Source of the DNA: Actinoplanes utahensis
GTDB taxonomy: Bacteria > Actinomycetota > Actinomycetes > Mycobacteriales > Micromonosporaceae
Reading direction: 5' to 3'
DNA length: 64,000 nucleotides
Assembly (NCBI RefSeq): GCF_016862455.1
Contig: NZ_BOMZ01000081.1
Span: forward strand, 1 to 64,000
Shown here: one piece after another, positions 1 through 64,000 of the stretch
Numbering within the stretch: position 1 is the stretch's first letter
How the letters are laid out: each line of letters starts with the position of its first letter
Program-made: the position numbers and the translations under genes
The notes under the pieces: model-generated
Database searches by the model: none
What the model saw: only the letters and a program-made list of their open reading frames with translations
Told to the model about the DNA's origin: nothing

Positions 1-345
1 AATGACGACCAGCCGTATGAGTCGAGACGGCAGTGGCAGCCAGTGGTGACGACGTCACGGTGGTGCACGTCAGCTCCGGTCCGCACGACACGAGCGTCAC
101 CCTCGACCGGCCGGCGTTTCAGATCGTCCGGTCCGGCGCGACGGTCACGCCAATTCGTCACCAGCGCCGCCGGGGCGCTGGTCCGGGGCGTTCCGGTCCG
201 CATCCGCGGCGGACGGGCGGCGCTCACCGTGCCCGCGCGGTCGGTGACGGCGTTCCTCATCGACGAGGTGCACGGCGTGGCTCGGGACGCGGCGCTCGTC
301 CAGCCGGGGCGCGTCTATCGGTGGGTGCGTTTTTCACCGAGTGAC
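1..345 (+). pseudogene. Frameshifted C-terminal remnant of a GH30-type glycoside hydrolase
   Basis: Reading in frame 1, then frame 3 from about base 33, then frame 1 again from about base 150 gives a continuous stretch typical of the beta-sandwich end of actinobacterial secreted GH30 enzymes (endo-beta-1,6-galactanase type). Recognisable blocks are VTVVHVSSG, SGATVTP, then ALTVPARSVTAFLID and DAALVQPGRVYR, the usual junction into a ricin-type lectin domain. Similarity stops near base 335, where a repeat element begins. At least two frameshifts and the missing lectin part make this a dead fragment; the intact 5' part may lie left of the window. Family assignment is from memory of related proteins. 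Confidence 0.6.
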
Positions 346-392
346 CTGCGCGATAGGTGTCGATGTCTGTCTGTTGCGGTCGCCGATGACCG
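335..392 (+). repeat. 58-bp diverged direct repeat, copy 1
   Basis: This segment aligns without gaps to 1071-1128, with 11 differences in 58 positions; the best conserved core is CGATGTCTG.CTGTTGCGGT. It begins exactly where the glycosidase remnant loses similarity, so it looks like the edge of an inserted or rearranged segment. No transposase is nearby. Confidence 0.6.
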
Positions 393-670
393 CTGCCCTG
401 CCCTGCCCTGCGGCTTGCCGGGTTCTCGGGGGCTCCGGGCCCACGTGCGGTGCCCCCATACCCGACGGCGGCCCCGGTTCACCACGAGCGGGACTCCCGC
501 GCCCGCCCTCGTGCGTGGGGGCGCCGCTCCCAGTGAACCGAGGCGACGAGCCGGGAACGCGACGGGCGAGGCGGTTGCCGCCGCAGGCTGGGACGTGGTG
601 GCGCGGTGAATAGGTGTGGCCCGTGCCATATGAAGGTCTCATGGCTCTGACCGTGAGCGAACCGCCGCCG
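393..670. other. Non-coding stretch
   Basis: No convincing gene. It contains short complementary words (ggtgccccca/tgggggcgcc and cggttcac/gtgaaccg) whose order does not form a simple nested hairpin. Open frames here show no domain. Confidence 0.4.
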
Positions 671-958
671 TCAAGCGCCCCGGTTGGCCTTGCCATCGAG
701 CCGCAGCTCGGTGCTGGGGTCGCTGTGCGCGGTGCCGGTGCCGACGTGCTTGTCACTGATCGTCGTGCCGTTCTTGATCACGTGGACGAGGGCCATGGCG
801 TGGCCTCGGCCGAGCGCATAGTCGTCCTTGAGCCACTGGACGATATCGTTCGCCTTGGTATCGGCGCTGTAGCCGCGCGTGTGTGCCTCGGCGACCAGGT
901 CGGCCGGGATCTTGCCGGTCTTGACCTCGATCGCGTCGAGGTATGCCTGGAAGGACAT
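671..958 (-). CDS. DUF4287 domain protein
   Basis: A 95-residue protein matching DUF4287 over its first 70 residues: it opens MSFQAYLDAIE, has the TGK segment, and contains the conserved GRGHAMALVHVIKNG block that defines the family. The C-terminal 25 residues are variable. Function is unknown; these are small soluble proteins common in actinobacteria. The ATG is preceded by AGGAG at a good distance, so the start is secure. It is a single gene on the minus strand, lying between the two copies of a 58-bp repeat, which hints that it may have moved as a cassette. Confidence 0.9.
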   Translation of the reverse strand: MSFQAYLDAIEVKTGKIPADLVAEAHTRGYSADTKANDIVQWLKDDYALGRGHAMALVHVIKNGTTISDKHVGTGTAHSDPSTELRLDGKANRGA

Positions 959-1070
959 GCTGGGCTCCTGCCTGTGGCGGATGTGAGGAACAGGATCGTA
1001 ACGACGGGGTACGACTCTTTTCGGGTTCGCGTCATGGCGACCGGAGTCTTCCGTGGGAGGCTGCCCGGGT

Positions 1071-1128
1071 CGCTGAATGATCTGCGTGTTGGATGTCGAT
1101 GTCTGCCTGTTGCGGTGGCTGATGACCG
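1071..1128 (+). repeat. 58-bp diverged direct repeat, copy 2
   Basis: Partner of 335-392 (about 81 % identical, no gaps). Together the copies bracket the DUF4287 gene. It lies about 40 bp upstream of the coiled-coil reading frame at 1172. Confidence 0.6.
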
Positions 1129-1171
1129 GTTGGTACGGGTTGGTCGACCGGTTTCGGTAGGGGGTGGGCGG

Positions 1172-1351
1172 GTGGATCGTGAGCAGATCTTGCGGTTGCT
1201 CGGTGAGCGGGAAGCGGTAGGCCGGGCTGAGGTGGCCAGGCTGGAGGAGGAAGCCGATCGGCTGGCGGTGTTGATCGAGGACTGCCGGCGGGAGGTCGAT
1301 CGGCTCGCGGTCGCGCGGCGGAGGAGCCGCCGGGCGGGGTGCCGGCCGGTC
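1172..1351 (+). pseudogene. Fragment of a small coiled-coil protein
   Basis: From a GTG with GGTAGGGGG upstream, about 50 codons read as a heptad-rich helix (REQILRLLGEREA, then RAEVARLEEEADRLAVL and CRREVDRLAVARR). Actinobacteria carry many short proteins of this style, of unknown function. The frame then runs open, without meaning, antisense to the next gene, so the natural C-terminus seems lost. Codon pattern and periodicity support coding; a broken gene is more likely than an intact one. Confidence 0.35.
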
Positions 1352-1420
1352 ATGACTTGCGCTTCGGCACCGACTTCGGCAGCGGCACCGGCGACGGCGC
1401 CGCCGCTGACCGCGGTGTGG

Positions 1421-2467
1421 TCAGCGGCCGAGGATCTCGACCTGGATCATTCCGCCCAGGGCGCCGGCGGGGCAGATCATGAACAGTGTCGTGACCAGGG
1501 CCAGGGCGATCCGTCGGGCGCGTTCCATGTCCGGGTTGAGGCGGTACACCGCCACCGCCGTGACCGACAGGCCGGGCAGCATCACCAGGTAGGAGTGCGG
1601 GCCGTTGGTGGTGCTGGTGACCGCGACCATGAGCACGAACCCGAGGGCGAGCAGCCACAGGTCGACGGGGCGGGGCGGCGCGACCTTCAGATCCGTCACG
1701 TCGATCTTCAGGGCACGGGCGATGTCGCCGCGGGTCCGTGCCGCCCGGACGTCCTCGGTGACCCGGATCAACTCACCGTCGATCACGCGGGCGTCCAGGT
1801 TCGCCAGGACGTGGTCCTTGTCCCGGTCGGTGACCAGGCGGCCGGCGAGCGCGGCGGCACGGCCGGCGTTCTCGGCGATCACCGGCCCACCCGAGGCGGC
1901 GTCGAAGTAGGACATCCGCTGGTTCCGCACGAAGACGAGGTCGTCGGCGCGCAGCGGCGTCTGCCCGGCGACGGCCCAGGCCGGACCGGAGCCGGTCCCG
2001 TCGATCCGCTGGAGGGTGATCCGCGAGTAGCCGCCGCCGAACGAGACCTTCTTGACCGCGTAGGTCTTCCAGTCGCGGTCGCGCCGGATGCCCGGCGGTT
2101 GCGCGGTGCTGAAGTCGTGGCGGCTCGGCGCCTGGCGGTCACCCGGGGTGGCGACGGGCGTGGCGCCGGTGTCGGTGCAGGGGTGTTTGGGCCACGGCGG
2201 CCCCAGGTCGTCGAAGAAGACGCGGCTGCCGTGCTGGTTGGCGTAGAAGTAGACCGACGCGCCGCACACCGGACAGCGGGCGTTCGGGCTGATCCAGCCG
2301 GCCACCGGCGTGCTGACGGTGGTGGCCCGCGGGATCGAGGCCGAGTAGGTGCGCCGGCGCGGTGGGGACCACCTGCCGGAGGATCGGTTCACGTCGTGGG
2401 TGTTGACCCAGTGCCGGGTGCCGTGGGCGCTGGTGCGCCAATGACCGCGGCGTTTGTACCTGGTCAC
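1421..2467 (-). CDS. Membrane protein with an N-terminal zinc-binding module
   Basis: A 348-residue protein of unknown function. A CPVCG motif (Cys65, Cys68) and the later WPKHPC (His95, Cys97) form a plausible zinc site in a segment with the block VFFDDLGPPWPKHPC, which recurs in otherwise uncharacterised bacterial proteins. A beta-rich central region follows, then three hydrophobic spans in the last 100 residues (about 252-270, 282-300 and 315-338), so the protein is probably anchored by its C-terminus. The GTG start is the first in frame; the basic N-terminal 40 residues could be shortened by a later start. No partner gene is evident. Confidence 0.75.
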   Translation of the reverse strand: MTRYKRRGHWRTSAHGTRHWVNTHDVNRSSGRWSPPRRRTYSASIPRATTVSTPVAGWISPNARCPVCGASVYFYANQHGSRVFFDDLGPPWPKHPCTDTGATPVATPGDRQAPSRHDFSTAQPPGIRRDRDWKTYAVKKVSFGGGYSRITLQRIDGTGSGPAWAVAGQTPLRADDLVFVRNQRMSYFDAASGGPVIAENAGRAAALAGRLVTDRDKDHVLANLDARVIDGELIRVTEDVRAARTRGDIARALKIDVTDLKVAPPRPVDLWLLALGFVLMVAVTSTTNGPHSYLVMLPGLSVTAVAVYRLNPDMERARRIALALVTTLFMICPAGALGGMIQVEILGR

Positions 2468-2542
2468 CGGGCCGTCACCGATATCGCGTCGTGCATCGCC
2501 GGAGGATAGCCGGACTCGATATCAAAATCGCGGCCGGGAGGT

Positions 2543-3070
2543 TCAGCCTTCGCTCGGGAAGAGCACGGGACTCAGCAGATAGCGTCTCCGGTCCGGGCCG
2601 GCCGGGTTCGCCAGCCGCGCGACGATCGCCGCGCGCAACTCGGCGACCAGGGCGGTGAGCTCGTCGTCGGACAGCCAGAGCCCGTGCTGGCGGTAACCGA
2701 CCGGGTCGCGGGACGGATCGGTGGTGTCCCGGTCCAGGTAGGCGCCGAACTCGGCGATCAGTGTCGCCATCGCGGTGGTGAACGCCTGCCGGTGGTCGTC
2801 CTTGGACATCGACCGGGCGGCCTCCGGGTCGATGCCGGCCCGGTGGTCGTGCAGCCGGTAATGCCGCTCGACGGCGCCGCGCACCCGGCGCTCCTCGACG
2901 ACCTCCAGGATCCCGCCGGTCATCAGGGCCTCGACGTGCCGGTAGACCATCGCCTTGGACACGTCCGGCAGCAGCCCGCACAACTGGGCGGTGGTCAGGG
3001 TGCGGCCACCGCGCAGCGCGTGCACGATCCGCAGCCGCGCCGGGTGCCCCAGCAGTTCCATCGTGCTCAT
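2543..3070 (-). CDS. ArsR-type winged-helix transcriptional regulator
   Basis: A 175-residue regulator. Residues 1-80 form a winged helix (LGHPARLRIVHAL, then TTAQLCGLLPDVSKAMVYRHVEALMTGGIL) followed by a helical ligand or dimer domain with a WLSDDEL segment common to actinobacterial HTH_20/ArsR-like proteins. It is divergent from the hydrolase at 3130 and the gap holds a strong dyad, so it probably controls itself and that hydrolase. No cysteine metal site is visible, so a metal ligand is unlikely. Confidence 0.85.
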   Translation of the reverse strand: MSTMELLGHPARLRIVHALRGGRTLTTAQLCGLLPDVSKAMVYRHVEALMTGGILEVVEERRVRGAVERHYRLHDHRAGIDPEAARSMSKDDHRQAFTTAMATLIAEFGAYLDRDTTDPSRDPVGYRQHGLWLSDDELTALVAELRAAIVARLANPAGPDRRRYLLSPVLFPSEG

Positions 3071-3092
3071 TCGCCGACGATCTCATACAGTG

Positions 3093-3121
3093 CTACCTTT
3101 CTCGTAAAGTGAGAAAGGTAG
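3093..3121. promoter_or_regulatory. Perfect inverted repeat, probable ArsR operator
   Basis: CTACCTTTCTC and GAGAAAGGTAG form 11-bp perfect arms around a 7-bp spacer. The site sits between the divergent regulator (start 3070) and hydrolase (start 3130), close enough to cover either promoter. The right arm runs into the hydrolase ribosome-binding site. Confidence 0.75.
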
Positions 3122-3129
3122 AGCTGGAT

Positions 3130-4383
3130 ATGACGATCGACCCGGTGGTGATCGCTCTCGACGTCGTCGAGATGGCCCGGCAGGAGCGCTTCACCGACAT
3201 CGAGGCGCTGTTCGCCCCGCCGCTGCGCGCGGTCGTCTCCGCCGACACGATGCGGACCGCCTGGGCCGCCGAGCGGGCCCGCATCGGGTCGCCCTGGTCG
3301 GTCGGGCCGGCAGTGCCCGGACCGGCCGGTCCCGGCTGGACCCGGGTGGAGGTGCTGGTCGTCGGCGACCGCGCCGGGCACACCGTGACCGTGACGGTCG
3401 ACGAAGCCGGACTGCTGCAAGGGCTGCGGATCGGGCCGCTGGCCAGCACGGCCTGGCGGCCACCCCGCTATGCCCGGCCCGGCCGGTTCCGCGAGCACGA
3501 GGTCACCGTCGGATCCGGCCCGCTCGCCGTCGGCGGCACCGTGACCCTGCCCCGCCGCCGCGGCCGCGTTCCGGGAGTCGTGCTGCTCGGCGGCGGCGGT
3601 CCGTTCGATCGCGACCAGAGCGTCGGCGCCGACAAGCCGCTCAAGGACATCGCCTGGGGCCTGGCCGGCCGGGGCGTCGCGGTGCTGCGGATGGACAAGG
3701 TCACCCACGACCGTCCGGAGCTGGCCTCAGCGCCCGGCCACACCATGGTCGAGGAGTACCTGCCGTCCGCCCTCGCCGCCCTCGACCTGCTGCGGCGGCA
3801 GCCCGGGGTGGCGCCGGACCGCGTCCACCTGCTGGGCCACAGCGGCGGCGGGCGCGCCGCACCCCGGGTCGCGGCGGCGGACGGCGCCGTCGCCGGGCTG
3901 ATCATCCTGGCCGGTGACGCGGCCCCGCTGCCCCGAGCCGCCGTCCGGGCCGTCCGTCATCTCGCCGCCGGGCAGCCCGGCCCCGACGGCGATGCGGCGG
4001 TCGAGGCGATCACCCGGCAGGCGGCGCTCGCCGAGAGTCCTGGCCTGTCACCGTCGACACCCGCGGCCGAGCTGCCGTTCGGCTGGCCCGCCTCCTACTG
4101 GCTCGACCTGCGCGCCTACGACCAGGTCGCGACCGCCGCCTCGCTGGGCCTGCCGATGCTGATCCTCCAGGGCGGCCGCGACCACCAGGTCACCGTCGCC
4201 GACGACCTGGCGCTCTGGCGTGCCGGTCTGGCCGGCCGCCCCGGCGTCACCATCCGCGTCCACGACGACGCCGACCACTTCTTCTTCCGCCCGGGCGAGA
4301 AGGATCGGCATGTCGACCGCGCCGTGATCGCCGACATCGCCCGATGGCTCCAGCCGTCCCGCCTGCGCCGCTGGTTCGGCTGA
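3130..4383 (+). CDS. Alpha/beta hydrolase with N-terminal DUF3887-like domain
   Basis: A 417-residue protein in two parts. The first 110 residues look like a DUF3887 domain (VEMARQERFTDIEALF opening), often fused to hydrolases. The rest is an alpha/beta hydrolase: a GGGGPFDRDQ oxyanion loop, the nucleophile elbow GHSGGG, an acid in LILQGGRDHQV and the catalytic His in DADHFFF. There is no signal peptide. The ATG at 3130 is chosen because AAAGGTAGAG precedes it; a GTG at 3109 lies inside the operator. Likely regulated by the divergent ArsR protein. The substrate is unknown; an acyl ester or peptide is plausible. Confidence 0.85.
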   Translation: MTIDPVVIALDVVEMARQERFTDIEALFAPPLRAVVSADTMRTAWAAERARIGSPWSVGPAVPGPAGPGWTRVEVLVVGDRAGHTVTVTVDEAGLLQGLRIGPLASTAWRPPRYARPGRFREHEVTVGSGPLAVGGTVTLPRRRGRVPGVVLLGGGGPFDRDQSVGADKPLKDIAWGLAGRGVAVLRMDKVTHDRPELASAPGHTMVEEYLPSALAALDLLRRQPGVAPDRVHLLGHSGGGRAAPRVAAADGAVAGLIILAGDAAPLPRAAVRAVRHLAAGQPGPDGDAAVEAITRQAALAESPGLSPSTPAAELPFGWPASYWLDLRAYDQVATAASLGLPMLILQGGRDHQVTVADDLALWRAGLAGRPGVTIRVHDDADHFFFRPGEKDRHVDRAVIADIARWLQPSRLRRWFG

Positions 4384-4386
4384 CAG

Positions 4387-5067
4387 TCAGGTGGTGGCGG
4401 ACGGGTCCTGGACCATGAAGGAGCTGCGGGCGGTGAAGTCGTCGCCCTCGGGCTTGGCGATGTAGAGGCTGTCGTCGTCGCGCCGGTGGAGCAGGAATTC
4501 GGGATAGTTCTCGGACCGCAGCCGGAACGCGCCGGCGGCGGCGCCGGTCTCCGGGCAGAAGGTGGCGTCGGCGCGGAACAGATCACTGTCGTCGGAGGTG
4601 TCGAACCGCAGCCGGTAATCGAAATGCCGCAGGTAACGGCCGTCCTCGAGACGGAACGAGAAGCACGAGCCGTCGGCCAGGCCGGTGACCACGGACAGCC
4701 TCGTCGGGTCGGCCGGAGACATCTTGGCGAACTCGTTGCTCACCGTGAGGTAGGTGTTCGGGTCGCCGAGCGGGGACACCAGCCACTCGCCGGTGCTCAG
4801 CCGGGCCGGTGCCGGGTCCGCCGTGGACGGCTCCGGGGCGGCGGCGGTGGTCACGCTCGCCGGGGCGGTGGCGGCGGCAGCCGGTTCGTCGGGGCCGCCA
4901 CCGATGCTCGACCAGGCGGTGTAACCCAGGATCAGGACGGCGACCGCGCCGGCGCCGACGATCGCCGGGATGATCCGGGGCAGGCGGCTCGGCGCGCCCG
5001 CTGTGACGTCCAGGCCGCCGCGGCCGTAGACGGTGCCGCCGCTGCGTGACGGGCCCTGGTCGGTCAT
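4387..5067 (-). CDS. Membrane-anchored protein with AbfB-like beta-trefoil domain
   Basis: A 226-residue protein. It has a cytosolic N-terminus of about 30 residues, one transmembrane helix (IIPAIVGAGAVAVLILGY), a Pro/Ala/Thr linker to residue 90, then an extracellular domain with the repeat signatures of the arabinose-binding AbfB fold (GRYLRHFDYRLRF, FCPETG, FRLRSENYPEFLLHR). AbfB domains bind arabinofuranose side chains, so cell-surface carbohydrate binding is likely; no catalytic domain is attached. It converges on the hydrolase with only 3 bp between the stops. Confidence 0.75.
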   Translation of the reverse strand: MTDQGPSRSGGTVYGRGGLDVTAGAPSRLPRIIPAIVGAGAVAVLILGYTAWSSIGGGPDEPAAAATAPASVTTAAAPEPSTADPAPARLSTGEWLVSPLGDPNTYLTVSNEFAKMSPADPTRLSVVTGLADGSCFSFRLEDGRYLRHFDYRLRFDTSDDSDLFRADATFCPETGAAAGAFRLRSENYPEFLLHRRDDDSLYIAKPEGDDFTARSSFMVQDPSATT

Positions 5068-5209
5068 CGGTTCGCTCCCTTCGATACCGGAGACCGGCCG
5101 GGGAAGGCCGGTACCCGGGCCGAAAGGTTACGTGGTCGCCGCGCTCCGCTCCAGCAGACCTCCGCCCGTACCACCGCAGGGTTGTCAAGGGGGAGACCGC
5201 GCGTCCCGG

Positions 5210-6238
5210 TCAGACCGTGGCGGCGAGCCCCGCCGGGGTGGGCTTGACCAGCCGCACCACGCCGTCGGTGCGGTTCGCGATCTCGTAGCCGCAGCTGCGG
5301 TAGAGGCCGATGTTGGCGTCGCTGGCGGCGCCGGTGAACAGGACGAGGCGGCGGATGTCCGGGCTTGCGGCGGCTTCGGCGGTACGCAGCAGCCAGCGGC
5401 CGAGCCCGTGCCCGCGCACGTCCGGCAGCACCCCGAGGCGCCCGATGTGCCAGTCGGCGCCGTCGGCGTGGGCGCGCACCATGCCCAGCAGCCGCCCGTC
5501 GCGCCACACCCCGGTGACCTCGTGATCCGCCAGCCAGCCGCGGACGTCCTCGATCGACTCGTGCAGCGCCGGATGCTCCAGGGTGTCGTTGCGGATGGCC
5601 TCCTCCACCCAGCAGCACCGTTGCAGGACGGTGACCTGCGGCGCGTCGTCCGGGGTGAGCCGCCGGGCGTACGACCCGGGCACCGGAGCGGGGGCCGCCC
5701 CGGCGCGCTCCCGCATCGGCCGCAGCGCGTGCGACAGCCGGACCAGCTCGTCGAGCATGCCGAGGGCCGCGCCGTCCGGGCGGGTCTCGTCACCGATCCG
5801 GATCGCCGCCGTGGCGCCGAGCGGGACCAGCCGCAGCGTGGTGACGACCTGCTTGGCGTGCTGGACCGCGCGGGTGCCGGCCGAGGTGTGGCCGTAACTG
5901 ACGAAGCCCATCGGTTTCCACGCCCACTCGCGGCTCAGGTGGTCGAGGGCGTTCTTCAGCGTCGCCGGCATCCCGTGGTTGTACTCCGGCGTCACGGTGA
6001 TGAACCCGTCCGCCCCCGCCACGGTCTCGCTCCACCGGCGGGTGTGCTCGTGCCGGTAGATCCCGGTCGACGGGTGTTCCTCCTCGTCGAGGAACGGCAG
6101 GTCCAGCGGGACCGCGACGATCTCGGCGCCCAGCTCGGCCGCCCTCGGTGTGATCGTGTCGACGAGCCACTGCCCGATGGACGGGCCGAGAGCGCCGGGA
6201 CGGTTGCTGCAGATCAGCACGAGCAGTTTCGTTGACAT
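5210..6238 (-). CDS. Fusion of NADPH-dependent FMN reductase and GNAT acetyltransferase
   Basis: A 342-residue protein. Residues 1-175 are an NAD(P)H-dependent FMN reductase: LVLICSNRPG phosphate loop, then the hallmark TPEYNHGMPATLKNALDHLSR. Residues 190-335 are a GNAT domain with the acetyl-CoA loop VLPDVRGHGLGRWLL and the C-terminal NIGLYRSCGYE. The parts usually occur as separate proteins. It is divergent from a MarR gene, and its start codon lies inside a 16-bp inverted repeat shared with that gene, so repression by the neighbour is likely. A role in detoxifying quinone or nitro compounds followed by acetylation is only an inference. Confidence 0.9.
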   Translation of the reverse strand: MSTKLLVLICSNRPGALGPSIGQWLVDTITPRAAELGAEIVAVPLDLPFLDEEEHPSTGIYRHEHTRRWSETVAGADGFITVTPEYNHGMPATLKNALDHLSREWAWKPMGFVSYGHTSAGTRAVQHAKQVVTTLRLVPLGATAAIRIGDETRPDGAALGMLDELVRLSHALRPMRERAGAAPAPVPGSYARRLTPDDAPQVTVLQRCCWVEEAIRNDTLEHPALHESIEDVRGWLADHEVTGVWRDGRLLGMVRAHADGADWHIGRLGVLPDVRGHGLGRWLLRTAEAAASPDIRRLVLFTGAASDANIGLYRSCGYEIANRTDGVVRLVKPTPAGLAATV

Positions 6239-6281
6239 GGAAACGAAGCGTAGGTGCTAGTTTGATTCCATGTCAACGAAA
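6227..6281. promoter_or_regulatory. Perfect 16-bp inverted repeat spanning two divergent start codons
   Basis: TTTCGTTGACATGGAA (6227-6242) and its exact complement (6266-6281) flank a 23-bp spacer. Each arm contains the first codons of a gene, so both proteins begin MSTK. Only 31 bp separate the start codons, leaving no room for ordinary leaders; both transcripts are probably leaderless. The arms are the obvious MarR-binding half-sites. Confidence 0.85.
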
Positions 6282-6737
6282 TCGTCGGCGCGCTGGCTCG
6301 ACGCGGACGAGGAGCGGGCCTGGCGCGCGTACCTCAGGATGGTCGTGGCCGTCCAGGCCGGCACCGCCGCCGACCTCGCCGAGGCGGGACTGTCCGAGCC
6401 CGACTACGAGGTGCTGAGCACGCTGTCCGAACGGCCCGGCCACACCGGCACGCTGCACGCGCAGGCCGACAAGATGGGCTGGTCCCGCAGCCGGCTGTCC
6501 CGGCACGCCACCCGGATGGAGGCCCGCGGGCTGCTGCGCCGCGAACCCGATCCGGCCGACGGCAGAGGCTGCCTGCTCGTCCTCACCGACCGAGGGCTCG
6601 AGGTGCTCGACAGTGCCGCGCCCGCCCATCTCGCGTCGGTGCGGCGGCACTTCGTCGACCGGCTCACCCCCGAGGACCTGGCCGCCGTCGAGCGGATCTC
6701 CGCCCGCCTGACCGGCCATGATTTGATGGCCGGGTGA
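6270..6737 (+). CDS. MarR-family transcriptional regulator
   Basis: A 155-residue MarR protein with the winged-helix core MGWSRSRLSRHATRMEARGLLRRE and the wing loop DPADGRGCLLVLTDRGLEVL. The ATG lies within the inverted repeat shared with the divergent FMN-reductase/GNAT gene, so the regulator probably occludes both starts when bound. The stop overlaps the GTG of the next gene by 4 bp, indicating coupled translation. Confidence 0.92.
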   Translation: MSTKSSARWLDADEERAWRAYLRMVVAVQAGTAADLAEAGLSEPDYEVLSTLSERPGHTGTLHAQADKMGWSRSRLSRHATRMEARGLLRREPDPADGRGCLLVLTDRGLEVLDSAAPAHLASVRRHFVDRLTPEDLAAVERISARLTGHDLMAG

Positions 6738-7036
6738 ATCTCACGGTTGAGGACGTGCCCGAGCGGGAGCGGTTCGAGGCGCGCGACGAGGCGGGCGAGC
6801 TCGCCGGAGTGGTCACCTATCAGGTCACCGGGCCGATCATCGTCTACACGCACACCGAGGTGGATCCCCGGTTCGAAGGGCAGGGCGCCGGGTCGGCGCT
6901 GGCCCGCGCGGTGATGGACGACGCCCGCCGCCGGAACCGGACGGTCGTGCCGATGTGCCCGTTCCTGAGCGGATGGCTCGACAAGCATCCCGAGTACGAG
7001 AAGCTGGTCGCGCGCTCCACCCGCAAGGTCAAATAG
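6734..7036 (+). CDS. YidJ-type small GNAT N-acetyltransferase
   Basis: A 100-residue protein of the short GNAT subfamily (Acetyltransf_CG, YjdJ-like): EVDPRFEGQGAGSALARAVMDDARR is the acetyl-CoA loop and helix, and CPFLSGWLDKHPEY the typical ending. The GTG start overlaps the MarR stop (GTGA), so it is in the same operon. Substrate unknown. A second acetyltransferase next to the reductase/GNAT fusion may be meaningful or coincidental. Confidence 0.88.
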   Translation: MNLTVEDVPERERFEARDEAGELAGVVTYQVTGPIIVYTHTEVDPRFEGQGAGSALARAVMDDARRRNRTVVPMCPFLSGWLDKHPEYEKLVARSTRKVK

Positions 7037-7040
7037 TCCG

Positions 7041-7790
7041 GTGCGCAAACCCCTCCCACCGCCTGCGGTGACCCTCTCTTCGCCGTTACCCCCGGTGACC
7101 CTGGCCCCGCCGTTGCCCGCGGTGACCTTGGCTCCGTCGCCGGCGGTGACCCTCGTCCCGCCGTTACCTGTGGTGACCTTGGCTCCGTCGCCGCCGGTGA
7201 CCCTCGCCCCGCCGCTGCCCGCGGTGACCCTGGCCCCGCCGCCGCCGGCGGGTCCTCTCGCCCGGCTGGCGGCGGCTCTCGCCCCGCTGCTGGCGGTGGC
7301 GCTTGCCGCCGGCTGCTCGGCCAACCCGCTCGACACGGTGACCCGCACACCCTGGCACGGTGTCGACGGCGGCTGTCCCACACTCTCCGGCCGACAGTTG
7401 ATCAGCTCGCAGCCCTTCGACAGCGCTGACAGCTTCAAGATCAATTGCGATTACGGTACGGGTGGAGCAGTCGACGTACCCGTCCGAATCATGATCGACC
7501 GTACGATCGCGGACAGCGCCGCCGATTACGAACTCAGCGAGAAAGCCGCCCGCGACTCCGGCCTCACCGTCGTCCCCCTGCCCGACGTCGGCGACCGCGC
7601 CATGCTGATCCTCGACCCGGCCGGCCGGCTGATCCCCGCCACCACCGTCCACGCCGAGACGATCTCCCGCAACGCCATCGTCACCGCGAAAATCACCACA
7701 TCCACCCCGGTCACGGCCGATGCCGCCGCCCACGCCCCCACCGTGACCACCATCCTCACCGAAGCCCTGAAATCCCTTCAAACCGCCTGA
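7041..7790 (+). CDS. Lipoprotein with an unusual repeat-bearing N-terminus
   Basis: The C-terminal 160 residues look like an actinobacterial secreted lipoprotein: hydrophobic stretch LAPLLAVALAAGC with a lipobox, then a domain with three cysteines or fewer and the segment LPDVGDRAML typical of DUF3558-like proteins. From the GTG at 7041 the cysteine would be residue 92, preceded by seven copies of an 8-9 residue VTLAPPLPA unit. No ribosome-binding site precedes 7041. Starting at the last GTG in the repeats (7224) gives a normal 31-residue signal peptide, so the repeats may be untranslated leader. Function unknown. Confidence 0.6.
   Translation: MRKPLPPPAVTLSSPLPPVTLAPPLPAVTLAPSPAVTLVPPLPVVTLAPSPPVTLAPPLPAVTLAPPPPAGPLARLAAALAPLLAVALAAGCSANPLDTVTRTPWHGVDGGCPTLSGRQLISSQPFDSADSFKINCDYGTGGAVDVPVRIMIDRTIADSAADYELSEKAARDSGLTVVPLPDVGDRAMLILDPAGRLIPATTVHAETISRNAIVTAKITTSTPVTADAAAHAPTVTTILTEALKSLQTA
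7068..7250 (+). repeat. 24/27-bp minisatellite, seven units
   Basis: Seven head-to-tail units of the type GTGACCCTGGCCCCGCCGTT, alternately 24 and 27 bp and all in frame, so they would encode VTLAP(P/S)(L)P(A/V/P). Each unit carries a GTG triplet in the reading frame of the lipoprotein. Confidence 0.85.
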
Positions 7791-7835
7791 CGTGTACGCG
7801 CCAAACCCTCCCGCCCTCACCGCCTCACCTTCCCG

Positions 7836-7953
7836 CCAACCGTTTCCGGTTCCGGTTCCGGTTCCTTTTGCTCGCCAACCGTTTCCAGTTTCGTGCAACC
7901 GTTTCTTTGCTGGCTAACCGTTTCCGGTTTTGCGCGACCGTTTCGGGTTTCTC
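7836..7953 (+). repeat. Five iteron-like copies of GCNAACCGTTTC
   Basis: The word (G/C)C.A(A)CCGTTTC occurs at about 7836, 7874, 7895, 7914 and 7933, most followed by a C/A-GTTT tail. The last four are spaced 19-21 bp, two helical turns apart, as in arrays of protein-binding sites. The first is followed by a short GGTTCC hexamer run. Confidence 0.65.
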
Positions 7954-8321
7954 GTCACGCGCGGCGGGTGCGGACCGTCCGCCTGCCGACGCCGATTGCT
8001 CAGGTGCGCGAGCCGTCGCCGGGGCGGTTCTGAATGGTGGACGGGTGTGCTGGGAGAGCGGGTCGCAGTCAGTTGAGGAACGGGAATGGCCCCATTCGCC
8101 GTTCGCGATTCACTCTCCGCGATTCGCCCTTCGGGTCGAAAGTCTTGTGAGATCTTGATCGAGCACGTCCTTCTGCCCGCTTATGTTCATCAGGGTCAAA
8201 TTCTCGGTGGGTTGAACCGCAATCGGCTTCCATTGCCGTGATCTTGAACGATTCGCCATCCGACCGATCCTTTCCCCAGTTGCCACACGGCCCGCTGCCG
8301 ACCCCCGTAGCGCCCATCGTG

Positions 8322-8369
8322 ATCTTGGGCGATTGCTCACCGGAAACGATGAAAGAGCGTTCAAGATCG
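8322..8369. repeat. 48-bp palindromic repeat, copy A
   Basis: Imperfect hairpin of the form GATCTTGGGCGATT-loop-CGTTCAAGATC, differing from copy B at 8491 in five positions without gaps. Confidence 0.65.
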
Positions 8370-8490
8370 TGGTGGTGGGAGGCCTGGGCGGGTCGGGCTG
8401 TCGAGTTCGGCTCGGCCGCCGATGGCTCGACGCGGGCGGCGTGAGGGTCGGGTGAAGGTTCAGTCCGGTGGCTCCCCGTCGCGCTGTCGC

Positions 8491-8538
8491 GATCTTGGAC
8501 GATTGCCCACCGGAAACGATGGAAAATCGTTCAAGATC
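8491..8538. repeat. 48-bp palindromic repeat, copy B
   Basis: Arms GATCTTGGACGATT and AATCGTTCAAGATC pair at 13 of 14 positions around a 20-bp loop containing CCACCGGAAACGATGG. Same orientation as copy A. Resembles an extragenic palindromic (REP/BIME-like) element. Confidence 0.7.
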
Positions 8539-8737
8539 GCGGTAGGGCGGCCAGGTTTGACGCGGCAGCGCTGAGCGTTGGCTGCTTATCTCGATGGCCT
8601 CGACGCCCCTCCCGAACTGGAACGGCTCGCCGAACGGGCACTCCACCACGGCGACGAGATGACCACCGGAGGGAATGGTCATGTCGACCTTGGAGGGGGC
8701 CAGGGCTCGTCCGGCGACGAAAAGGACCGCTGAAGAA

Positions 8738-8768
8738 GATCCCGCGCACGTGGACGTGACGCGGGATC
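8738..8768 (-). terminator. Strong hairpin 3' of the symporter operon
   Basis: GATCCCGCG and CGCGGGATC pair perfectly, and inside them CACGT/ACGTG continues the stem around a 2-base loop, with one bulged base: a 14-bp stem in total. On the minus strand it is followed by TTCTTC. It lies 46 bp past the symporter stop. Confidence 0.75.
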
Positions 8769-8813
8769 TCCTGCAGCGATCGGTGCGCGCGGTGGCCGGT
8801 GTGCCTGTGCTGG

Positions 8814-10982
8814 TCAGGAATGCCCGGCGTTGTGAGGTGGGAACGTGTCGTTGGCCGGAATGCGGGCCCGGCCGACGGGTGGCGGGTCATTGAGGTGGCC
8901 GAGACCGGCGGGCCGACCAGAATCGTCGGTGACATCGGCCAAGTCCACGGGACGAGCCAAGTGTGGGTTGGGCTGGACGTTGAAGTCGTGCCCGGCAGCG
9001 CCGATGGAGGCACCGTGTCCCGGCGAGCCGGCAATGGGGGTGGGGTGCAACCCGGAAGCGTTGGTGCCCGTGGTGGGAGCGCCGTGCCATGCAGGGGAAG
9101 CGCCGGTGCCGGTGGGGGGAGTGCCCTGCCATGCAGGAGGAGTGCCGGTGGTGGGAGTGCCGTGCCGTTCAGGGGAAGCGCGGGTGCTGGCGGGGGGAGT
9201 GCCCTGCCATGCAGGAGGAGTGCCAGTGGTGGGTGTGGCGTGCCGTTCAGGGGAAGTGCTCGTGCCGGTGGGGGCAGTGGGCTGCCATGTGGAGGTGGTG
9301 GGGCCCGGGGTGTGTGGGCCTCCGGTGGAGCCGTGGGCGGCGGCCGCGCTGGTGGTGGGGATGCCGGCGGCGCTGGGTGAGTTGCGGCGGGGGAGGCCGT
9401 CGATCAGTTCGTCGAGGCGTTTGATGTGGGAGTCGTCGGCGTCGGCGTAGTAGTCGGCGGGCCGGGTGGCGTCGTGGCCGCCGGGTCTGCCGAGGGCGCG
9501 CAGGATCGCGGTCAGGGCGGTGGCCAGGATCAGGTTGACCAGCAGGGCGGCGACGCCGACGTAGATGGTGCGGCCGTCGCCGATCGGCCAGCTGGAGCCG
9601 CCGAAGTGTTCGGCGACGACGCGGCCGGTCGCGTCGCGTTTCGGGATCAGGTAGAGCATGCCGACGCCCACGGTGAGGCCGGTGATCAGTCCGGTCATCA
9701 GGGCGGCGCGGTGGAACCAGCCGGTCATCAGGCCCAGGACGGCGGCCGGGATGGTCTGCAGGATGATCACGCCGCCGATGAGTTGCAGGTCGACGGAGAA
9801 TTCCGGATCGATCGCCAGGATCAGCGCGGCCGCGCCGAACTTGACGATCAGCGACACCCAGCGGCTCACCTTCGCCTCGGTGGCGGGGGAGGCGTTCGGG
9901 CGCAGGTAGGGGCGGTACAGGCTGCGGGTGAAGGCGTTCGCGGCGGCGATCGACATGACGGCGGCGGGGATCAGGGCGGCGACACTGAGTGCGGCGTACG
10001 CGACCCCGGCCGACCAGCTCGGAAAATACTCGTGGATCATCCGCGGGATCACCGTGTTGAGGTCCCTGTCGACCGGGGTCACGCCCTTGGCCAGCGCGAA
10101 GAAGCCGAGCATCGCCATCAGTGCCAGGGCGAGACAGTAGATGGGCAGGGCCGCGGCGTTACGGCGTACCGTCGCCCGGTCTTTTGCCGCAAGCATGCCG
10201 ACGAGCGCGTGCGGATAGGCGAAGATGGCCAGCGACGAGCCGATGACCAGGGTGAGGAATCCGAGGTGGCCGGTGTCGGGCAGCACCAGGCCGTCGACGG
10301 TGGACGGGGTGGCGGCGAAATGCGCCTCGGCGACCCGGAAGGTGTGGTCCCAGCCGCCGTACATCGCCACCATGATCAGTGCGGTGAGCAGCATCCACGC
10401 CATCAGCACGTCCTTGAGCACCGACAGCAGGGCGGGCGCCCGCAGGCCGGACCGGAACGTGCAGATCGACACCACGGAGACCGCGGCGAGCAGCGGCCAT
10501 TCGCCGCCGAAACCGACCGTGCGCAGGACCGCTTGGAGAGAGAGGAGCTGCACGGCGACGTACGGCATGGTGGCGAGGATGCCGGTGATCGCGACCGCCG
10601 CGCCGAGGCCGGGTGAGCCGAACCTGGCGCTCGTGAACTCGCTGTGGGTGAGGTATCCGTGCCGCCGCGCGACCGACCAGGCCCTCGTGGTGAGGACGAA
10701 CGTCAGCGGCGTCGTGATGATCGCGAACGGGACGGCGAAGAAGCCGATCACACCGACGCCGTAGGTGAGAGCCGGTACGGCGATGAACGTGTACGCGCTG
10801 TACATGCTCCCGCCGATCAGGAACCAGGTGGTCCAGTTGCCGAAGGCCCGGCCGCCGACACCCCACTCCTCCAGCGAGTGCGGGTCCTGCGGGGCACGCC
10901 AGCGGGCGGCTCCGAAACCGAGCAGCACCATGCCGGTCATCAGGACGGCGAAGACGCCGACCTCGACGGCGCGGTCACTCAT
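8814..10982 (-). CDS. Sodium:solute symporter (SSS family, MctP-like) with repetitive C-terminal tail
   Basis: A 722-residue protein. About 13 hydrophobic helices fill residues 5-520 and include family blocks such as WTTWFLIGGSMYSAYTF, LTHSEFTSARFG and ANAFTRSLYR. The best-known relatives import short monocarboxylates with sodium or protons. From about residue 535 the protein continues into a cytosolic, low-complexity tail rich in Pro, Thr, Gly and His with two full 26-residue repeats. Relatives are usually 500-560 residues long, so the tail is an addition. The ATG overlaps the upstream DUF3311 gene by 8 bp, with GAGGAG just before it. Confidence 0.88.
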   Translation of the reverse strand: MSDRAVEVGVFAVLMTGMVLLGFGAARWRAPQDPHSLEEWGVGGRAFGNWTTWFLIGGSMYSAYTFIAVPALTYGVGVIGFFAVPFAIITTPLTFVLTTRAWSVARRHGYLTHSEFTSARFGSPGLGAAVAITGILATMPYVAVQLLSLQAVLRTVGFGGEWPLLAAVSVVSICTFRSGLRAPALLSVLKDVLMAWMLLTALIMVAMYGGWDHTFRVAEAHFAATPSTVDGLVLPDTGHLGFLTLVIGSSLAIFAYPHALVGMLAAKDRATVRRNAAALPIYCLALALMAMLGFFALAKGVTPVDRDLNTVIPRMIHEYFPSWSAGVAYAALSVAALIPAAVMSIAAANAFTRSLYRPYLRPNASPATEAKVSRWVSLIVKFGAAALILAIDPEFSVDLQLIGGVIILQTIPAAVLGLMTGWFHRAALMTGLITGLTVGVGMLYLIPKRDATGRVVAEHFGGSSWPIGDGRTIYVGVAALLVNLILATALTAILRALGRPGGHDATRPADYYADADDSHIKRLDELIDGLPRRNSPSAAGIPTTSAAAAHGSTGGPHTPGPTTSTWQPTAPTGTSTSPERHATPTTGTPPAWQGTPPASTRASPERHGTPTTGTPPAWQGTPPTGTGASPAWHGAPTTGTNASGLHPTPIAGSPGHGASIGAAGHDFNVQPNPHLARPVDLADVTDDSGRPAGLGHLNDPPPVGRARIPANDTFPPHNAGHS
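9121..9290 (-). repeat. 78-bp tandem repeat in the symporter tail
   Basis: Two near-identical 78-bp units (9121-9198 and 9199-9276) plus partial copies on both sides, in frame, encoding a 26-residue unit of the type TPTTGTPPAWQGTPP + ASPERHG. Confidence 0.8.
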
Positions 10983-11184
10983 GGGGCTCCTCGCGGGTGA
11001 GGAGGTGCACCGCCGTGATCACGACGATGGCGAACAGCGCGCAGGCGAACTGGTACCAGAAGAAGAACGGAACGCCCAGCAGGGTGGGCTCGATCCGGTT
11101 GGTGAAAGGCGTGAGAAGCGGTGCGGTGGTCGGCAGGACGAGCAGCCACTGCCAGTGCCGGGAACGGCGGGCGGGTGTTGCCAT
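10975..11184 (-). CDS. DUF3311 small membrane protein, symporter partner
   Basis: A 69-residue protein with two transmembrane helices and the DUF3311 signature (LLGVPFFFWYQFACALFAIVVI). Genes of this family nearly always precede an SSS symporter, as here, and the two overlap by 8 bp, so they are translated together. It probably assists assembly or activity of the transporter in the membrane. Confidence 0.9.
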   Translation of the reverse strand: MATPARRSRHWQWLLVLPTTAPLLTPFTNRIEPTLLGVPFFFWYQFACALFAIVVITAVHLLTREEPHE

Positions 11185-11242
11185 CGGACTCCCTGTCGCG
11201 AATCTTGGGGCCGCACCATAAGCATTGATCGATGAGTTACGC

Positions 11243-11262
11243 CACGGTTACGTGTAAACGTG
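11243..11262. promoter_or_regulatory. Near-palindromic operator upstream of the symporter operon
   Basis: CACGGTTACGTGTAAACGTG is symmetric at 16 of 20 positions. It lies 59 bp upstream of the DUF3311 start and 12 bp past the stop of the TetR-like gene, a natural site for that regulator to act on the symporter operon. Confidence 0.55.
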
Positions 11263-11273
11263 CGACACCTGTC

Positions 11274-11819
11274 TCAGCACGCCGTCAGAAGCGCCCGCGC
11301 GGCCCGCTGCGCCATGTCCAGATCGGCCGGATGACCGGCGACCAACTCGCCGTACAGGGCCGATTCGATGATCCGCACGTACAGGTAGGCGAGGTCCGGA
11401 CCGGCGTCGGTCAGCCCGACCTCCTGGAAGATCTCGTGCTGGGCGGCGACCACCCGCTCGGTCAGGCCGCCGGCGCTGGTCAGCAGGATCCGCGCGGCCG
11501 CCTCCGGCTCACCGGCGAGGAACCGGCGGAACGGCTCGGCCGACAGCAGCGCCGCCGTGAACCGGTGGGTGACCTCGATCGCGCCGTCCACCCCGGCGCG
11601 GGTCCGCTGCCGCCGGGCGTCGGCGAGCGTCTGCTCGGCGAGACGCCACAGCACCTCGCCGAGGAGACGGTCCCGGCCGCCGGTCACCCGGTACATCGTG
11701 GCGCGGCTGACACACATCTCGGCGGCGAGCCGTTCCATGTCGACGGTGCCGTGCCGCAGGAAGAAACGGCAGCCGGCCCGGGCCACCTCGTCGTCGCTGA
11801 CCACCCGGCGGACGCTCAT
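11274..11819 (-). CDS. QsdR-type (TetR superfamily) transcriptional regulator
   Basis: A 181-residue regulator with a compact N-terminal HTH (FFLRHGTVDMERLAAEMCVSRATMYRV) matching the QsdR subfamily of TetR regulators, followed by a helical ligand domain. QsdR-type proteins are linked to lactone and small-metabolite responses; the ligand here is unknown. The ATG at 11819 is preferred to a GTG three codons upstream. It lies just upstream of the DUF3311/symporter pair on the same strand, with an operator-like palindrome between them. Confidence 0.8.
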   Translation of the reverse strand: MSVRRVVSDDEVARAGCRFFLRHGTVDMERLAAEMCVSRATMYRVTGGRDRLLGEVLWRLAEQTLADARRQRTRAGVDGAIEVTHRFTAALLSAEPFRRFLAGEPEAAARILLTSAGGLTERVVAAQHEIFQEVGLTDAGPDLAYLYVRIIESALYGELVAGHPADLDMAQRAARALLTAC

Positions 11820-11853
11820 CCGATGCACGGTACGACATGAGCGTCGATGTTCG

Positions 11854-12150
11854 TCACCCGTCGGTTCGGCGGTGTTCCGACAGTTCCAGATCGATGAAAG
11901 CGGTGATCATGGCGCGGTAGACGCTCTCCACCACGTCGGGGGAGGCGCCGGCCTCGGAGGCGAGCCCGCGAACCTTGCTGATCACCTGCTCGACCCGGGC
12001 CGGTGCGCGGACCCCCTGCTCGTCGGCCTTGAAGCCGGCGGCCCGGCGCACCTGTTCCTCCCGGACGGCCAGCAGGGCGACCACCTGCGCGTCGATGGCG
12101 TCGATCCGGCGGCGGACATCGGCGAGGGAGTTCTCCGGCGTGGGAATCAT
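11854..12150 (-). CDS. Chorismate mutase (AroQ-type, stand-alone)
   Basis: A 98-residue all-helical chorismate mutase: the RRRIDAIDAQVVALLAVREEQVRRAAGFK helix supplies the catalytic Arg and Lys, and the C-terminal helix YRAMITAFIDLELSEH completes the AroQ fold. It converts chorismate to prephenate for Phe/Tyr synthesis; stand-alone copies may also serve secondary metabolism. The ATG at 12150 is chosen because AGGATGG precedes it; a GTG eight codons upstream has no ribosome-binding site. No aromatic-pathway neighbours. Confidence 0.88.
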   Translation of the reverse strand: MIPTPENSLADVRRRIDAIDAQVVALLAVREEQVRRAAGFKADEQGVRAPARVEQVISKVRGLASEAGASPDVVESVYRAMITAFIDLELSEHRRTDG

Positions 12151-12367
12151 CAGCCCATCCTGACAGTGATCCACTAATCTGTGCCGATGCCACCACCGGG
12201 TCTCTTCGACGTCGGCCTGGATCTGGGCGACCGCCGGCTATCTCCGGCACCTCGAGGGCGAACAGGCGCGGCAGCGGCCGCATCACAGCGCCGGCTGACC
12301 ACCCATCCGTGCCACCTTGCGGCCCGGGCGGGTGTCGGCAGTGGAGCGGCCGGGCAGTGTGCACCTC

Positions 12368-13078
12368 ATGCAGAAGAACGTGATCCGCTTCGCCGCCTCC
12401 GCCACGCTCCTGGCACTCCCGCTGGCCGGGTGCGACTCCACTCCGGCCGCCACCGGCGCCTCGCCGCCCGTGCAGAGCCAGGCCGTGCCGGGGCAGTCCG
12501 CCGCCGCGTCGGCCGCCCCGTCGCCGGAGGACAACGGCATCCCGGCCGAGGCGCTGCTGCAGCCGGCCGACACCGGCGGGGCGGAGGCGGGCAAGCTGGC
12601 GGAAGGGGAGTTCGCGCATGTGCGGCCGCTGCGCCCGTGCGGGGACGCCCGTTACCCCAGCGACGCCAGCCGAACCGACGCGGTCGCCATGCGTTACCTC
12701 ATCCCGGGCGAGCAGGCGGGCAGCGTGCCCGCCGGTGTCGTGGTCGAATTCGTCGGCAGGCACCGTGCGGGCGGGGCGGCCGAGCAGTTCACCGACATCA
12801 AGGCGGCGATCGCCAAGTGCCCGGGCGGGCTCGGCAAGGGCCAGCACAAGTGGGAGATCGTCAAGTCCGACGATGGCTTCATGGTGGTGCGGATCAGCCA
12901 GAAGTACAGCTACGCCGACGAGGCGCCGGCGACGGTCAGCACGTTCGCTGCGGTGTCCCGCGTCGGTGAGGCGATCGTCGTGGTCACCGACAACGGCTGG
13001 GAGAACTCCGGCGGCGATCAGGCCCTGGTCGAGGACCTGATCGCCAAGGCGGAGAAGCGGGCCGAGGTGATCGGCTGA
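12368..13078 (+). CDS. Secreted lipoprotein, sensor-like domain
   Basis: A 236-residue lipoprotein: basic start, hydrophobic core and the lipobox LPLAGC (Cys about 22), then an Ala/Pro/Ser linker to about residue 55. The exported domain has two cysteines (RPCGDARYP and IAKCPGG) that probably form a disulfide, as in PknH-sensor-like actinobacterial lipoproteins. The start at 12368 places a normal signal peptide; longer readings begin in unstructured sequence. No operon partner; convergent with the VOC gene. Confidence 0.75.
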   Translation: MQKNVIRFAASATLLALPLAGCDSTPAATGASPPVQSQAVPGQSAAASAAPSPEDNGIPAEALLQPADTGGAEAGKLAEGEFAHVRPLRPCGDARYPSDASRTDAVAMRYLIPGEQAGSVPAGVVVEFVGRHRAGGAAEQFTDIKAAIAKCPGGLGKGQHKWEIVKSDDGFMVVRISQKYSYADEAPATVSTFAAVSRVGEAIVVVTDNGWENSGGDQALVEDLIAKAEKRAEVIG

Positions 13079-13103
13079 CGACGGCGCCCCGCGTGCCGCC
13101 CGG

Positions 13104-13161
13104 GCGGCCGGGCGAGACCGAGCGGCCGGGCGAGACCGAGCGGCCGGGCGAGACCGAGCGG
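13104..13161. repeat. 18-bp tandem repeat, three perfect units
   Basis: GCGGCCGGGCGAGACCGA is repeated exactly at 13104, 13122 and 13140, with a fourth partial unit, in the short gap between two convergent genes. Confidence 0.9.
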
Positions 13162-13172
13162 CAGCCTGGTGA

Positions 13173-13511
13173 TCAGGCGACGCAGAACTCGTTACCGGAC
13201 GGATCCCGCAGGACGATCCACTCGTGGCCGTACTCGGCGTGCTCGGACAGGTATTCCGCACCGAGGTCGACCAGGCGTTTCACCTCGGCGGCCCGATCAT
13301 CGGCGGTCAGGTCGAGGTGGCACCGGTTCTTGGCCGTCTTACCCTCGTCCACCTTGAGGAACATCAGCGTGGGGCCGGCGTCGGCGGACCCGATGGTGGC
13401 GAAATACGGGTTGGCACCGTCGTCGACCGGCTTGCGCAGCACCTGCGACCAGAACCCGGCGAGCGCTGTGGCGTCGGCGCAGTCGAACGTGATGTTGGCG
13501 ATGGCGAGCAT
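13173..13511 (-). CDS. VOC family (glyoxalase-like) protein
   Basis: A 112-residue single-module VOC protein: ANITFDCADATALAGFWSQVL opening, a central RCHLDLTADD strand and the typical ending WIVLRDPSGNEFCV. VOC proteins use paired beta-alpha-beta-beta-beta units to bind metals or small toxic molecules; many such short forms act in antibiotic or aldehyde tolerance. ATG 13511 follows CAGGAG, which lies in the end of the MerR gene, so the two are co-transcribed. Confidence 0.85.
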   Translation of the reverse strand: MLAIANITFDCADATALAGFWSQVLRKPVDDGANPYFATIGSADAGPTLMFLKVDEGKTAKNRCHLDLTADDRAAEVKRLVDLGAEYLSEHAEYGHEWIVLRDPSGNEFCVA

Positions 13512-13513
13512 GT

Positions 13514-14290
13514 TCACTCCTGAACGGTGATGGGCCAGCAGATCTCGGTGCGGTAGTCCTGGTCGGAGGCGGTCTCGCCGGGGCCGAGCAGGTAATTCTC
13601 ACGGACCCGGCCGGCGATCGCGTGACCGCTGCCGGCCAGCCAGACGCCGAGCGACCGATAGCCGGCCGACATGTCCGCGTAAGGCCCGGTGAACTCGGCG
13701 ATGGCGAACCGGCCGCCCGGCAGCGTCTCCGGGCCGCCGGCGGCCGGGACGAACGCGGTCACGGGGCTGGGGCCGTCCTGATACTCCACCGGGAACAACG
13801 CGCCCGGCGGCCCGGCCGCCCGATGACGGCCGAGCAGCACGAACGCCTCGCCGAGGAAACCTGGGAACTCCTCTTCGGTGACCTCCCGGGTGATCGTGTA
13901 AGCGGTGAACGACGGCAGCGTCCGCTCGGTCACGGTCGCCGGGGTCACCGCGGCGGGGTCGTCGAGCAGGCCCTCGGTCAGGTGCAGGACGTGCTCGATG
14001 TGCGCCTGCCGGGCCAGTGTCCGCTCCCGGTGCTCGGCCAGCACCCGCCGGGTCACCGCCGGATCACGGGCGGCCAGGACCTCCCGGATCGCGGCGAGCG
14101 GCACATCCAGCTCCCGCAGGCTCCGGATCACCGCGGCGTCGCCGAACTGGGCCACCCGATATCCCCGATAGCCGGTGCGTGGATCCACCACGGCCGGCTC
14201 CAGCAGGCCGGACTCGTGATAGGCGCGCAGCGTGTTGGCGGAGATCAGCGTCGCCCGGGAGAACGCGCTGATCGGCAGAAGGTCGTCCAC
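13514..14290 (-). CDS. MerR-family regulator with GyrI-like effector domain
   Basis: A 258-residue regulator. Residues 1-70 are a MerR winged helix (LISANTLRAYHESGLLEPAVVDPRTGYRGY, split wings included), residues 70-110 a coiled-coil dimer helix, and residues 115-258 a GyrI/BmrR-like ligand domain (YTITREVTEEEFPGFL, DYRTEICWP). Such regulators sense hydrophobic or drug-like molecules and activate by DNA twisting. GTG 14290 is preferred because a 19-bp-spaced MerR-type promoter ends 7 bp before it. First gene of an operon with the VOC protein. Confidence 0.88.
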   Translation of the reverse strand: MDDLLPISAFSRATLISANTLRAYHESGLLEPAVVDPRTGYRGYRVAQFGDAAVIRSLRELDVPLAAIREVLAARDPAVTRRVLAEHRERTLARQAHIEHVLHLTEGLLDDPAAVTPATVTERTLPSFTAYTITREVTEEEFPGFLGEAFVLLGRHRAAGPPGALFPVEYQDGPSPVTAFVPAAGGPETLPGGRFAIAEFTGPYADMSAGYRSLGVWLAGSGHAIAGRVRENYLLGPGETASDQDYRTEICWPITVQE

Positions 14291-14297
14291 GCGTTCC

Positions 14298-14328
14298 AGT
14301 CTCAACCTTCGCCCGGGGCGAAGGTCAA
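14298..14328 (-). promoter_or_regulatory. MerR-type promoter with 19-bp spacer and dyad operator
   Basis: On the minus strand TTGACC (14323-14328) and GAGACT (14298-14303) are separated by 19 bp, the over-long spacing diagnostic of MerR-activated promoters. The spacer is covered by a 19-bp dyad, CCTTCGCCC-G-GGGCGAAGG (14306-14324). The MerR gene starts 7 bp beyond the -10, so the message is leaderless and autoregulated. Confidence 0.8.
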
Positions 14329-14344
14329 ACCCGGGTGTGTTCCC

Positions 14345-15160
14345 TCAAGCCACCCGATCTCGGAAACACGCCTCAGCCCACTCCCGGAACCTCGTGGGGG
14401 AACGTCCCAGCACGTCACGGACATGATCGGTGAGGACGGCGTTGTGCCCGGCGCGGGCCCAGGCGGACCCGAGGACGGCTTCCGGCGGCAGCCCGGGAAC
14501 GCTGTCGACCGCGGTGGTGGCGACGGGCCGCCCGATCACCTCCGCGAGGATGCCGGCCTGCTCGGGAACGCTCAGCAGCTCCGGCCCGGTCAGCGTGTAC
14601 GTCCGGCCGTCGTGGCCCGGTCCGGTGAGCGCGGCCGCGGCCACCGCCGCGATGTCGGCCGGGTCGATGACACCCTGCCTGCCGTCGCCGGTCAGGTTCG
14701 GCACCGGCTGTCCGGCCCGGATCGCGCCCGCCCAGTGCAGGGTGTTCGACGCGAAACTCGACGGTCGCAGAATCGTCCAGCTCAGGCCGCTGTCCCGCAC
14801 CGCCTCCTCGGCCGCCAGATGCCACGCCCCGACCGTGGCGCCGGCGAACTCCTCACCCGTGCCGATCGCCGACAATTTCACCACCGTCGCGACGCCCGCC
14901 TCCCGTGCGGCGTCCAGCAGATCACGATCGAAACCCGGCCCGGGTACGGGCGGAGCCGTCAACAGGAACACCGCCCGCACCCCGGCCACCGCTCGGCGCA
15001 GCGAAACGGGATCGGTGAAGTCGGCGTACGCCACCTCCACCCCGGCCGGAAGCGGGCCGGATCCTCCCCGGGTCATCGCCCGGACCGGATGCCCGCCGTC
15101 GTGGAGCAGTCGCGTCAGATGGCGGCCGACAGTGCCGGTCGCGCCGGTTACCAGAATCAT
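14345..15160 (-). CDS. NmrA/SDR-type NAD(P)-binding protein
   Basis: A 271-residue Rossmann protein: MILVTGATGTVGRHLTRLL gives the nucleotide-binding loop, and SWTILRPSSFASN and VIDPADIAAVAAAAL are characteristic of NmrA-like / NADPH:quinone-sensing proteins related to QorB. The Tyr-x-x-x-Lys dyad of true dehydrogenases is not obvious, so it may be a redox sensor or an atypical reductase. Divergent from the AraC gene and just upstream of the MerR operon on the same strand. Confidence 0.85.
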   Translation of the reverse strand: MILVTGATGTVGRHLTRLLHDGGHPVRAMTRGGSGPLPAGVEVAYADFTDPVSLRRAVAGVRAVFLLTAPPVPGPGFDRDLLDAAREAGVATVVKLSAIGTGEEFAGATVGAWHLAAEEAVRDSGLSWTILRPSSFASNTLHWAGAIRAGQPVPNLTGDGRQGVIDPADIAAVAAAALTGPGHDGRTYTLTGPELLSVPEQAGILAEVIGRPVATTAVDSVPGLPPEAVLGSAWARAGHNAVLTDHVRDVLGRSPTRFREWAEACFRDRVA

Positions 15161-15228
15161 GACGATCACGGTTCCAGGACGGCGGGCCGCCGGCCTTGGA
15201 GATTTCGGCACGGATCGATAATGGGCAG

Positions 15229-15954
15229 ATGGATGCTCTCGGACCGTGGTTCTCGGCTGTCACCATCGGTGCCCCGCTCGATCTCCACCGGCTGCCGGCC
15301 GTCGTCGAGGAACCCGATCACGCGACGGTCCTGACCTGGCGTCTCGGGTCCGCCGAGCCGGACGACATCGTGATCCTGGGGCCCCGGACCCGGGCCGGCT
15401 ACCGCACCGTCCAGCCCGGGCGGAACTGCGCGCAGCTGCGGTTCCGTCCCGGCCGCGCCGCCGAGCTGCTCGGGGTGCCCGCGCGGGAGCTCACCGACCG
15501 GGCCGTTCCCGCCGCCGACCTGGACAGCGAGCCGTTACGGGACCTGGTCCGGCGGATCGTCCGGACCGGCCCCGACGCGGACCGGCTGCGCACGCTGGCC
15601 AGGGCGCTGCCCCCGGCCGGGCCGCGGGACTGGCGGTCCCGGCTGGTCGCCGAGGCCACCGCGCTGCTGCCGGGCGAACGGGTCGGCGCGGTGGCACGCC
15701 GCCTCAACGTGAGCGAACGGCATCTGCGGAACCTGTTCGCCGACCGGGTCGGGCTGGCGCCGGCGACGTACGTACGCATCGATCGCCTCCGCATCGCCCT
15801 CGCCGGGATGGACCGCAAGCTTCCCGCGCTCGCCGCGGAGGCCGGCTACTACGACCAGTCGCACATGAACGCCGATTTCCGGCAACTGATGGGCACCACC
15901 CCGCACGCCTTCGCGACCGGTCGCTGGCCCGCCGCCGCAACCTGTTCCGCCTGA
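15229..15954 (+). CDS. AraC-family transcriptional regulator
   Basis: A 241-residue regulator with a variable N-terminal sensor domain (about 1-130) and a C-terminal double HTH: VGAVARRLNVSERHLRNLFADRVGLAPATYVRIDRLRIA, then LAAEAGYYDQSHMNADFRQLMGTTP. It is divergent from the NmrA-like gene and probably regulates it. The ATG at 15229 is the first good start after the intergenic region; an upstream in-frame ATG lies inside the neighbour's leader. Confidence 0.9.
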   Translation: MDALGPWFSAVTIGAPLDLHRLPAVVEEPDHATVLTWRLGSAEPDDIVILGPRTRAGYRTVQPGRNCAQLRFRPGRAAELLGVPARELTDRAVPAADLDSEPLRDLVRRIVRTGPDADRLRTLARALPPAGPRDWRSRLVAEATALLPGERVGAVARRLNVSERHLRNLFADRVGLAPATYVRIDRLRIALAGMDRKLPALAAEAGYYDQSHMNADFRQLMGTTPHAFATGRWPAAATCSA

Positions 15955-16116
15955 AACCGCGGCACTTCGCAAACCATTTCACGGTACGGGCCACGCCGGT
16001 CCCGTGACCCGCGGCGGCCACGGCGGGCGTCCCCTCACGGCCGTCTCCCGGTGCGGCTCATGCATGCCCGTCCCGGTCACCCCGGCCGCACAAGGACCGC
16101 AACCGGCTCCGCCGCG

Positions 16117-17073
16117 CTAGTGCGGGAACATTCGGGGGATGCGGGGGGAGACCTCCTCGCGGAACGCCGCGATCCGGGTGATCACCTGGCGGCGGCCGAC
16201 GGTGTTCTCGATCCGGTCCAGGTAGAGGCAGCGGGCGGCGAGTTTGTCCAGGTCGACGGTGAAGTAGACGGCCATCAGCGGATTGACGAACAGCGGGCTG
16301 CCGGCCGTACGCCGGGTGAACTGGACGTCGCCGAACTGGCCGCTCGTCGCCGCGGCGATCTGGCCGTTGACGATGCTCGGCCGTTCCGGGGTGGCGGCGG
16401 CCGCGTGCGCGACCGCGTCCCGGTAGAGCTCGGCCTCGCGGCTGCCGCCCGGAATCGACAGGGCGCCCAGGTAGCCGCCCTCCCGGTCCAGGGCCGCCAG
16501 GTTCTCCAGCACCTGCACGTGGTTGACGCCGTGGTACGCGTCGATGCCGAACCCGAGACTCGTCACCAGCTTGATCGGCAGGTCGATCCCGGCGACCGCG
16601 CCCACGCTGGTCATGTCCTCGACCGGGGTGCCGAGGCTGTTCTCGTCGCCGCGCATCAGGATGTCGGTGCCGCCGTCGACCAGCACGATCGCCTCGATGT
16701 CGTGACGGTCGATCAGGTAGCGGTAGCCGTCGCGGAGGGTCTGGACGCCCAGGGGCGGGAAGGCGTAGACCGTCGAGGGCAGGTCGTGGGCGGCCAGCCA
16801 GCGGGCCAGCGCGTGCTCCGGGAAGTACCAGTCCGGGCTCTTCGAGGCCGGGGTCACCTCGACCACCTGCTCGGTCACCCAGCACTCGTGGTCGACCAGC
16901 TCCAGCTCGGAGAAGGAGAGGTTCGCCAGATGCACCTGTACGCCCTGGTCCCACAATGCCAGGGCCAGCGGCAGACCGGCGTAGACGTCGAAACCGCCGC
17001 CCGCGCCGGCGATCAGCACACGGCGGGCCGGCTCCAGTGCGGCGAAAAGCGGGGGAGTGCTCAGCTTCGTCAC
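16117..17073 (-). CDS. DUF1152 protein
   Basis: A 318-residue soluble protein matching DUF1152: RRVLIAGAGGGFDVYAGLPLALAL (Rossmann-like opening), VLVDGGTDILMRGDE and SLGFGIDAYHGV are the conserved blocks. Family members have no assigned biochemical role; the glycine-rich start suggests nucleotide or cofactor binding. It is a single gene; the upstream gap of about 150 bp is shared with the divergent deacetylase. Confidence 0.85.
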   Translation of the reverse strand: MTKLSTPPLFAALEPARRVLIAGAGGGFDVYAGLPLALALWDQGVQVHLANLSFSELELVDHECWVTEQVVEVTPASKSPDWYFPEHALARWLAAHDLPSTVYAFPPLGVQTLRDGYRYLIDRHDIEAIVLVDGGTDILMRGDENSLGTPVEDMTSVGAVAGIDLPIKLVTSLGFGIDAYHGVNHVQVLENLAALDREGGYLGALSIPGGSREAELYRDAVAHAAAATPERPSIVNGQIAAATSGQFGDVQFTRRTAGSPLFVNPLMAVYFTVDLDKLAARCLYLDRIENTVGRRQVITRIAAFREEVSPRIPRMFPH

Positions 17074-17220
17074 TCGGCAATGATCACCTATGCGGGTGAC
17101 GGCAATCGATGCAAGTCGGTCTTTCGGTAGTATTGACGGACAGTGTTAGCCTCGCTCGCTGGCAAGATCAATTCCAGCGACAGGCACCCGCGGGTCCCTC
17201 CGGCCGGTGCAGAGGTATTC

Positions 17221-19188
17221 ATGTCCGACAAATCCGCAACGCCGTCGCCCGGCGGCGTTCCGTCCGACCGGCAGCCGACCCCCGACGAGACCACCGCGAC
17301 GATCACCGCCCACGCCGGCCACGAAGAGGCGACGGCGGCGATCCCGTCCGCTCGCTCCTCCTCGGACGAAACGGCGGTGGCGATTCCGTCCGCCTCGGAT
17401 GGGGCCACCGCGCCGTTGCCCACCGGCGCGGCGTCGGACGAGGTGACCACGCTGATCCCGTCTCCTCGTTCTTCGGTGGAGGCGGCTTCGGTGCTGCCGG
17501 ACGCTGCCTCTTCGGAGGAGGTCACCGCGGCGTTTGATGCCGGCGCCTCTTCGGGCGAAGCCACCACGGTGATCCCCACTCCCCGTCCCGTGTCGGACGA
17601 GGCGACCACGGTGATCCCGTCTCCCGGCTCGCCGGTGGAGTCCGCTCCGGCGTGGGCCGATGACGTCCCCCCTGATGAGGTCGTCGCAGTGTCGGCTGGT
17701 GACGGTTCTGCTGATGAGGTGACCGGGGTGCCGGCTGGTGACGGCTTCTCCGGCGAGGTCACCGAGGCGCTTGCCGTCGGCGGCTCTTCTGACGAGGTCA
17801 CCGAGGCGCTGCACGGTGACACCTCCTCCGATGAGGCCACAACGGTGCTGGCTGCCGGCGTCCCGGTCGACGGAGCCGCGGCGGCGGACCCGGTCGTCGG
17901 CCGGTCGGCTGACGACACCGAGGCGACGCCTGCCGACGAAGCCACGATCGCGATTCCCATCGGTGGGACCTCTGACGAGCGCACCGTGGCGTTCCCTGCC
18001 GGGAGCCTGTCCGACGAGCGCACGGTGGCGATCCCTGCGGGTGACGTGTCCGGCGAGCGCACGGTGGCGATCCCTGCGGGTGACGTGTCCGGCGAGCGCA
18101 CGATGGCGATCCCTGCCGCCCTCGCCGACGAGGCGACGGTCGCGATTCCCGCCGGCGGCCTCTACGGTGGGCGCGCCGGAGCAGGGGGGACCTCTGTGCC
18201 GGCCGAGCCCGCGCCCCGCGGCACCGTCACTCCGCCGCCTGCTGTCGTGCCTACCGCCGCCCTGGCGCCGGCCGCGCCTCCGGTTGCGGCACGTCCCGCT
18301 GCTGCACCTCCTACTGCCGCACCTCCTGTGGTGCCTCCCCCGGGCGGGTCCGTCTACACCGCGACCGGTGGTGGGGCTGTGAGCCGGCGCCGGCTTCTGC
18401 TCGGCGCCGCCGGGGTGACCGGGGTGGCGCTGGCGGCTGCGGCTGTCGCCCTGGGGTCGTCGCCGGACGAGGTCCCGCCGCCCGTCGCCGCCGGGTCGAC
18501 GCCGCCGCCGTCGCCCGCGACGACTCGGTCCCGGGAGCCGGAGAGTGCGCCCGTCCCCGTGCCGGTGGCGGTTCACCAGCCGATCAAGACCCTCGGGGAG
18601 TACGTGAAGGCGAGCGGCAAGCCGGCGTTCCCCTCCGACGCCATCGCTCTGACCATCGACGACGGCCCGCATCCGGTGTGGACGCCGAAGATTCTGAAGT
18701 TGCTGGACAGGCTGCAGATCCCGGCGCTGTTCTGCATGATCGGCAACCAGGTGCTCGGGCACGAGGACGTCGCCAAGCTGGTCACCGGGGACGGGCACCA
18801 GCTGGCGAATCACACCTGGAGTCATCCGCTGCATCTCGGGGGCAAGCCGTCTAACGTCACTCAGAACGAGATCCGCAAGGCCCAGTCGAAGATTCACAAG
18901 ACGACGGGGCAGACGCCGACGCTGTTCCGGTCGCCTGGTGGTGACTGGTCTCCGCGGCTCCTGAAGGACATCGCGAAGGCCGGGCTGCTGCCTCTGGACT
19001 GGAGCAATGATCCGCGGGACTGGGAGCGTCCGGGCGTACCCGCGATCAAGCAGCGGATGCTGTCCGCCCGCCCGGGCCAGATCCTGCTCTGTCACGACGG
19101 CGGCGGCGATCGTTCACAGACGTACGCGGCCCTGAGCGCCGTCCTTCCCGTTCTCAAGGCGCGCGGCCTGCAGTTCGTGGCGCTGTAG
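17221..19188 (+). CDS. Membrane-anchored polysaccharide deacetylase with long Thr-rich acidic repeat domain
   Basis: A 655-residue protein. Residues 1-330 are disordered and built of about 20 copies of a degenerate (S/D)E.T..IP unit, ending with three near-identical GERTVAIPAGDVS copies. A Pro/Ala linker follows, then one helix (RRRLLLGAAGVTGVALAAAAVAL, about 383-405). The extracellular C-terminus is a NodB deacetylase with all five motifs: TIDDGPHP, HTWSHP, RSPGGDW, the DWSNDPRDW region and LLCHDGG. It should remove acetyl groups from peptidoglycan or another polymer outside the cell while the repeats stay in the cytosol. ATG 17221 follows AGAGG. Confidence 0.9.
   Translation: MSDKSATPSPGGVPSDRQPTPDETTATITAHAGHEEATAAIPSARSSSDETAVAIPSASDGATAPLPTGAASDEVTTLIPSPRSSVEAASVLPDAASSEEVTAAFDAGASSGEATTVIPTPRPVSDEATTVIPSPGSPVESAPAWADDVPPDEVVAVSAGDGSADEVTGVPAGDGFSGEVTEALAVGGSSDEVTEALHGDTSSDEATTVLAAGVPVDGAAAADPVVGRSADDTEATPADEATIAIPIGGTSDERTVAFPAGSLSDERTVAIPAGDVSGERTVAIPAGDVSGERTMAIPAALADEATVAIPAGGLYGGRAGAGGTSVPAEPAPRGTVTPPPAVVPTAALAPAAPPVAARPAAAPPTAAPPVVPPPGGSVYTATGGGAVSRRRLLLGAAGVTGVALAAAAVALGSSPDEVPPPVAAGSTPPPSPATTRSREPESAPVPVPVAVHQPIKTLGEYVKASGKPAFPSDAIALTIDDGPHPVWTPKILKLLDRLQIPALFCMIGNQVLGHEDVAKLVTGDGHQLANHTWSHPLHLGGKPSNVTQNEIRKAQSKIHKTTGQTPTLFRSPGGDWSPRLLKDIAKAGLLPLDWSNDPRDWERPGVPAIKQRMLSARPGQILLCHDGGGDRSQTYAALSAVLPVLKARGLQFVAL
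17290..18165 (+). repeat. In-frame repeat array in the deacetylase gene
   Basis: About 20 diverged units of 30-48 bp encode (D/E)E(A/V/R)T.AIP-like peptides. Near 18021-18098 two 39-bp units are identical at base level, evidence of recent duplication; the older units have drifted. Confidence 0.85.
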
Positions 19189-19948
19189 TACCGGTTCGGA
19201 GGATCACCACGCCGGGTGGCCCCGCGTTGCTCGCCGGACACGGCGACCGCGGGGCGGGTCCGGGCATGCATGAGCGGCACCCGGCGGGTGGCGGTGAGGG
19301 AACGCCTGCCGTGGCCGCCGCGAGTCACGGGACCGTGGGTGGCCCGTACCGAATGATCGCCTGTCTCGCTCCTCCGAGGCCGGAGCCGGTTCTCCGCTCG
19401 GGTGCGGAGCATGGCGCCCGGGGCCGGCTGTCGTTGGTCCCGCAGCCGACCGGCCCGGCTCGAAGCCCGGCGGAGGAGCCGCCGCGGCGGTGACCGGTCT
19501 GCGGTGACCGGTTGCCGGTGGCCGCCCGGATGCCGATGGTGTTCCGCTCGCCGGGGTGCAGGGCCCGGCATCGGCGTACGGTCCGGCGGAGTCGGGCACG
19601 CGTTGCCGCGGCCTGGCAGGATCAGCGAGCGACGTGCCCACCGTGCGGGTCCCGAAGTCCGTGCAGGAGAAGGTCATCGCGGTGCACGAACTGGCCGCCG
19701 ACCAGGCAGTGGCGTAGGGGTGGAGTGTCGTCAGCCGAACCAGGCAACGAGTCGTACGCCGTCGTCTCCGAAGCGTTGTGCCAGCGTTCGCATGACGGCG
19801 AAGAAGCACGTCGTTGCGGGTCACCTGTTTGTACGTGAGTGTGGTGCTGCCGTCGTGGCCGCAGAGGGGGCCGGGGCCGATCCCGGGCCGGTCCTGGCTG
19901 CAAGGCATCCTGTCCGTGCCGCACCTCGGGATCGGCTGGGACGCTGGG
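19189..19948. other. Gap without a convincing gene
   Basis: About 750 bp. Two short coding-like scraps are visible: plus strand 19634-19717 (VPTVRVPKSVQEKV.., 27 codons to a stop) and minus strand 19731-19800 ending RFGDDGVRLVAWFG. Neither has a full domain or ribosome-binding site; they may be remnants of degraded genes. Confidence 0.4.
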
Positions 19949-19979
19949 ACGCGCCCGCCGGTGGATTCGGCGGGCGCGT
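19949..19979 (-). terminator. 12-bp hairpin 3' of the S28 peptidase
   Basis: ACGCGCCCGCCG and its exact complement flank a 7-base loop, 15 bp beyond the stop codon of the minus-strand peptidase gene. Confidence 0.7.
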
Positions 19980-19993
19980 GCGGAGCGGTTCGG

Positions 19994-21373
19994 TCAGCGG
20001 ATCTCGTGGCGGTCGATCAGGCCGTCGTCCAGCGGGATGGCGTCGGCGCGGAACGGGGTGACCGCAGTGGTGGGCACGCCGGCCCAGCGGCGCAGGGTGG
20101 CGGTGGCCGCCGCCGCGTCGTCCGGGTTCAGCCGGGCGATGTTGGCGCCGTGGTTGGCGCCCGGGGCGACGTACAGGGCCGAGTCACGCTTGCTGGGCGT
20201 GAAGCGCTCGGCGCCCCACGGGTCGTTCTGGCCGTAGATGAACAGCATCCGCTCGGAGGCGGTACGGACCCACAGGTCGATGTCGATCATCGGGATCGGG
20301 TTGTGGAGGCGGCGCAGCTCCTTGGGCAGCTGCGAGTTGGCGGTGTAGATGCCGGGGTGGTTGCGCAGGCCGCGGAGGTGCTCGAAACGCAGGCTGGGCC
20401 AGCCGAGCTGGGAGGCGGCCTGGTAGTAGTACGGCCAGTAGTACTCCAGGGCCTGGTCGGTGTAGAAGCTCCACCCGGCCACCGTGTCGATCCAGGAGTA
20501 CAGCTCCTCGTCGGTTGCCGTCGCCGGAGGCACCGACGCGCAGTCGGCGACCGTGCTGTACTGCCAGAACGCCCACACCGAGTCCAGCACCGTCAACTCG
20601 AACGAGCGGTCGGCCGTGCCGACGGTCCGGCTGAACGTCCAGCCCTGCTCGGCGGCGTCCGCCTCCAGCCGCGGCACCAGCGTGGCCCGCCGCTTCAGCG
20701 CCTGGATCTGCACGTTGTCCAGGGCGGCCCGGCACTCCGGGGTGGCCACGGTGTCGAAGAACCTGTCGTACGCCCGGTCCTCCGGGTTGATGACGTCGTT
20801 CGGCGCCACGTACGCCACCACGCCGTCCACGTCCCGCGGGTAGAACCGCCGGTGGTAGACGGACGTCATGCCGCCCTTGCTGCCGCCGGTCTGGATCCAC
20901 TTCGCGGAGTAGACCTTCTTGAAGGCGCTGACGATCCGGTGTTCGTCGGTCGCCTCCTGCCAGATGTTCAGATCCGACCAGTCGGCCGGAGCCGGCCGCG
21001 ACGGGGTGAAGAAGCGGTGCTCGACCGACAGCTGGTTGGCGTTGAGCAGCGCCGTCGGCTCGGTCTGGGTCGGCCGCGGGCTGGCGGCCAGGCCGTACCC
21101 GCTGGTGAACAGCACCGTCGGGGCGGCCGTGTCGCGGTGCAGCAGGGTGAGCCGCTGCTCGAAGGTGCCGTCGCCGGGGCGGCGGTGGTCGGCGGGCTGC
21201 CGGTAGGTCAGCACGAAGAACCGGTAGGTGGCGCCCGCGGTCTCGGAGACCACGGTCAGGCCGGGGATCGCCTTCAGCTGGTCGAGCAGAGGGTCGTCCA
21301 CGGCGCGTGCGGGAGTGGCGGGCGATAGCACCACCAACAAGGAGGCGAGGACTGCCAGTATGCGAATCTTCAC
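19994..21373 (-). CDS. Secreted S28-family serine peptidase (prolyl tripeptidyl aminopeptidase type)
   Basis: A 459-residue exported protein. The signal peptide is residues 1-25 (VKIRILAVLASLLVVLSPATPARA). The nucleophile sits in GGSKGGM, the S28/PS-10 form of GxSxGG, preceded by WIQTG and followed by YVAPNDVINPEDRAYD; FIYGQNDPWG carries the catalytic Asp and APGANHG the His. Streptomyces relatives cleave tripeptides from secreted proteins. The GTG at 21373 is the only start giving a proper signal peptide; longer readings add unstructured sequence. Confidence 0.88.
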   Translation of the reverse strand: MKIRILAVLASLLVVLSPATPARAVDDPLLDQLKAIPGLTVVSETAGATYRFFVLTYRQPADHRRPGDGTFEQRLTLLHRDTAAPTVLFTSGYGLAASPRPTQTEPTALLNANQLSVEHRFFTPSRPAPADWSDLNIWQEATDEHRIVSAFKKVYSAKWIQTGGSKGGMTSVYHRRFYPRDVDGVVAYVAPNDVINPEDRAYDRFFDTVATPECRAALDNVQIQALKRRATLVPRLEADAAEQGWTFSRTVGTADRSFELTVLDSVWAFWQYSTVADCASVPPATATDEELYSWIDTVAGWSFYTDQALEYYWPYYYQAASQLGWPSLRFEHLRGLRNHPGIYTANSQLPKELRRLHNPIPMIDIDLWVRTASERMLFIYGQNDPWGAERFTPSKRDSALYVAPGANHGANIARLNPDDAAAATATLRRWAGVPTTAVTPFRADAIPLDDGLIDRHEIR

Positions 21374-21721
21374 GCCCGCCACGATATCGACGATCGGTGA
21401 TAACCCGTTAGTGGAAAACGCCCGGCACATCGAGAACGTGATCGATGGAGTGTCGCGGCGCGGGCCGGCCGTGGGGATCAGGGCAGGGTGGCAGGCCGAG
21501 ACCGCCGCGGCTCTCCGGGGCGACTCGTCGCCGTGGGTCTGGCAGGTCGCGACGATCATCGCGCCGGTGCCCATCCCGGTGCCGCCCACCTTGCGGCCCT
21601 TGTCGGCGCAGTACGGCGACGGTTTTCCGGAGAGATAGGCGGGGGTGGCGTGGAGACTCACTGAGCGCGGAGATGTGCGGGATGGCACGGGAGGTGGCAC
21701 GGTTGATCTATGGTGCGGCGC
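21374..21721. other. Intergenic region between divergent peptidase and ABC genes
   Basis: About 350 bp with no supported gene. The first 60 bp are relatively AT-rich (CGACGATCGGTGATAACCCGTTAGTGG region) and probably hold the peptidase promoter. Confidence 0.4.
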
Positions 21722-22708
21722 ATGACCGCCGTACTCGAGATATCAGGCCTGCGAAAGACCTATCGCAGCCGTAAAGGTGTCCGCAATGCGCTGGACGGCT
21801 TCGACATGGTCGTGGAAGCCGGGCAGGTGCACGGATTCCTCGGGCCCAACGGCTCCGGCAAGACCACCACCCTGCGTACGCTGCTCGGGCTGATCCGCCC
21901 CAACGACGGCCGGATGGCGATCCTCGGCCAGGAGGTGCCGCGGCGTCTGCCGCAGGTGGCCGGACAGGTCGGCGCGATCGTGGAGAGCCCGCAGTTCTTC
22001 GGCAACTTCACCGCGAAGGACACGTTGAGCCTGCTCGCCGACGCGGGGAACGTGAACCGTTCCCGGGTTCCGGCCGTGCTGGACCTGGTGGGGCTGCGGG
22101 ACCGGGCCGGCGAGCGGGTGAAGACCTATTCGCTCGGCATGAAGCAGCGTCTGGCGGTGGCGTCGGCGCTGCTCAAGGAGCCGAAGCTGCTGATTCTGGA
22201 CGAGCCGGCGAACGGTCTGGACCCGGGCGGCATCCGGGAGATGCGCACGCTGATGCGGGACCTGTCGGCGTCCGGGATGACGGTGCTGCTGTCCAGTCAC
22301 ATCCTCGGCGAGATCCAGCTGATCTGCGACTCGGTGACGATCATCTCGGCGGGCCGCCGGGTGACCTCCGGTTCGGTCGCCGAGGTGCTGGCCTCGCACA
22401 CGTCCGGCGCGGTCCGGGTGCGGCTGGAGCAGGGCGGCGATCTGTTCGGCGCGGCGCAGGTGCTGCGCGAGGCGGGCGCGCAGGTGACCCTGGAAGCCGA
22501 CTACATGGTGGTCGGGAACGCGTCGAACCCGGCGCTGATCACCAGACTGCTGGCGCAGCGCGGGGTGTACGTCAGTGAGCTGACCCCGATCGCCGCCGAC
22601 CTCGAGGACGTGTTCCTGGAACTGACCGGCACCGCGCCGGTCGAAGGGCAGAACCGGCAGGTCGACGAGTCGGCGCTGGGCGCGGGCCGGAACGGGTGGG
22701 GACAGTGA
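21722..22708 (+). CDS. ABC transporter ATP-binding protein
   Basis: A 328-residue ATPase: Walker A GPNGSGKTT, Q-loop VESPQFFG, signature YSLGMKQRLAVA, Walker B LLILDEPANGLDP and H-loop SSHIL. The C-terminal 90 residues are the regulatory extension of bacitracin/daunorubicin-type exporters (DLEDVFLELTG). It energises the membrane protein encoded next, whose GTG overlaps its stop by 4 bp. ATG 21722 is chosen over an upstream ATG four codons earlier. Substrate unknown. Confidence 0.93.
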   Translation: MTAVLEISGLRKTYRSRKGVRNALDGFDMVVEAGQVHGFLGPNGSGKTTTLRTLLGLIRPNDGRMAILGQEVPRRLPQVAGQVGAIVESPQFFGNFTAKDTLSLLADAGNVNRSRVPAVLDLVGLRDRAGERVKTYSLGMKQRLAVASALLKEPKLLILDEPANGLDPGGIREMRTLMRDLSASGMTVLLSSHILGEIQLICDSVTIISAGRRVTSGSVAEVLASHTSGAVRVRLEQGGDLFGAAQVLREAGAQVTLEADYMVVGNASNPALITRLLAQRGVYVSELTPIAADLEDVFLELTGTAPVEGQNRQVDESALGAGRNGWGQ

Positions 22709-23712
22709 GTCTGGCGAAAGCGGAATCCCGGCGGCTGTTCAAACGCCGTTTCACCTCGCTGATCCTGATCGGTGTGATGCTGGTGCTGGCGCTGGTCGCG
22801 GCCGGCACGTTCCTCAGCAACCAGAAGGCCACTCCGGAGCGGATCGCGGAGGCGAAAGCCCAGGCGGCGGCGAGCTTCCAGTCGGCGGTGCAGGAGGCGG
22901 AACGGGAGAAGAAGCGGTGCCTCGCGGCGCCGGGCACCCCGGACGCGGCGAACTACCCGGCGGACTGCACGCAGATGTGGACGCCGACGCCGGAGGAGTT
23001 CGACTACACCTGGTACATGCCGCCGACGTTCGACATGCGCCAGAACTTCCCGGACATGATCATGGTGTTCGCGGTGGTGCTGGCCGCGGCGGCGTTCCTG
23101 GTCGGAGCGTCCTTCGTGGGTTCGGAGTGGCACAGCGGCGGGATGATGAACCTGCTGCTGTGGCGACCGCGGCGGTTGCAGGTGCTGGGCACCAAACTGA
23201 CCGTCTTCCTCGGCTGGTTCACCGGGCTGACGCTGCTGCTCGGCGCCGCGTGGGCCGGGGCCTTCCAGGCGATCGCCCTTCTGCGCGGCTCCACCGAGAA
23301 GATGACGGCGGGTGTGTGGCAGTCGTTCGGCCTGACCGGGCTGCGCGGGCTGGGACTGATCCTGGCGGCCGGTGCGATCGGGTTCGCGCTGGCGTCGCTC
23401 GGCCGGCACACCGGCATGGCGCTGGGCGCGCTGATCGGGGTCGGGGCCGTGCAGATCGGGGTCTTCATCATGGCCCAGCTGGGTGGCGCCGCCTACCCGG
23501 AGGCGTACCTCGGGCCGCTCTGGGCCTACGCCTGGATGGTCAAGGAGGTTCCGCTGGAGAACATGAGCTCCTGTGACTTCTCGGCGAACGGCGGCTGCAA
23601 GCCGGAGATCTTCACGATGACGTGGCAGGTGGCGGGCACCGGCTTCGCCATCGTGACGGTGCTGGTGGTGGGCGCCGCGCTGTGGGCGCTGCGGCGCCGC
23701 GACATCAGCTAG
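22705..23712 (+). CDS. ABC-2 type transporter permease
   Basis: A 335-residue membrane protein with about six helices. The first (LILIGVMLVLALVAAGTFL) is followed by an unusually long extracytoplasmic loop (about residues 45-110) with two cysteines, then a helix cluster with the ABC-2 block FVGSEWHSGGMMNLLLWRP. A second external segment (SSCDFSANGGCKPE) could form a disulfide. Translationally coupled to the ATPase (GTGA overlap). Export of a peptide, lipid or antibiotic is likely; nothing specifies the cargo. Confidence 0.88.
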   Translation: MSLAKAESRRLFKRRFTSLILIGVMLVLALVAAGTFLSNQKATPERIAEAKAQAAASFQSAVQEAEREKKRCLAAPGTPDAANYPADCTQMWTPTPEEFDYTWYMPPTFDMRQNFPDMIMVFAVVLAAAAFLVGASFVGSEWHSGGMMNLLLWRPRRLQVLGTKLTVFLGWFTGLTLLLGAAWAGAFQAIALLRGSTEKMTAGVWQSFGLTGLRGLGLILAAGAIGFALASLGRHTGMALGALIGVGAVQIGVFIMAQLGGAAYPEAYLGPLWAYAWMVKEVPLENMSSCDFSANGGCKPEIFTMTWQVAGTGFAIVTVLVVGAALWALRRRDIS

Positions 23713-23720
23713 GCGGGACG

Positions 23721-23752
23721 GGATGGTCGCGCCCGCACCGGCGCGACCATCC
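23721..23752. terminator. Bidirectional 13-bp hairpin terminator
   Basis: GGATGGTCGCGCC and its perfect complement around a CGCACC loop, in the 55-bp gap between the convergent ABC permease and ferredoxin genes. No T-run, as usual in high-G+C actinomycetes. Confidence 0.8.
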
Positions 23753-23767
23753 ACCGCGCCGGCCGGC

Positions 23768-23959
23768 TCAGCTGACGGCGATGGCGGCGGCGGGGCAGAC
23801 CGCCGCCGCGTTGCGGACCGCCTCCTGGTCCTCGTCGCCCGGGGTCTCCTCGAGCAGGATCACCACGCCGTCGTCGTCGCGCTGGTCGAACACTCGGGGC
23901 GCGGTCATCACGCATTGACCTGCACCGATGCACATCTCCTGGTCGACGGAGACCTTCAC
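23768..23959 (-). CDS. 3Fe-4S-type ferredoxin, probable P450 redox partner
   Basis: A 63-residue ferredoxin opening MKVSVDQEMCIGAGQC and ending AAAVCPAAAIAV. The spacing C-x5-C ... CP with one cysteine replaced is the single-cluster [3Fe-4S] form that feeds electrons to actinobacterial P450s. It is divergent from the P450 at 24054, with 94 bp between the starts, so the two probably share regulation and function together. No ferredoxin reductase is near. Confidence 0.93.
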   Translation of the reverse strand: MKVSVDQEMCIGAGQCVMTAPRVFDQRDDDGVVILLEETPGDEDQEAVRNAAAVCPAAAIAVS

Positions 23960-23988
23960 GGGACCCTCCGATGATCATTTTGGGGTGA

Positions 23989-24017
23989 TTGCCACCTACT
24001 CGTCCCGCCCGTACGGT
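23989..24017 (+). promoter_or_regulatory. Predicted promoter of the P450 gene
   Basis: TTGCCA and TACGGT separated by exactly 17 bp, 37 bp upstream of the P450 ATG, which has GGGAGGC as ribosome-binding site. Confidence 0.5.
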
Positions 24018-24053
24018 ACCAAGTAATCAACCGTTTATCTCCTGGGAGGCGGC

Positions 24054-25214
24054 ATGCTCGACTATCCGTTCACGCCCCCGACCGCGGTCGACCCGCCGGC
24101 CGAATGGCAGGAGCTCCGTGAGAAATGCCCGGTGGCGCACGTCCGCAAGCCCGACGGCAGCGAGGCGCTCCTGCTCACCCGCTACGACGACGTCCGCCTG
24201 ATGATCACCGACCGCCGGTTCGTGCGGAACACCCCGGCCGGCGGCGAGGCCATGGCCGCCCGGATCGCGTTCATGAACGACGAGCAGGAGCACATGCGCT
24301 GGCGGCGGCTGCTGAGCCGCTCGTTCACCGCCAAGCGGATGACCGCCCTGGAGCCGGGCATCCGGCGGATCGCGCACGAGCTGATCGACGAGATGACCCG
24401 CAAACCGCCACCGGCCGATCTGCGGACCGCGCTCGGCTTCCCACTGCCCGTCTACGTCATCTGCGACCTGCTCGGCGTGCCCGCCGCCGATCGGGAGAGG
24501 TTCGCCCACTGGTCCGACCGGTTCCTCAACCTCAGCGCCTTCACCGCCGACGAGGTCCGGCAGTCTGGCATCGAGATGTGGACCTACATGCACGCCCACG
24601 TGCTCGGCAAACGCGAGAACCCGGGCGACGACCTGCTGTCCGAGCTGATCACCGTCGCCGGCTCCGAGGATGGCCGGCTCACCGAGGAGGAGGCGGTCTT
24701 CACCGGCCAGGCGCTGCTGGTCGCCGGCCACGAGACCACCGCCAACATGATCGGCAAGATGGCCGCCATGCTGCTGGCCCGGCGTGAACGCTGGGACCGG
24801 CTGCTGGCCGACCCGGCCCTGGTCCCGACCGCCGTCGAGGAGGTGCTGCGATACGACACCAACCTCGGATTCGGCACGCACCGGCTCGTCACCGAGACCG
24901 TCGAGATCGCCGGCACGGTCGTCGAGGCCGGCACCACCGTCCTGTCCTCGATGCCGTCGGCGAACCGTGACGAGCGGATCTTCACCGACGCCGACCGGAT
25001 GGACCTGGCCCGCTCACCCAACCCGCACCTGACCTTCGGCGCCGGCCCGCACTCCTGCCTGGGCCAGTCCCTCGCCCGCGTCGAGCTGCGCGCCGTCCTG
25101 TCCGTGCTCCTCGAACGCCTGCCCACCCTCGACCTGGCCGTCGGGGTCGAGGACCTGCGCCGCCGCGAGGGCCTGCTGGTCGGCGGCCTCGAGGCGGTTC
25201 CGGTCCGCTGGTGA
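24054..25214 (+). CDS. Cytochrome P450 monooxygenase
   Basis: A 386-residue bacterial P450: I-helix AGHETT (oxygen activation), K-helix ExxR in EEVLR, and the haem loop FGAGPHSCLGQSLAR with the axial Cys. Soluble, class I, normal length. It hydroxylates an unknown substrate using electrons from the divergent ferredoxin. No biosynthetic cluster surrounds it, so a catabolic or tailoring role cannot be chosen. The start has a good ribosome-binding site. Confidence 0.95.
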   Translation: MLDYPFTPPTAVDPPAEWQELREKCPVAHVRKPDGSEALLLTRYDDVRLMITDRRFVRNTPAGGEAMAARIAFMNDEQEHMRWRRLLSRSFTAKRMTALEPGIRRIAHELIDEMTRKPPPADLRTALGFPLPVYVICDLLGVPAADRERFAHWSDRFLNLSAFTADEVRQSGIEMWTYMHAHVLGKRENPGDDLLSELITVAGSEDGRLTEEEAVFTGQALLVAGHETTANMIGKMAAMLLARRERWDRLLADPALVPTAVEEVLRYDTNLGFGTHRLVTETVEIAGTVVEAGTTVLSSMPSANRDERIFTDADRMDLARSPNPHLTFGAGPHSCLGQSLARVELRAVLSVLLERLPTLDLAVGVEDLRRREGLLVGGLEAVPVRW

Positions 25215-25221
25215 CACACAC

Positions 25222-25254
25222 GGTGGGCCCGGCCCCGTCCGGACCGAGCCCACC
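25222..25254 (+). terminator. Hairpin after the P450 gene
   Basis: GGTGGGC and GCCCACC flank a 19-base segment that itself holds CCGG/CCGG, 8 bp past the stop. The right arm forms the start of a 53-bp tandem repeat. Confidence 0.5.
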
Positions 25255-25370
25255 GCGTCGTCACCGGACACGCGGCACCGGTCGGCCAAGCCGCCAGCGA
25301 GCCCACCGCGTCGTCACCGGACACGCGGCACCGGTCGACCAAGCCGCCAACGGGCCCACCGTGTCGTCAT
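25246..25370. repeat. 53-bp tandem repeat, about 2.4 units
   Basis: Units start at 25246, 25299 and 25352 (truncated); the first two are almost identical (GAGCCCACCGCGTCGTCACC opening). The array fills the gap between P450 and the convergent membrane gene and repeats the right arm of the terminator hairpin. Confidence 0.85.
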
Positions 25371-25954
25371 CGACCGCGCGCGGCGCCGATCAGCCATGCC
25401 GACAGCCAGGCCACCCCGCCGGCCAGGACGACCAGCGACACGTCGAGGACCAGCTCCGGCACGAACGCGCGCAACGCCACCGGGATCGAACCCACGGCGT
25501 AGAGCGCCAGGGCCGCGCGGGGCGGCAGGCCGGTCCGGGCCAGAGCGGCCGCGAAGGCCACCGTACCGATCAGGAACAGCACCGACGTGCCGGTGAGCGC
25601 CACGCTCAGCGGCCCGGCTCGCAACTCGGCGATCTGGGCCGGCTCCAGCCGGGCGAACACCAGGTTGATCACGAACTCGACGCCGACGAGCGCGCCCAGG
25701 GCGAGGTAGTTGGCGACGAACGCGGCCCGGCCGAAACGGCCCAGTCGCGGCTCGCAGTACAGATACAGGGCCGTGACGAAGGCCAGGGCGAACACCTCGG
25801 CGAGCGGGGCCACCAGCTGGGTGAACGCCGTCGACGGGATGAGCTGGGCACGTTTGGCCGCGTTGACGACGAGGACGAGAGCGCTGAGCAGGCCGGCGAC
25901 ACCGGCGAGCCGATAGACCGAAAAGGACTGTCGCACTGGGGCGATGGTGGTCAC
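25367..25954 (-). CDS. Six-helix integral membrane protein
   Basis: A 195-residue protein with about six hydrophobic helices (for example LAGVAGLLSALVLVVNA, VFALAFVTALYLYC and VLFLIGTVAFAAAL) joined by short loops. I recognise no family motif; the layout resembles DUF4386-type membrane proteins often found beside MarR or TetR genes. It is divergent from a MarR gene with an operator-like dyad between them, so expression is probably controlled by that regulator, perhaps in response to a membrane-active compound. Confidence 0.75.
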   Translation of the reverse strand: MTTIAPVRQSFSVYRLAGVAGLLSALVLVVNAAKRAQLIPSTAFTQLVAPLAEVFALAFVTALYLYCEPRLGRFGRAAFVANYLALGALVGVEFVINLVFARLEPAQIAELRAGPLSVALTGTSVLFLIGTVAFAAALARTGLPPRAALALYAVGSIPVALRAFVPELVLDVSLVVLAGGVAWLSAWLIGAARGR

Positions 25955-25984
25955 GAGAGTTCCTCCGTTCGAGTCACTGCACTA

Positions 25985-26027
25985 TCGCACTAATTACTGC
26001 GAGATCGCAACGAGTGATTGGTATGCT
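25985..26027. promoter_or_regulatory. MarR operator dyad and leaderless -10 box
   Basis: TCGCACTAATTACTGCGA (25985-26002) is symmetric at 16 of 18 positions and lies between the divergent membrane protein and MarR genes. TATGCT at 26022-26027 ends 6 bp before the MarR GTG, the spacing of a leaderless transcript. Confidence 0.65.
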
Positions 26028-26033
26028 GATCAC

Positions 26034-26585
26034 GTGCCCGGCCCCAAGAACCTGCTCGCCGACATCTGGCTGCTCGCGTCGGTCGCCACCGCGCTCATCA
26101 GCGAGGAACTCGCCGACAATCCGCTGTCCGTCGACGAGTTCGCGCTCTACGGCTTCATCAGCGACCTCGGCCCGGTCACCGCCACCCAGCTCGGCCAGTG
26201 GACCGGCCTGCCACCCACCACACTGTCCGCGATCCTGCGTCGCTGCCAGGTACGAGGCGAGATCACCCGGACCCCCAACGCCGCCGATCGCCGCAGCAAC
26301 CTCGTCGAGCTCACCGACCACGGCCGGGCCGTCTACGAATCCGCGCTGCCCGCCCTGCTCGCCGCCCAGACCCGCCTCGCCGAGCACCTCGGACCCGACG
26401 ACGGCGCCCGCCTCGCCGTCCAGGAGATCGACGCCGCGACCCGCAAGGCGCTGAAAGCACCCGCCCGCCCCTACCAGGTCACCGCGGAACCCGGCACACC
26501 GGACATCGGGCCGGCCGATCTGACCCCCGCCCAGCTCGCCGAGGTGCGATCCTTCACGGCCTGGCTGCGGCACCGCGACGGCTGA
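26034..26585 (+). CDS. MarR-family transcriptional regulator
   Basis: A 183-residue regulator: LIYG-like helix (FALYGFISDLGPVTATQLGQWTGLPPTTLSAILRRC) followed by the wing NAADRRSNLVELTDHG. The C-terminal 60 residues are longer than in typical MarR proteins and end with a helix (LTPAQLAEVRSFTAWLRHR). GTG 26034 is chosen because a -10 box sits just before it and the region upstream is the operator. Probably represses itself and the divergent membrane gene. Confidence 0.88.
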   Translation: MPGPKNLLADIWLLASVATALISEELADNPLSVDEFALYGFISDLGPVTATQLGQWTGLPPTTLSAILRRCQVRGEITRTPNAADRRSNLVELTDHGRAVYESALPALLAAQTRLAEHLGPDDGARLAVQEIDAATRKALKAPARPYQVTAEPGTPDIGPADLTPAQLAEVRSFTAWLRHRDG

Positions 26586-26910
26586 GCCGGAGGCGAGATC
26601 AGCACAGGGTCGCTACGTCACTCCGCGTAAACGCCGTCGCCGGGTGGATCGCCGTCAGCCGGAAGCCGTGACGGCTGGGAAGCCGGTCCCATTCCGGTCG
26701 CGGTGATCCGCGAGCCCGGCCGGTTCTCCGCCGTCGGTGTCACCGTCACGGTGACGCCGATCCGAACGCCGCACCGCGGAGGTCCCCCGGTCACCCTCGA
26801 ACCGCTGCCGGACGAGGCGGAACTCACCGCGATCCGCCGCCCTGCCCCGCCGGGCCCGCCGTGACCAGTACCATCGCCGCGGAACACCGGTGAATCGGAC
26901 AGGAGCACAC
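26586..26910. other. Gap with a possible coding remnant
   Basis: About 325 bp. A plus-strand frame ending at 26863 reads GWEAGPIPVAVIREPGRFSAV and VTLEPLPDEAELTAIR, which looks protein-like, but it has no clear start or recognised family. Treated as a possible degraded or very small gene. Confidence 0.3.
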
Positions 26911-27300
26911 GTGGCATCGGATGACATCTCGCGCGGTGAGGCCCAGCGGCTGCGCGGCCTGGAGGACGCGGCCCGCCTCACCCGGACCTTCGAGATCATC
27001 GGCAGCAGGGGCTCGCTGTGGGTGTGGGGCGACGAGGACGAGGTCCTGTTCACCGAGGACGGCGAGCGCCGCACCCTGCTGCCGGTGTGGCCGCACGCGA
27101 CGGTCGCCCGCCTGGAGAACGAGGGCGAGGTCGCCGGGGAGCACGCCATCGAGATCCGGGCCGGCGACTTCCTGACCGAGTGGCTGCCGCAGTTGGAGGA
27201 GGACGACGCCCGGATCGCGGTCTTCCCGGTCGAGGACCGGAACGCGGCGGTGCTGGACCTGGCCGACTTCCGTGCGAGGCTGAGCGCCGCCCTCCGTTAG
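26911..27300 (+). CDS. DUF2750 protein
   Basis: A 129-residue protein with the DUF2750 pattern: GSLWVWGDEDEVLFTEDGERRTLLPVWPH followed by an acidic helix and DFLTEWLPQLEEDD. Such proteins are immunity- or SUFU-like in style but have no proven function. GTG 26911 is preceded by AGGAG at 6 bp, so upstream readings are rejected. It precedes the DUF4132 gene by 52 bp, probably in one transcript. Confidence 0.85.
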   Translation: MASDDISRGEAQRLRGLEDAARLTRTFEIIGSRGSLWVWGDEDEVLFTEDGERRTLLPVWPHATVARLENEGEVAGEHAIEIRAGDFLTEWLPQLEEDDARIAVFPVEDRNAAVLDLADFRARLSAALR

Positions 27301-27352
27301 AGTCCCGCGGACGACCTCGCGACCGGCGGGGCGACGCGGGGGAGGACCAACG

Positions 27353-29575
27353 GTGACGGTGGACGACGGGACCGCGGCCGGACCGGTGGACGACGGCGCC
27401 GCCGCGGAGCCGGCCGTGATGGTGTGGGCGGACGGTGAGCGGGACCGCTGGCTGGCCCGGGCCGCCGCCCTCGATCCCGGCGTGCACGAGCCGGCCTGGA
27501 GCACGACCGGCGGCGGCACCTACCCGGTGCCCGCCCAGATGCTGTGGGCGATCGCTCGGGGCCCGGACGAGGTCGCGCGCGACGTGATCGCCCGAACCCG
27601 GCTCCGCGGGCTGCGGCAGCGGGTCGACCTGGGCCGGGTCGTGATCGCCCGGTTCGGGATCGACGCGCTGGACCACGCCGTCACCGAGGCCGAGGGCAGC
27701 CCCGATCAGCTCGGCATGCTGCTGCTGCCGTTCCGCGCCCCGCGGATCGCGCCCCTGGCCGCCGGCTGGCTGCGGCATCTCGGGTCGGCGCGGCTGTGGG
27801 CGCGGCTGTGGCTGCGGCGGCATCCGGAGACGGCCGTGCGGGCGCTGCTCCCGGCCGCGACCGGCAAGCCCGGCCGGGTGCGGCAGCAGGCCGAGGATGC
27901 GCTCCACTTCCTGACCACTGCCGGTCACGGTGAGATCGACATCGTTGCGGGGTACGCCCGGGGCGGTCCCGCCGGGATCGACAGCGGGGTGCGCGCGCTC
28001 TTCGCCGTACCCCCGGGGTTCGCGGTGCCGCCGCAAGCGACACACACCGCGAGAAAAGGGGGAGACCCCGCCTGGACCTGCCCGGAGGGGTTGCCGGAGA
28101 TCCGGCTGACCGACGGCGGAGCCCTGCCGGAGGACGAGGTCGCCGCGCTGATCGCCGGGCTGCGGGAGGCCCGGCTGGAGGATCCGCCGGAGCCCGCGCC
28201 CGGTGATCCGGAGCCGGCCGGCAGCGAGCAGCCGCTGGTGGTGGAGGCCCCGGCGGCGGCCCAGCCGATGGTGCGGGCGCCGGAGCCGGAGGTGGAGAAG
28301 CTGATCGCGCGGTGTGACCGGGCGAGCCTGGCCGCATTCGGTCGCGCGCTGCTGGACGAGTGGCTGACCGCGGACATGCCGGCGGCGCAGGCGTGGGTGC
28401 TGCTGGCGCAGGCGCACGTCGGCGACGACACCACCATGGACCGGCTCGCGCCGCTGGTGCGGGGCTGGCCGCCGAAGAGCCGGTACCTGCGCGCGATCGA
28501 CGGGCACGCGGTGCTGGCCACGATGGGAACGGACGTGTCGCTGCGGCATCTGCTGGCGATCGAGGAGAACATGTCGGGCGGGGCGATGAACGAGCGGGCC
28601 ACCGTCTACCTGACGCAGGCCGCCGCCCGGCGCGGGCTGTCGGTGACACAGCTCGCCGACCGGCTGGCGGTCACGCACGGGCTGGACACCGGGATCCCGA
28701 TGGACTACGGCACACGCGCGTTCACCGTGACCGTCGACGAGAAACTGAGCCCGCAGGTGGTGGCCGCGGACGGGCGGGTGCTGGCGCGGCCGCCGAAACC
28801 CGGGGCCAAGGACACCCGGCCCGAGGCGTACCAGTGGTTCCTGCAGTTCAAGAAGGAGCTGCGGGCGACCGTCGCGGGGCACGTCGCCCGGCTGCGCAAG
28901 GACATGACCCGGCACCGGTTCCGCCCGGCCCGTGACCTGCCGGCGGTGGTGCTGCCGCACCCGCTGCTCGGGCCGCTGGCGCGGCGGCTGCTGTGGGGTG
29001 AGTACGACGCGGCGAACCGCCTGGTCCGGGCGCTGCGGATCGCCGAGGACGGCAGTTTCGCCGACCTGGACGACAGCACCGCGACCGTCGACGGCGACAC
29101 CCCGATCGGGATCCCGCATCCGGCCGAACTGGGCGCCGACCTGGCCGACTGGCGGCAGATCTTCGTCGACTACGAGATCCTCCAGCCGTTTCCGCAGGTG
29201 CACCGGCCGGCCGTGAGCCTGACCGGGTCGCAGCGCGCGGCGACCGGCCTGCCCGGGTGGGGGCCGGTCGCCCCGGAGCGGATCCTCGAGCTGGTGCGGG
29301 AGCAGTGGACCGGCAACGCCGAGTACTCGGCGGCGCCGCACACCCGGATCACCCGCGACCTGCCCGGCGGGCACACGCTGGTGGTCGATTTCGCGCCGGG
29401 CGTGCCCGCCACCGGCAACCCCGTGGCGGCGGGCCCGCAGCGGATCGTCGAGATCTGGGCGGATCATCGCTGGTCGGATCATCTCCAGCGGGCCCGGCGT
29501 ACCCCGATGGGGGTGTGTGATCCGGCCGCCCTGTCGGAGGCGCTGGTCGAGCTGTACCCCGGCGTGATCGTCTGA
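27353..29575 (+). CDS. DUF4132 domain protein (MolR-like)
   Basis: A 740-residue protein with HEAT-like helical repeats in the first 400 residues and a C-terminal DUF4132 domain (about 480-735; blocks PEAYQWFLQFKKELRATVAGHV, RHRFRPARDLP, VARLEEEG-type core DWRQIFVDYEILQPFPQ). DUF4132/WGR proteins of MolR type are large, soluble and poorly understood; links to molybdate or stress are old and weak. GTG start with GGGGAGG upstream. No other known genes in the transcript except possibly the DUF2750 gene. Confidence 0.8.
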   Translation: MTVDDGTAAGPVDDGAAAEPAVMVWADGERDRWLARAAALDPGVHEPAWSTTGGGTYPVPAQMLWAIARGPDEVARDVIARTRLRGLRQRVDLGRVVIARFGIDALDHAVTEAEGSPDQLGMLLLPFRAPRIAPLAAGWLRHLGSARLWARLWLRRHPETAVRALLPAATGKPGRVRQQAEDALHFLTTAGHGEIDIVAGYARGGPAGIDSGVRALFAVPPGFAVPPQATHTARKGGDPAWTCPEGLPEIRLTDGGALPEDEVAALIAGLREARLEDPPEPAPGDPEPAGSEQPLVVEAPAAAQPMVRAPEPEVEKLIARCDRASLAAFGRALLDEWLTADMPAAQAWVLLAQAHVGDDTTMDRLAPLVRGWPPKSRYLRAIDGHAVLATMGTDVSLRHLLAIEENMSGGAMNERATVYLTQAAARRGLSVTQLADRLAVTHGLDTGIPMDYGTRAFTVTVDEKLSPQVVAADGRVLARPPKPGAKDTRPEAYQWFLQFKKELRATVAGHVARLRKDMTRHRFRPARDLPAVVLPHPLLGPLARRLLWGEYDAANRLVRALRIAEDGSFADLDDSTATVDGDTPIGIPHPAELGADLADWRQIFVDYEILQPFPQVHRPAVSLTGSQRAATGLPGWGPVAPERILELVREQWTGNAEYSAAPHTRITRDLPGGHTLVVDFAPGVPATGNPVAAGPQRIVEIWADHRWSDHLQRARRTPMGVCDPAALSEALVELYPGVIV

Positions 29576-29634
29576 ACAGATCTCCCTCGGCCGCACCGGC
29601 GTCGCCGCCGGCCGCGCCCTTCAGGAGGAGACCG

Positions 29635-30222
29635 TCAGCGCTGCTTCTGGTCGATCAGGTCGCGCATGCGGTCCGGGTCGGAGCGGCTGAGGCCCCACAG
29701 CAGGTGGGTGAGGACGTCCGGCACGGAGAAGCACAGCACCGGTACGGGATGCTCCTCCAGACCGTGCGTGTGCGGCGCCGCCTCGATCGCCTTGCGGAGC
29801 ACCTCGCCCTGGCCGGCGTACGCCATCGACGTGACGCCGGCCTGCGCCGGCCACGGGTGGCACACCGGGTGCGGACGGCCGGCCTCGCCGGTCGGGTCCT
29901 GGGCGAGCAGCGTCTCGCTGGCGGCGAACAGGATCAGCCGCTCCGGCGGGGTCAGCTGGGAGTGCAGCATGTTGAAGGCGGTCTCGGCCATGCAGGCCGG
30001 GTTCTTCCCGAGGTCGTCGGCCCATTCGACGAGGGTGTCGGCGACGGCGTCGACCGCGGCGATCATCAGGGCGGCGGGGTGCTGCGACGCGAACTGGCTG
30101 ATCAGCTTCTGGGTCGCGATCTGACCGCCGGCCTGGTCGTTGAGGAGACGGGAGTCGGCCAGCTGCCAGAAGGTCCGCCACGCCGCGGCGGTCTCCGGGT
30201 CCGGCTGGAGTCGCAGAGTCAT
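29635..30222 (-). CDS. Hypothetical protein
   Basis: A 195-residue soluble protein, mostly helical, with no signal peptide and no motif I recognise. Notable features are a WQLADSRLLNDQAGGQIATQ start and a Cys/His-containing middle (RPHPVCHPWP). GC3 pattern and an ATG start support coding. It is divergent from the hypothetical at 30307, with 84 bp between them. Confidence 0.65.
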   Translation of the reverse strand: MTLRLQPDPETAAAWRTFWQLADSRLLNDQAGGQIATQKLISQFASQHPAALMIAAVDAVADTLVEWADDLGKNPACMAETAFNMLHSQLTPPERLILFAASETLLAQDPTGEAGRPHPVCHPWPAQAGVTSMAYAGQGEVLRKAIEAAPHTHGLEEHPVPVLCFSVPDVLTHLLWGLSRSDPDRMRDLIDQKQR

Positions 30223-30306
30223 GGGTACAGTGTCTTACCCATCGATGCGCGGTTGACCTTGGGGGTCACGACGGCGCCGTTGACACCAGGGTTCATGATC
30301 TAGCGG

Positions 30307-31188
30307 GTGACGGGGTACAGGAGCACGCCCGAGTTCGACGACTTCGGGCCGTGGATCGACGAGGTGCGCACGGTCGCCGACCTGCCGAGGCTCTACCGGC
30401 AGGCGGGGATCGAGCCGGCCGCGTACCGGCTGGTGCTGAAGGTGCCGCGCGACATCGAACGGCGCGAGGCCCACCCCGGCATGCATCTGTACGACCATCT
30501 GCTCGCCGTCGACGCGGAGACGTTCACGGTGCTCAGCCGGCGCGACGACACCTATGACACCCGGCGGATCCCGCTCGACCAGGTGGTGGCCATCCAGGAC
30601 AGTGTGCGCATGCTCGACGGCCGCCTCACCGTCCGGACGGTCGGCGGCGGCGAGCTGACCGTGCCCTACAACGGCTCGTCGAAAGCCCCGATCCGGGAGC
30701 TGATCCGGGTGCTGCGGCGCTCCTACCTGCCGGCGGGGCCGCCACCGGACGACCTGGCCGCGCCGGTCATGCCGTACATGGGCCGGGCGGACACCGCCCT
30801 GCTGACCGAGTATCAGCGGCTGGTCGCCGAGGAGCCGGGCCTGCGGCTGACGCTGGTCGGCGAACGGCAGCTGCTCACGCCGGTCACCCCGCTCGACCGG
30901 ATGCGCAGCCGCCTCCGACCGGTGACCCTGCACGCCTCGATCCTGGTCACCGACGACCGGGAGATCCAGGTCCTGCACCGCAGCCACTGGATCACCACGA
31001 CCGCCGGCGACTGGTCGCTGGCCCGGACCGTCCTGCCCCGGAACCGGATCACCGACATCACGGTCCGCCCGCACGAGCGCTACCACTACGTGCACGTGCT
31101 CGCGGTCGAGTCCGGCGCCACCCGCCTGGAGTTCCCGGTGACCGCGAGCCGGCACGCCGACGCGGCCCTGGCCCGCGGGTTCCTCTAA
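30307..31188 (+). CDS. Hypothetical protein with PH-like repeats
   Basis: A 293-residue soluble protein. Two beta-rich halves each contain a strand pattern like IPLDQVVAIQDSVRMLDGRLTVRT and ITDITVRPHERYHYVHVLAVE, suggesting tandem PH-like or membrane-associated domains, an inference from pattern only. No signal peptide. The GTG start follows a weak site. Its stop overlaps the stop of the convergent P450 gene by 3 bp. Confidence 0.65.
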   Translation: MTGYRSTPEFDDFGPWIDEVRTVADLPRLYRQAGIEPAAYRLVLKVPRDIERREAHPGMHLYDHLLAVDAETFTVLSRRDDTYDTRRIPLDQVVAIQDSVRMLDGRLTVRTVGGGELTVPYNGSSKAPIRELIRVLRRSYLPAGPPPDDLAAPVMPYMGRADTALLTEYQRLVAEEPGLRLTLVGERQLLTPVTPLDRMRSRLRPVTLHASILVTDDREIQVLHRSHWITTTAGDWSLARTVLPRNRITDITVRPHERYHYVHVLAVESGATRLEFPVTASRHADAALARGFL

Positions 31189-32366
31189 CCCGTGTGCACG
31201 GGCAGGGTGGCGTAGCCGCGCAGGACCAGCCGGTCGCGGCGTTCGGCCGGGGCGGCCAGGGACAGGCGGGGCAGCATGGTCAGCAGCAGCGGGAACGCGA
31301 CCTGCGCCTCCAGCCGGGCCAGCGGCGCGCCGAGGCAGTAGTGGGCGCCGCCGCCGAACGAGACCGGCTGGATGTTCGGGCGGTCCGGGTCGAAGCGGTG
31401 CGGGTCGGGGTAGCGGGCCGGGTCCCGGTTGGCGGAGCCGAGCAGCATGGTCAGCCCGGCGCCCGGGGCGATGGTCTGGCCGCCGACCTCGAGCGGGGTG
31501 GTGGTGAACCGGGAGGTCAGCTGCACCGGTGAGTCGTACCGCAGCATCTCCTCGACGAACGGGGCCGCGAGGCCCGGGTCCGACCGCAAGCGGGCAGCCT
31601 GCTCGGGATGGTCGAGGAGGATGTGCAGGCCGGTGCCGAGCAGGTTGGTGGTCGTCTCGAAGCCGGCGACCAGCAGCAGCACCAGGTTGGCCAGCAGCTC
31701 CGGGCCGGTCAGCCCGGATCCCTCGGCGGCCAGCGCGCTGGTCAGGTCCTCGCGCGGCTCCCGGCGGCGGTCGGCGATCAGGCCGGTGAAGTAGTCCTCC
31801 AGGTCGCGGCCGGCGCTGTCGGCGCGGGCCATCTCCTCCTCGGTGCTGATCGGCTCCAGGACCACGGTCAGGTCGGCGGCCCGCTGCCGGAACCAGGGCA
31901 TGTCGGTGTCCGGCACGCCGAGCAGCGCGCAGATCACGCCGATCGGCAGCGGGTAGGCGAACGCGGACATGAAGTCGGCGTCGGCCGGCATCGCCTTGAT
32001 CAGGTCCTCGGCCTGGCGGGCGATGACCTCGCGCATCGCGGCGACCCGGCGGGCGGTGAAGGTGGCCGCGGCGGCGCGGCGCATCCGGGTGTGGTCCGGC
32101 GCGTTGGACTGCAGCATCGAGGTGACGACCGAGGCGACGCCGCGGTTCTCCCGCCAGCCCGGCCAGTTGCGGTCGTAGTCGGTGGTGTCGGCGACCCGCA
32201 GCCCCGGGTCCCGCAGCAGACGGCTGACCGATTCGTGGGTGGTGACGAACCAGCCGCCCTCGAAGGCGGGGAAGACCGGCTTGGCCCGTAGCACGTCATA
32301 GGCGGGGTACGGGTTCCGGCGTCCCTCCGGCTGGAACAGCGACGCGAGCGCACTCTCGAAAAGCAT
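31185..32366 (-). CDS. Cytochrome P450 monooxygenase
   Basis: A 393-residue P450: I-helix AGFETT, ExxR in EEMLR, haem loop FGGGAHYCLGAPLAR. It starts LFESALASLFQPEGRRNPYPAYD, the usual N-terminus of soluble actinobacterial P450s of the CYP107-like type. No ferredoxin is adjacent, so it must borrow one (perhaps that at 23768). The start could also be four codons upstream at 32378; neither has a clear ribosome-binding site. Substrate unknown. Confidence 0.94.
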   Translation of the reverse strand: MLFESALASLFQPEGRRNPYPAYDVLRAKPVFPAFEGGWFVTTHESVSRLLRDPGLRVADTTDYDRNWPGWRENRGVASVVTSMLQSNAPDHTRMRRAAAATFTARRVAAMREVIARQAEDLIKAMPADADFMSAFAYPLPIGVICALLGVPDTDMPWFRQRAADLTVVLEPISTEEEMARADSAGRDLEDYFTGLIADRRREPREDLTSALAAEGSGLTGPELLANLVLLLVAGFETTTNLLGTGLHILLDHPEQAARLRSDPGLAAPFVEEMLRYDSPVQLTSRFTTTPLEVGGQTIAPGAGLTMLLGSANRDPARYPDPHRFDPDRPNIQPVSFGGGAHYCLGAPLARLEAQVAFPLLLTMLPRLSLAAPAERRDRLVLRGYATLPVHTG

Positions 32367-32442
32367 GACTCCCATCATTGCCGTACGAGGCGAGAGGAGG
32401 CCTTTACCGGTGCTTCACATCGCCCGTAGCAAGATCACCCGA

Positions 32443-33312
32443 ATGGGTAGGGCGAGGATCGTTCGTGCGTTGACAGCGGCCGGGGCGGCCGCACTGCTGG
32501 CCGCCTGTTCCGCCGGGTCGGAACCGAAGGCGCCGCCGGCCTCGGCGTCCGCGGCGCCGGGCGTCTCCGGCCCGGCGCCGATCCCGGCCGGCCCGAGTCC
32601 GGAGTCCGCCCGGACCGCCCAGCGGGCCAGGTACGGCATCCCGGACTTCGCGCCCGCCCCGCCGGCTCAGCCGATCACCCTGCCGGCCGGTGACTCGGTG
32701 GAGTTCCTGCGGCGCATCCCCACCACGCAGAAGGTGGCGTTCCTGACCATCGACGACGGGTACCTGAAGAAGCCCGAGGCGCAGGAGCTGATCGCGGCCG
32801 CCGGGGTGCCGGTCACGCTGTTCCTGACCACCGACGCGATCAAGGACGACCCGGACTTCTTCCAGCCGATGGTGGCGGCGGGCGCGGTCATCGAGGCGCA
32901 CTCGGTGTCGCATCCCGGCATGCGCGGACGCTCGCACGAGTTCCAGCGCCGGCAGATCTGCGAATCCGCCGACCAGCTGGCTCGGTGGTTCGGCAAGCGC
33001 CCAACCCTGTTCCGCCCGCCGTACGGGGAGAAGGACGCCACCACGCTGCGGGCCGCCAAGGAGTGCGGGATGGCCGCCACCTTCTTCTGGACCGAGACCG
33101 TGCACAAGGGGAAGGTCCGCTACCAGGAGGGCAGCACGGTCCAGCCGGGCGACATCCTGCTGATGCACTTCCGGGAGGCGTTCCGGGCGGACTTCGTCGG
33201 CGCGCTGAAGGCCATCCACCGGGCCGGGTTGACTCCGGCGCTGCTGGAGGACTACATCCCGGTGCCGCCGGCCCCGGCGCAGGGCTCGCCCGCGGCGCGC
33301 TCTAGCGATTAA
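32443..33312 (+). CDS. Polysaccharide deacetylase lipoprotein
   Basis: A 289-residue lipoprotein: basic start, then AGAAALLAACSAG lipobox (Cys about 22) and a Pro/Ala linker. NodB motifs are LTIDDGY, AHSVSHPGM, LFRPPYGEKD and ILLMHF, so the metal-binding Asp-His-His site is complete. It should act on cell-wall or capsular polymer outside the membrane. ATG 32443 gives a normal signal peptide. Single gene, divergent from the P450. Confidence 0.9.
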   Translation: MGRARIVRALTAAGAAALLAACSAGSEPKAPPASASAAPGVSGPAPIPAGPSPESARTAQRARYGIPDFAPAPPAQPITLPAGDSVEFLRRIPTTQKVAFLTIDDGYLKKPEAQELIAAAGVPVTLFLTTDAIKDDPDFFQPMVAAGAVIEAHSVSHPGMRGRSHEFQRRQICESADQLARWFGKRPTLFRPPYGEKDATTLRAAKECGMAATFFWTETVHKGKVRYQEGSTVQPGDILLMHFREAFRADFVGALKAIHRAGLTPALLEDYIPVPPAPAQGSPAARSSD

Positions 33313-33375
33313 AAGCATCGGCGTGTTTCAATTCCTGACGATCCGAGAGTCGTTCGTGTTTCGTCGGGAGGAAGC

Positions 33376-35148
33376 ATGGAACAACCGAGATCTCCCCAGC
33401 TCAGCCGTCGGGCGGCGGTCGGCATGGCCGGCGGCGTCGTGGCGGGCGCGGCCGTCGGGCTACCGGCCTTCGGTGCCGCGCCCGCGACCGACGCGGACGC
33501 CATCGTGGTCGGCCACGGCCTGGCCGGGCTGGTCGCCACCGCCGAGCTCGTCGCCGCCGGCCGCAAGGTGCTGCTGCTCGACCAGGAGAACGAGGCGAAC
33601 ATCGGCGGCCAGGCGCACTGGTCGTTCGGCGGGCTGTTCTTCGTCGACTCCGACGAGCAGCGGTTGATGGGTGTCAAGGACAACCTCGACCTGGCCTGGC
33701 AGGACTGGCTCGGTACGGCCGGGTTCGACCGGGGCGTGGACGACCCGGCCGGAGCCGACTACTGGGCGTACCGGTGGGCGCAGGCGTACGTGCGGTTCGC
33801 GGCGGGGGAGAAGCGGTCCTGGCTGGCCGGGCTCGGGTTGCAGTGGTTCCCGATGGTGGGCTGGGCGGAGCGGGGCGGCGGGCTCGCCGACGGGCACGGC
33901 AACTCGGTGCCGCGGTTCCACGTCACGTGGGGCACCGGGCCGGCGATCGTCGAGCCGTTCGAGAAGAAGGTGCGGGCCGGGGTCGCCGCCGGGAAGGTGG
34001 TCTTCAAGTTCCGGCACCGGGTCGACGAGATCGTGCAGACCGGCGGGGCGGTCACCGGCGTACGCGGCAAGGTCCTGGAAGCGAGCACCGCCGCGCGCGG
34101 GAAGCCCTCCTCGCGTACCGTCGTCGCCGATTTCGAACTGAAGGCGCCGGTCGTGATCGTGGCGTCCGGCGGGATCGGCGCCAACCACGACCTGGTCCGG
34201 CAGAACTGGCCGGCGCGGCTCGGCCGGGCCCCGCAGACCCTGATCACCGGCGTGCCGGCGTACGTGGACGGGCGGATGCTCGCGATCACCGCACGGACCG
34301 GCGCGCGGATCGTCAACCCGGACCGGATGTGGCACTACACCGAGGGCGTGCGCAACTGGGACCCGATCTGGCCCGGCCACGGCATCCGGATCCTGCCCGG
34401 CCCGTCGTCGGTGTGGCTCGACGCCACCGGCAAGCGTTTCCGGGCGCCCGACTTCCCCGGCTACGACACCCTGCACACGCTCGGGTCGATCACCGCGTCC
34501 GGGTACGACTACTCCTGGTTCGTCACCACCCAGAAGATCGTCGACAAGGAGTTCGCCCTCTCCGGCTCCGAGCAGAACCCGGACCTGACCGGCAGGAACC
34601 TCTGGCTGCTGCTGTCCCGGGTCTGGCAGACGCCCGGCCCGATCCAGAGGTTCCAGCAGTACGGCGCCGACTTCGTGAAGGCCGCCACGCTGCCGGAACT
34701 CGTCGCCGGGATGAACCGGCTCACCGGCACCGACCTGATCGAGCTGGACGCGCTGAGACGGCAGATCGAGGCGCGGGACCGGGAGATCGACAACCCGTAC
34801 AGCAAGGACGCCCAGGTCCAGGGCATCCGTAACGCCCTGTCGTACCCCGGTGACGTGCTCGGCCGGACCGCCTCCGCCCACCGGATCCTCGACTCGTCGG
34901 CCGGCCCGCTGGTCGCGGTCCGCCTCAACGTGCTGACCCGCAAGACCCTCGGCGGCCTGCAGACCAACCTCCAGGGCCAGGTCCTCGGCGCCTCCGGCGC
35001 TCCGATCCCCGGCCTTTACGCGGCCGGGGAAGCCGCTGGTTTCGGTGGCGGCGGCGTCCACGGTTACCGATCCCTCGAGGGTACGTTCCTCGGCGGCTGC
35101 CTCTTCTCCGGCCGCGTCGCGGGCCGGGCCGCCGCCGCGGCCCTGTAG
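33376..35148 (+). CDS. FAD-binding dehydrogenase, Tat-exported flavoprotein
   Basis: A 590-residue flavoprotein of the fumarate reductase/KstD superfamily. A twin-arginine signal (SRRAAVGMAGGVVAGAAVGLPAFG) precedes the dinucleotide fold (DAIVVGHGLAGLVATAELVAAG). VIVASGGIGANHDLVRQNWP and the C-terminal GLYAAGEAAGFGGGGVHGYRSLEGTFLGGCLFSGRVAG complete FAD binding. Members of this PRK12834-type group are found in many actinobacteria, with unknown substrate. GAGGAAGC precedes the ATG. A 76-bp stretch of its 3' end is duplicated at 36324. Confidence 0.92.
   Translation: MEQPRSPQLSRRAAVGMAGGVVAGAAVGLPAFGAAPATDADAIVVGHGLAGLVATAELVAAGRKVLLLDQENEANIGGQAHWSFGGLFFVDSDEQRLMGVKDNLDLAWQDWLGTAGFDRGVDDPAGADYWAYRWAQAYVRFAAGEKRSWLAGLGLQWFPMVGWAERGGGLADGHGNSVPRFHVTWGTGPAIVEPFEKKVRAGVAAGKVVFKFRHRVDEIVQTGGAVTGVRGKVLEASTAARGKPSSRTVVADFELKAPVVIVASGGIGANHDLVRQNWPARLGRAPQTLITGVPAYVDGRMLAITARTGARIVNPDRMWHYTEGVRNWDPIWPGHGIRILPGPSSVWLDATGKRFRAPDFPGYDTLHTLGSITASGYDYSWFVTTQKIVDKEFALSGSEQNPDLTGRNLWLLLSRVWQTPGPIQRFQQYGADFVKAATLPELVAGMNRLTGTDLIELDALRRQIEARDREIDNPYSKDAQVQGIRNALSYPGDVLGRTASAHRILDSSAGPLVAVRLNVLTRKTLGGLQTNLQGQVLGASGAPIPGLYAAGEAAGFGGGGVHGYRSLEGTFLGGCLFSGRVAGRAAAAAL
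34989..35064 (+). repeat. 76-bp duplicated segment, parent copy in the flavoprotein gene
   Basis: Encodes ASGAPIPGLYAAGEAAGFGG and the next residues of the FAD-binding C-terminus. Repeated at 36324-36399 with about five differences and no gaps, offset 1335 bp. Confidence 0.9.
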
Positions 35149-35150
35149 AC

Positions 35151-35184
35151 CCGTGGGTGGTGGATCCCGCTCCGCCACCCACGG
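35151..35184. terminator. Bidirectional 10-bp hairpin
   Basis: CCGTGGGTGG and its perfect complement around a 14-base loop, directly after the flavoprotein stop and before the end of the convergent inhibitor-like gene. Confidence 0.75.
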
Positions 35185-35248
35185 CAGCATTCTTCGATCG
35201 CCCAGCGGGCGCCGGCGACACTCACCAGAGTGTCATCGGGCGCTGAAC

Positions 35249-35668
35249 CTACGCGACACATCCGGTCGCGCCGGCGACCCAGCGATGCGAACGCAAGAAC
35301 ACGTTCTCGTCGTTTCGCAGGAATCCCTGCGAGACGCACCAGTAGAAGTTCTGATAGCCCGATGCGCGGTACACCGCCACGCCGGCGTACCGGCTGCTCG
35401 TGCCGTTGTTGAAGATGGACCTGACGGGCTGGCTCGCGGACCAGGAACACCTGATGGGGGCGGTCTGCCAGTCGTTGTCCGCGTCACTCCACAGGCACCG
35501 CGATCCGGTGCCGTAGGGGCCGGTCCAGACACAGACATTGCCTGACGGGCATTCCCAGGCCGCCGGCTGTCGCGCCGCGGACGCCGGAGCCGCCACCGTC
35601 GCGGTGGTCGCGGCGACCCCCACGGTGAGCGCCGCGGCCAGGATCGCGCGCCTGAAGAAATATCTCAT
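35249..35668 (-). CDS. Secreted peptidase inhibitor I36-like (beta/gamma-crystallin fold) protein
   Basis: A 139-residue secreted protein. The signal peptide ends at ATVAAPASAA (about 31). The mature part has four to six cysteines and the I36/SMPI-like pattern: ECPSGNVCVWTGPYGTGS, then SWSASQPVRSIFNNGTS and GVAVYRASGYQNFYWCVSQG. Family members include Streptomyces metalloproteinase inhibitors, but many of these small crystallin-like proteins have unknown roles. It lies 37 bp from the next small secreted gene on the same strand, in an island of lower G+C. Confidence 0.82.
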   Translation of the reverse strand: MRYFFRRAILAAALTVGVAATTATVAAPASAARQPAAWECPSGNVCVWTGPYGTGSRCLWSDADNDWQTAPIRCSWSASQPVRSIFNNGTSSRYAGVAVYRASGYQNFYWCVSQGFLRNDENVFLRSHRWVAGATGCVA

Positions 35669-35705
35669 TCCGACCTCCCTGTATCGCCGGCTCCGACGTT
35701 GCGGG

Positions 35706-36212
35706 CTAATGGCTTGATCCGGTCCAGGCGCCGGTCCTCGGATTCACGAACGACCACTCGCCCGTGCTGCGGTTCTCCCTCATCTGCATGGTGCGCGTAC
35801 CGCTCGGCTGTCCGCAGTAGACGTAGTAGGTGTAGCTCCCCGAGATCCAGTCGTCGCAGAATCTCTGCGCGAAGCCCCAGGTGATCGGCCCGACCTCACC
35901 ATCGGATTGATTGTCGCCGATGTATGTGTACTGATACTGGAACGTCTGGTTGTGGGTGTTCGTGCCGTACCCGCCGTCGATGAACCCGGTTCCCTGTCCA
36001 TTGTCGAACCCGTCGACCCACAGGATGGCCTGCCACATGCGGACGACGTTGCCGTTGCGCACGCACCAGCTCTGTGTGCAGAGCGTGTGGTTGTCGCTCC
36101 ACCCCCAGGACACCGGGTGGGCGGAGGCGGGAGATGCCACCAGGGTGCTGCCGACGCCGGCCACTGCCGTCAGCATCACTGCTGTCAGAACTCGTTGAAA
36201 ACGGCGATACAT
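35706..36212 (-). CDS. Small secreted protein of unknown family
   Basis: A 168-residue exported protein: signal MYRRFQRVLTAVMLTAVAGV to ASPASA (about 31), then a mature domain rich in Trp, Tyr, Gly and Asn with paired cysteines (HTLCTQSWCVRNG, QRFCDDW, YYVYCGQ). The start is fixed by GGAGGAG at good distance. Codon third-position G+C looks lower than in neighbours. It sits with the I36-like gene and may be co-transcribed. No function can be assigned; the repeated aromatic/Gly pattern suggests a beta-rich binding protein. Confidence 0.8.
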   Translation of the reverse strand: MYRRFQRVLTAVMLTAVAGVGSTLVASPASAHPVSWGWSDNHTLCTQSWCVRNGNVVRMWQAILWVDGFDNGQGTGFIDGGYGTNTHNQTFQYQYTYIGDNQSDGEVGPITWGFAQRFCDDWISGSYTYYVYCGQPSGTRTMQMRENRSTGEWSFVNPRTGAWTGSSH

Positions 36213-36323
36213 GGTCTCCTCCATGTGCCGAGTACAAGTAGGAAACCAATCGTTATGCGTGGATCTGTAATGGATCTGTAGAAAATCTGTGGAGAATCCG
36301 GCGGCCGGAGGTCGCCGCACCAA

Positions 36324-36399
36324 CGCCTCCGGCGCTCCGATCCCCGGCCCTTACGCGGCCGGGGAAGCCGCGGGTTTCGGTGGTGGCGCCGTCCACGGT
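36324..36399 (+). pseudogene. Duplicated fragment of the flavoprotein gene
   Basis: In frame it reads ASGAPIPGPYAAGEAAGFGG followed by GAVHG, matching the C-terminal FAD loop of the gene at 33376 with about 95 % base identity. No more of that gene is present on either side. It marks the far edge of the island that carries the two secreted proteins. Confidence 0.9.
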
Positions 36400-36401
36400 C
36401 A

Positions 36402-36620
36402 TCCACCGGCGAGTTCGACCTGCCGGATGAGGTGGGCGACGCCGAGCAGCGTTGGCAGCGGATGCTGACCGCCGAGCTGGGTGACCCGGTCCGGGCGCGG
36501 CTGGTGCGCCTGGTCGGTGACGGGCTGTTCCTGGCCGCCCTGACCGGTCCGCCCCCGACCTCCGGCGAGGTGGAAGAGCTGCTGCGCCACCTCGGTCTGC
36601 GCACGGCAGCGCCTATCTGA
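36402..36620 (+). pseudogene. C-terminal remnant of a TetR-family regulator
   Basis: About 70 codons in frame read as the last helices of an actinobacterial TetR ligand domain (AEQRWQRMLTAELGDPVRARLVRLVGDGLFLAALTG, EEVELLRHL-like end). The DNA-binding half is absent; the sequence begins right after the flavoprotein fragment. No start codon context; judged a truncated gene. Confidence 0.6.
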
Positions 36621-36703
36621 CCGTCCTCGCGCTCGGGGCCGTGGTGTACGTGGGCGCCGACATCGTCGCCGCCGGCGTCTTCACCATCGCCGTGCTGGCC
36701 TGA
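36605..36703 (+). pseudogene. C-terminal transmembrane remnant
   Basis: Overlapping the end of the TetR remnant in another frame, about 32 codons read AYLTVLALGAVVYVGADIV and AAGVFTIAVLA then stop, a hydrophobic helix like the end of a membrane protein. No beginning is present. Confidence 0.4.
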
Positions 36704-36870
36704 ACCACATGTCCCATCCGGTGATCACGATGTCCTCCCCGTTCCGGCCGGCCATTGCGCTCGGTACGCCTGGGAGGTTCCGGGCACACCTGAGATAAGG
36801 CGGTCTCCCTCTCCGTACGGACCGGCCGTTGCGGGCCGAAGGGGCTGCGTCTCATATTCCGGCCCGTCGG

Positions 36871-36901
36871 TTGACCTCAACACGACTTGAGGTTTTAGCG
36901 T
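36871..36901 (+). promoter_or_regulatory. SoxR-type promoter of the Ni-SOD gene
   Basis: TTGACC (36871-36876) and TAGCGT (36896-36901) are 19 bp apart. The spacer carries ACCTCAA-CACGAC-TTGAGGT, perfect 7-bp arms, matching the SoxR box core CCTCAA-N6-TTGAGG known from enteric soxS and from actinobacterial SoxR targets. The GTG of the gene is 6 bp past the -10, so the message should be leaderless. Confidence 0.8.
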
Positions 36902-36907
36902 TCTGAC

Positions 36908-37318
36908 GTGCAGAAACGCCTATGGAACCTGATGCGCCCGCGGACCGTCGTGAGCGCCCACTGCGACCTGCCCTGCGGCGTCTACGACCCGGCCCAGGCC
37001 CGGATCGAGGCCGAGTCGCTGCTGGCGATCGCCAAGAAGTACCAGGACAACGAGGACCCGGAGTTCCGGACCCGGGCCCTGATCATCAAGGAGCAGCGGG
37101 CCGAGCTGGTCAAGCACCACCTGTGGGTGCTGTGGACCGACTACTTCAAGGCGCCGCACTTCGAGAAGTACCCGCAGCTGCACGGCCTGTTCAACGAGGC
37201 CACCAAGCTGGCCGGGGCGGGCGGGGCGAAGGGCTCGGCCGATCCGGAGGTCGCGGAGAAGCTGCTCGCCAGGATCGAGGAGATCGCCACGATCTTCTGG
37301 GAGACCAAGCAGGCGTGA
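36908..37318 (+). CDS. sodN: Nickel-containing superoxide dismutase
   Basis: A 136-residue precursor. A 17-residue leader (VQKRLWNLMRPRTVVSA) is followed by the nickel hook HCDLPCGVYDPAQARIEAES, in which the His amine/imidazole and two Cys bind Ni after the leader is cut before His. The rest (YQDNEDPEFRTRALIIKEQRAELVKHHLWVLWTDYF, FWETKQA end) is the four-helix SodN fold. It dismutates superoxide in the cytosol. The usual leader peptidase gene sodX is not adjacent. A MerR/SoxR-type promoter directly precedes the GTG, and a strong terminator follows. Confidence 0.97.
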   Translation: MQKRLWNLMRPRTVVSAHCDLPCGVYDPAQARIEAESLLAIAKKYQDNEDPEFRTRALIIKEQRAELVKHHLWVLWTDYFKAPHFEKYPQLHGLFNEATKLAGAGGAKGSADPEVAEKLLARIEEIATIFWETKQA

Positions 37319-37322
37319 GGCG

Positions 37323-37354
37323 GCGCGGCCCGGCCTGCTCCGGCCGGGCCGCGC
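37323..37354 (+). terminator. 13-bp perfect hairpin after sodN
   Basis: GCGCGGCCCGGCC-TGCTCC-GGCCGGGCCGCGC, 4 bp beyond the stop codon. Confidence 0.85.
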
Positions 37355-37430
37355 TACTTCCGATGGTGTACGCCCCGATGACGCCGCCGGGACGACGCGC
37401 TCGCCCGGCTGCCGTCCATAGCGTCGGGAC

Positions 37431-38084
37431 ATGCGAAGGAGACTCGACACCGTCCCGGCCGGACTGGCCGGATTCGTGGCCGCCGCCGGGCTGGCCGACC
37501 TGCTCAACCCCGGCTGGAGCCCGGTCGAACGGATGGTCAGCCACTATGTGCACGGCCGGGCCGGCTGGCTGATCCCGCTGGCCCTGCTCAGCCTGGCCGT
37601 CGCGTCCGGGGTGCTGCTGCGGCGGATCGCCGGCCACACCCGGGATGGGCGGGCCGGCCTCTGGTCGCTGGGGGCCTGGACGGCCGCGGTTCTGCTCGGC
37701 GCGGTGTTCCCCGCGGATCCGTACGGGCGGTGGCATGAGCCGCCCACGACGGCCGGGATGGTGCACGGGGCCGCCGCGCTGGTGGCGTTCACCGTGTTGC
37801 CGGTGGCGGCGGTGCTGCTCACCCGTACCCTCGAGCAGGGTCGTGCAAGGCCGGCAGGCCGCCTCCTCAGGGTGATGGCTGCCGCGACCGTGGCGGCCTG
37901 CCTGATCCTGGTCGTCGCCTTCCTCGACGTGTCCGACGGCCCGTCGCTGACCGCCGGACCGTGGGAGAGCCTGGTCGGGCTGGCCGAGCGGCTGACGCTG
38001 TGGACCTATGTCGCGTGGCTGGCCGTCGCCTCCTCGGCGGTCGACCGGCGGGCGGCGCCCTCCACGGCCCGCAGTCGATCATGA
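37431..38084 (+). CDS. DUF998 membrane protein
   Basis: A 217-residue protein with six transmembrane helices and the DUF998 marks: RMVSHYVHGRAGWL after the first helix and VFPADPYGRWHEPPTTAGMVHG in the middle, both conserved loops of the family. Function unknown; DUF998 proteins are related in layout to frizzled-like or lipid-related integral proteins. An ATG with GAAGGAG upstream fixes the start. It converges on the esterase gene with 5 bp between them. Confidence 0.88.
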   Translation: MRRRLDTVPAGLAGFVAAAGLADLLNPGWSPVERMVSHYVHGRAGWLIPLALLSLAVASGVLLRRIAGHTRDGRAGLWSLGAWTAAVLLGAVFPADPYGRWHEPPTTAGMVHGAAALVAFTVLPVAAVLLTRTLEQGRARPAGRLLRVMAAATVAACLILVVAFLDVSDGPSLTAGPWESLVGLAERLTLWTYVAWLAVASSAVDRRAAPSTARSRS

Positions 38085-38089
38085 GCGGC

Positions 38090-38971
38090 TCACTCCCGGA
38101 AGATCTCCAGGACCGGCCGGCGTACCGCGGTGGAGCTCAGGTACTCGCCGATGCCGTGATGATTCCAGCTGGTGTTGGTCACCGAGAAATCGGCGCAGCG
38201 GTCGGCCGGACTGAACTCCGGCCGGATCGTGTGATCGAGCGCCACGAGATCGCGGAAATCGGAGACGTTGCGCCAGGAACGGACCGGAGACGGGACCTGC
38301 AACGGGCGTGCCACCAGATCCTGCACCTCGGTGACCCCGAGCGGCGAGCCGGCCGTCACCAGCAGCGGCACGTCCCGATCGCGCAGACCCTGCTCCCGCA
38401 GCACGTCGTAGGCGATGATCGAGCCGAGACTGTGCCCGATCACCACGACCGGGCCGCCGGCGCCGGACAGAGCCTCCCGGACGACCTGCCGCATGGCGTC
38501 GCCACGGCCGCCGAAGAAGTAGGCGTACACATCCTTGAAGGTCCGTTTCACCATCTCCCGGAACGCCGCCCGCCGCAGCGCCCTGGGCAGCGGCAGCGCC
38601 TCGAACGGCGAGGTCACCGGGGGAGCGGTGTTCTCGCCCTCGATCAGGGCGTCCGCGGTGTAGGTCAGGTCCCGCAGCCAGGACTCCAGATGCTCGGTGG
38701 TCGTCTGCGGGCCCGCGGAGTCCACCTCGCGCATCACCCCGGCGACGAACGTCTCCGGTGGGTCCGTGGTCTCCGGCGTGGTCTCCGGCAGCTGCTCGAC
38801 CTCGTCGGCCGCGAACGGCGGCAGCGCCCGCGCGTGCGAGACGGGCGCCCAGTACGCCATCCGGGAGGCCGTCCCCATGTCGCGGCCGAACAACGCCTGA
38901 TCCCATTGCCGTTTCAACGGAGCGGACGGGATCTTGTTGCCGTTTCCGTGTACGTAGACGATCGTTGCCAT
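38090..38971 (-). CDS. Alpha/beta hydrolase (lipase/esterase-like)
   Basis: A 293-residue cytosolic hydrolase: IVYVHGNGNK oxyanion region, nucleophile elbow GHSLGSIIAYDVL, VTAGSPLG after it, and a C-terminal His in WNHHGIGEYL. The middle (about 90-170) is a lid-like helical insert with KRTFKDVYAYFFGG. Related proteins are annotated as serine peptidases or lipases without known substrate. ATG 38971 has GGGAG at a normal distance. Confidence 0.82.
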   Translation of the reverse strand: MATIVYVHGNGNKIPSAPLKRQWDQALFGRDMGTASRMAYWAPVSHARALPPFAADEVEQLPETTPETTDPPETFVAGVMREVDSAGPQTTTEHLESWLRDLTYTADALIEGENTAPPVTSPFEALPLPRALRRAAFREMVKRTFKDVYAYFFGGRGDAMRQVVREALSGAGGPVVVIGHSLGSIIAYDVLREQGLRDRDVPLLVTAGSPLGVTEVQDLVARPLQVPSPVRSWRNVSDFRDLVALDHTIRPEFSPADRCADFSVTNTSWNHHGIGEYLSSTAVRRPVLEIFRE

Positions 38972-39127
38972 CGAGGATCTCCCGCCTTTCCCGGTTGCGG
39001 TATCCACGCGGTTTTCGCCCCGATTATCCGGCGGCCTTTCCGCACTCTTCGCCCGCAGTCCGCTTACCGACAAGGCGGGGAGGGCCTATGCTGCGGTCGA
39101 TCGTCCCCATCGGACCCCGGGAGTGGT

Positions 39128-39661
39128 GTGTTCGCCGAGCACGTTCGTGACCTCGCCGTGACCGCGGCCGTGTTCGGCTTCTTCGCCGCCACCTGGTTCG
39201 GGTGGGCGCAGGAGGGTCCGCCCCGCCCCTGGCGGCGGTACCTGATCGCCGGCACGGTCGTCAGCTACCTCGTCATGCTGGCCGGGATCGTGCTCGCCTG
39301 GCGGCACTGGGACGACGGCACCGTCTTCACCGCGGATTCGAGCCGGACCTTCGGCATCGTCGTGGGCATCGAGTTCGGCGCGGCCGCCGCCATGGCCGTG
39401 CTGCTCACGGTGATGCGCCGGAAGGAGCTGATCCCGGTCTGGATCGCCTTCATCGTCGGCGTGCACCTGTTCCCGGTCGCGGCGATCATCGAGTACCCGC
39501 TCGTGCACGTCACCGCCGTCCTCGTCACGGCGGTCGTGCTGGCGTCCCTGCCGTTCGCCCGCAAGCGCCGGCTCCCCGTGAGCGCCGTCGTCGGCGCCGG
39601 AACCGGGGTGGTGCTGCTCGCCGCCGCGATCGCCTCGGCACTCGCGGCATCGTGGGGCTAG
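39128..39661 (+). CDS. Conserved five-helix membrane protein
   Basis: A 177-residue protein with five to six hydrophobic helices; conserved-looking loops are FFAATWFGWAQEGPP and IPVWIAFIVGVHLFPVA. It resembles small actinobacterial membrane proteins without an assigned role. The GTG at 39128 begins VFAEHVRDLAVTAAV. It lies alone between the divergent esterase and the DedA gene. Confidence 0.75.
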   Translation: MFAEHVRDLAVTAAVFGFFAATWFGWAQEGPPRPWRRYLIAGTVVSYLVMLAGIVLAWRHWDDGTVFTADSSRTFGIVVGIEFGAAAAMAVLLTVMRRKELIPVWIAFIVGVHLFPVAAIIEYPLVHVTAVLVTAVVLASLPFARKRRLPVSAVVGAGTGVVLLAAAIASALAASWG

Positions 39662-39882
39662 CACTACCCCGAAGGGGCGAGCCAGCACCATGGAAGGGCT
39701 TTCCATCGGTGGGTACGGTCGGCGCAGCGAACCGAACCGGGGTGACGCAAGTCTGGCAGGGGTTGACGTGATCGGAGACAATCGTCGTCCGATCAGGGAA
39801 TCGGATGAACCATGGGGCCCGGCACGGCGTAGGAGCTGGTGTCGACCCCACAGCCGACCACCGCACCGCGGGAAGGGACACG

Positions 39883-40479
39883 ATGCTGGACCAGGTGATG
39901 CCACTGATCTGCTCGCCCTGGCTCTACCTGATCGTCTTCGTGGCCGTGACGATCGACGGGTTCATTCCGGTCGTTCCCTCCGAGACGGTCGTGATCGGTC
40001 TCGGCGCGGTGTCGGCAGTCGGCTCGCCGAACCTGCTGGCCCTGGTCGCGGCGGCGGTGGCCGGCGGTGTCGCCGGTGACCGGGTCTCCTATCTGCTGGG
40101 CCGCAAGGCCGGCGCCCGGCTGCGCAAGGGCCGGATGGCGAAGGCGGTCGCCAAGGCCGAGCAGGCCCTGCTGAGATACGGGGCGGTCGCCATCCTGGTC
40201 GGCCGGTTCCTGCCGAACGGGCGCACCGCGACCGCGATGATGTCCGGCTCGGTGTCGCTGCCCATGGGCCGGTTCCGGACGTTCAGCCTGCTGGCCAGCA
40301 TGGGCTGGGCGGTGTACGCGATCGGCCTCGGCCGTCTCGGCGGGGAGACCTTCGACGGATCGCCGTTGCTGGGCACGGCGTTCGGCCTGGCCATCGGGAC
40401 GGCCCTGGCCGGAGTGTGCGCGCTGGTGGAGCGGCGGCTGGCGGCGGTCCGGCGGCGGAAGCTCGTCACCGTCGGCTGA
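39883..40479 (+). CDS. DedA-family membrane protein
   Basis: A 198-residue DedA/SNARE-associated protein: FVAVTIDGFIPVVPSETVVIGLG and the characteristic GDRVSYLLGRKAG and ILVGRFLPNGRTATAMMSG loops that line the re-entrant hairpins. DedA proteins are proton-linked lipid transporters or scramblases that recycle undecaprenyl phosphate or phosphatidylethanolamine, depending on subgroup. ATG 39883 has AAGGGA upstream; the long upstream reading frame is unstructured. Next gene starts 20 bp downstream. Confidence 0.9.
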   Translation: MLDQVMPLICSPWLYLIVFVAVTIDGFIPVVPSETVVIGLGAVSAVGSPNLLALVAAAVAGGVAGDRVSYLLGRKAGARLRKGRMAKAVAKAEQALLRYGAVAILVGRFLPNGRTATAMMSGSVSLPMGRFRTFSLLASMGWAVYAIGLGRLGGETFDGSPLLGTAFGLAIGTALAGVCALVERRLAAVRRRKLVTVG

Positions 40480-40498
40480 GACGCCTATCCTCCGTGGT

Positions 40499-41407
40499 AT
40501 GAGCGCGGGCTCGTACCGCATCGGGAGAGGACTGGCCGCGACCTCGCGGCCGGTGGGCTTCGCCGTGGTGACCCTGACCTATGTGATCGCCGGGCTCGCC
40601 GGCTGGGGTGTGGCCGTCCTGGCACGCGGTCAGCATCCGCTGCTGGTCACGTTCCAGGCCGACCTCGTCGCCACCCTGGTGGTGTTCGCGGCGAGTGTGC
40701 TGGTGGCCAACGCGAGCGTCTACGACCCGTACTGGAGCGTCGCCCCGCCGGTGATCGTCGCCGTCTGGGCCGCCACGGACGGTCTCACCGCGCGGCAGAC
40801 GATGGTTCTGCTGCTGATGCTGGCCTGGGCGGTGCGGCTCACCGCCAACTGGGCGGTGTCCTGGCGCGGGCTGCGCCACGAGGACTGGCGCTACGTGCAG
40901 CTCCGCGAGCAGCGGCCCCGCGGCGTCCCGTGGTGGCTGATCAACCTCACCGGCATCCAGCTGATGCCGACCCTCGTGGTGTTCGCCGGGCTGCTCGCGG
41001 TCTGGCCCGCGGCGACCGTGACCGGTCGCCCGTGGCGGCTGCTCGACTACCTCGCGGTCGTCGTGACCGTGGCGGCCGTGCTGATCGAGGCGACCGCCGA
41101 CCGGCAGTTGCACCGGTTCGCCCGGGACCCCGCCAACCATGGTGAGATCCTCGACCGGGGCCTGTGGCGGTACTCGCGGCACCCCAACTATCTCGGCGAG
41201 ATCCTCTTCTGGTGGGGGATGTGGCTGTTCGGGCTGGCGGCCGCGCCGGACTGGTGGTGGACGATCGTCGGGCCGATCGCCATGGTGCTGCTGTTCGCGG
41301 TGGTCAGCGTGCCGATGATGGACCGGCGGTCGCTGGTGCGGCGGCCCGCGTACGCGCAGCACATGCGCCGGGTCCCGGCCCTGCTGCCGTGGCGGTTCAG
41401 GACATGA
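40499..41407 (+). CDS. DUF1295 (steroid 5-alpha-reductase-like) membrane protein
   Basis: A 302-residue protein with about seven helices and the DUF1295 hallmarks ASVYDPYWSVAPP, LRHEDWRYVQLRE, GIQLMPT and, near the end, GLWRYSRHPNYLGEILFWWGMWLF plus YAQHMRRVPALLPW. The HPNY segment binds NADPH in the related sterol reductase/ICMT families. Reduction of an unsaturated lipid is likely, substrate unknown. Follows dedA by 20 bp and is probably co-transcribed. Confidence 0.9.
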   Translation: MSAGSYRIGRGLAATSRPVGFAVVTLTYVIAGLAGWGVAVLARGQHPLLVTFQADLVATLVVFAASVLVANASVYDPYWSVAPPVIVAVWAATDGLTARQTMVLLLMLAWAVRLTANWAVSWRGLRHEDWRYVQLREQRPRGVPWWLINLTGIQLMPTLVVFAGLLAVWPAATVTGRPWRLLDYLAVVVTVAAVLIEATADRQLHRFARDPANHGEILDRGLWRYSRHPNYLGEILFWWGMWLFGLAAAPDWWWTIVGPIAMVLLFAVVSVPMMDRRSLVRRPAYAQHMRRVPALLPWRFRT

Positions 41408-41762
41408 GCTCGGTGTACGACGACAGGTACTCCGCCAGCACCCGGGCGTGATTGTCGGTCGTGTCGCGGACACCGTGCAGCAGCGTCACCGTGCCGTGCT
41501 CGCTGTCGCACCGGCGCAGCGCGGCGACCGCCTCCGGATTGGCGTCCAACTCGGCCCGGTACCGCAGACTGAACTCGGTGAACGCGCCGCTGTTGCGATG
41601 GAACCACTGCCGCAGCGCGGTGCTCGGGGCGGCGTCCTTCGCCCACTCGTCGAGGGCCGCACGCTCCTTCGAGACGCCGCGCGGCCACAACCGGTCCACC
41701 AGAACCCGGTAGCCGTCGGCCGGATCGGCCGGCTCGTGGATCCGCTTCACCAGGAACGCCAT
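41397..41762 (-). CDS. DUF488 protein
   Basis: A 121-residue protein with the short DUF488 (YeaO-like) pattern: VKRIHEPADPADGYRVLVDRLWPRGVSKE, then WAKDAAPSTALRQWF and TLLHGVRDT. These small soluble proteins occur throughout bacteria with no proven activity. The 3' end overlaps the convergent DUF1295 gene by 11 bp. Confidence 0.92.
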   Translation of the reverse strand: MAFLVKRIHEPADPADGYRVLVDRLWPRGVSKERAALDEWAKDAAPSTALRQWFHRNSGAFTEFSLRYRAELDANPEAVAALRRCDSEHGTVTLLHGVRDTTDNHARVLAEYLSSYTELMS

Positions 41763-41784
41763 CCCCGCAGATTACCGGGACCGA

Positions 41785-42867
41785 TCAGGCCGGACGCAGA
41801 AGCCGGAGCGCGCGGTTCACATGACCCTCGGTGACGGCCAGGGCGCGGGCCGCCGTCTCGGTGCTGGCATCGGTGATCAGCGAGACCAGAGCGATCTTCG
41901 CGTCACCGCCGGCGGCGTGCAGCACCTCCCGGCAGCGGGCCGGGTCGGCGCCCGCCGCCTCGGCCAGGATGCGCAGTTGCCGGTCGCGGAGCTTGGCGTT
42001 GCACGCGAGCATGTCGGTCATCAGGTTCGAATAGGTGCGGCCCAGCCGGACCATCGTCGCCGTGGAGAACGCGTTCAGCACCAGCTTCTGCGCGGTTCCC
42101 GCCTTCATCCGGGTGGAACCGGTCACCACCTCGGGGCCGGTGTCCGGGGCGATGTGCACGTCGGCGCAGGCGGCGATCGGGGACGCCCGGTTCGCCGAGA
42201 CCAGGACGGTCCGCGCGCCGCGAGCACGGGCGGTGGTCAGAGCAGCGTGGACGTACGGCGTACGCCCACTGGCCGTGACCCCCAGCACCACATCGCCCGC
42301 CGCGACGTCCGCGGCGGCCGCCGCACCGGCGCTCTCGTCGTCCTCGGCGGCCTCCGACGGGTTCGTCAGCGCATGCGCACCGCCCGCGATGTGCGCGACC
42401 ACCTGCCCCGGCTCCAGCCCGAACGTCGGGATCAACTCGGCCGCGTCCAGAACCGCGATCCGCCCGGACGTGCCCGCGCCGACGTAGTGGACCCGATGGC
42501 CGCCGGAGAGCGCCGCCACGGCCAGTTCCACGGCGGCAGCGATCTCCGGCAGCACATCGGCGACCGCCTCCGGCACAAGGCGGTCCTCGGTGTTGATCAG
42601 GTGCAGCAGGTCGAGGGTGGACATCCGGTCGATCGAGGCGCTGCGCGGGTTCCGCTGCTCGGTCCGCGCCAACGAGCCCTCCCCGGCCGTCCCGTCCACG
42701 TTTCCCCTGTCCGCGGTCGTCCTGTCCGCGGTCCAGCCGTCCACGGTCTTGTCCGCGGTCCAGCCATCTACGGTCTTGTCTGCGGTCCAGGCGTCCACGG
42801 TTCTCCTGTCGGGAAGTCTGCCGTTCACGGGCCGCTCGTTGCGGGGCCGTCCGCCCACGGGGATCAT
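41785..42867 (-). CDS. murQ: N-acetylmuramic acid 6-phosphate etherase with repeat-bearing N-terminus
   Basis: A 360-residue enzyme. From about residue 68 it is a complete MurQ: TEQRNPRSASIDRMSTLDLLHLINTED, the SIS-domain core YVGAGTSGRIAVLDAAELIPTFG, AHIAGG, VTASGRTPYV and TGSTRMKAGTAQK. It cleaves the lactyl ether of MurNAc-6P to GlcNAc-6P and D-lactate. The first 65 residues are extra: three or four copies of (V)DGWTADKT. The ATG overlaps the regulator stop (ATGA), so the long form is likely to be translated. Operon with the RpiR-type regulator. Confidence 0.95.
   Translation of the reverse strand: MIPVGGRPRNERPVNGRLPDRRTVDAWTADKTVDGWTADKTVDGWTADRTTADRGNVDGTAGEGSLARTEQRNPRSASIDRMSTLDLLHLINTEDRLVPEAVADVLPEIAAAVELAVAALSGGHRVHYVGAGTSGRIAVLDAAELIPTFGLEPGQVVAHIAGGAHALTNPSEAAEDDESAGAAAAADVAAGDVVLGVTASGRTPYVHAALTTARARGARTVLVSANRASPIAACADVHIAPDTGPEVVTGSTRMKAGTAQKLVLNAFSTATMVRLGRTYSNLMTDMLACNAKLRDRQLRILAEAAGADPARCREVLHAAGGDAKIALVSLITDASTETAARALAVTEGHVNRALRLLRPA
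42712..42805 (-). repeat. 27-bp tandem repeat in the murQ 5' end
   Basis: Three and a half units of 27 bp (TGTCCGCGGTCCAGCCGTCC + ACGGTCT on the plus strand), in frame, encoding nine-residue DGWTADKTV units ahead of the etherase domain. Confidence 0.85.
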
Positions 42868-43757
42868 CCGCGCCTCCGGTCGGTGCCGATGCGCCGGTCG
42901 CGCACGGCGGTGTAGGTGGCGTCGAGCGCCGTCCGGGTCTCCTGGAACGTGCGCTGGGCGACGCCGACGAAGACACAGTCGATGACGGTGAGCTGCGCCA
43001 GGCGGCTCGCCATCGCACCGGACCGGTACGTCGTCTCCCGGGCGGCGGTGGTCAGCACCAGGTCGGCGACCCCGGCGATCGGCGACTTCGGGAAGTTGGT
43101 CAGCGCGACCGTCCGCGCCCCGTGCCGTTTCGCCTCGGTGAACGCGTCGATGGTGTCGGTGGTGCTGCCGGTGTGCGAGATCGCGAACGCCACATCGCGC
43201 TCATCGAGCAGCGCGGCGCTGGTCAGAGCCACATGAGTGTCACTCCAGGCGAACGCCACCCGCCCGATCCGATGCAGCTTGTGCTGAAAGTCCGCGGCGA
43301 CGAAAGCACTCGCCCCGACCCCGTAGACGTCCACCCGCCGGGCACCCGCGATCACCTCGACCACCTGCTCCAGCACCGTCACGTCGATCTGGGCGGCGGT
43401 CTCCTCGACCGCCCGCGCATCCGCGAAGGCGATCTTCTTCACCACCTGTGCCAGGTCGTCGCCGGGACTGATGTCGCTGCCCACCGGTTCGCCGCCGTCA
43501 TCCCGGCGGCCCGCCTCCGTGGCCAGGGTCAGCCGCAGCTCCGAATAGCCCGCGAAACCCATCGCCCGGCAGAACCGGATCACCGTCGTCTCACTGGAAC
43601 CCGCGCGCTCCGCGAGGTCGGTGATGGTCAGCCGGGCCGCGGTCGCCGACTCGTCGATGATCACCCGCGCCACCCGCTGCTCCGCCGGCGACAGCGACGG
43701 CAAGAGCCCCCGTGCCCGGACGACCGTCTCCGCTGTGCCGCGCATGCCGCCATTCAT
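42864..43757 (-). CDS. RpiR-family regulator, MurR-type
   Basis: A 297-residue regulator: N-terminal HTH_6 (LSPAEQRVARVIIDE, LTITDLAERAGSSETTVIRFCRAMGF) and a C-terminal SIS sugar-phosphate domain (VDVYGVGASAFVAADFQHKL, FAISHTGSTTDTIDAF). SIS regulators next to murQ sense MurNAc-6P or a related phosphosugar. Its stop overlaps murQ. Upstream, TTGACG-17 bp-GAAACT is a possible promoter, and GGAAACTTTTC just before the start is a candidate half-palindromic operator. ATG 43757 is the first in frame. Confidence 0.9.
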   Translation of the reverse strand: MNGGMRGTAETVVRARGLLPSLSPAEQRVARVIIDESATAARLTITDLAERAGSSETTVIRFCRAMGFAGYSELRLTLATEAGRRDDGGEPVGSDISPGDDLAQVVKKIAFADARAVEETAAQIDVTVLEQVVEVIAGARRVDVYGVGASAFVAADFQHKLHRIGRVAFAWSDTHVALTSAALLDERDVAFAISHTGSTTDTIDAFTEAKRHGARTVALTNFPKSPIAGVADLVLTTAARETTYRSGAMASRLAQLTVIDCVFVGVAQRTFQETRTALDATYTAVRDRRIGTDRRRG

Positions 43758-43969
43758 GAAGAAAAGTTTCCGTCCAACGACCTCTCCCGTCAATATTCTC
43801 CATTCATCTGTATCGAGTCGAAGATCGCCACCCGGGAACGCCCGGATGCCCACCGGCAGCCGAGTCGTCGTCCTTGCCCCGTCGGTCGGCGCCCTGCGGC
43901 CGGTTGCATCCCGTCGGTCACGGCAGGCGGCCCGGTGCGGGCTTCGACCCGAGGAGCGGCGGTACGGGG

Positions 43970-44140
43970 ATGACGCTCGGTGCGGCGACCACCGTCCGAG
44001 GCGTGCTCCGCGCCGGACGAGACGCCGCGAATCTGGACCAGGTGACAGCCGCCGGCGCCGCACGCCGAACCGGCCGTACAGCGGCTGATCTTGCCGAGCT
44101 GCTCGCCAGTGCTGTCTCGCGCCGGTCGAGAGGACGGTGA
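43970..44140 (+). CDS. Possible small protein
   Basis: A 56-codon frame starting ATG, reading TLGAATTVRGVLRAGRDAANLDQ and ending in LASAVSRRSRGR. The first 40 codons have actinomycete codon bias and look helical, but the last part is made of a dispersed repeat element. It could be a degraded gene end captured by the repeat. No homology recognised. Confidence 0.25.
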   Translation: MTLGAATTVRGVLRAGRDAANLDQVTAAGAARRTGRTAADLAELLASAVSRRSRGR

Positions 44141-44150
44141 GAACCAGTCG
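44108..44150 (+). repeat. Dispersed GCTGTCTCG hairpin element, copy 1
   Basis: AGTGCTGTCTCG-CGCCGGT-CGAGAGGAC then GGTGAGAACCAGTCGG. Degenerate right arm. See the copies at 44171, 45704, 45767, 46150, 46213, 54987 and 61105. Confidence 0.7.
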
Positions 44151-44170
44151 GCGTTCTCCGGCTGGTCGCC

Positions 44171-44212
44171 AGTGTTGTCTCGTGCGGGTTGAGGCAGCTG
44201 TGGGAGCCGGCC
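44171..44212 (+). repeat. Dispersed hairpin element, copy 2
   Basis: AGTGTTGTCTCGTGCGGGTTGAGGCAGC with a diverged tail GTGGGAGCCGG; 63 bp after copy 1. Confidence 0.6.
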
Positions 44213-44392
44213 CGAAGAGCCCGGTGTCAGGTTCGCCCACCCGTAAACAGGTAAGCCTCCGCAATTCGGCACATCGAGGTCCGTGCGGTGCCCATGGCGG
44301 GTGTAGCGGATCGGGAAGCGGGCGTTCGTGCGGCAACGGTGACCGGATCGGGTGCTGGTGTGGCGGGGGTGGAGGCGGCAGGGTCGGCAGGT

Positions 44393-45373
44393 ATGGGCAC
44401 GGCGCTGGTGGTGGGTGTGGACGCGGGGGCGACGAGCACACGATGTGTGGTCGCGACGGTCGACGGCGCGATAGTGGGCCGGGGCGTGGCCGGCGGCGCG
44501 AACCGTAACAGCAGCGGCGGCGACCTGACCACGACCCTGGCCACGGCGCTCGAACAGGCCCTGGAGGGGACGCCTCGACCGTCCGTGCTGCTGGGCGTGT
44601 TCGGCGCCGCCGGTTCCTCGGGCGCCGGGCGGGCCGCTGTCCGGGTCGCCGCGGCGAACGCCTGGCGGGCCGCCGGGCTGACCGGCGAACCGGTCACGGT
44701 CACCGATCTCGAGGTGGCGTTCGCGGCCGGGACCACCTCGCCCGACGGTGTGCTGCTGCTGTCCGGCACCGGAGCGCTGGCCGCCCGATTCGCGGGCGGC
44801 CGTCTCGAACACCGCTGCGACGGTTACGGCTGGCTGCTCGGGGACGAGGGGTCCGCGGTCTGGATGGGGGTACGGGGACTGCGCGCGGCCCTCGCCGCCC
44901 TCGACGGCCGGGGCGTGCCGACGGTCCTGGTCGACGCCGCCCGCACCCACTTCGGCATCGGTTCCGGTCGCGCGGAGGACACGGCGCAGGCCCTGATCGC
45001 CGCCGCGTTCGCCGTGCCACCCGCGGCTCTCGGCGGGTTCGCTCCCGCGGTGAGCGCCGGCGCGGAAGCCGACGACCCGGTGGCCGTGCGCATCTGTCAC
45101 ACGGCCACCGGTCGCCTCCTGCACACCTTCGACAGCGTCGGGCCGCCACCCGGCGCCGTCGTGGTGCTGGCAGGGTCCGTGCTGCTCACTCCCGGACCGG
45201 TCAGGCGGATGGTTCGCGCCGCCGTGGCCGCCCGCACCGGCGCCGAACCGCGAGTCGGGTCCGACGGCGCGGCCGGGGCCGCGGTTCTGGCTGTCGCGCG
45301 GCTCACCGGCACCCCCGTGGCGCCGGTGACCCACGCCCGCCTGACCGGCAGTCATGGACTGTCCCGTGAGTAG
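44393..45373 (+). CDS. BadF-type amino-sugar kinase (GlcNAc/MurNAc kinase candidate)
   Basis: A 326-residue ASKHA-fold kinase: VVGVDAGATSTRCVV phosphate-1 loop, GANRNSSGGD, the DLEVAFAAGTTSPDGVLLLSGTGALA phosphate-2 region and YGWLLGDEGSAVWMG adenosine motif, as in BadF/BadG N-acetylglucosamine kinases and clostridial MurK. Near murQ/murR it is the best candidate to make MurNAc-6P from imported MurNAc, or GlcNAc-6P. ATG 44393 starts directly before the fold; upstream GTG/ATG readings add a low-complexity Gly/Ala stretch. Divergent from murR. Confidence 0.88.
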   Translation: MGTALVVGVDAGATSTRCVVATVDGAIVGRGVAGGANRNSSGGDLTTTLATALEQALEGTPRPSVLLGVFGAAGSSGAGRAAVRVAAANAWRAAGLTGEPVTVTDLEVAFAAGTTSPDGVLLLSGTGALAARFAGGRLEHRCDGYGWLLGDEGSAVWMGVRGLRAALAALDGRGVPTVLVDAARTHFGIGSGRAEDTAQALIAAAFAVPPAALGGFAPAVSAGAEADDPVAVRICHTATGRLLHTFDSVGPPPGAVVVLAGSVLLTPGPVRRMVRAAVAARTGAEPRVGSDGAAGAAVLAVARLTGTPVAPVTHARLTGSHGLSRE

Positions 45374-45405
45374 CAGCCCTCCGTCGGCCGTCGGCCACCC
45401 GCGGG

Positions 45406-45492
45406 CCACCCACCCGCGGACCACCCGCGAGCCGCGGGCCACCCGCGAGCCGCGGGCCACCCGCGAGCCGCGGACCACCCGCCAGCCGCGGG
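45406..45492. repeat. 18-bp tandem repeat, four full units
   Basis: CCACCCGCGAGCCGCGGG at 45421, 45439, 45457 and 45475 (one or two changes in the last two), with a partial unit before, starting 33 bp past the kinase stop. Confidence 0.9.
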
Positions 45493-45697
45493 CCGTCGGC
45501 CATTCGATGGCTGGCGGACACCCGTCGGCCAGTGCTCATCCGTCGGCCACCGGCCACCCGCTGGCCGCCAGGCATTCGATGGCCGGCGGACGAGTTGCCC
45601 GCTCATCGGCCATCGGCCCCCGTTATTCGGCCTGAGCGACCATGGAAGGACTGTCTGTTGACGGGCGGGCAAGCCCGGCCCCGATTCCTTCCGGCCG

Positions 45698-45823
45698 GTT
45701 CGGAGTGCTGTTTTGGGTCCGGTGAGGCAGCACTGGGGACCAGTCGAAGAACAGCGGCTGGTTCGGAGTGCTGTCTTGGGTCCGGTGAGGCAGCGCCGGG
45801 CACCAGCCGGAGAACAGCGGCTG
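45698..45823 (+). repeat. 63-bp tandem pair of the dispersed hairpin element, copies 3 and 4
   Basis: Units begin GTTCGGAGTGCTGT at 45698 and 45761. Each has GTGCTGT.TTGGGTCCGGTGAGGCAGC and a CACCAGCCGG-like tail, and ends AGAACAGCGGCTG. About 87 % identical to each other. Confidence 0.85.
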
Positions 45824-45870
45824 ATTCTGACTGCTGACCCTGCTGGCCAATTGCTTGCCCGTCGGTTGTC

Positions 45871-45918
45871 GATCTTGTGAGGTTGTGGTGAATCGGTTCG
45901 CCCGAAACTCACAAGATC
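45871..45918. repeat. 11-bp perfect inverted repeat
   Basis: GATCTTGTGAG and CTCACAAGATC, 26 bp apart. It could form a hairpin or bind a dimeric protein. Located just upstream of the polypurine tract. Confidence 0.8.
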
Positions 45919-45922
45919 TCGC

Positions 45923-46034
45923 GCGGAAAGAGCGGAAGGAGCGGAAGGAGCGGAAGGAGGGGAAGGAGGGGAAGGAGCGGAAGGAGCGGAAGAAGGGGTG
46001 GAAGGGGAAGAAGGGGAAGAAGGGGTGGATGGGG
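45923..46034 (+). repeat. Polypurine 9-bp tandem array
   Basis: About 110 bp of nearly pure G/A with period 9 (GAGCGGAAG, then GGAAGGAGG and GGGGAAGAA variants). One strand carries almost no T and few C, a composition able to form triplex DNA. Confidence 0.9.
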
Positions 46035-46149
46035 TGAATCCGTCGCGGGCGGGTTTTCGTCCGCTGGGTTGGATCTGGTGAGCGCGTGGTGGGGCGGACA
46101 GCGCAATCTCCACGATCGACAAGAGGGGCGGCGAATCAGCCAGCAGGGT

Positions 46150-46196
46150 CACAGCTGTCTCGGAGCCGGCGAGACAGCAGTAGCGACCAGCCGGGG
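46150..46196 (+). repeat. Dispersed hairpin element, copy 5 (best palindrome)
   Basis: GCTGTCTCG (46154-46162), loop GAGCCGG, CGAGACAGC (46170-46178): nine perfect pairs, then AGTAGCGACCAGCCGGGG. Confidence 0.9.
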
Positions 46197-46212
46197 AAAC
46201 CCGGCCGGCTCT

Positions 46213-46260
46213 GACGGCTGTCTCCACCGGCGGAAGAGAGCAGTGAGGGCCAGCCGGGGG
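46213..46260 (+). repeat. Dispersed hairpin element, copy 6
   Basis: ACGGCTGTCTCCACCGGCGG-AAGAGAGCAGTGAGGGCCAGCCGGGGG, 59 bp after copy 5 and 45 bp from the end of the namZ-type gene. Confidence 0.8.
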
Positions 46261-46304
46261 AGTTCCGTCGGGGGTGGCGGCTGGTGATCGGGTGAGGGGC
46301 CGTC

Positions 46305-47627
46305 TCATGGGGTGCTCCGGGAGTAGAGCAGGTAGGGCTTGCGCTGCTGATCGAAAGCGGCCAGCTCGCCCGACCAGGAGGCGATGATCTCGTCCGGGGC
46401 GGCGCCGCCGTCGATCATGGTGCGCAGGCGGGTGGATCCGGTGAGGAGGTCGATCCAGTAGCGGGATCCGTCGAGGCGCCAGGTGAACGCCGGCTCCTTG
46501 CGCGCTTCGGTGAGCATGGCGACGGCGGTGCGGAGGGGATCGTACCGATGCGGGTCCTTGATCTTGATCTCGACGCCGGCGCACGATCGGCCGGTGAACT
46601 TGCCGAAGGTCGGGGTGAAGTACGCCTCGCGGAACCGGGTGCCGGGCAGATTCAGCGCGGTCAGCCGGTCGCACCAGCGGTAGTCGGAGGCGGGGCCGCC
46701 GATCAGCTCGAACGGCCTGGTCGTGCCGCGGCCCTCGGACAGCGACGACACGCCTTCGAACATGCCGGTGCCGGGGTAGACGAGCGCGGTGGTGGGGGTC
46801 GGCATGTTCGGGCTGGGCAGCACCCACGGCAGATCGAGATCGGACCCGAGCAGCCGCCCGTGCCACCCCTGGCAGGTGATCACCTCGAGGTCGACCGCGC
46901 GCGCGAGGAACTCACCGTTGTAGAAGCGGGCCAGTTCACCGGCGGTCATGCCGTGCTGCTGCACGATCTTGAGGCGGCCGACGCCGGAGGTGAAGCCGTC
47001 GGTCATCATCGGCCCGCGGGCGCTGCCGCCGACAGGGTTGGGCCGGTCCAGCACCAGGTAGCGCAGCCCGAGCCGCCCGGCCGCGGCCATCGAGTCGTAG
47101 AGCGTGTAGATGTACGTGTAGAAGCGCGCCCCGACGTCCTGGATGTCGAAGACGACGGTGCGGACCCCGGATTCCCGGAACATCCGTTCCCAGGCGGCCT
47201 GGGTGGCCAGGTACGCGTCGTGGACCGGCAGTCCGGTGCGCGCGTCGGTGCCGGTGCCCTCACTGCCGCCGGCCTGCGCCGATCCGCGGAATCCGTGCTC
47301 GGGGCCGAAGATCGCGCCGATGGTCACCCGGTCGGCGTGCATCCGGTCGACCAGGTGCCGGTAGTCGCGGTCCACGCCGGTCGGATTGGAGACGATGCCG
47401 ACCCGCGTGCCCCGCACCGCTGCCCAGCCGTCCGCGGCGAGCCGATCCAAACCGGTCTGGAGGGAGACCGGGACGGAAGCCGGGGAAGGACCCGCGGGAG
47501 CGGCCGGGACTAAGGCCGGGGGAGGACCCGCTGGAGCGGCCGGGACGGAGGCCGGGGGAGGACCCGCTGGGGCGGGCGGGACGAGCAGGCCGCCCGCGCC
47601 CGCCGCGAGCAGGCTCCGGCGGTTCAT
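46305..47627 (-). CDS. Exo-beta-N-acetylmuramidase NamZ-type (DUF1343) protein
   Basis: A 440-residue exported protein. It opens MNRRSLLAAGAGGLLVPP (Tat-like or short Sec signal), followed by a Pro/Ala/Ser linker with a 14-residue repeat, then the DUF1343/GH171 domain: VGIVSNPTGVDRD, IFGPEHGFRG, FDIQDVGARFYTYIYTL, DRPNPVGG, QHGMTAGELARFYN, PSPNMPTPTTALVYPGTGMFEG, LSEGRGTTRPFELIG. Characterised members (Bacillus YbbC) remove MurNAc from non-reducing ends of peptidoglycan. Divergent from the serine hydrolase; in Bacilli the same genes sit beside murQ and murR. Confidence 0.92.
   Translation of the reverse strand: MNRRSLLAAGAGGLLVPPAPAGPPPASVPAAPAGPPPALVPAAPAGPSPASVPVSLQTGLDRLAADGWAAVRGTRVGIVSNPTGVDRDYRHLVDRMHADRVTIGAIFGPEHGFRGSAQAGGSEGTGTDARTGLPVHDAYLATQAAWERMFRESGVRTVVFDIQDVGARFYTYIYTLYDSMAAAGRLGLRYLVLDRPNPVGGSARGPMMTDGFTSGVGRLKIVQQHGMTAGELARFYNGEFLARAVDLEVITCQGWHGRLLGSDLDLPWVLPSPNMPTPTTALVYPGTGMFEGVSSLSEGRGTTRPFELIGGPASDYRWCDRLTALNLPGTRFREAYFTPTFGKFTGRSCAGVEIKIKDPHRYDPLRTAVAMLTEARKEPAFTWRLDGSRYWIDLLTGSTRLRTMIDGGAAPDEIIASWSGELAAFDQQRKPYLLYSRSTP
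47475..47585 (-). repeat. 42-bp tandem repeat in the linker of the namZ-type gene
   Basis: About 2.6 units of 42 bp (GCCGGGGGAGGACCCGCTGG-type), in frame, encoding repeated PAAPAGPPPA(S/L)V segments between the signal and the catalytic domain. Confidence 0.85.
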
Positions 47628-47717
47628 CGGACCCCCCAGGGGTCGATAGCCGGGAAAGCGACGCTACGTGTCCGCATGATGTCGCAAGGTAGCCGGGTGG
47701 CAGGCGATTGGCAATAA

Positions 47718-47745
47718 CCTTCGCCCCCCTTGCGAGTTGCGAAGG
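47718..47745. promoter_or_regulatory. Inverted repeat between divergent cell-wall genes
   Basis: CCTTCGC and GCGAAGG flank a 14-bp loop, in the 159-bp gap between the namZ-type gene and the serine hydrolase/ABC operon. It is placed where one regulator could serve both directions. Confidence 0.5.
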
Positions 47746-47786
47746 AAAGCTCCATCCTCGACGGGTTGGTGTATTGAGAGGCTTAG

Positions 47787-49388
47787 ATGATCAAGCTTCC
47801 GTCCCTGGTGATGTCGGTGCTGGTCGCGGCGACGCCCGCACCGGCCGGGAGCGCGTTCGCCAACGATGTGCTGCGCCCCGGCACCGCCCGCCAGGCCGGT
47901 CTGCTGCCGGACCGGATCGCCGCGCTGCCGGTGATCGCCGCCGCCTATCTGGAGCCCACCCTGGATCATCCCGGGCATCCCGTCTATGCAGGTGCGACGG
48001 TCCTCGCCGCGCACCGCGGCCTGGTGGTGTCCCGGTTCGCCGTGGGGGACGCGGTCCGCTACACCGCCGGACCCGACGGAATTGTCGAGCTTCCGACAGA
48101 TCAGCGGGTCCCGGCGCGCACCGATACCCTGTGGGACCTCGCCTCGATCTCCAAGCTGTTCACCGCGATCCTGGTGCTCCAGCAGGCCGAGGCGGGCCGC
48201 CTCGACCTGGACGCTCCGGTCGCGAGGTACGTCCCGGAGCTCGCCGCCGCCCACGTCACCGCCCGGCAGCTGCTCACTCACACCTCCGGGCTGCCGGCCT
48301 GGCTGCCGCTGCACCTGCGGTACCCGACGGCGGCGCAGCGGCTGGCCGCAGCTCTCGCCACCCCGGCCGGTCCCGCCGGCGCCCACGTCTACTCGGACAT
48401 CGGCCTCATCGTGCTCGGCGTGCTGGTCGAACGGGTCACCGGGAAGCCGCTCGGCCAGGCCGTCCGGGCCGGGGTGACCGGGCCGCTCGGGATGCGCTCG
48501 ACCGGCTACAACCCCGGCCCCGCGCTGCGGGAACGCGCGGCCGCCACCGAACATCAGCCGGCCGTGGGGCGCGGCATGGTCCGGGGCGAGGTGCACGACG
48601 AGAACGCGTGGGCGCTCGGCGGCGTGGCCGGGCACGCGGGGCTCTTCTCCACGGCCGACGACCTGGCGATCCTGTGTCAGGCGCTGCTCAACGGCGGCAC
48701 CCACCGGGGACGGCGGATCCTGAGCGAGGAATCGGTGCGGCAGGCGCTCACCGACCACGGTGACGGGCGCGGGCTCGGGTTCCAGCTCGGCGAGCACACG
48801 TACATGGACGGCATGGCGTCGCCGATCACCTTCGGGCACACCGGATTCACCGGCACGTCGGTGGTGATCGACCCGATCGACCGGTCGTTCCTGATCGTTC
48901 TCAGCAACCGCGTCCACCCGGACCGGACCTGGGCGAGAATCGACGTCGCACGGCGCGCGCTGGCCCGTACCCTCGCGCAAGCCCACCCCATCCCCGGACC
49001 AGCCGCGACCGGAACGCCCTGGCGGGCCGACCGGCGCGACGGCGCCGTCATGACCCTCACCGCCGGCCCGGCGCACGGTTCCTTCCAGATCTGGTACGAC
49101 ACCGAGCCGCGCAACGACACCGTCACCGTCGAGTCCTCCGCCGACGGGATCACCTGGGCGCCCCTGCCGATGACCCTGCGGTCCGGCGCGGACGTGGCCA
49201 CCAGCGACGGCACGCTCACCGGTTTCGGCGGGCGGCGCTGGTGGCGGGTGCACACCGACGCGTCGCGGCTGCGTTTCACCTACCGCACCGACGCCGCGTC
49301 GCAGGGCCGTGGCGTTCTCGTCGCCGGGATCCGGCAGCCGTACACCGCGGACGGCTGGACCAGCTCACAGGCAGGAGCCGAACGATGA
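47787..49388 (+). CDS. Exported serine hydrolase, AmiE/beta-lactamase fold, with C-terminal beta domain
   Basis: A 533-residue protein with a signal peptide (residues 1-25, ending GSAFA). Residues 30-390 are a class-C beta-lactamase/AmiE-type hydrolase: SxxK in LASISKLF, Tyr motif YSDIGLIVLG, and the HTG-type motif FGHTGFTGT. Residues 410-530 form an extra beta-rich domain (FQIWYDTEPRND, WAPLPMTLRSG) that may bind glycan. In Bacillus the equivalent AmiE removes the stem peptide from MurNAc before uptake. First gene of a four-gene operon; ATG with GAGAGG upstream, and ATGA overlap with the binding-protein gene. Confidence 0.88.
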   Translation: MIKLPSLVMSVLVAATPAPAGSAFANDVLRPGTARQAGLLPDRIAALPVIAAAYLEPTLDHPGHPVYAGATVLAAHRGLVVSRFAVGDAVRYTAGPDGIVELPTDQRVPARTDTLWDLASISKLFTAILVLQQAEAGRLDLDAPVARYVPELAAAHVTARQLLTHTSGLPAWLPLHLRYPTAAQRLAAALATPAGPAGAHVYSDIGLIVLGVLVERVTGKPLGQAVRAGVTGPLGMRSTGYNPGPALRERAAATEHQPAVGRGMVRGEVHDENAWALGGVAGHAGLFSTADDLAILCQALLNGGTHRGRRILSEESVRQALTDHGDGRGLGFQLGEHTYMDGMASPITFGHTGFTGTSVVIDPIDRSFLIVLSNRVHPDRTWARIDVARRALARTLAQAHPIPGPAATGTPWRADRRDGAVMTLTAGPAHGSFQIWYDTEPRNDTVTVESSADGITWAPLPMTLRSGADVATSDGTLTGFGGRRWWRVHTDASRLRFTYRTDAASQGRGVLVAGIRQPYTADGWTSSQAGAER

Positions 49389-50785
49389 CATCAGCGATCA
49401 GCAGGCGCCGGCTCCTCCACGGCACGGCCGGTGCCGCCGTGGCGGGCACGCTCGGCGGCTGCGCCATGGGCGGCGAGGCGGACGGCGACACGGCGAAGGG
49501 CGTCGCCAGCGCGGCCAACCCGCTCGGCGTGAAGGAGGACGCACCCCTCGAAGTGGTGATCTTCAACGGCGGGTTCGGGGAGGAGTACGCCAAGGCGCAC
49601 GAGGCCATGTACCGCGAGCGGTACCCGAAGTCGCAGATCAAGCACGCGGCGACCCAGCAGATCGCCGAGACGCTGCAACCCAGGTTCGTCGGCGGCGACC
49701 CGCCGGACGTGGTCAACAACTCCGGGGCCAGCCAGATGGACTTCAACGGCCTCGTCTCCCAGAACGCCCTGACCGACCTGGGCGAGCTCCTCGACGCGCC
49801 GAGCCTCGACGACCCGTCGGTGAAGGTGCGCGACACCCTCCTGCCGGGCACCGTGGACGTCGGCTCGTACGACGGGAGGTTCCTGTCGCTCAACTATGCG
49901 TACTCGGCGTACGGCATCTGGTACTCGCAGACGCTCTTCGCGGCGAAGGGCTGGGAGTATCCGAGGACCTGGGACGAGATGATCGCCCTCTGCAAGACGA
50001 TCAAGGCGGCCGGCATCGCGCCGTGGACCTACCCCGGCAGACACTCCCGGTACATGAGCTGGCCGATCGTCGCCGCCGCCGGCAAACTCGGCGGCCTCGA
50101 CGTGATCAAGGCGCTCGACAACCTGGAGCCGAACGCGTGGCGGCACGAGGCGGTGCGGGCCGCCGCCGAGGCCTACTACCAGCTCGCCGTCGACGGATAC
50201 CTCCAGCCGGGCGCCGAGGGCATGGACCACATCCAGGCGCAGACCGCATGGTGCCGGGGCCAGGCCGCGTTCCTCTCCTGCGGCTCCTGGCTGGAGAGCG
50301 AACAGAAAGCGGTCACCCCGCCGGACTTCCGGATGGCGATCGCGCCCACCCCCAGCCTGACCAGCGCCGACAAGATGCCGTACGAGGCGTTTCGGGGCGC
50401 CGGCAGCGAACCGTTCATCGTCCCGGCCAAGGCGAAGAACGTCCGCGGCGGTCTCGAATACCTGCGGGTCATGCTGTCCAGGAAGGGCGCCTCCGACTTC
50501 ACCCGCAAGGTCAGCAGCCTGACCAGCGTGCGCGGCGCCGGCGACGGCATCACCCTCGGACCCGGCCTCACCTCGGTCACCGCGCTCATCGAGGCGTCCA
50601 ACGGGGGAGCGTTCACCTGGATGTACAACTCGTACTACCGCAAACTCGAACGGGAACGCATCGACGGGGCCTGCGCCGAACTGTTCACCAGACGGATCAA
50701 CGCCGCCCAGTGGTGCGACAGGGTGCAGAAGTCCGCCGACGAGTTCGCCGCCGACCCCGCGATCAAGAAGTACAAGCGGGCCTGA
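49385..50785 (+). CDS. ABC sugar-binding lipoprotein, NgcE-like
   Basis: A 466-residue solute-binding lipoprotein. It opens MTSAISRRRLLHGTAGAAVA with a twin Arg and lipobox LGGCAM. Family 1 binding-protein features: LEVVIFNGGFGEEYAKAHEAMY, LQPRFVGGDPPDVVNNSGA, YSAYGIWYSQTLFAAKGWEYPRTWDEMI, and TYPGRHSRYMSWP. This closely follows the N-acetylglucosamine/chitobiose protein NgcE of streptomycetes. Next to murQ and namZ-type genes it may take MurNAc, GlcNAc or a MurNAc-containing sugar. Overlaps the hydrolase stop by 4 bp. Confidence 0.92.
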   Translation: MTSAISRRRLLHGTAGAAVAGTLGGCAMGGEADGDTAKGVASAANPLGVKEDAPLEVVIFNGGFGEEYAKAHEAMYRERYPKSQIKHAATQQIAETLQPRFVGGDPPDVVNNSGASQMDFNGLVSQNALTDLGELLDAPSLDDPSVKVRDTLLPGTVDVGSYDGRFLSLNYAYSAYGIWYSQTLFAAKGWEYPRTWDEMIALCKTIKAAGIAPWTYPGRHSRYMSWPIVAAAGKLGGLDVIKALDNLEPNAWRHEAVRAAAEAYYQLAVDGYLQPGAEGMDHIQAQTAWCRGQAAFLSCGSWLESEQKAVTPPDFRMAIAPTPSLTSADKMPYEAFRGAGSEPFIVPAKAKNVRGGLEYLRVMLSRKGASDFTRKVSSLTSVRGAGDGITLGPGLTSVTALIEASNGGAFTWMYNSYYRKLERERIDGACAELFTRRINAAQWCDRVQKSADEFAADPAIKKYKRA

Positions 50786-50786
50786 C

Positions 50787-51689
50787 GTGCGCCGACTGTT
50801 CATCGCCACGTTCCTGGTGCCGCCGCTGCTGCTCTACGGGATCTTCGTCGTCTCCCCGTACACCCAAGCCTTCCAGATCTCCACCACGAACTGGACCGGC
50901 CTGTCGCCGACGTTCGAATTCGTCGGCCTCGCCAATTTCCAGCGGCTGCTCGACGACGGCTACCTGTGGAACGCGCTGCGCCACAACGGCCTGCTCCTGC
51001 TGTTCCTGCCGCTGGTCACGATCCTGCTCGGCCTGTTCTTCGCCTCGATGATCAGCGTCGGCGGGCGCGCCGACCGGGTGGGCGTGCACGGCGTCCGCGG
51101 CGCCGGCTTCTACCGGGTCGTCTACTTCTTTCCGCAGGTGCTCTCGGTGGCGATCATCGGGGTGCTGTGGAAGGAGATGTACGCGCCGCACACCGGCATG
51201 ATCAACGGCCTGCTCCGGGCTGTGGGGCTGGACCGGCTCGCGGTCGCCTGGCTCGGCGACCCACGGTTCTCGTTCTGGTGCGTGCTGGCCGTTCTCATCT
51301 GGATGAACGTCGGCTTCTACGTCGTGCTGTTCAGCGCCGCCATGCAATCGATACCCCGCGACCTGTACGAGGCGGCGCTGCTCGACGGCGCCGGCCGGCT
51401 CGTCACCCTGGTCCGGGTCACCGTGCCGCTGGTCTGGGACACCATCCAGGTCGCGTGGGTCTACCTGGCCATCATCGCGATCGACGGTTTCGCCGTCGTG
51501 CAGATCATCACCGACGGCGGTCCGAGCGCCTCGTCGGACGTGGTCGGTCTGCGCCTCTACAAGACCGCCTTCGGCGACGGCCAGTTCGGGTACGCCTCCG
51601 CGATCGGTGTCGCCATGTTCTTCCTGACCCTCACCGTCGCCGTCATGTTCCTGCGGGTCACCCGCCGCGACCGGGTGGAGCTGCAATGA
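50787..51689 (+). CDS. ABC sugar transporter permease, NgcF-like
   Basis: A 300-residue permease with six helices: starts RRLFIATFLVPPLLLYGIFVVSPYTQAFQIS and holds the EAA loop YEAALLDGAGRLVTLVRVTVPLVWDTIQ that contacts the ATPase. MalF/NgcF type. The GTG follows the binding-protein stop after one base, and its own stop overlaps the next ATG. No ATPase gene is in the operon, so a shared MsiK-type ATPase is probably used. Confidence 0.93.
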   Translation: MRRLFIATFLVPPLLLYGIFVVSPYTQAFQISTTNWTGLSPTFEFVGLANFQRLLDDGYLWNALRHNGLLLLFLPLVTILLGLFFASMISVGGRADRVGVHGVRGAGFYRVVYFFPQVLSVAIIGVLWKEMYAPHTGMINGLLRAVGLDRLAVAWLGDPRFSFWCVLAVLIWMNVGFYVVLFSAAMQSIPRDLYEAALLDGAGRLVTLVRVTVPLVWDTIQVAWVYLAIIAIDGFAVVQIITDGGPSASSDVVGLRLYKTAFGDGQFGYASAIGVAMFFLTLTVAVMFLRVTRRDRVELQ

Positions 51690-52576
51690 CCGCCGTATTG
51701 ACCGACCGCGTGACGACACCGGTGCCCGCGCCGGCAGTCCCGCCGCGCCGGACCGTTCCGATCGTGTCGCATGCGTTCCTGGCCGGGTGGGCGCTGCTCA
51801 CCACGCTGCCGCTGGTCTGGGCGGTGCTGAGCTCGTTCAAGAGCGACGAGGAGATCCTCACCGACCCGTGGAGCCTGCCCGCCCGGATCCGCTGGGAGAA
51901 CTGGGGCCGCGCCTGGAACGAGGCGCACATCGGCCGGTACCTCCTCAACAGCGCGGTCGTCGTCACCGGCGCCCTCACGCTGACCATGCTGTTCGGGGCG
52001 ATGGCCGCGTACGTGCTGGCCCGCTACCGGTTCCGCGGCCACCGGATCGTCTACTACGCGTTCACCGGCGGCATGATGTTCCCGGTCTTCCTGGCCCTGG
52101 TGCCGCTGTTCTTCGTGGTCCGCAACCTGGGGCTGCTCGGCACCCTGCCCGGCCTGACCCTGGTCTACGCCGCGTACTCGCTGCCGTTCACGGTGTTCTT
52201 CCTGACCGCGTTCTTCCGCACCCTGCCGACGTCGGTCGCCGAAGCCGCCATGGTCGACGGATGCGGCCACTTCGGCCTCTTCTTCCGGATCATGCTGCCG
52301 ATGGCCAGGCCCGGCCTGATCAGCGTCGGCATCTTCAACTTCCTGTTCCAATGGAATCAGTACGTGCTGCCGATCGTCCTCATGCAGGGCGAAGGCGCCG
52401 AACGCAAGTGGGTGCTGGCGCAGGGGCTGACGGCGCTCGCGGTCAACGAGGGATATCGCGGCGACTTCAGCGGCCTGTTCGCCGGCATGACCATCGCGAT
52501 GATCCCGGTCGTCGCCGGCTACCTGATCTTCCACCGGCAGGTCCAGACCGGCCTGTCCGCCGGACAGCTCCGCTGA
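51686..52576 (+). CDS. ABC sugar transporter permease, NgcG-like
   Basis: A 296-residue MalG-type permease: six helices, EAA loop AEAAMVDGCGHFGLFFRIMLPMARPG, and the ending QVQTGLSAGQLR typical of the family. The ATG overlaps the previous stop (ATGA). Forms the channel with the NgcF-like subunit. Last gene of the operon; the following gene converges 17 bp away. Confidence 0.93.
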   Translation: MTAVLTDRVTTPVPAPAVPPRRTVPIVSHAFLAGWALLTTLPLVWAVLSSFKSDEEILTDPWSLPARIRWENWGRAWNEAHIGRYLLNSAVVVTGALTLTMLFGAMAAYVLARYRFRGHRIVYYAFTGGMMFPVFLALVPLFFVVRNLGLLGTLPGLTLVYAAYSLPFTVFFLTAFFRTLPTSVAEAAMVDGCGHFGLFFRIMLPMARPGLISVGIFNFLFQWNQYVLPIVLMQGEGAERKWVLAQGLTALAVNEGYRGDFSGLFAGMTIAMIPVVAGYLIFHRQVQTGLSAGQLR

Positions 52577-52592
52577 CCCTGACCCCGGCGGC

Positions 52593-53642
52593 TCAGAACT
52601 GCTCGCGGAAGCGGTCGTACTCCGGTTCCGTGGGCAGGGACGAGCGCGGTTCGGCGAGGATCTGGCGGGCGCGCTCGTTGCCGGGGGCGATCTGCTCGGC
52701 CGCCCGCCGGGCCGCGTCGTCGTCGCCCCGCATCCGGAGCAGCCGGATCAGCATGAACAGCGCCAGGAGGTCGCCGGCGAGCGCCCGCTGCCGCAGGTCC
52801 GCGGCCCGGCCGTCGGCGTACAAGCGGACGTCGAGCTGCCGTCGCGCGAACCGGTGATCGGCGGCGAGCGCCGTCAGTTCGTCGAGACGGCCCGCACCGG
52901 CCAGCGCTGTCGCGTATCCGTTGCCCGCGGCGGAATGCGCGTGGCACAGATCCTCGTCGTCCCGGGGCGCGTGTTCGGTGTCTCGGGCGACCGATCGGAA
53001 GAGGCCGGCCGCTGTCTCGAAGTCATGCCTTTCCAGCGCCCGGTACGCCGCGGTGAGGGTGGAGTAGGGCAACTGGTAACGGCTGCCCGGGACGAACGTC
53101 TCGGTCATGACGAGGGCGGCGGCCTTGTCATCGTGCCGCCTTTCGCGCGGCCGGCGCAGGCGGCGGGGATCGGTGTCCTCGACCGCGTGGACGTGGTCCA
53201 CGAGCGCTTGCACACCGCCGGTCGCGACGAGTTCCAGGATGTCGCGCTCGTGGGGGAAGCCGGCGCGGCTGAACCGCTCGGTGACGGCGGCGACTCCGTC
53301 GTTCATCAGGAGCACGGCGTCGATGTCCTCCCGCGGCCAGCTGCGGACGGCGGCGGGTCGGCCGCCGCGCGCTATGTGGACCCCACCGTCCCGGTGGCTG
53401 ACGAAAGCGGTCGCTGTGCCCATGACCAGGACCTCGATCACCTCGTCGGTCCACCGGCAGACGGCCACCGTCGGTCCGGCTGTCCGCGCGAAATCGGTCA
53501 ACGGGCCGGGCAGGAGCCGCGGGGCCCCACCGGTGCGGGGGCCGTCGAGCACGATGGCCGCGTCGTCGAGGACCACCGTGCGCGCGTGGGCCGGCTCGTC
53601 CGGGCTTCCGGGTCTCTGCGCCGTCTCGACGCGTACGGTCAC
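52593..53642 (-). CDS. PP2C-like protein with internal deletion, plus helical C-terminal domain
   Basis: A 349-residue cytosolic protein. Residues 1-165 resemble the small actinobacterial PP2C-like group: start VRVETAQRPGSPDEP, AIVLDG, TVAVCRW, IDAVLLMNDGVAAVTE, and DDKAAALVMTE. The segment that normally follows the first VLDG (about 60 residues with HxxP and SPSAT motifs) is missing, so the metal centre is incomplete and phosphatase activity is doubtful. Residues 170-349 are TPR-like helices (YRALERHDFETAAGLFRSVA). A hexamer microsatellite lies just upstream. Confidence 0.6.
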   Translation of the reverse strand: MTVRVETAQRPGSPDEPAHARTVVLDDAAIVLDGPRTGGAPRLLPGPLTDFARTAGPTVAVCRWTDEVIEVLVMGTATAFVSHRDGGVHIARGGRPAAVRSWPREDIDAVLLMNDGVAAVTERFSRAGFPHERDILELVATGGVQALVDHVHAVEDTDPRRLRRPRERRHDDKAAALVMTETFVPGSRYQLPYSTLTAAYRALERHDFETAAGLFRSVARDTEHAPRDDEDLCHAHSAAGNGYATALAGAGRLDELTALAADHRFARRQLDVRLYADGRAADLRQRALAGDLLALFMLIRLLRMRGDDDAARRAAEQIAPGNERARQILAEPRSSLPTEPEYDRFREQF

Positions 53643-53659
53643 CGTTCTCGTTCCGGGCT

Positions 53660-53687
53660 GGGCATGGGCATGGGCATGGGCATGGGC
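53660..53687 (-). repeat. Hexanucleotide microsatellite (GGGCAT)n
   Basis: Four and two-thirds perfect copies of GGGCAT, ending 18 bp before the GTG of the PP2C-like gene on its 5' side. On the minus strand each unit gives an ATG and a CCC. Confidence 0.95.
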
Positions 53688-53766
53688 GGATCCTGGCGGG
53701 TCCCGGGCGGCGCCGGCAACCGATTTCCGGGCGGGCCGCGACGCGGACGTTCGAGGGGCGCGTCTC

Positions 53767-54333
53767 CTAGCGCGTCGCCGGCTGGAGGCCGTACTCGGCC
53801 AGGGACTGGAGCAGCTGTCGCCGGGTGGTCTCCACGAGACGGCCTCCGGTGAAGCGGATGTCGTCGGTCACCTCGGCCACGCAGTCCGCGGGCGGCACGA
53901 AAAGCTGTGCCTCCTCGTCGGTGGTGAACTCGGCTTCCGCGAGGACCAGACCCTGGAGACGGCCGTCGAAGACGTCGACGCCCAGCGGCGGCACGCTGAA
54001 ACGGATCTTCGAGAGCACGGTGGCCGGCAGCCGGGCGAGGACGTCGTACTCGGCGGGCGACAGGTAGGTGTTCGTGATCAGTCCCTGAACGGCGCCCGGC
54101 CGGGCGGCCGGCACTTTCTGGGTGAGTTTGAGTTCGCAGCCGCCGTCCGATCGGTCGGCGCGCCGTAGCCGCAGGCGGGTCCCCGTCAGATAACGGTCGG
54201 TGATCGTCCGGGTGACCGTCACCGCTGCCGGTGGCGGCGGTGCCGCCAGCAGGAACCGCCGTTCCCGTTCGACCCGAGCGTATTTTCCCTGGTGAACCGA
54301 CTCGCCTCGCACACCGCCGGCCTTTTCGGTCAT
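53767..54333 (-). CDS. CYTH-domain protein (triphosphate tunnel metalloenzyme)
   Basis: A 188-residue CYTH protein: the signature ExExR-type strand VERERRFLL (residues 20-28), TDRYLTGTRLRLRR, CELKLTQKV, and VDVFDGRLQGLVLAEAEF give the acidic/basic tunnel. Members hydrolyse tripolyphosphate, thiamine triphosphate or act as adenylyl cyclases. The ATG overlaps the stop of the GNAT gene (ATGA), so they form an operon. Confidence 0.9.
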   Translation of the reverse strand: MTEKAGGVRGESVHQGKYARVERERRFLLAAPPPPAAVTVTRTITDRYLTGTRLRLRRADRSDGGCELKLTQKVPAARPGAVQGLITNTYLSPAEYDVLARLPATVLSKIRFSVPPLGVDVFDGRLQGLVLAEAEFTTDEEAQLFVPPADCVAEVTDDIRFTGGRLVETTRRQLLQSLAEYGLQPATR

Positions 54334-54851
54334 GGGGCGAGCCCGTCAGCCGAGGTGGCTCCGGGCCTCTCCTCCGTCTTGAACGGGTGGAGACCGCGGC
54401 GCCGGTAGTTGGGCAGCGCGTTGGGGTGATCCTGGGTCGACGTGTGCAGCCAGATCCGCCGTACGCCGGGCGTCAGGTTCCAGGCGTGCCGGATCGCGAG
54501 GGTCAGCGCGTAGCCACCGAGCCGCCTGCCGACGAAGCCCGGGACCAAGCCGAACGTCTCGATCTCCACCTCGTCGCCGGGGTGGTGGTCGTAGGCGGCC
54601 AGGCCGGCCGGCGCACCCTCGAAGGACAGCAGCCGGAACAGGCGATCCGGTCGTTCGGCGAACCAGGTGACCCATTCGTCGGCGGTACGGGTCGCGCACT
54701 TCCAGCCGTACGGAGCACCGATCCTGACCTGCAGATCAACGACCAGTGGCGACGCCCGGTCCAGGGGCGTGAGTGTCAGGCCGGGCACCGGGGCCGCGGG
54801 AACGAGCCGATCGCGGTCGGTCATCTCCAGATAGGTCACGATCTCTCCCAT
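54330..54851 (-). CDS. GNAT-family N-acetyltransferase
   Basis: A 173-residue acetyltransferase: DHHPGDEVEIETFGLVPGFVGRRLGGYALTLAIRHAW contains the acetyl-CoA loop (V-P-x-F-x-x-R-R-L-G-G), and IWLHTSTQDHPNALPNYRRRGL the C-terminal block. Such proteins are close to small-molecule or antibiotic acetyltransferases, substrate unknown. ATG 54851 is chosen since the upstream sequence is repeat-derived. Overlaps the CYTH gene by 4 bp. Confidence 0.88.
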   Translation of the reverse strand: MGEIVTYLEMTDRDRLVPAAPVPGLTLTPLDRASPLVVDLQVRIGAPYGWKCATRTADEWVTWFAERPDRLFRLLSFEGAPAGLAAYDHHPGDEVEIETFGLVPGFVGRRLGGYALTLAIRHAWNLTPGVRRIWLHTSTQDHPNALPNYRRRGLHPFKTEERPGATSADGLAP

Positions 54852-54986
54852 CCACCCGAGACTACTCACCGTGGCAGCCGAACGCGCCGCCTTCGAGGCC
54901 CGGTGCGGCCCGGCGCCTGCACCCACGTTGTCCCGGAAGTCACCGGTCAGCGGGGTCGCGGCCCGCGTACGAGTCCGGCGGGTCGT

Positions 54987-55035
54987 CACGGCTGTCTCCG
55001 AGCCGTTGAGACGGCGGTGAGAACCAGCCGGGGGG
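54987..55035 (+). repeat. Dispersed hairpin element, copy 7
   Basis: CACGGCTGTCTCC-GAGCCGTT-GAGACGGCGGTGAGAACCAGCCGG. Lies between the GNAT gene start and the small protein gene, on the same orientation as the others. Confidence 0.85.
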
Positions 55036-55088
55036 TGGGGGTCACACTGGGGGGCAGCGGCGTCGCCCACGCCGGAGAGGAGCTCGAG

Positions 55089-55277
55089 GTGACCACCATC
55101 CGCGTCCGCTTCGTCGGCGCCGACAAGTACCGCGACTTCCAGGTCGACACCGCCACCGCCGAGCATGTCGTCGCCCAGCTCACCGACCCGAACGCCGTGC
55201 TGACCTTCACCGACGAGTACGGCACCACCCACGTCCCGGTCCGCGGCATCACCTACATCACCGTCCGCACCGCCTGA
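55089..55277 (+). CDS. Small hypothetical protein
   Basis: A 62-residue protein reading as a small beta domain: TTIRVRFVGADKYRDFQV, ATAEHVVAQL, AVLTFTDEYGTTHVPV, ITYITVRT. GGAGAGGAG sits just before the GTG, and codon use is typical for the genome, so it is probably real. The fold looks like a compact beta-barrel or ubiquitin-like domain; no family recognised. Confidence 0.7.
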   Translation: MTTIRVRFVGADKYRDFQVDTATAEHVVAQLTDPNAVLTFTDEYGTTHVPVRGITYITVRTA

Positions 55278-55292
55278 CTTCAAGTCAAGTGC

Positions 55293-55457
55293 TTGAATGT
55301 CCGGGCGGACACTCCCGGACGCCGGCGGATCCTCGAGGCTCTCGTCGGGCTGCTGCCGGCCCTGTCGGTGTCCACGCTGGTCGCCGCCGTCCTGCTCCCG
55401 CCGATCGTGCTGCGCACCAGTCGCGACAGACCGGCCACCGGCGATCGCGTTGAATAG
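55293..55457 (+). CDS. Possible small membrane protein
   Basis: A 54-codon frame after a TTG reading RRRILEALVGLLPALSVSTL then VAAVLLPPIVLRTSRDRP: one good helix with basic flanks. It starts 15 bp after the previous stop and ends 4 bp before the aldo/keto reductase GTG. The TTG start and lack of a clear ribosome-binding site leave doubt; it may be a gene tail. Confidence 0.35.
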   Translation: MNVRADTPGRRRILEALVGLLPALSVSTLVAAVLLPPIVLRTSRDRPATGDRVE

Positions 55458-55461
55458 CGGC

Positions 55462-56367
55462 GTGGACTTGTTCAGCGGTTTCGCCGGGGTGGCCCGGATC
55501 GGTCTGGGACTGGCGGCGGTCGGCCGGCCCGGCTACATCACCCTCGGCCGGGACCGGGATCTGCCGGCCTCCCGGTCCGTGGACGAGTTGCGGCGGCGGG
55601 CCCACGCGCTTCTCGATCAGGCGTACGCGGCCGGAGTCCGCTATTTCGACGTGGCGCGCTCCTACGGCCGGGCCGAGGAGTTCCTGGCCGGCTGGCTGCC
55701 CGGGCACGACGACGCGGTCGCCGGCAGCAAGTGGGGGTACACGTACACCGCCGGGTGGCAGGTCACCGCCGACGTGCACGAGGTGAAGGACCACAGCACC
55801 GCCACCTTCGACCGGCAGATCGGCGAGACCCGGGCGCTGCTCGGCGACCGGCTCGCGCTGTACCAGATCCATTCGGTCACGCCGGACAGTCCCGCCCTCA
55901 CCGACGGCGAACTGCACCGCCGGCTGGCCGGGCAGGGCGCCGTCGTCGGGTTCTCCACCAGCGGCCCGGCGCAGGCCGACGCCATCCGCGCCGCCTGCGC
56001 GATCGAGGTCGACGGCCGGCCGCTGTTCCGCAGCGTGCAGAGCACCTGGAACCTGCTCGAACCGAGCGCCGGGCCGGCCCTGGCCGAGGCGCACGCGTCC
56101 GGCCGTACCGTGATCGTCAAGGAGGCGCTGGCCAACGGCCGCCTGGCCGCCCGGACCGATCTGGGCCCGGAGCCGGACGTCACCGCGCTGGCCGCGGCGT
56201 TGCGGCAGCCGTGGGCGACGGTCGTGCTGTCCGGCGCCGCGACCACGGCGCAACTGGTCTCCAACCTGCGGGCGGCCACGGCGCCGCGGGTTCCGGACGA
56301 TCTGGAGCGGCTCGCCGAGCCCAGCGAGCGCTATTGGCGTACCCGGTCAGCCCTGCCCTGGTCCTGA
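55462..56367 (+). CDS. Aldo/keto reductase
   Basis: A 301-residue AKR: GFAGVARIGLGLAAVG opening, catalytic YFDVARSYG (Asp and Tyr) and GSKWGYTY (Lys), then HSVTPDS (His), GFSTSGP and the C-terminal cofactor region with SGAATTAQLVSNLRA. It reduces an aldehyde or ketone with NADPH. Start GTG 55462 matches the family N-terminus; upstream sequence is another frame. Convergent and overlapping by 21 bp with the sugar dehydrogenase gene. Confidence 0.9.
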   Translation: MDLFSGFAGVARIGLGLAAVGRPGYITLGRDRDLPASRSVDELRRRAHALLDQAYAAGVRYFDVARSYGRAEEFLAGWLPGHDDAVAGSKWGYTYTAGWQVTADVHEVKDHSTATFDRQIGETRALLGDRLALYQIHSVTPDSPALTDGELHRRLAGQGAVVGFSTSGPAQADAIRAACAIEVDGRPLFRSVQSTWNLLEPSAGPALAEAHASGRTVIVKEALANGRLAARTDLGPEPDVTALAAALRQPWATVVLSGAATTAQLVSNLRAATAPRVPDDLERLAEPSERYWRTRSALPWS

Positions 56368-57726
56368 TGTCACCCGGTAGATCGCGCCGGCCGCGTCGTC
56401 ACTGACGTAGATCGCGCCGTCCGGGCCCCGCACCGCCATCACCGGGCGCCCCCAGCGCGAGCCGTCCGCGTCCTGGAAACCGGTGAGCAGGGTCTGCTGC
56501 GCTCCGAGGGCGCCGTTCCGCCAGGCGTAGAAGGAGACCTCCGGGGCGCGCGGCGGCTTACGGTTCCAGGAGCCGTGCACGCCGACCAGCGCGCCCGGAC
56601 CGTACCCGGAGGGGAGACCGGGCGCGCCCACGAAACTCAGGCCCAGCGGCGCCGAGTGCGCGCCCATCCCCTGTTCGACCGGGGCGAGTCTGCCGCAGTC
56701 GAGTTTCGAGCCGTCCGCGTTGGTCTGGAAGTCCCGGACGAACGGCCGCTGCGTGTAACCGAGCTTCGAGTCCTTGTCGCCGGGGGACAGGTCGGGTTCG
56801 GAGTTGCAGTACGGCCAGCCGAGCTCCCGGCCCTCGGTGAGCCGGGCCAGCTGCTCCATCGGGTGGTCGTTGACGTAGGACTGCAGCACCCGCCCCTGAT
56901 CGCCGTCGCCGTCACCGTCGTAGTCCCGGTCGTGCGGGTACTCGATGTTGTCCCGGTGGTTGACCGCCGTCCACACCGCCCCGTCCGGGTCGATCGCCAA
57001 CCCGGTGCCGTTGCGCACACCCCGCGCGAACGTCGTCGGCTCACCGCCTCCGGGCGGCGCCTTCAGGATGGTGGCCCGTTCCGGGTCGGCCGACCGGTCC
57101 TCCTCGGAGATGTTGCCCGTCGAACCGACCGAGATGTAGATCGCACCGTCCTCGCCGACCGCCACACTCTTCAGCGCGTGCGAGTACGCCCCGCGCAGAT
57201 CCGGGCTCTTGTCGTCGGGCAGCCCGCCGACCACGACCTTCCGGCCGGAGACCGCCCCGTTCCGGTACGTGTACGCGTTGACCTGATCGCTCTCGGCCAC
57301 GTACAGCGTGTCCTTGTGGAAGGCCAGCCCGTGCGGCTGGTTCAGCCCGCTGAGCAGGGTCCGCTGCGCCGGAACGGCGTCCCCGGCGCCGGGTCTCAAC
57401 TCGACGACGTCACCGTGCTTGGGCCGCGACACCAGCAACCGGCCGTCCGGCGTCCACGCCAGCAGCCGCGCCGTCGGCACCCGCGCCCACACCGACACCG
57501 TCCAGCCGGGCGGTGCCTGGAGCCGCCGCTCCCGGTCGAACGGATCGGCATCGGTCCCGTCGAGCGTCCGCACGGTCGTCGCGGCGAGCCCGGCGGCCGA
57601 CGGCTCGGGGGTCTGCGCCGCGGCGGGTGAGCCGGGGGCGGACGGGCTCTCCGGCTCCTCCGCCGAACAGCCTGCCAGAGCGAGCACCAGACTTCCGGCC
57701 ACCACACCGCGCGCGAACGTCCTCAT
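56347..57726 (-). CDS. PQQ-type sorbosone/glucose dehydrogenase lipoprotein
   Basis: A 459-residue lipoprotein: MRTFARGVVAGSLVLALAGCSAEE (Cys 20), linker, then a six-bladed beta-propeller of the soluble glucose/sorbosone dehydrogenase family (LNQPHGLAFHKDTLYVAE, SVAVGEDGAIYISVGSTGN, GVRNGTGLAIDPDG, SAPLGLSFVGA, GVHGSWNRKPP, GPDGAIYVSDDAAGAIYRV). A calcium-like loop DRDYDGDGDGDQG is present. It oxidises a sugar outside the membrane, if PQQ is available. Start gives a normal lipobox. Confidence 0.9.
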   Translation of the reverse strand: MRTFARGVVAGSLVLALAGCSAEEPESPSAPGSPAAAQTPEPSAAGLAATTVRTLDGTDADPFDRERRLQAPPGWTVSVWARVPTARLLAWTPDGRLLVSRPKHGDVVELRPGAGDAVPAQRTLLSGLNQPHGLAFHKDTLYVAESDQVNAYTYRNGAVSGRKVVVGGLPDDKSPDLRGAYSHALKSVAVGEDGAIYISVGSTGNISEEDRSADPERATILKAPPGGGEPTTFARGVRNGTGLAIDPDGAVWTAVNHRDNIEYPHDRDYDGDGDGDQGRVLQSYVNDHPMEQLARLTEGRELGWPYCNSEPDLSPGDKDSKLGYTQRPFVRDFQTNADGSKLDCGRLAPVEQGMGAHSAPLGLSFVGAPGLPSGYGPGALVGVHGSWNRKPPRAPEVSFYAWRNGALGAQQTLLTGFQDADGSRWGRPVMAVRGPDGAIYVSDDAAGAIYRVTSGPGQG

Positions 57727-57765
57727 CGCACCATTTCTACCAGCCGATCCGGCACAATCGCTGCC

Positions 57766-58731
57766 ATGCGAGCGGCGCGGCTGATCACCATGGTGCTGTT
57801 GTTGCAGGCCCGGGGCACGCTGACCGCGGCCGAGATCGCCGCCGAGCTGGAGGTGTCCGAGCGGACCGTCTACCGGGACGTGCTCGAACTGTCCGCGGCC
57901 GGGGTGCCGATCTACGCCGAGCAGGGGCGGGCGGGGGGATACCGGCTGGTCGGCGGGTACCGGACCCGGCTGACCGGGCTGAGCCGGGCCGAGGCGGAGG
58001 CGCTGTTCCTGGCCGGACTGCCGGGACCGGCCCGGGACATGGGGCTGGACGAGCCGGTGCGCAACGTACGCCGCAAGGTCCTCGCCGCCCTGCCGCCCGC
58101 CCTGCGGGAGGCCTCGCAGCGGGCCGGGCAGCGCTTCCATCTGGACGCGCCCGGCTGGTTCGCCGACACCGACCATCCGCCGGAGCAGCTGGCCGAGCTG
58201 GCGGCCGCGGTCTGGCAGGACCGGACGGTGACGCTGCGCTATCGGCGGCGCGAGGAGGTGACCCGGACCGTCGAACCGTACGGGCTCGTACTCAAGAACG
58301 GGATCTGGTACCTGGTCGGCCGGGTCGAGGGCGGCCTGCGCACGTACCGGGTGGACCGGATCACCGGCGTGGAGGCGGCCGGGGACGACTTCGACCGGGA
58401 TCCGGAGTTCGACCTGCCGTCGTTCTGGGCGGAGCGGGCCACCGAGTTCGTGCGGCAGATGCTCCGGGAGACGATCACGCTGCGGCTCAGCCCGGACGGG
58501 GTACGGATGCTGCGGTTCGTCGCCGAACCGCCGGCGGTGCGGGACGCCCTGGCGGCGGCCGGCGAGCCGGATCCGGACGGGTGGGTGCGGACCCGGCTGC
58601 CGGTGGAGTCACTGGACGTGGCCTACTCGTACGTCCTCAGGTTCGGCCCGGAGGCGGAGGTCCTGGAGCCGCCCGCGCTACGGGAACGGCTGGCCTCCGC
58701 CGCGCGGCGCCTCGGCGACCTCTACCGGTAA
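57766..58731 (+). CDS. WYL-domain transcriptional regulator (YafY-like)
   Basis: A 321-residue regulator: N-terminal HTH_11 (AARLITMVLLLQARGTLTAAEIAAELEVSERTVYRDVLEL), a WYL domain about 150-220 (VTLRYRRREEVTRTVEPYGLVLKNGIWYLVG) and a C-terminal WCX region. WYL proteins bind nucleic-acid or nucleotide ligands and control stress, DNA damage or defence genes. Divergent from the PQQ lipoprotein with 39 bp between starts. Confidence 0.92.
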   Translation: MRAARLITMVLLLQARGTLTAAEIAAELEVSERTVYRDVLELSAAGVPIYAEQGRAGGYRLVGGYRTRLTGLSRAEAEALFLAGLPGPARDMGLDEPVRNVRRKVLAALPPALREASQRAGQRFHLDAPGWFADTDHPPEQLAELAAAVWQDRTVTLRYRRREEVTRTVEPYGLVLKNGIWYLVGRVEGGLRTYRVDRITGVEAAGDDFDRDPEFDLPSFWAERATEFVRQMLRETITLRLSPDGVRMLRFVAEPPAVRDALAAAGEPDPDGWVRTRLPVESLDVAYSYVLRFGPEAEVLEPPALRERLASAARRLGDLYR

Positions 58732-59636
58732 CCGGTCACGTCGGCGGGCCGGCCGGGATCCTGCACCTCGACCAGGTACCGCCAGGCGTCCGGCCGGCTG
58801 CCGTCCAGGTCGGTGAACCCGTAGACCCGGGCCAGCTCGCCGCTGGACACCGACCGGCCGTTCCACCGGGCACGGTCGGCGTCGGCGGCGAGAGCGGCGA
58901 CGGCGCGCCCCACGTACGCCGGGGTCTCGGAGATGGCGAAATGCGGCTCCTTCGCGCAGGCGTCGCGCCAGTTCTGCTCGGTGACCCCGAAGTGCTCCAG
59001 CATCATCTCCGACCGCAACCAGCCCGGTGTCAGCGCCACCGCGGTCCCGCCGTGCTCGGCCAGTTCCTGCGACCAGATGAAGGCGAGCCGGTTCACCGAC
59101 CATTTCGCCAGGTCGTAGAAGGCCGACAGCCGATAGTTCCCGGCGTTGTACTCGGTCGTCCCGTCGCCGATCTCCACCACCAGGCCGCCCCGGTTGCGGA
59201 TCAGCAGCGGCATCGCGTGATGGCTGGTCACGATGTGCGAGTCGATCGCCTGCCGCATCAACCGGAAACCCTGGTCCAGGTCCTGCTCCCAGACCGGTTT
59301 GTTCCAGGTGGTCAGCGGATCCCCGCCCCACACGTCGTTGACCAGCACGTCGAGGCGCCCCTGCTCGTCGTCGATCCGCCGGACCAGCGCGGCCACCTGA
59401 TCCCGGTCGAGGTGGTCGACCGCCACCGCGATCCCGTGCCCACCCGCCGCGGTCACCAGCTCGGCGGTCTCCTCGATGGTCTCCGGCCGGTTCATCGGGG
59501 ACCGGCCGGCGCGGGTGGTGCGGCCGGTCGCGTACACGGTCGCCCCGGCCTCCCCGAGCCGCACCGCGATCTGCCGTCCCGCGCCCCGGGTCGCGCCGGC
59601 CACCAGGGCGATCTTCCCGCTCAGTGTCGTCGTCAT
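58722..59636 (-). CDS. Short-chain dehydrogenase/reductase, long form
   Basis: A 304-residue SDR: KIALVAGATRGAGRQIAVRL cofactor loop, DVWGG and the catalytic Y-D-L-A-K in AFYDLAKWSVNRLAF. The usual catalytic Ser position reads IGDG in VEIGDGTTEYN. The arrangement matches PRK08303/DHRS1-type SDRs, about 300 residues. ATG 59636 chosen over a GTG/ATG ten codons upstream. Its 3' end overlaps the WYL gene by 10 bp. Confidence 0.88.
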   Translation of the reverse strand: MTTTLSGKIALVAGATRGAGRQIAVRLGEAGATVYATGRTTRAGRSPMNRPETIEETAELVTAAGGHGIAVAVDHLDRDQVAALVRRIDDEQGRLDVLVNDVWGGDPLTTWNKPVWEQDLDQGFRLMRQAIDSHIVTSHHAMPLLIRNRGGLVVEIGDGTTEYNAGNYRLSAFYDLAKWSVNRLAFIWSQELAEHGGTAVALTPGWLRSEMMLEHFGVTEQNWRDACAKEPHFAISETPAYVGRAVAALAADADRARWNGRSVSSGELARVYGFTDLDGSRPDAWRYLVEVQDPGRPADVTGYR

Positions 59637-59718
59637 ACCACCGACCCTGGCCCGGAACCCTGACAACCCTCGTCAGGTTTTCTTTTCCGGGACCTTTCGG
59701 GGTACGGCCGGCGCGCGC

Positions 59719-60279
59719 TCAGTGGTCGTAGAGCACCACGAACGCGAGCGTGCGGTCCGGGGTGAGGTAGAGGTCCTTCCACATCGGGCCCTTCTCGCCG
59801 TGCTTCTCGGTCCATGCCGCGCTGTGCGTCCACCGGGTGCCCGCCGGAACGAACGGCGCCAGGCCGGGCCACACCTCCGCCGGGGTGCCGAAGGGGTATT
59901 CGCCGGGGGCCGGCGACGGGACGACCGCGGGCACCGGCTTCCACTCGTACCCTCCGGCCAGCGCTGCCGCGTCCGCGGCGGCCAACCGGATCACGGCCTG
60001 GTACTGCCAGTCGGTCGGGCCCGGCACCCGGCTGCAGGGATCCGCCTCCGTCCGGGTCTGCCAGTGGACCTCCCAGTAGTCGCCCAGCCCCGGAACCTGC
60101 TCGTCGGGCCAGTCCCGATCGGTGTAGACGGTGGCCTCGACCTCGGCGACCTCGTCCGGGCAGCGCGCCGTCGCGACGGCCTCCCTCCCGACGAACACCG
60201 CCACCACCGCGATGCCCGCGACCATCGCCACCGCGAGGCACGCCAACAGCACCTTCGTTCCCCGACCGAGCCGTCGCAT
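59719..60279 (-). CDS. Hypothetical membrane-anchored protein
   Basis: A 186-residue protein with one N-terminal helix (VLLACLAVAMVAGIAVVAVFVG) and an extracytoplasmic domain with two cysteines (TARCPDEVAEVEAT, DPCSRVPGP) and several Trp-rich segments (GDYWEVHWQTRTE, RWTHSAAWTEKHG). No family recognised. Single gene divergent from the phosphoesterase. Confidence 0.7.
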   Translation of the reverse strand: MRRLGRGTKVLLACLAVAMVAGIAVVAVFVGREAVATARCPDEVAEVEATVYTDRDWPDEQVPGLGDYWEVHWQTRTEADPCSRVPGPTDWQYQAVIRLAAADAAALAGGYEWKPVPAVVPSPAPGEYPFGTPAEVWPGLAPFVPAGTRWTHSAAWTEKHGEKGPMWKDLYLTPDRTLAFVVLYDH

Positions 60280-60330
60280 CGCCACAACCTAACCGTTCCC
60301 GGCAACCGTGCGGAGCGGCACCATGGATCC

Positions 60331-61086
60331 ATGATCTCCACGGTCGCGGTCCTCTCCGACATCCATGGTGTGCTGCCCGCTCTGGACCGGGTGCTCGCCG
60401 AACCCGCGGTCGCGGCCGCGGATCTGATCGTCGTCACCGGCGACCACACCTGGGGGCCACAACCGGCCGAGGTGCTGGACCGGCTGGTGGCCCTCGGCGA
60501 ACGGGCGGTGCTGGTCCGCGGCAACGCCGACCGTGAGCTGCTGCGGATGTCCCGGGGTGAGGACATCGGCCTCGGCGACGACCCGTTGTCCGTGTGGGGC
60601 GCGGCCCAGCTGCGGGAGGACCACCAGCGGCTGCTCGACGCGATGCCCGAGCAGGTCACGATCGAGGTCGGCGGGTTCGGGCCGGTCCGGTTCTGTCACG
60701 CGACGCCACGTGACGATCAGGAGGTGGTTCTGGTCGACAGCCGGCTCGAACGGTGGGCCGAGGTGTTCGCCGGCCTGCCGGAGGAGGTGGCCACCGTCGT
60801 CTGCGGGCACACCCACATGCCGTTCCTGCGCCTGGTCGACGGCCGGCTCGTGGTGAACCCGGGCAGCGTCGGTCTTCCGTACGGCAGAAGGGGTTCGCAT
60901 TGGGCGATCCTGTCGGCGGGCATCGTCTCGATGGGCCGCACCCTGATCGATCCCGGCGTGCTGGCCCGCGAGGTCGTCGGGGCCTCGGCGCTGCCGGGCG
61001 TGGCGGACTGGGTCCGGCAGAACCTGGTCGACCCGGCCGGGGACGTCGAGGCGATCGCCACGTTCGGCCCCCGCGACGGGCGCTGA
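60331..61086 (+). CDS. Calcineurin-like metallophosphoesterase (YfcE/MJ0936 type)
   Basis: A 251-residue phosphoesterase: VAVLSDIHG (motif I, DxH), VVTGDHTWGP (motif II, with His where Asp-x-x usually is fine), LVRGNAD (GNxD), FCHATP, CGHTHMPF and NPGSVGLP complete the two-metal site. Cytosolic; it may hydrolyse phosphodiesters or nucleotides. ATG 60331 with the motif at residue 5-12. A large palindromic element follows. Confidence 0.9.
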   Translation: MISTVAVLSDIHGVLPALDRVLAEPAVAAADLIVVTGDHTWGPQPAEVLDRLVALGERAVLVRGNADRELLRMSRGEDIGLGDDPLSVWGAAQLREDHQRLLDAMPEQVTIEVGGFGPVRFCHATPRDDQEVVLVDSRLERWAEVFAGLPEEVATVVCGHTHMPFLRLVDGRLVVNPGSVGLPYGRRGSHWAILSAGIVSMGRTLIDPGVLAREVVGASALPGVADWVRQNLVDPAGDVEAIATFGPRDGR

Positions 61087-61104
61087 GGTCACGATCTCAT
61101 CGCG

Positions 61105-61153
61105 CCGGTCCTCAGTGCTGTCTCGACCGGCGGGAGACGGCACCGAGGACCGG
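61105..61153. repeat. Dispersed hairpin element, copy 8, extended to a 20-bp stem
   Basis: CCGGTCCTCAGTGCTGTCTC (61105-61124) pairs with 61134-61153 around a 9-base loop: 18 Watson-Crick pairs and one G-T wobble. It sits between the convergent phosphoesterase and ArsR genes and probably acts as a bidirectional terminator. Confidence 0.9.
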
Positions 61154-61169
61154 CCGGGAACCCCTCCGG

Positions 61170-61487
61170 TCAGGGCGTGGCGGGCTGGGCGCTGGCGAGG
61201 ACGGCGGGCAGCAGGCCGGGGAAGCGGGCCTCCAGGTCGGCGGTGCGCAGCGAGTTGAGGATGGCCGTGCCCTGGTAGCGCTGCTCGATGATGCCGGCCT
61301 CCCGCAGGACCCGGAAGTGGTGGGTGGACGTGGACTTGCCGACCGGCAGGCCGAACGACAGGCACGCCTGCTCGTGGTAGCCCTCCGCCAGCCGGCACAC
61401 GATCATGCGGCGGATCGGGTCGGCGAGGGCGGACAGGACGGCGTCCAGCGAGAAGTCCTCCGGCTTCGGATGCTCCAGGGTGCGCAT
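61170..61487 (-). CDS. ArsR-family transcriptional regulator
   Basis: A 105-residue regulator: LSALADPIRRMIVCRLAEG, CLSFGLPVGKSTSTHHFRVLREAGII and the wing YQGTAILNSLRT. No metal-binding Cys pair in the usual alpha3 place (the single ACLSFG Cys is ambiguous). ATG 61487 is preceded by GGAGG. Divergent from a quinone oxidoreductase operon, with GTAC half-sites between; such ArsR proteins often respond to redox or electrophile stress. Confidence 0.9.
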   Translation of the reverse strand: MRTLEHPKPEDFSLDAVLSALADPIRRMIVCRLAEGYHEQACLSFGLPVGKSTSTHHFRVLREAGIIEQRYQGTAILNSLRTADLEARFPGLLPAVLASAQPATP

Positions 61488-61528
61488 GGGTGGGGCCTCC
61501 GCGGGTATCACTTGAAGTACGCCGGTCA

Positions 61529-61566
61529 TCGTACTAACGTCGCGGCTTGTACGAACACTGTCGTAC
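61529..61566. promoter_or_regulatory. Triple half-site operator of the ArsR regulator
   Basis: TCGTAC (61529), its complement GTACGA (61549) and TCGTAC again (61561) are regularly placed in the divergent promoter region; the first and second form a perfect inverted repeat. Confidence 0.6.
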
Positions 61567-61583
61567 TAGACGGGGAGCAGCAG

Positions 61584-62552
61584 ATGAAAGCAGCCGTGTA
61601 CTACGAGAACGGCGGACCCGAGGTCCTGCGCTACGAGGACGTCCCCGACCCGGTCCCGGGCGCCGGCGAGGTCCTGCTGCGTGTCGAGGCGATCGGCGTG
61701 CAGGGCGGTGACGTGCTGGCCCGCCAGGGTGGCCCGCTGCCCGCCACCCCGCACATCGTCGGCTACCAGGCGGCCGGCACGATCGTCGCGGTCGGCGCGG
61801 ACGTCACCACGGTCCGGCCCGGCCAGAAGGCGTTCGCGTTCATGCTCGCCGGTTCGCACGCCGAACTGGTGGTCGCCACGGAGAGCAACGTCTACGTGGT
61901 TCCCGACGACATGGACACCCGTGTCGCCGCCGGGATCTTCGTCGAGTTCGGCACCGCCGACGACGCGCTGTTCGAGTTCGGCCGGCTGCGGGCCGGCCAG
62001 ACCGTGCTGGTGCAGGCCGCCGCGAGCGGGGTCGGGCTGGCCGCCGTGCAGCTCGCCAAGGCCGCCGGCGCCACCGTGATCGGCACCGCCGGCACCGACG
62101 AGAAACTGGCCCGGCTGTCCGGGTACGGCCTCGACCACGGGATCAACTACCGGACCGGCGACGTCGTCGGGACGGTCGAGGAGCTCACCGGCGGACGGGG
62201 CGCCGACCTGATCATCGACCCGGTCGGCGGGAAGACCCTCGAGGGCAGCATCAACGCGGTCGCCTACCGGGGCCGGATCATCTACCTCGGGCAGGTCGGG
62301 CGGGAGACGTACCAGCCGCAGCTCTTCCCGCTGCTGCTCAAGAGCGCGTCGCTGAGCGGGCTCTACTACGGCGCGGAGGTGCAGCGCGACCCGCAGCGCA
62401 CCCGCCCGCGAGTCCAGCAGCTGATCGACCGGATCGCCGCCGGCGAGCTCACCGTGGTGATCGACCGGGAGTTCCCGCTGGCCGACGCCGCCGAGGCGCA
62501 CCGTCACATCGAGAGCCGCGCCGCCTTCGGCCGCGTGCTGCTGATCCCCTGA
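61584..62552 (+). CDS. Zinc-type NADPH:quinone oxidoreductase (MDR family)
   Basis: A 322-residue MDR: MKAAVYYENGGPEVLRYEDVPDP, PHIVGYQAAGTIVAVG, VLVQAAASGVGLAAVQLAKAAGATVIGTAGTDEK (NADPH loop AAASGVG), and RGADLIIDPVGGKT. The catalytic and structural zinc ligands are absent, as in quinone oxidoreductases. It may reduce quinones or enones by hydride transfer. ATG with GGGGAG upstream. First gene of an operon of three redox enzymes controlled by ArsR. Confidence 0.93.
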   Translation: MKAAVYYENGGPEVLRYEDVPDPVPGAGEVLLRVEAIGVQGGDVLARQGGPLPATPHIVGYQAAGTIVAVGADVTTVRPGQKAFAFMLAGSHAELVVATESNVYVVPDDMDTRVAAGIFVEFGTADDALFEFGRLRAGQTVLVQAAASGVGLAAVQLAKAAGATVIGTAGTDEKLARLSGYGLDHGINYRTGDVVGTVEELTGGRGADLIIDPVGGKTLEGSINAVAYRGRIIYLGQVGRETYQPQLFPLLLKSASLSGLYYGAEVQRDPQRTRPRVQQLIDRIAAGELTVVIDREFPLADAAEAHRHIESRAAFGRVLLIP

Positions 62553-62567
62553 CGACAGGAGAAGACC

Positions 62568-63431
62568 ATGCGACGGTACGGGCTGTGGGCCCCCGCGTTC
62601 ATCTGGCCGACCGAACCGGAGGCGGTGGCGCGGGCCGCCCGGGAGATCGAGGAACTCGGGTTCGGGACGTTCTGGGTCGGCGGCAGCCCCGCCGACGACC
62701 TCGCGCTACCGGAGGCGATCCTCGCCGCCACCAGCGAACTCGTCGTCGGGACCAGCATCGTCGACATCTGGACCAGCGACGGCGACCGGCTGGCGGCCTC
62801 GCACCGGCGGATCAGCGATGCGTACCCGGGCCGGTTCTCTCTCGGGGTCGGCTCCGGGCACGCGCCGACCGCGGAATCGAAGGGGCAGTCCTACACCAAG
62901 CCGCTGACCCGGCTGCGGGACCTGCTGACCGGGCCGCTCGCCACAGTTCCCGTGGCGGAACGGATGATCGCCGCGCTCGGGCCGAAGACCCTGCGGACGG
63001 CGGGCGAGCTGACGGCGGGCGCCCTGCCGTACCTGATGCCGCCGGCGCACACCGCGGACGCCCGCGGGATTCTCGGGGACGGGCCGTTGCTCGTACCGGA
63101 ACAGAAGATCTTCCTCGGTACGGACGCCGCCGTCGCCCGGCAGGCCGGCCGCGAGGCGCTGCGCCTCTACCTGGGGTTGCCGAACTACACCCGGCAGCTG
63201 ATCCGGTACGGGCTCGACGAGTCAGACCTGGCCGGCGAGGGCAGTGACCGCTTCGTCGACCAGGCGGTGGTCTGGGGCGACGACGACCGGGTCCGCGCCG
63301 GGATCGACGCCCACCTGGCCGCGGGCGCCGACCAGGTGGCCATCCAGGTCCTCACCGAGACGGGCATCCCCCGTGAGCTGCCCCTGGCCGAGTGGCGGCG
63401 GCTGTCCGCCCTGCTCGGGCTGAAAGGCTGA
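62568..63431 (+). CDS. LLM-class F420-dependent oxidoreductase
   Basis: A 287-residue TIM-barrel enzyme: REIEELGFGTFWVGGSP, VVGTSIVDIWTSDGDRLAASHRRISDAYPGRFSLGVGSGH, LPYLMPPAHT, and the C-terminal WGDDDRVRAGIDAHLAAGADQVAIQVLT, as in the F420-dependent TIGR03620 group. Uses F420 from mycobacteria/actinomycete cofactor pools to reduce or oxidise a small substrate. Start has AGGAG; 15 bp after the preceding gene. Confidence 0.9.
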   Translation: MRRYGLWAPAFIWPTEPEAVARAAREIEELGFGTFWVGGSPADDLALPEAILAATSELVVGTSIVDIWTSDGDRLAASHRRISDAYPGRFSLGVGSGHAPTAESKGQSYTKPLTRLRDLLTGPLATVPVAERMIAALGPKTLRTAGELTAGALPYLMPPAHTADARGILGDGPLLVPEQKIFLGTDAAVARQAGREALRLYLGLPNYTRQLIRYGLDESDLAGEGSDRFVDQAVVWGDDDRVRAGIDAHLAAGADQVAIQVLTETGIPRELPLAEWRRLSALLGLKG

Positions 63432-63446
63432 TGTCAGGATGTGACG

Positions 63447-64000
63447 ATGCGCGCGGTGATCTTCGACGACGTCAGGGCTCAGCCGGAGGTCCGGGAGGTG
63501 CCCGACCCGGTCGCGCCGGCCGGCGGGGTCGTGGTGCGGGTGGCGGCGACCGGCCTGTGCCGCAGTGACTGGCACGCCTGGGCCGGGCACGACGAGATCG
63601 CCCTCCCGCACGTGCCCGGTCACGAACTCGCCGGGGTGATCGCCGACGTGGGCGCGGGCGTCACCCGGTGGGCGGTCGGTGACCGGGTGACCGTGCCGTT
63701 CGTCTGCGGCTGCGGTCGCTGCGCGTGGTGCCGGACCGGGCAGGCCCAGGTCTGCCCGGACCAGCAGCAGCCCGGCTTCACCCACTGGGGTTCGTTCGCC
63801 GGGTACGTCGCCCTGCACGCCGCCGACACCAACCTGGTCGGCCTCCCCGACACGGTCGGGTTCGCGGCCGCGGCCGGACTCGGCTGCCGGTTCGCCACCG
63901 CCTACCGCGGGCTGGCCGGCCGGGCCCGGGTCACCGCGGGCGAATGGGTGACCGTGGTCGGCGCCGGCGGTGTCGGCCTGAGCGCGGTGATGATCGCCCG
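63447..64000 (+). CDS. Zinc-dependent alcohol dehydrogenase, partial (cut by window end)
   Basis: The first 184 residues of an MDR alcohol dehydrogenase: [21 protein letters not shown], catalytic zinc Cys in [10 protein letters not shown] and GHELAG, four structural-zinc cysteines in [17 protein letters not shown], and the start of the NAD loop [16 protein letters not shown] 63447 with AGGATG upstream, 15 bp after the LLM gene, so it belongs to the ArsR-controlled operon. The rest lies beyond base 64000. Confidence 0.9.

Follow-up and report, generated by a model that had tools for sequence, protein, structure and literature searches.

The window, that is, the whole stretch of 64,000 nucleotides that was analysed, comes from Actinoplanes utahensis, a soil actinomycete, and carries between positions 41785 and 52576 eight genes that can be related to MurNAc, a sugar of the bacterial cell wall. 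murQ, encoding the MurNAc-6-phosphate etherase, is located on the minus strand at 41785–42867 (TIGR00274, 317.8 bits, cut-off 302), and its product has an N-terminal extension of about 65 residues bearing repeats, with a 27-bp tandem repeat at 42719–42801. It is joined by an ATGA overlap, read at the junction, to murR on the same strand (42864 to about 43760, the start being approximate), which encodes an RpiR/SIS regulator (HTH_6, PF01418, and SIS, PF01380). A BadF-family sugar kinase of the MurK-like type is found on the plus strand at about 44393–45373 (PF01869, 81.6 bits), its start probably lying later than that of the open reading frame, judging from relatives. On the minus strand, namZ (46305–47627) encodes a member of the exo-beta-N-acetylmuramidase family (NamZ_N PF07075, 226 bits; NamZ_C PF20732, 170 bits) with a PEHG motif and, by eye, a twin-arginine-like leader. 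The remaining four genes are on the plus strand, beginning with an amiE-like serine hydrolase (47787–49388; PF00144, 207 bits) with the motifs SISK, YSD and HTG and an export leader recognized by eye; its best NCBIfam match is PBP4B with 155 bits, under the cut-off of 385, and from the PF00144 family and the gene context it is putatively of the AmiE/PBP4B type. It is followed by a solute-binding lipoprotein of the NgcE family (49385–50785), belonging to a murQ-associated clade, and by two permeases with PF00528 domains in the NgcF (50787–51689) and NgcG (51686–52576) positions. The binding protein scores 602 bits against TIGR03851 (chitin_NgcE, cut-off 399.65 bits) and is thus NgcE by curated rules, not merely NgcE-like. 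No ATPase gene was found among the locus genes at 41785–52576. A preliminary description had already proposed murQ with an overlapping RpiR/SIS gene, a BadF-type kinase, a DUF1343/NamZ-type glycosidase, an AmiE-like hydrolase and an NgcEFG-like system lacking its ATPase, and the profile searches agree with each of these assignments.

In Bacillus subtilis the corresponding cluster is murQ-murR-murP-amiE-nagZ-ybbC(namZ), as given in the available part of PMC5061867, and murQ, murR, a putative gene of the amiE family and namZ are common to both organisms. The B. subtilis cluster differs in having murP, where A. utahensis has the BadF kinase, the NgcE-type binding protein and two permeases, and a GH3 (nagZ-type) gene is absent from the A. 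utahensis window. The namZ-amiE gap is about 1.8 kb in six of the ten relatives having both genes nearby, giving room for another gene, and in the two loci examined (L088 and L146) it is filled by a GH3 (NagZ-like) gene, so that these relatives have the Bacillus set murQ-murR-amiE-nagZ-namZ with murP replaced. Of 20 murQ neighbourhoods examined in the class, several also have a homologue of the amiE-like gene close by. The locus had been called complete-looking, which holds for murQ, murR, the kinase, namZ, the amiE-like gene and the importer genes, but not for the nagZ-type gene or for the ATPase, which would be encoded elsewhere. Two MalK-type ATPases without neighbouring permeases, candidates for this role, are encoded on contigs C35 and C71, where the UgpC cut-off is passed by the first and not by the second. 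A search with the profile of the glucose-type PTS EIIB (PF00367) gave no murP in the locus or in the A. utahensis genome, with zero matches in all 67 genomes of the genus, A. utahensis included, and the sole EIIC of A. utahensis is of the mannitol type (TIGR00851).

The gene content is most likely that of the known MurNAc salvage pathway with the PTS importer replaced by an ABC importer and a kinase, and the locus is probably a PTS-free MurNAc salvage cluster of this kind, in which the same importer is likely to take up GlcNAc also. What the importer and the kinase act on, which ATPase drives uptake, what the hydrolases do and how the locus is regulated are inferences, as follows. The secreted amidase-like hydrolase in the AmiE position and the secreted NamZ would free MurNAc from peptidoglycan fragments, the sugar would be bound by the NgcE-family lipoprotein and imported by the two permeases, powered by a shared ATPase of the MsiK/MalK type encoded elsewhere, and in the cytosol it would be phosphorylated by the BadF-type kinase and converted by MurQ from MurNAc-6-P to GlcNAc-6-P and lactate, with MurR controlling the pathway. 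An alternative, which we regard as unlikely, is that the ABC system and the kinase handle GlcNAc or chitobiose that is set free along with MurNAc, and that MurNAc enters by another route; GlcNAc-6-P, where the two pathways meet, would then explain the position of the genes next to murQ. The TIGR03851 equivalog score fits this alternative, and so do the NgcE proteins of Streptomyces coelicolor and S. olivaceoviridis, for which good binding of GlcNAc and (GlcNAc)2 is reported in the accessible text of PMC6167110.

The distribution of the gene argues for the MurNAc reading. Relatives keep the ABC genes next to murQ, and this NgcE type was found in 23 of the 67 genomes of the genus, always less than 9 kb from murQ. 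In a survey of 300 genomes of the family it was present, by E-value, in 135, and all 135 have murQ, so this type was in no case encountered without it, whereas murQ is present in 84 of the 165 genomes without this type. The E-value cut, chosen after a gap in the values was seen, was <1e-195 in genus g4 and <1e-170 in genera other than g1 and g4, the g1 set being taken from the matches listed, and in two of the 135 genomes the NgcE belongs to a sister branch. More distant NgcE types do occur without murQ, and as a control only 2 of 24 genomes of the genus with such a best match (E 1e-156 to 1e-140) have murQ; Fisher tests on this co-occurrence ignore shared ancestry. Among the NgcE loci of the best 80 of 549 relatives, which overlap in part with the other locus sets examined, murQ is close to ngcEFG in 18, in three layouts, and the full gene order of the window is found in 9; some flanks are short, so a missing murQ in a short locus is no evidence. 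A BadF kinase and an RpiR regulator accompany ngcEFG in loci lacking murQ too, as the GlcNAc alternative would have it, so this combination is not MurNAc-specific by itself, and in the Micromonospora loci that were read murQ does not adjoin the clade-1 ngcEFG. On a tree representing part of the 135 clade-bearing genomes the murQ-linked label requires three changes, at least two of them forced by starred branches, and hence does not have a single clean origin. Against the GlcNAc alternative, GlcNAc could be handled in A. utahensis by two other NgcE paralogues encoded in its genome.

The predicted model of the binding protein has a pLDDT of 91.2. It resembles Streptomyces NgcE in its equivalog score, in its two MalFG-type permeases and in an operon without ATPase (PMC6167110, as far as available), with an identity of about 33–50% to the Streptomyces NgcE examined, and differs in its linkage to murQ, namZ and amiE and in having Arg222 where the Streptomyces proteins have Tyr (7/8) or Thr (1/8). 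Arg222 is present in all 31 members of the murQ-associated clade compared to 2 of 28 other NgcE proteins, and among the 59 aligned proteins an Arg at this position is restricted to the clade and its sister, which speaks against an importer for GlcNAc only. Its location in the pocket comes from the alignment rather than from coordinates: the residue corresponds to Trp213 of NagB1, which is in contact with the sugar (PMC8233162); an Arg here is what an acidic ligand would require. We tentatively propose, with somewhat less than even confidence, that the NgcE proteins of the murQ-associated clade in Micromonosporaceae serve as ABC receptors dedicated to MurNAc and are derived from a receptor for GlcNAc/chitobiose; Arg222 would replace a neutral or acidic pocket residue and hold the lactyl carboxylate, and in many of these bacteria the receptor would be paired with a MurK-like kinase.

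The best solved relative of the kinase, both by sequence and by fold, is MurK of Clostridium acetobutylicum (8zo3), likewise of the BadF type, with 24% identity over the fold match, and the two share the NxNSS motif in the sugar loop. In MurK of T. forsythia, T94 and S133-P134-L135 make room for the lactyl group (PMC10465942, available text); the window kinase has a Thr before the catalytic Asp and differs in having Asp-Gly-Tyr, mapped by eye, at the segment of the lactyl cavity. When the score to S. tokodaii hexokinase is subtracted from that to MurK, all 15 murQ-linked kinases are above all 38 kinases that are beside ngcEFG without a linked murQ, and the difference is positive in 11 of the 15 versus none of the 38, the other four linked kinases scoring higher to the hexokinase. 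The only NCBIfam match of the window kinase is a weak one to NagK_SO3507 (65.9 bits, cut-off 370), which could be taken in favour of GlcNAc, but the two murQ-linked kinases scored, with 65.9 and 76 bits, match this family less well than one non-linked kinase with 105 bits. No kinase match was found in one of 18 murQ-linked loci (L094), and none between murR and namZ in L061 and L072. The Micromonospora genomes yielded only kinases of the other type, with a best match of just 36–39% identity in all ten genomes searched, eight with the clade-1 NgcE and two without it. The suggestion in the preliminary description that an ABC importer and a kinase stand in for MurP is thus supported by the comparison, short of proof, through the missing murP, the conservation, the kinase type, the pocket and the co-occurrence; two of the outcomes that the description names as refuting it, a murP elsewhere in the genome and ABC genes not conserved beside murQ, were looked for and not found. 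The NgcE of S. coelicolor, the one for which MurNAc data were seen, does bind MurNAc (25 µM), in favour of the suggestion, but against it has a 13-fold preference for GlcNAc (1.9 µM; accessible text of PMC6167110).

That the importer would instead carry a disaccharide (GlcNAc-MurNAc or MurNAc-GlcNAc) or something larger such as a muropeptide, to be cut in the cytosol, is very unlikely: the closest fold matches of the binding protein, 9h0n-p of the lacto-N-biose family and NagB2, bind di- and trisaccharides, namZ and amiE are absent within the flanks read of the Dactylosporangium loci, and a peptide-type binding protein is found inside the murQ cluster L178, but no cytosolic muramidase was recognized among the eight locus genes, and the leaders seen by eye on NamZ, on the amiE-like protein and on the GH3 protein of L088 indicate that breakdown to monosaccharides should occur outside the cell.

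Two putative regulatory elements were found in the locus. One, of the TCATGAAGAAAAGTTTCC type, is located at the murR start (43754–43770, no strand assigned) and recurs 5' of murR in many relatives, and is a possible regulator site; the window site is itself a member of the motif training set. The other is a conserved promoter-region element in the namZ/amiE interval, TTGGCAATAACCTTCG...GCGAAGGAAAGC (47708–47755, plus strand), with a TTATTGCCA core common to 17 of 18 upstream regions, and the top-scoring site of this amiE-side motif type within the window is at 47739, itself a training site. The murR-side motif was rejected as a shared MurR operator, as it included the start codon and transferred poorly to the amiE/ngcE promoters (window p ~0.69). 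The amiE-side motif is found upstream of murR with p ≤ 0.05 in only 14 of 26 loci, a signal that is suggestive only, since the second control consisted of random pieces of the same loci and the promoters are probably A+T-richer than these. The statistics for an operator shared by the murR and the amiE/ngcE promoters are weak. The repeats of the murR promoter in four Micromonospora loci differ by eye from those of the clade-1 ngcE promoter, an argument against the murQ-linked MurR regulating ngcEFG in this genus; co-regulation in Micromonospora was therefore dropped as proof, and the genus was used for co-occurrence only. Dispersed GC-rich repeats were likewise dropped, after strict patterns with no match in the window and one in the genome and a search with a looser pattern.

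S. coelicolor recycles MurNAc via MurQ and yet has no MurP orthologue, according to the available part of PMC5061867, and the mycobacterial MurNAc importer is still called unknown in a 2026 preprint (PMC13041923, available text). The locus offers a named candidate importer, kinase and pocket residue for MurNAc uptake in actinomycetes, and a MurNAc-specific ABC importer, if true, would be the PTS-free route that is missing for murQ-bearing actinomycetes without MurP. No proposal of an NgcE-type MurNAc importer was found in the literature searched for NgcE together with MurNAc, and the nearest among the titles listed in broader searches was the ABC muropeptide importer of Agrobacterium, the literature covered including few subscription journals. 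This system, YejBEF-YepA of Agrobacterium tumefaciens, is similar by description (PMC9790009, as available) in that an ABC transporter serves peptidoglycan recycling instead of the usual permease, but it handles muropeptides in an alphaproteobacterium lacking AmpG. UspABC of Mycobacterium tuberculosis, also likened by description, has a sugar-type ABC binding protein proposed for cell-wall recycling, the melting point of which is raised by muramic acid (PMC4929945, accessible part).

The locus at 41785–52576 is real, relatives share it, and the searches revealed no PTS route alongside it. Sequence reading, NCBIfam and Pfam placed all eight genes at the coordinates assigned to them in the preliminary description: murQ, murR, a BadF-type kinase gene, namZ, an AmiE/PBP4B-type hydrolase gene, and genes for an NgcE-family binding protein and two permeases. 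MurQ scores above the curated NCBIfam cut-off and its gene shares an ATGA overlap with murR, the binding protein scores 200 bits above the curated cut-off for the NgcE equivalog and contains a lipobox-like LGGC, and both NamZ domains are detected by Pfam in the namZ product. The hydrolase belongs to PF00144, carries the motifs SxxK, YSD and HTG and has PBP4B as its top NCBIfam match, under the cut-off; according to PMC5061867, PBP4B (yfeW) is included in the E. coli murQ operon and amiE is a member of the B. subtilis cluster. NamZ and the hydrolase have putative export leaders, judged by eye. The N terminus of murQ is lengthened by 27 bp tandem repeats (42719–42801) and the namZ leader region by 36 bp tandem repeats (47468–47592). 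Around the kinase gene a loose pattern finds dispersed GC-rich inverted-repeat units at 44173, 45706, 45769 and 46154, similar units occurring 3 times in 117 kb of other loci of the same genome, twice in 199 kb of related loci and 0 times in shuffled sequence; with stricter patterns the window has no match and the genome has one.

A scan of the genome contigs with an NgcE alignment yielded 549 relatives, from which the 80 best named loci were retained. Among these, and in the tree, the closest relatives of the window's NgcE are from Actinoplanes and Paractinoplanes species, and the host, with a genome of 9.4 Mb in 161 contigs, is therefore an Actinoplanes-like member of the Micromonosporaceae. 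The expected conservation of the ABC genes beside murQ is borne out, murQ lying within the flanks of the NgcE gene in 18 of these 80 loci, 9 of them with the complete gene order of the window. A tenth locus, L094, has this order minus the kinase only. Five loci from Dactylosporangium and Nucisporomicrobium carry murQ-murR, the kinase and ngcEFG without namZ/amiE, and three from Hamadaea, Rhizocola and Catelliglobosispora have ngcEFG-murR-murQ, all in the same direction. Where both namZ and amiE are present they are about 1.8 kb apart in 6 of 10 loci, and in the two examined (L088 and L146) the gap encodes a GH3 enzyme by Pfam, its gene overlapping namZ by one base. Relatives with GH3 in this gap carry the Bacillus gene set with murP replaced.

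The claim that a PTS route for MurNAc is absent agrees with the searches. MurP is described in PMC5061867 as an EII-BC protein, and the glucose-family EIIB domain PF00367 has no match in this genome nor in any of the 67 genomes of the genus, this one included, while the control genomes of E. coli and B. subtilis do match. The single PTS_EIIC match in the genome is mannitol-specific by TIGR00851 (473.5 bits, cut-off 468.4). Three MalK-type ATPases are encoded. One adjoins permeases of its own; the other two have none nearby. Of these two, the protein on contig C35 is above the UgpC cut-off (446.2 vs 432) and that on contig C71 below it (397.4 vs 432), and either could be a shared ATPase for the NgcE-type system.

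In a maximum-likelihood tree of 61 proteins one clade (support 100/99) unites the 19 murQ-linked NgcE proteins with 12 from the leading position of Micromonospora-type tandems, and the two NgcE paralogues encoded elsewhere in the window's genome fall outside it. The confident AlphaFold2 model of the binding protein (pLDDT 91.2) has as its closest solved folds binding proteins for lacto-N-biose-type sugars, raffinose, xylobiose and chitin oligomers. Position 222 is Arg in 31/31 clade members; outside the clade (n=28) it is Glu in 11, Ala in 7, Tyr in 5, another residue in 3 and Arg in 2, both of the sister branch, and the equivalent in eight Streptomyces NgcE proteins is Tyr in seven and Thr in one. 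In maltose-binding protein position 222 aligns beside Tyr155, within a segment that contacts the sugar there, and phmmer, MAFFT and hhalign alike align it with Trp213 of NagB1. According to PMC8233162, this Trp contacts the first GlcNAc unit of the NagB1 ligand. Judging from the alignment, a carboxylate-bearing sugar would call for Arg instead of a neutral or acidic residue here.

The best solved relative of the kinase, by sequence and by fold (model pLDDT 92.2), is MurK of C. acetobutylicum, a MurNAc/GlcNAc kinase; the specificity residues that PMC10465942 describes for T. forsythia MurK do not decide the matter for the window kinase. An index, the score to MurK minus that to S. tokodaii hexokinase, separates 15 murQ-linked kinases (the window and 14 loci) from 38 beside ngcEFG without linked murQ with no overlap (linked minimum -9.5, non-linked maximum -11.4), and is positive in 11/15 and 0/38 respectively. 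Even the three divergent Hamadaea-type kinases (+5.6, -0.8 and -7.3) lie above every non-linked one.

In 300 family genomes, with murQ-type NgcE assigned by E-value and counts uncorrected for relatedness, 135 have this protein, including two of the sister branch (G035 and G041), and murQ is present in 135/135 of them and in 84/165 of the others. Within the window's genus it occurs in 23/67 genomes, all 23 with murQ (likewise uncorrected), and match coordinates place the two less than 9 kb apart in 23/23 pairs; as a control, murQ is found in 2 of the 24 genomes of the genus where a more distant NgcE is the best match (E 1e-156 to 1e-140). Micromonospora, a genus assigned here by matching contigs, has murQ in 70/70 genomes with the murQ-type protein and 20/36 without (again uncorrected), and in the loci read the two genes are not neighbours.

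That an ABC importer and a kinase take the place of MurP is favoured by the lack of glucose-family PTS EIIB matches in the genus, the conserved synteny, the MurK-leaning kinase and Arg222; against it stand the unlinked genes in the Micromonospora loci read and the NgcE of S. coelicolor, reported in PMC6167110 to bind GlcNAc 13-fold better than MurNAc. The best reading remains that the NgcE-type system probably imports MurNAc, on which the MurK-like kinase would then act; this would make it a variant of the known murQ pathway and not a separate kind of system. Loci without linked murQ also combine ngcEFG with genes for a BadF kinase and an RpiR regulator. In the two of these that were checked (L114:16869–17615 and L169:8724–9431), a gene for a PRK02947-family SIS protein separates the regulator gene from that of the binding protein, and this SIS protein may take the place held by murQ in the window. 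The best kinase match in Micromonospora is only 36–39% identical in 10/10 genomes searched (8 with murQ-type NgcE, 2 without), and in the 8 it sits at the ngcEFG locus, whose kinases are of the non-linked type by the index. The murR promoter there differs by eye from that of murQ-type ngcE, and among relatives of the window a regulatory link between murR and ngcE is no more than suggested. In Micromonospora loci such as L114:10004–20963 a single kinase gene and a single RpiR gene are flanked by two tandem ngcEFG operons that belong to different clades; the first operon has a conserved inverted repeat upstream. On contig C100 of the window's genome, L168:764–8276 holds a second NgcEFG operon, preceded by genes for an RpiR-type regulator, a probable additional sugar binding protein and another permease pair.

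In the class, murQ is found in 144/394 genomes (E up to 1e-60). Among 20 retrieved neighbourhoods the order namZ-amiE-murR-murQ occurs in three (L186, L187 and L190), with a GH3 gene in L186 and L190, the two checked. At L178:7297–19844, from another family, Pfam detects a peptide-type binding protein of family 5, together with a permease, between GH3 and namZ-murQ-amiE; the same interval also contains three more ORFs whose size is ABC-like. Other actinomycetes may thus solve the import step differently, and this locus could represent a second, distinct ABC route by which muropeptides or MurNAc are taken up.
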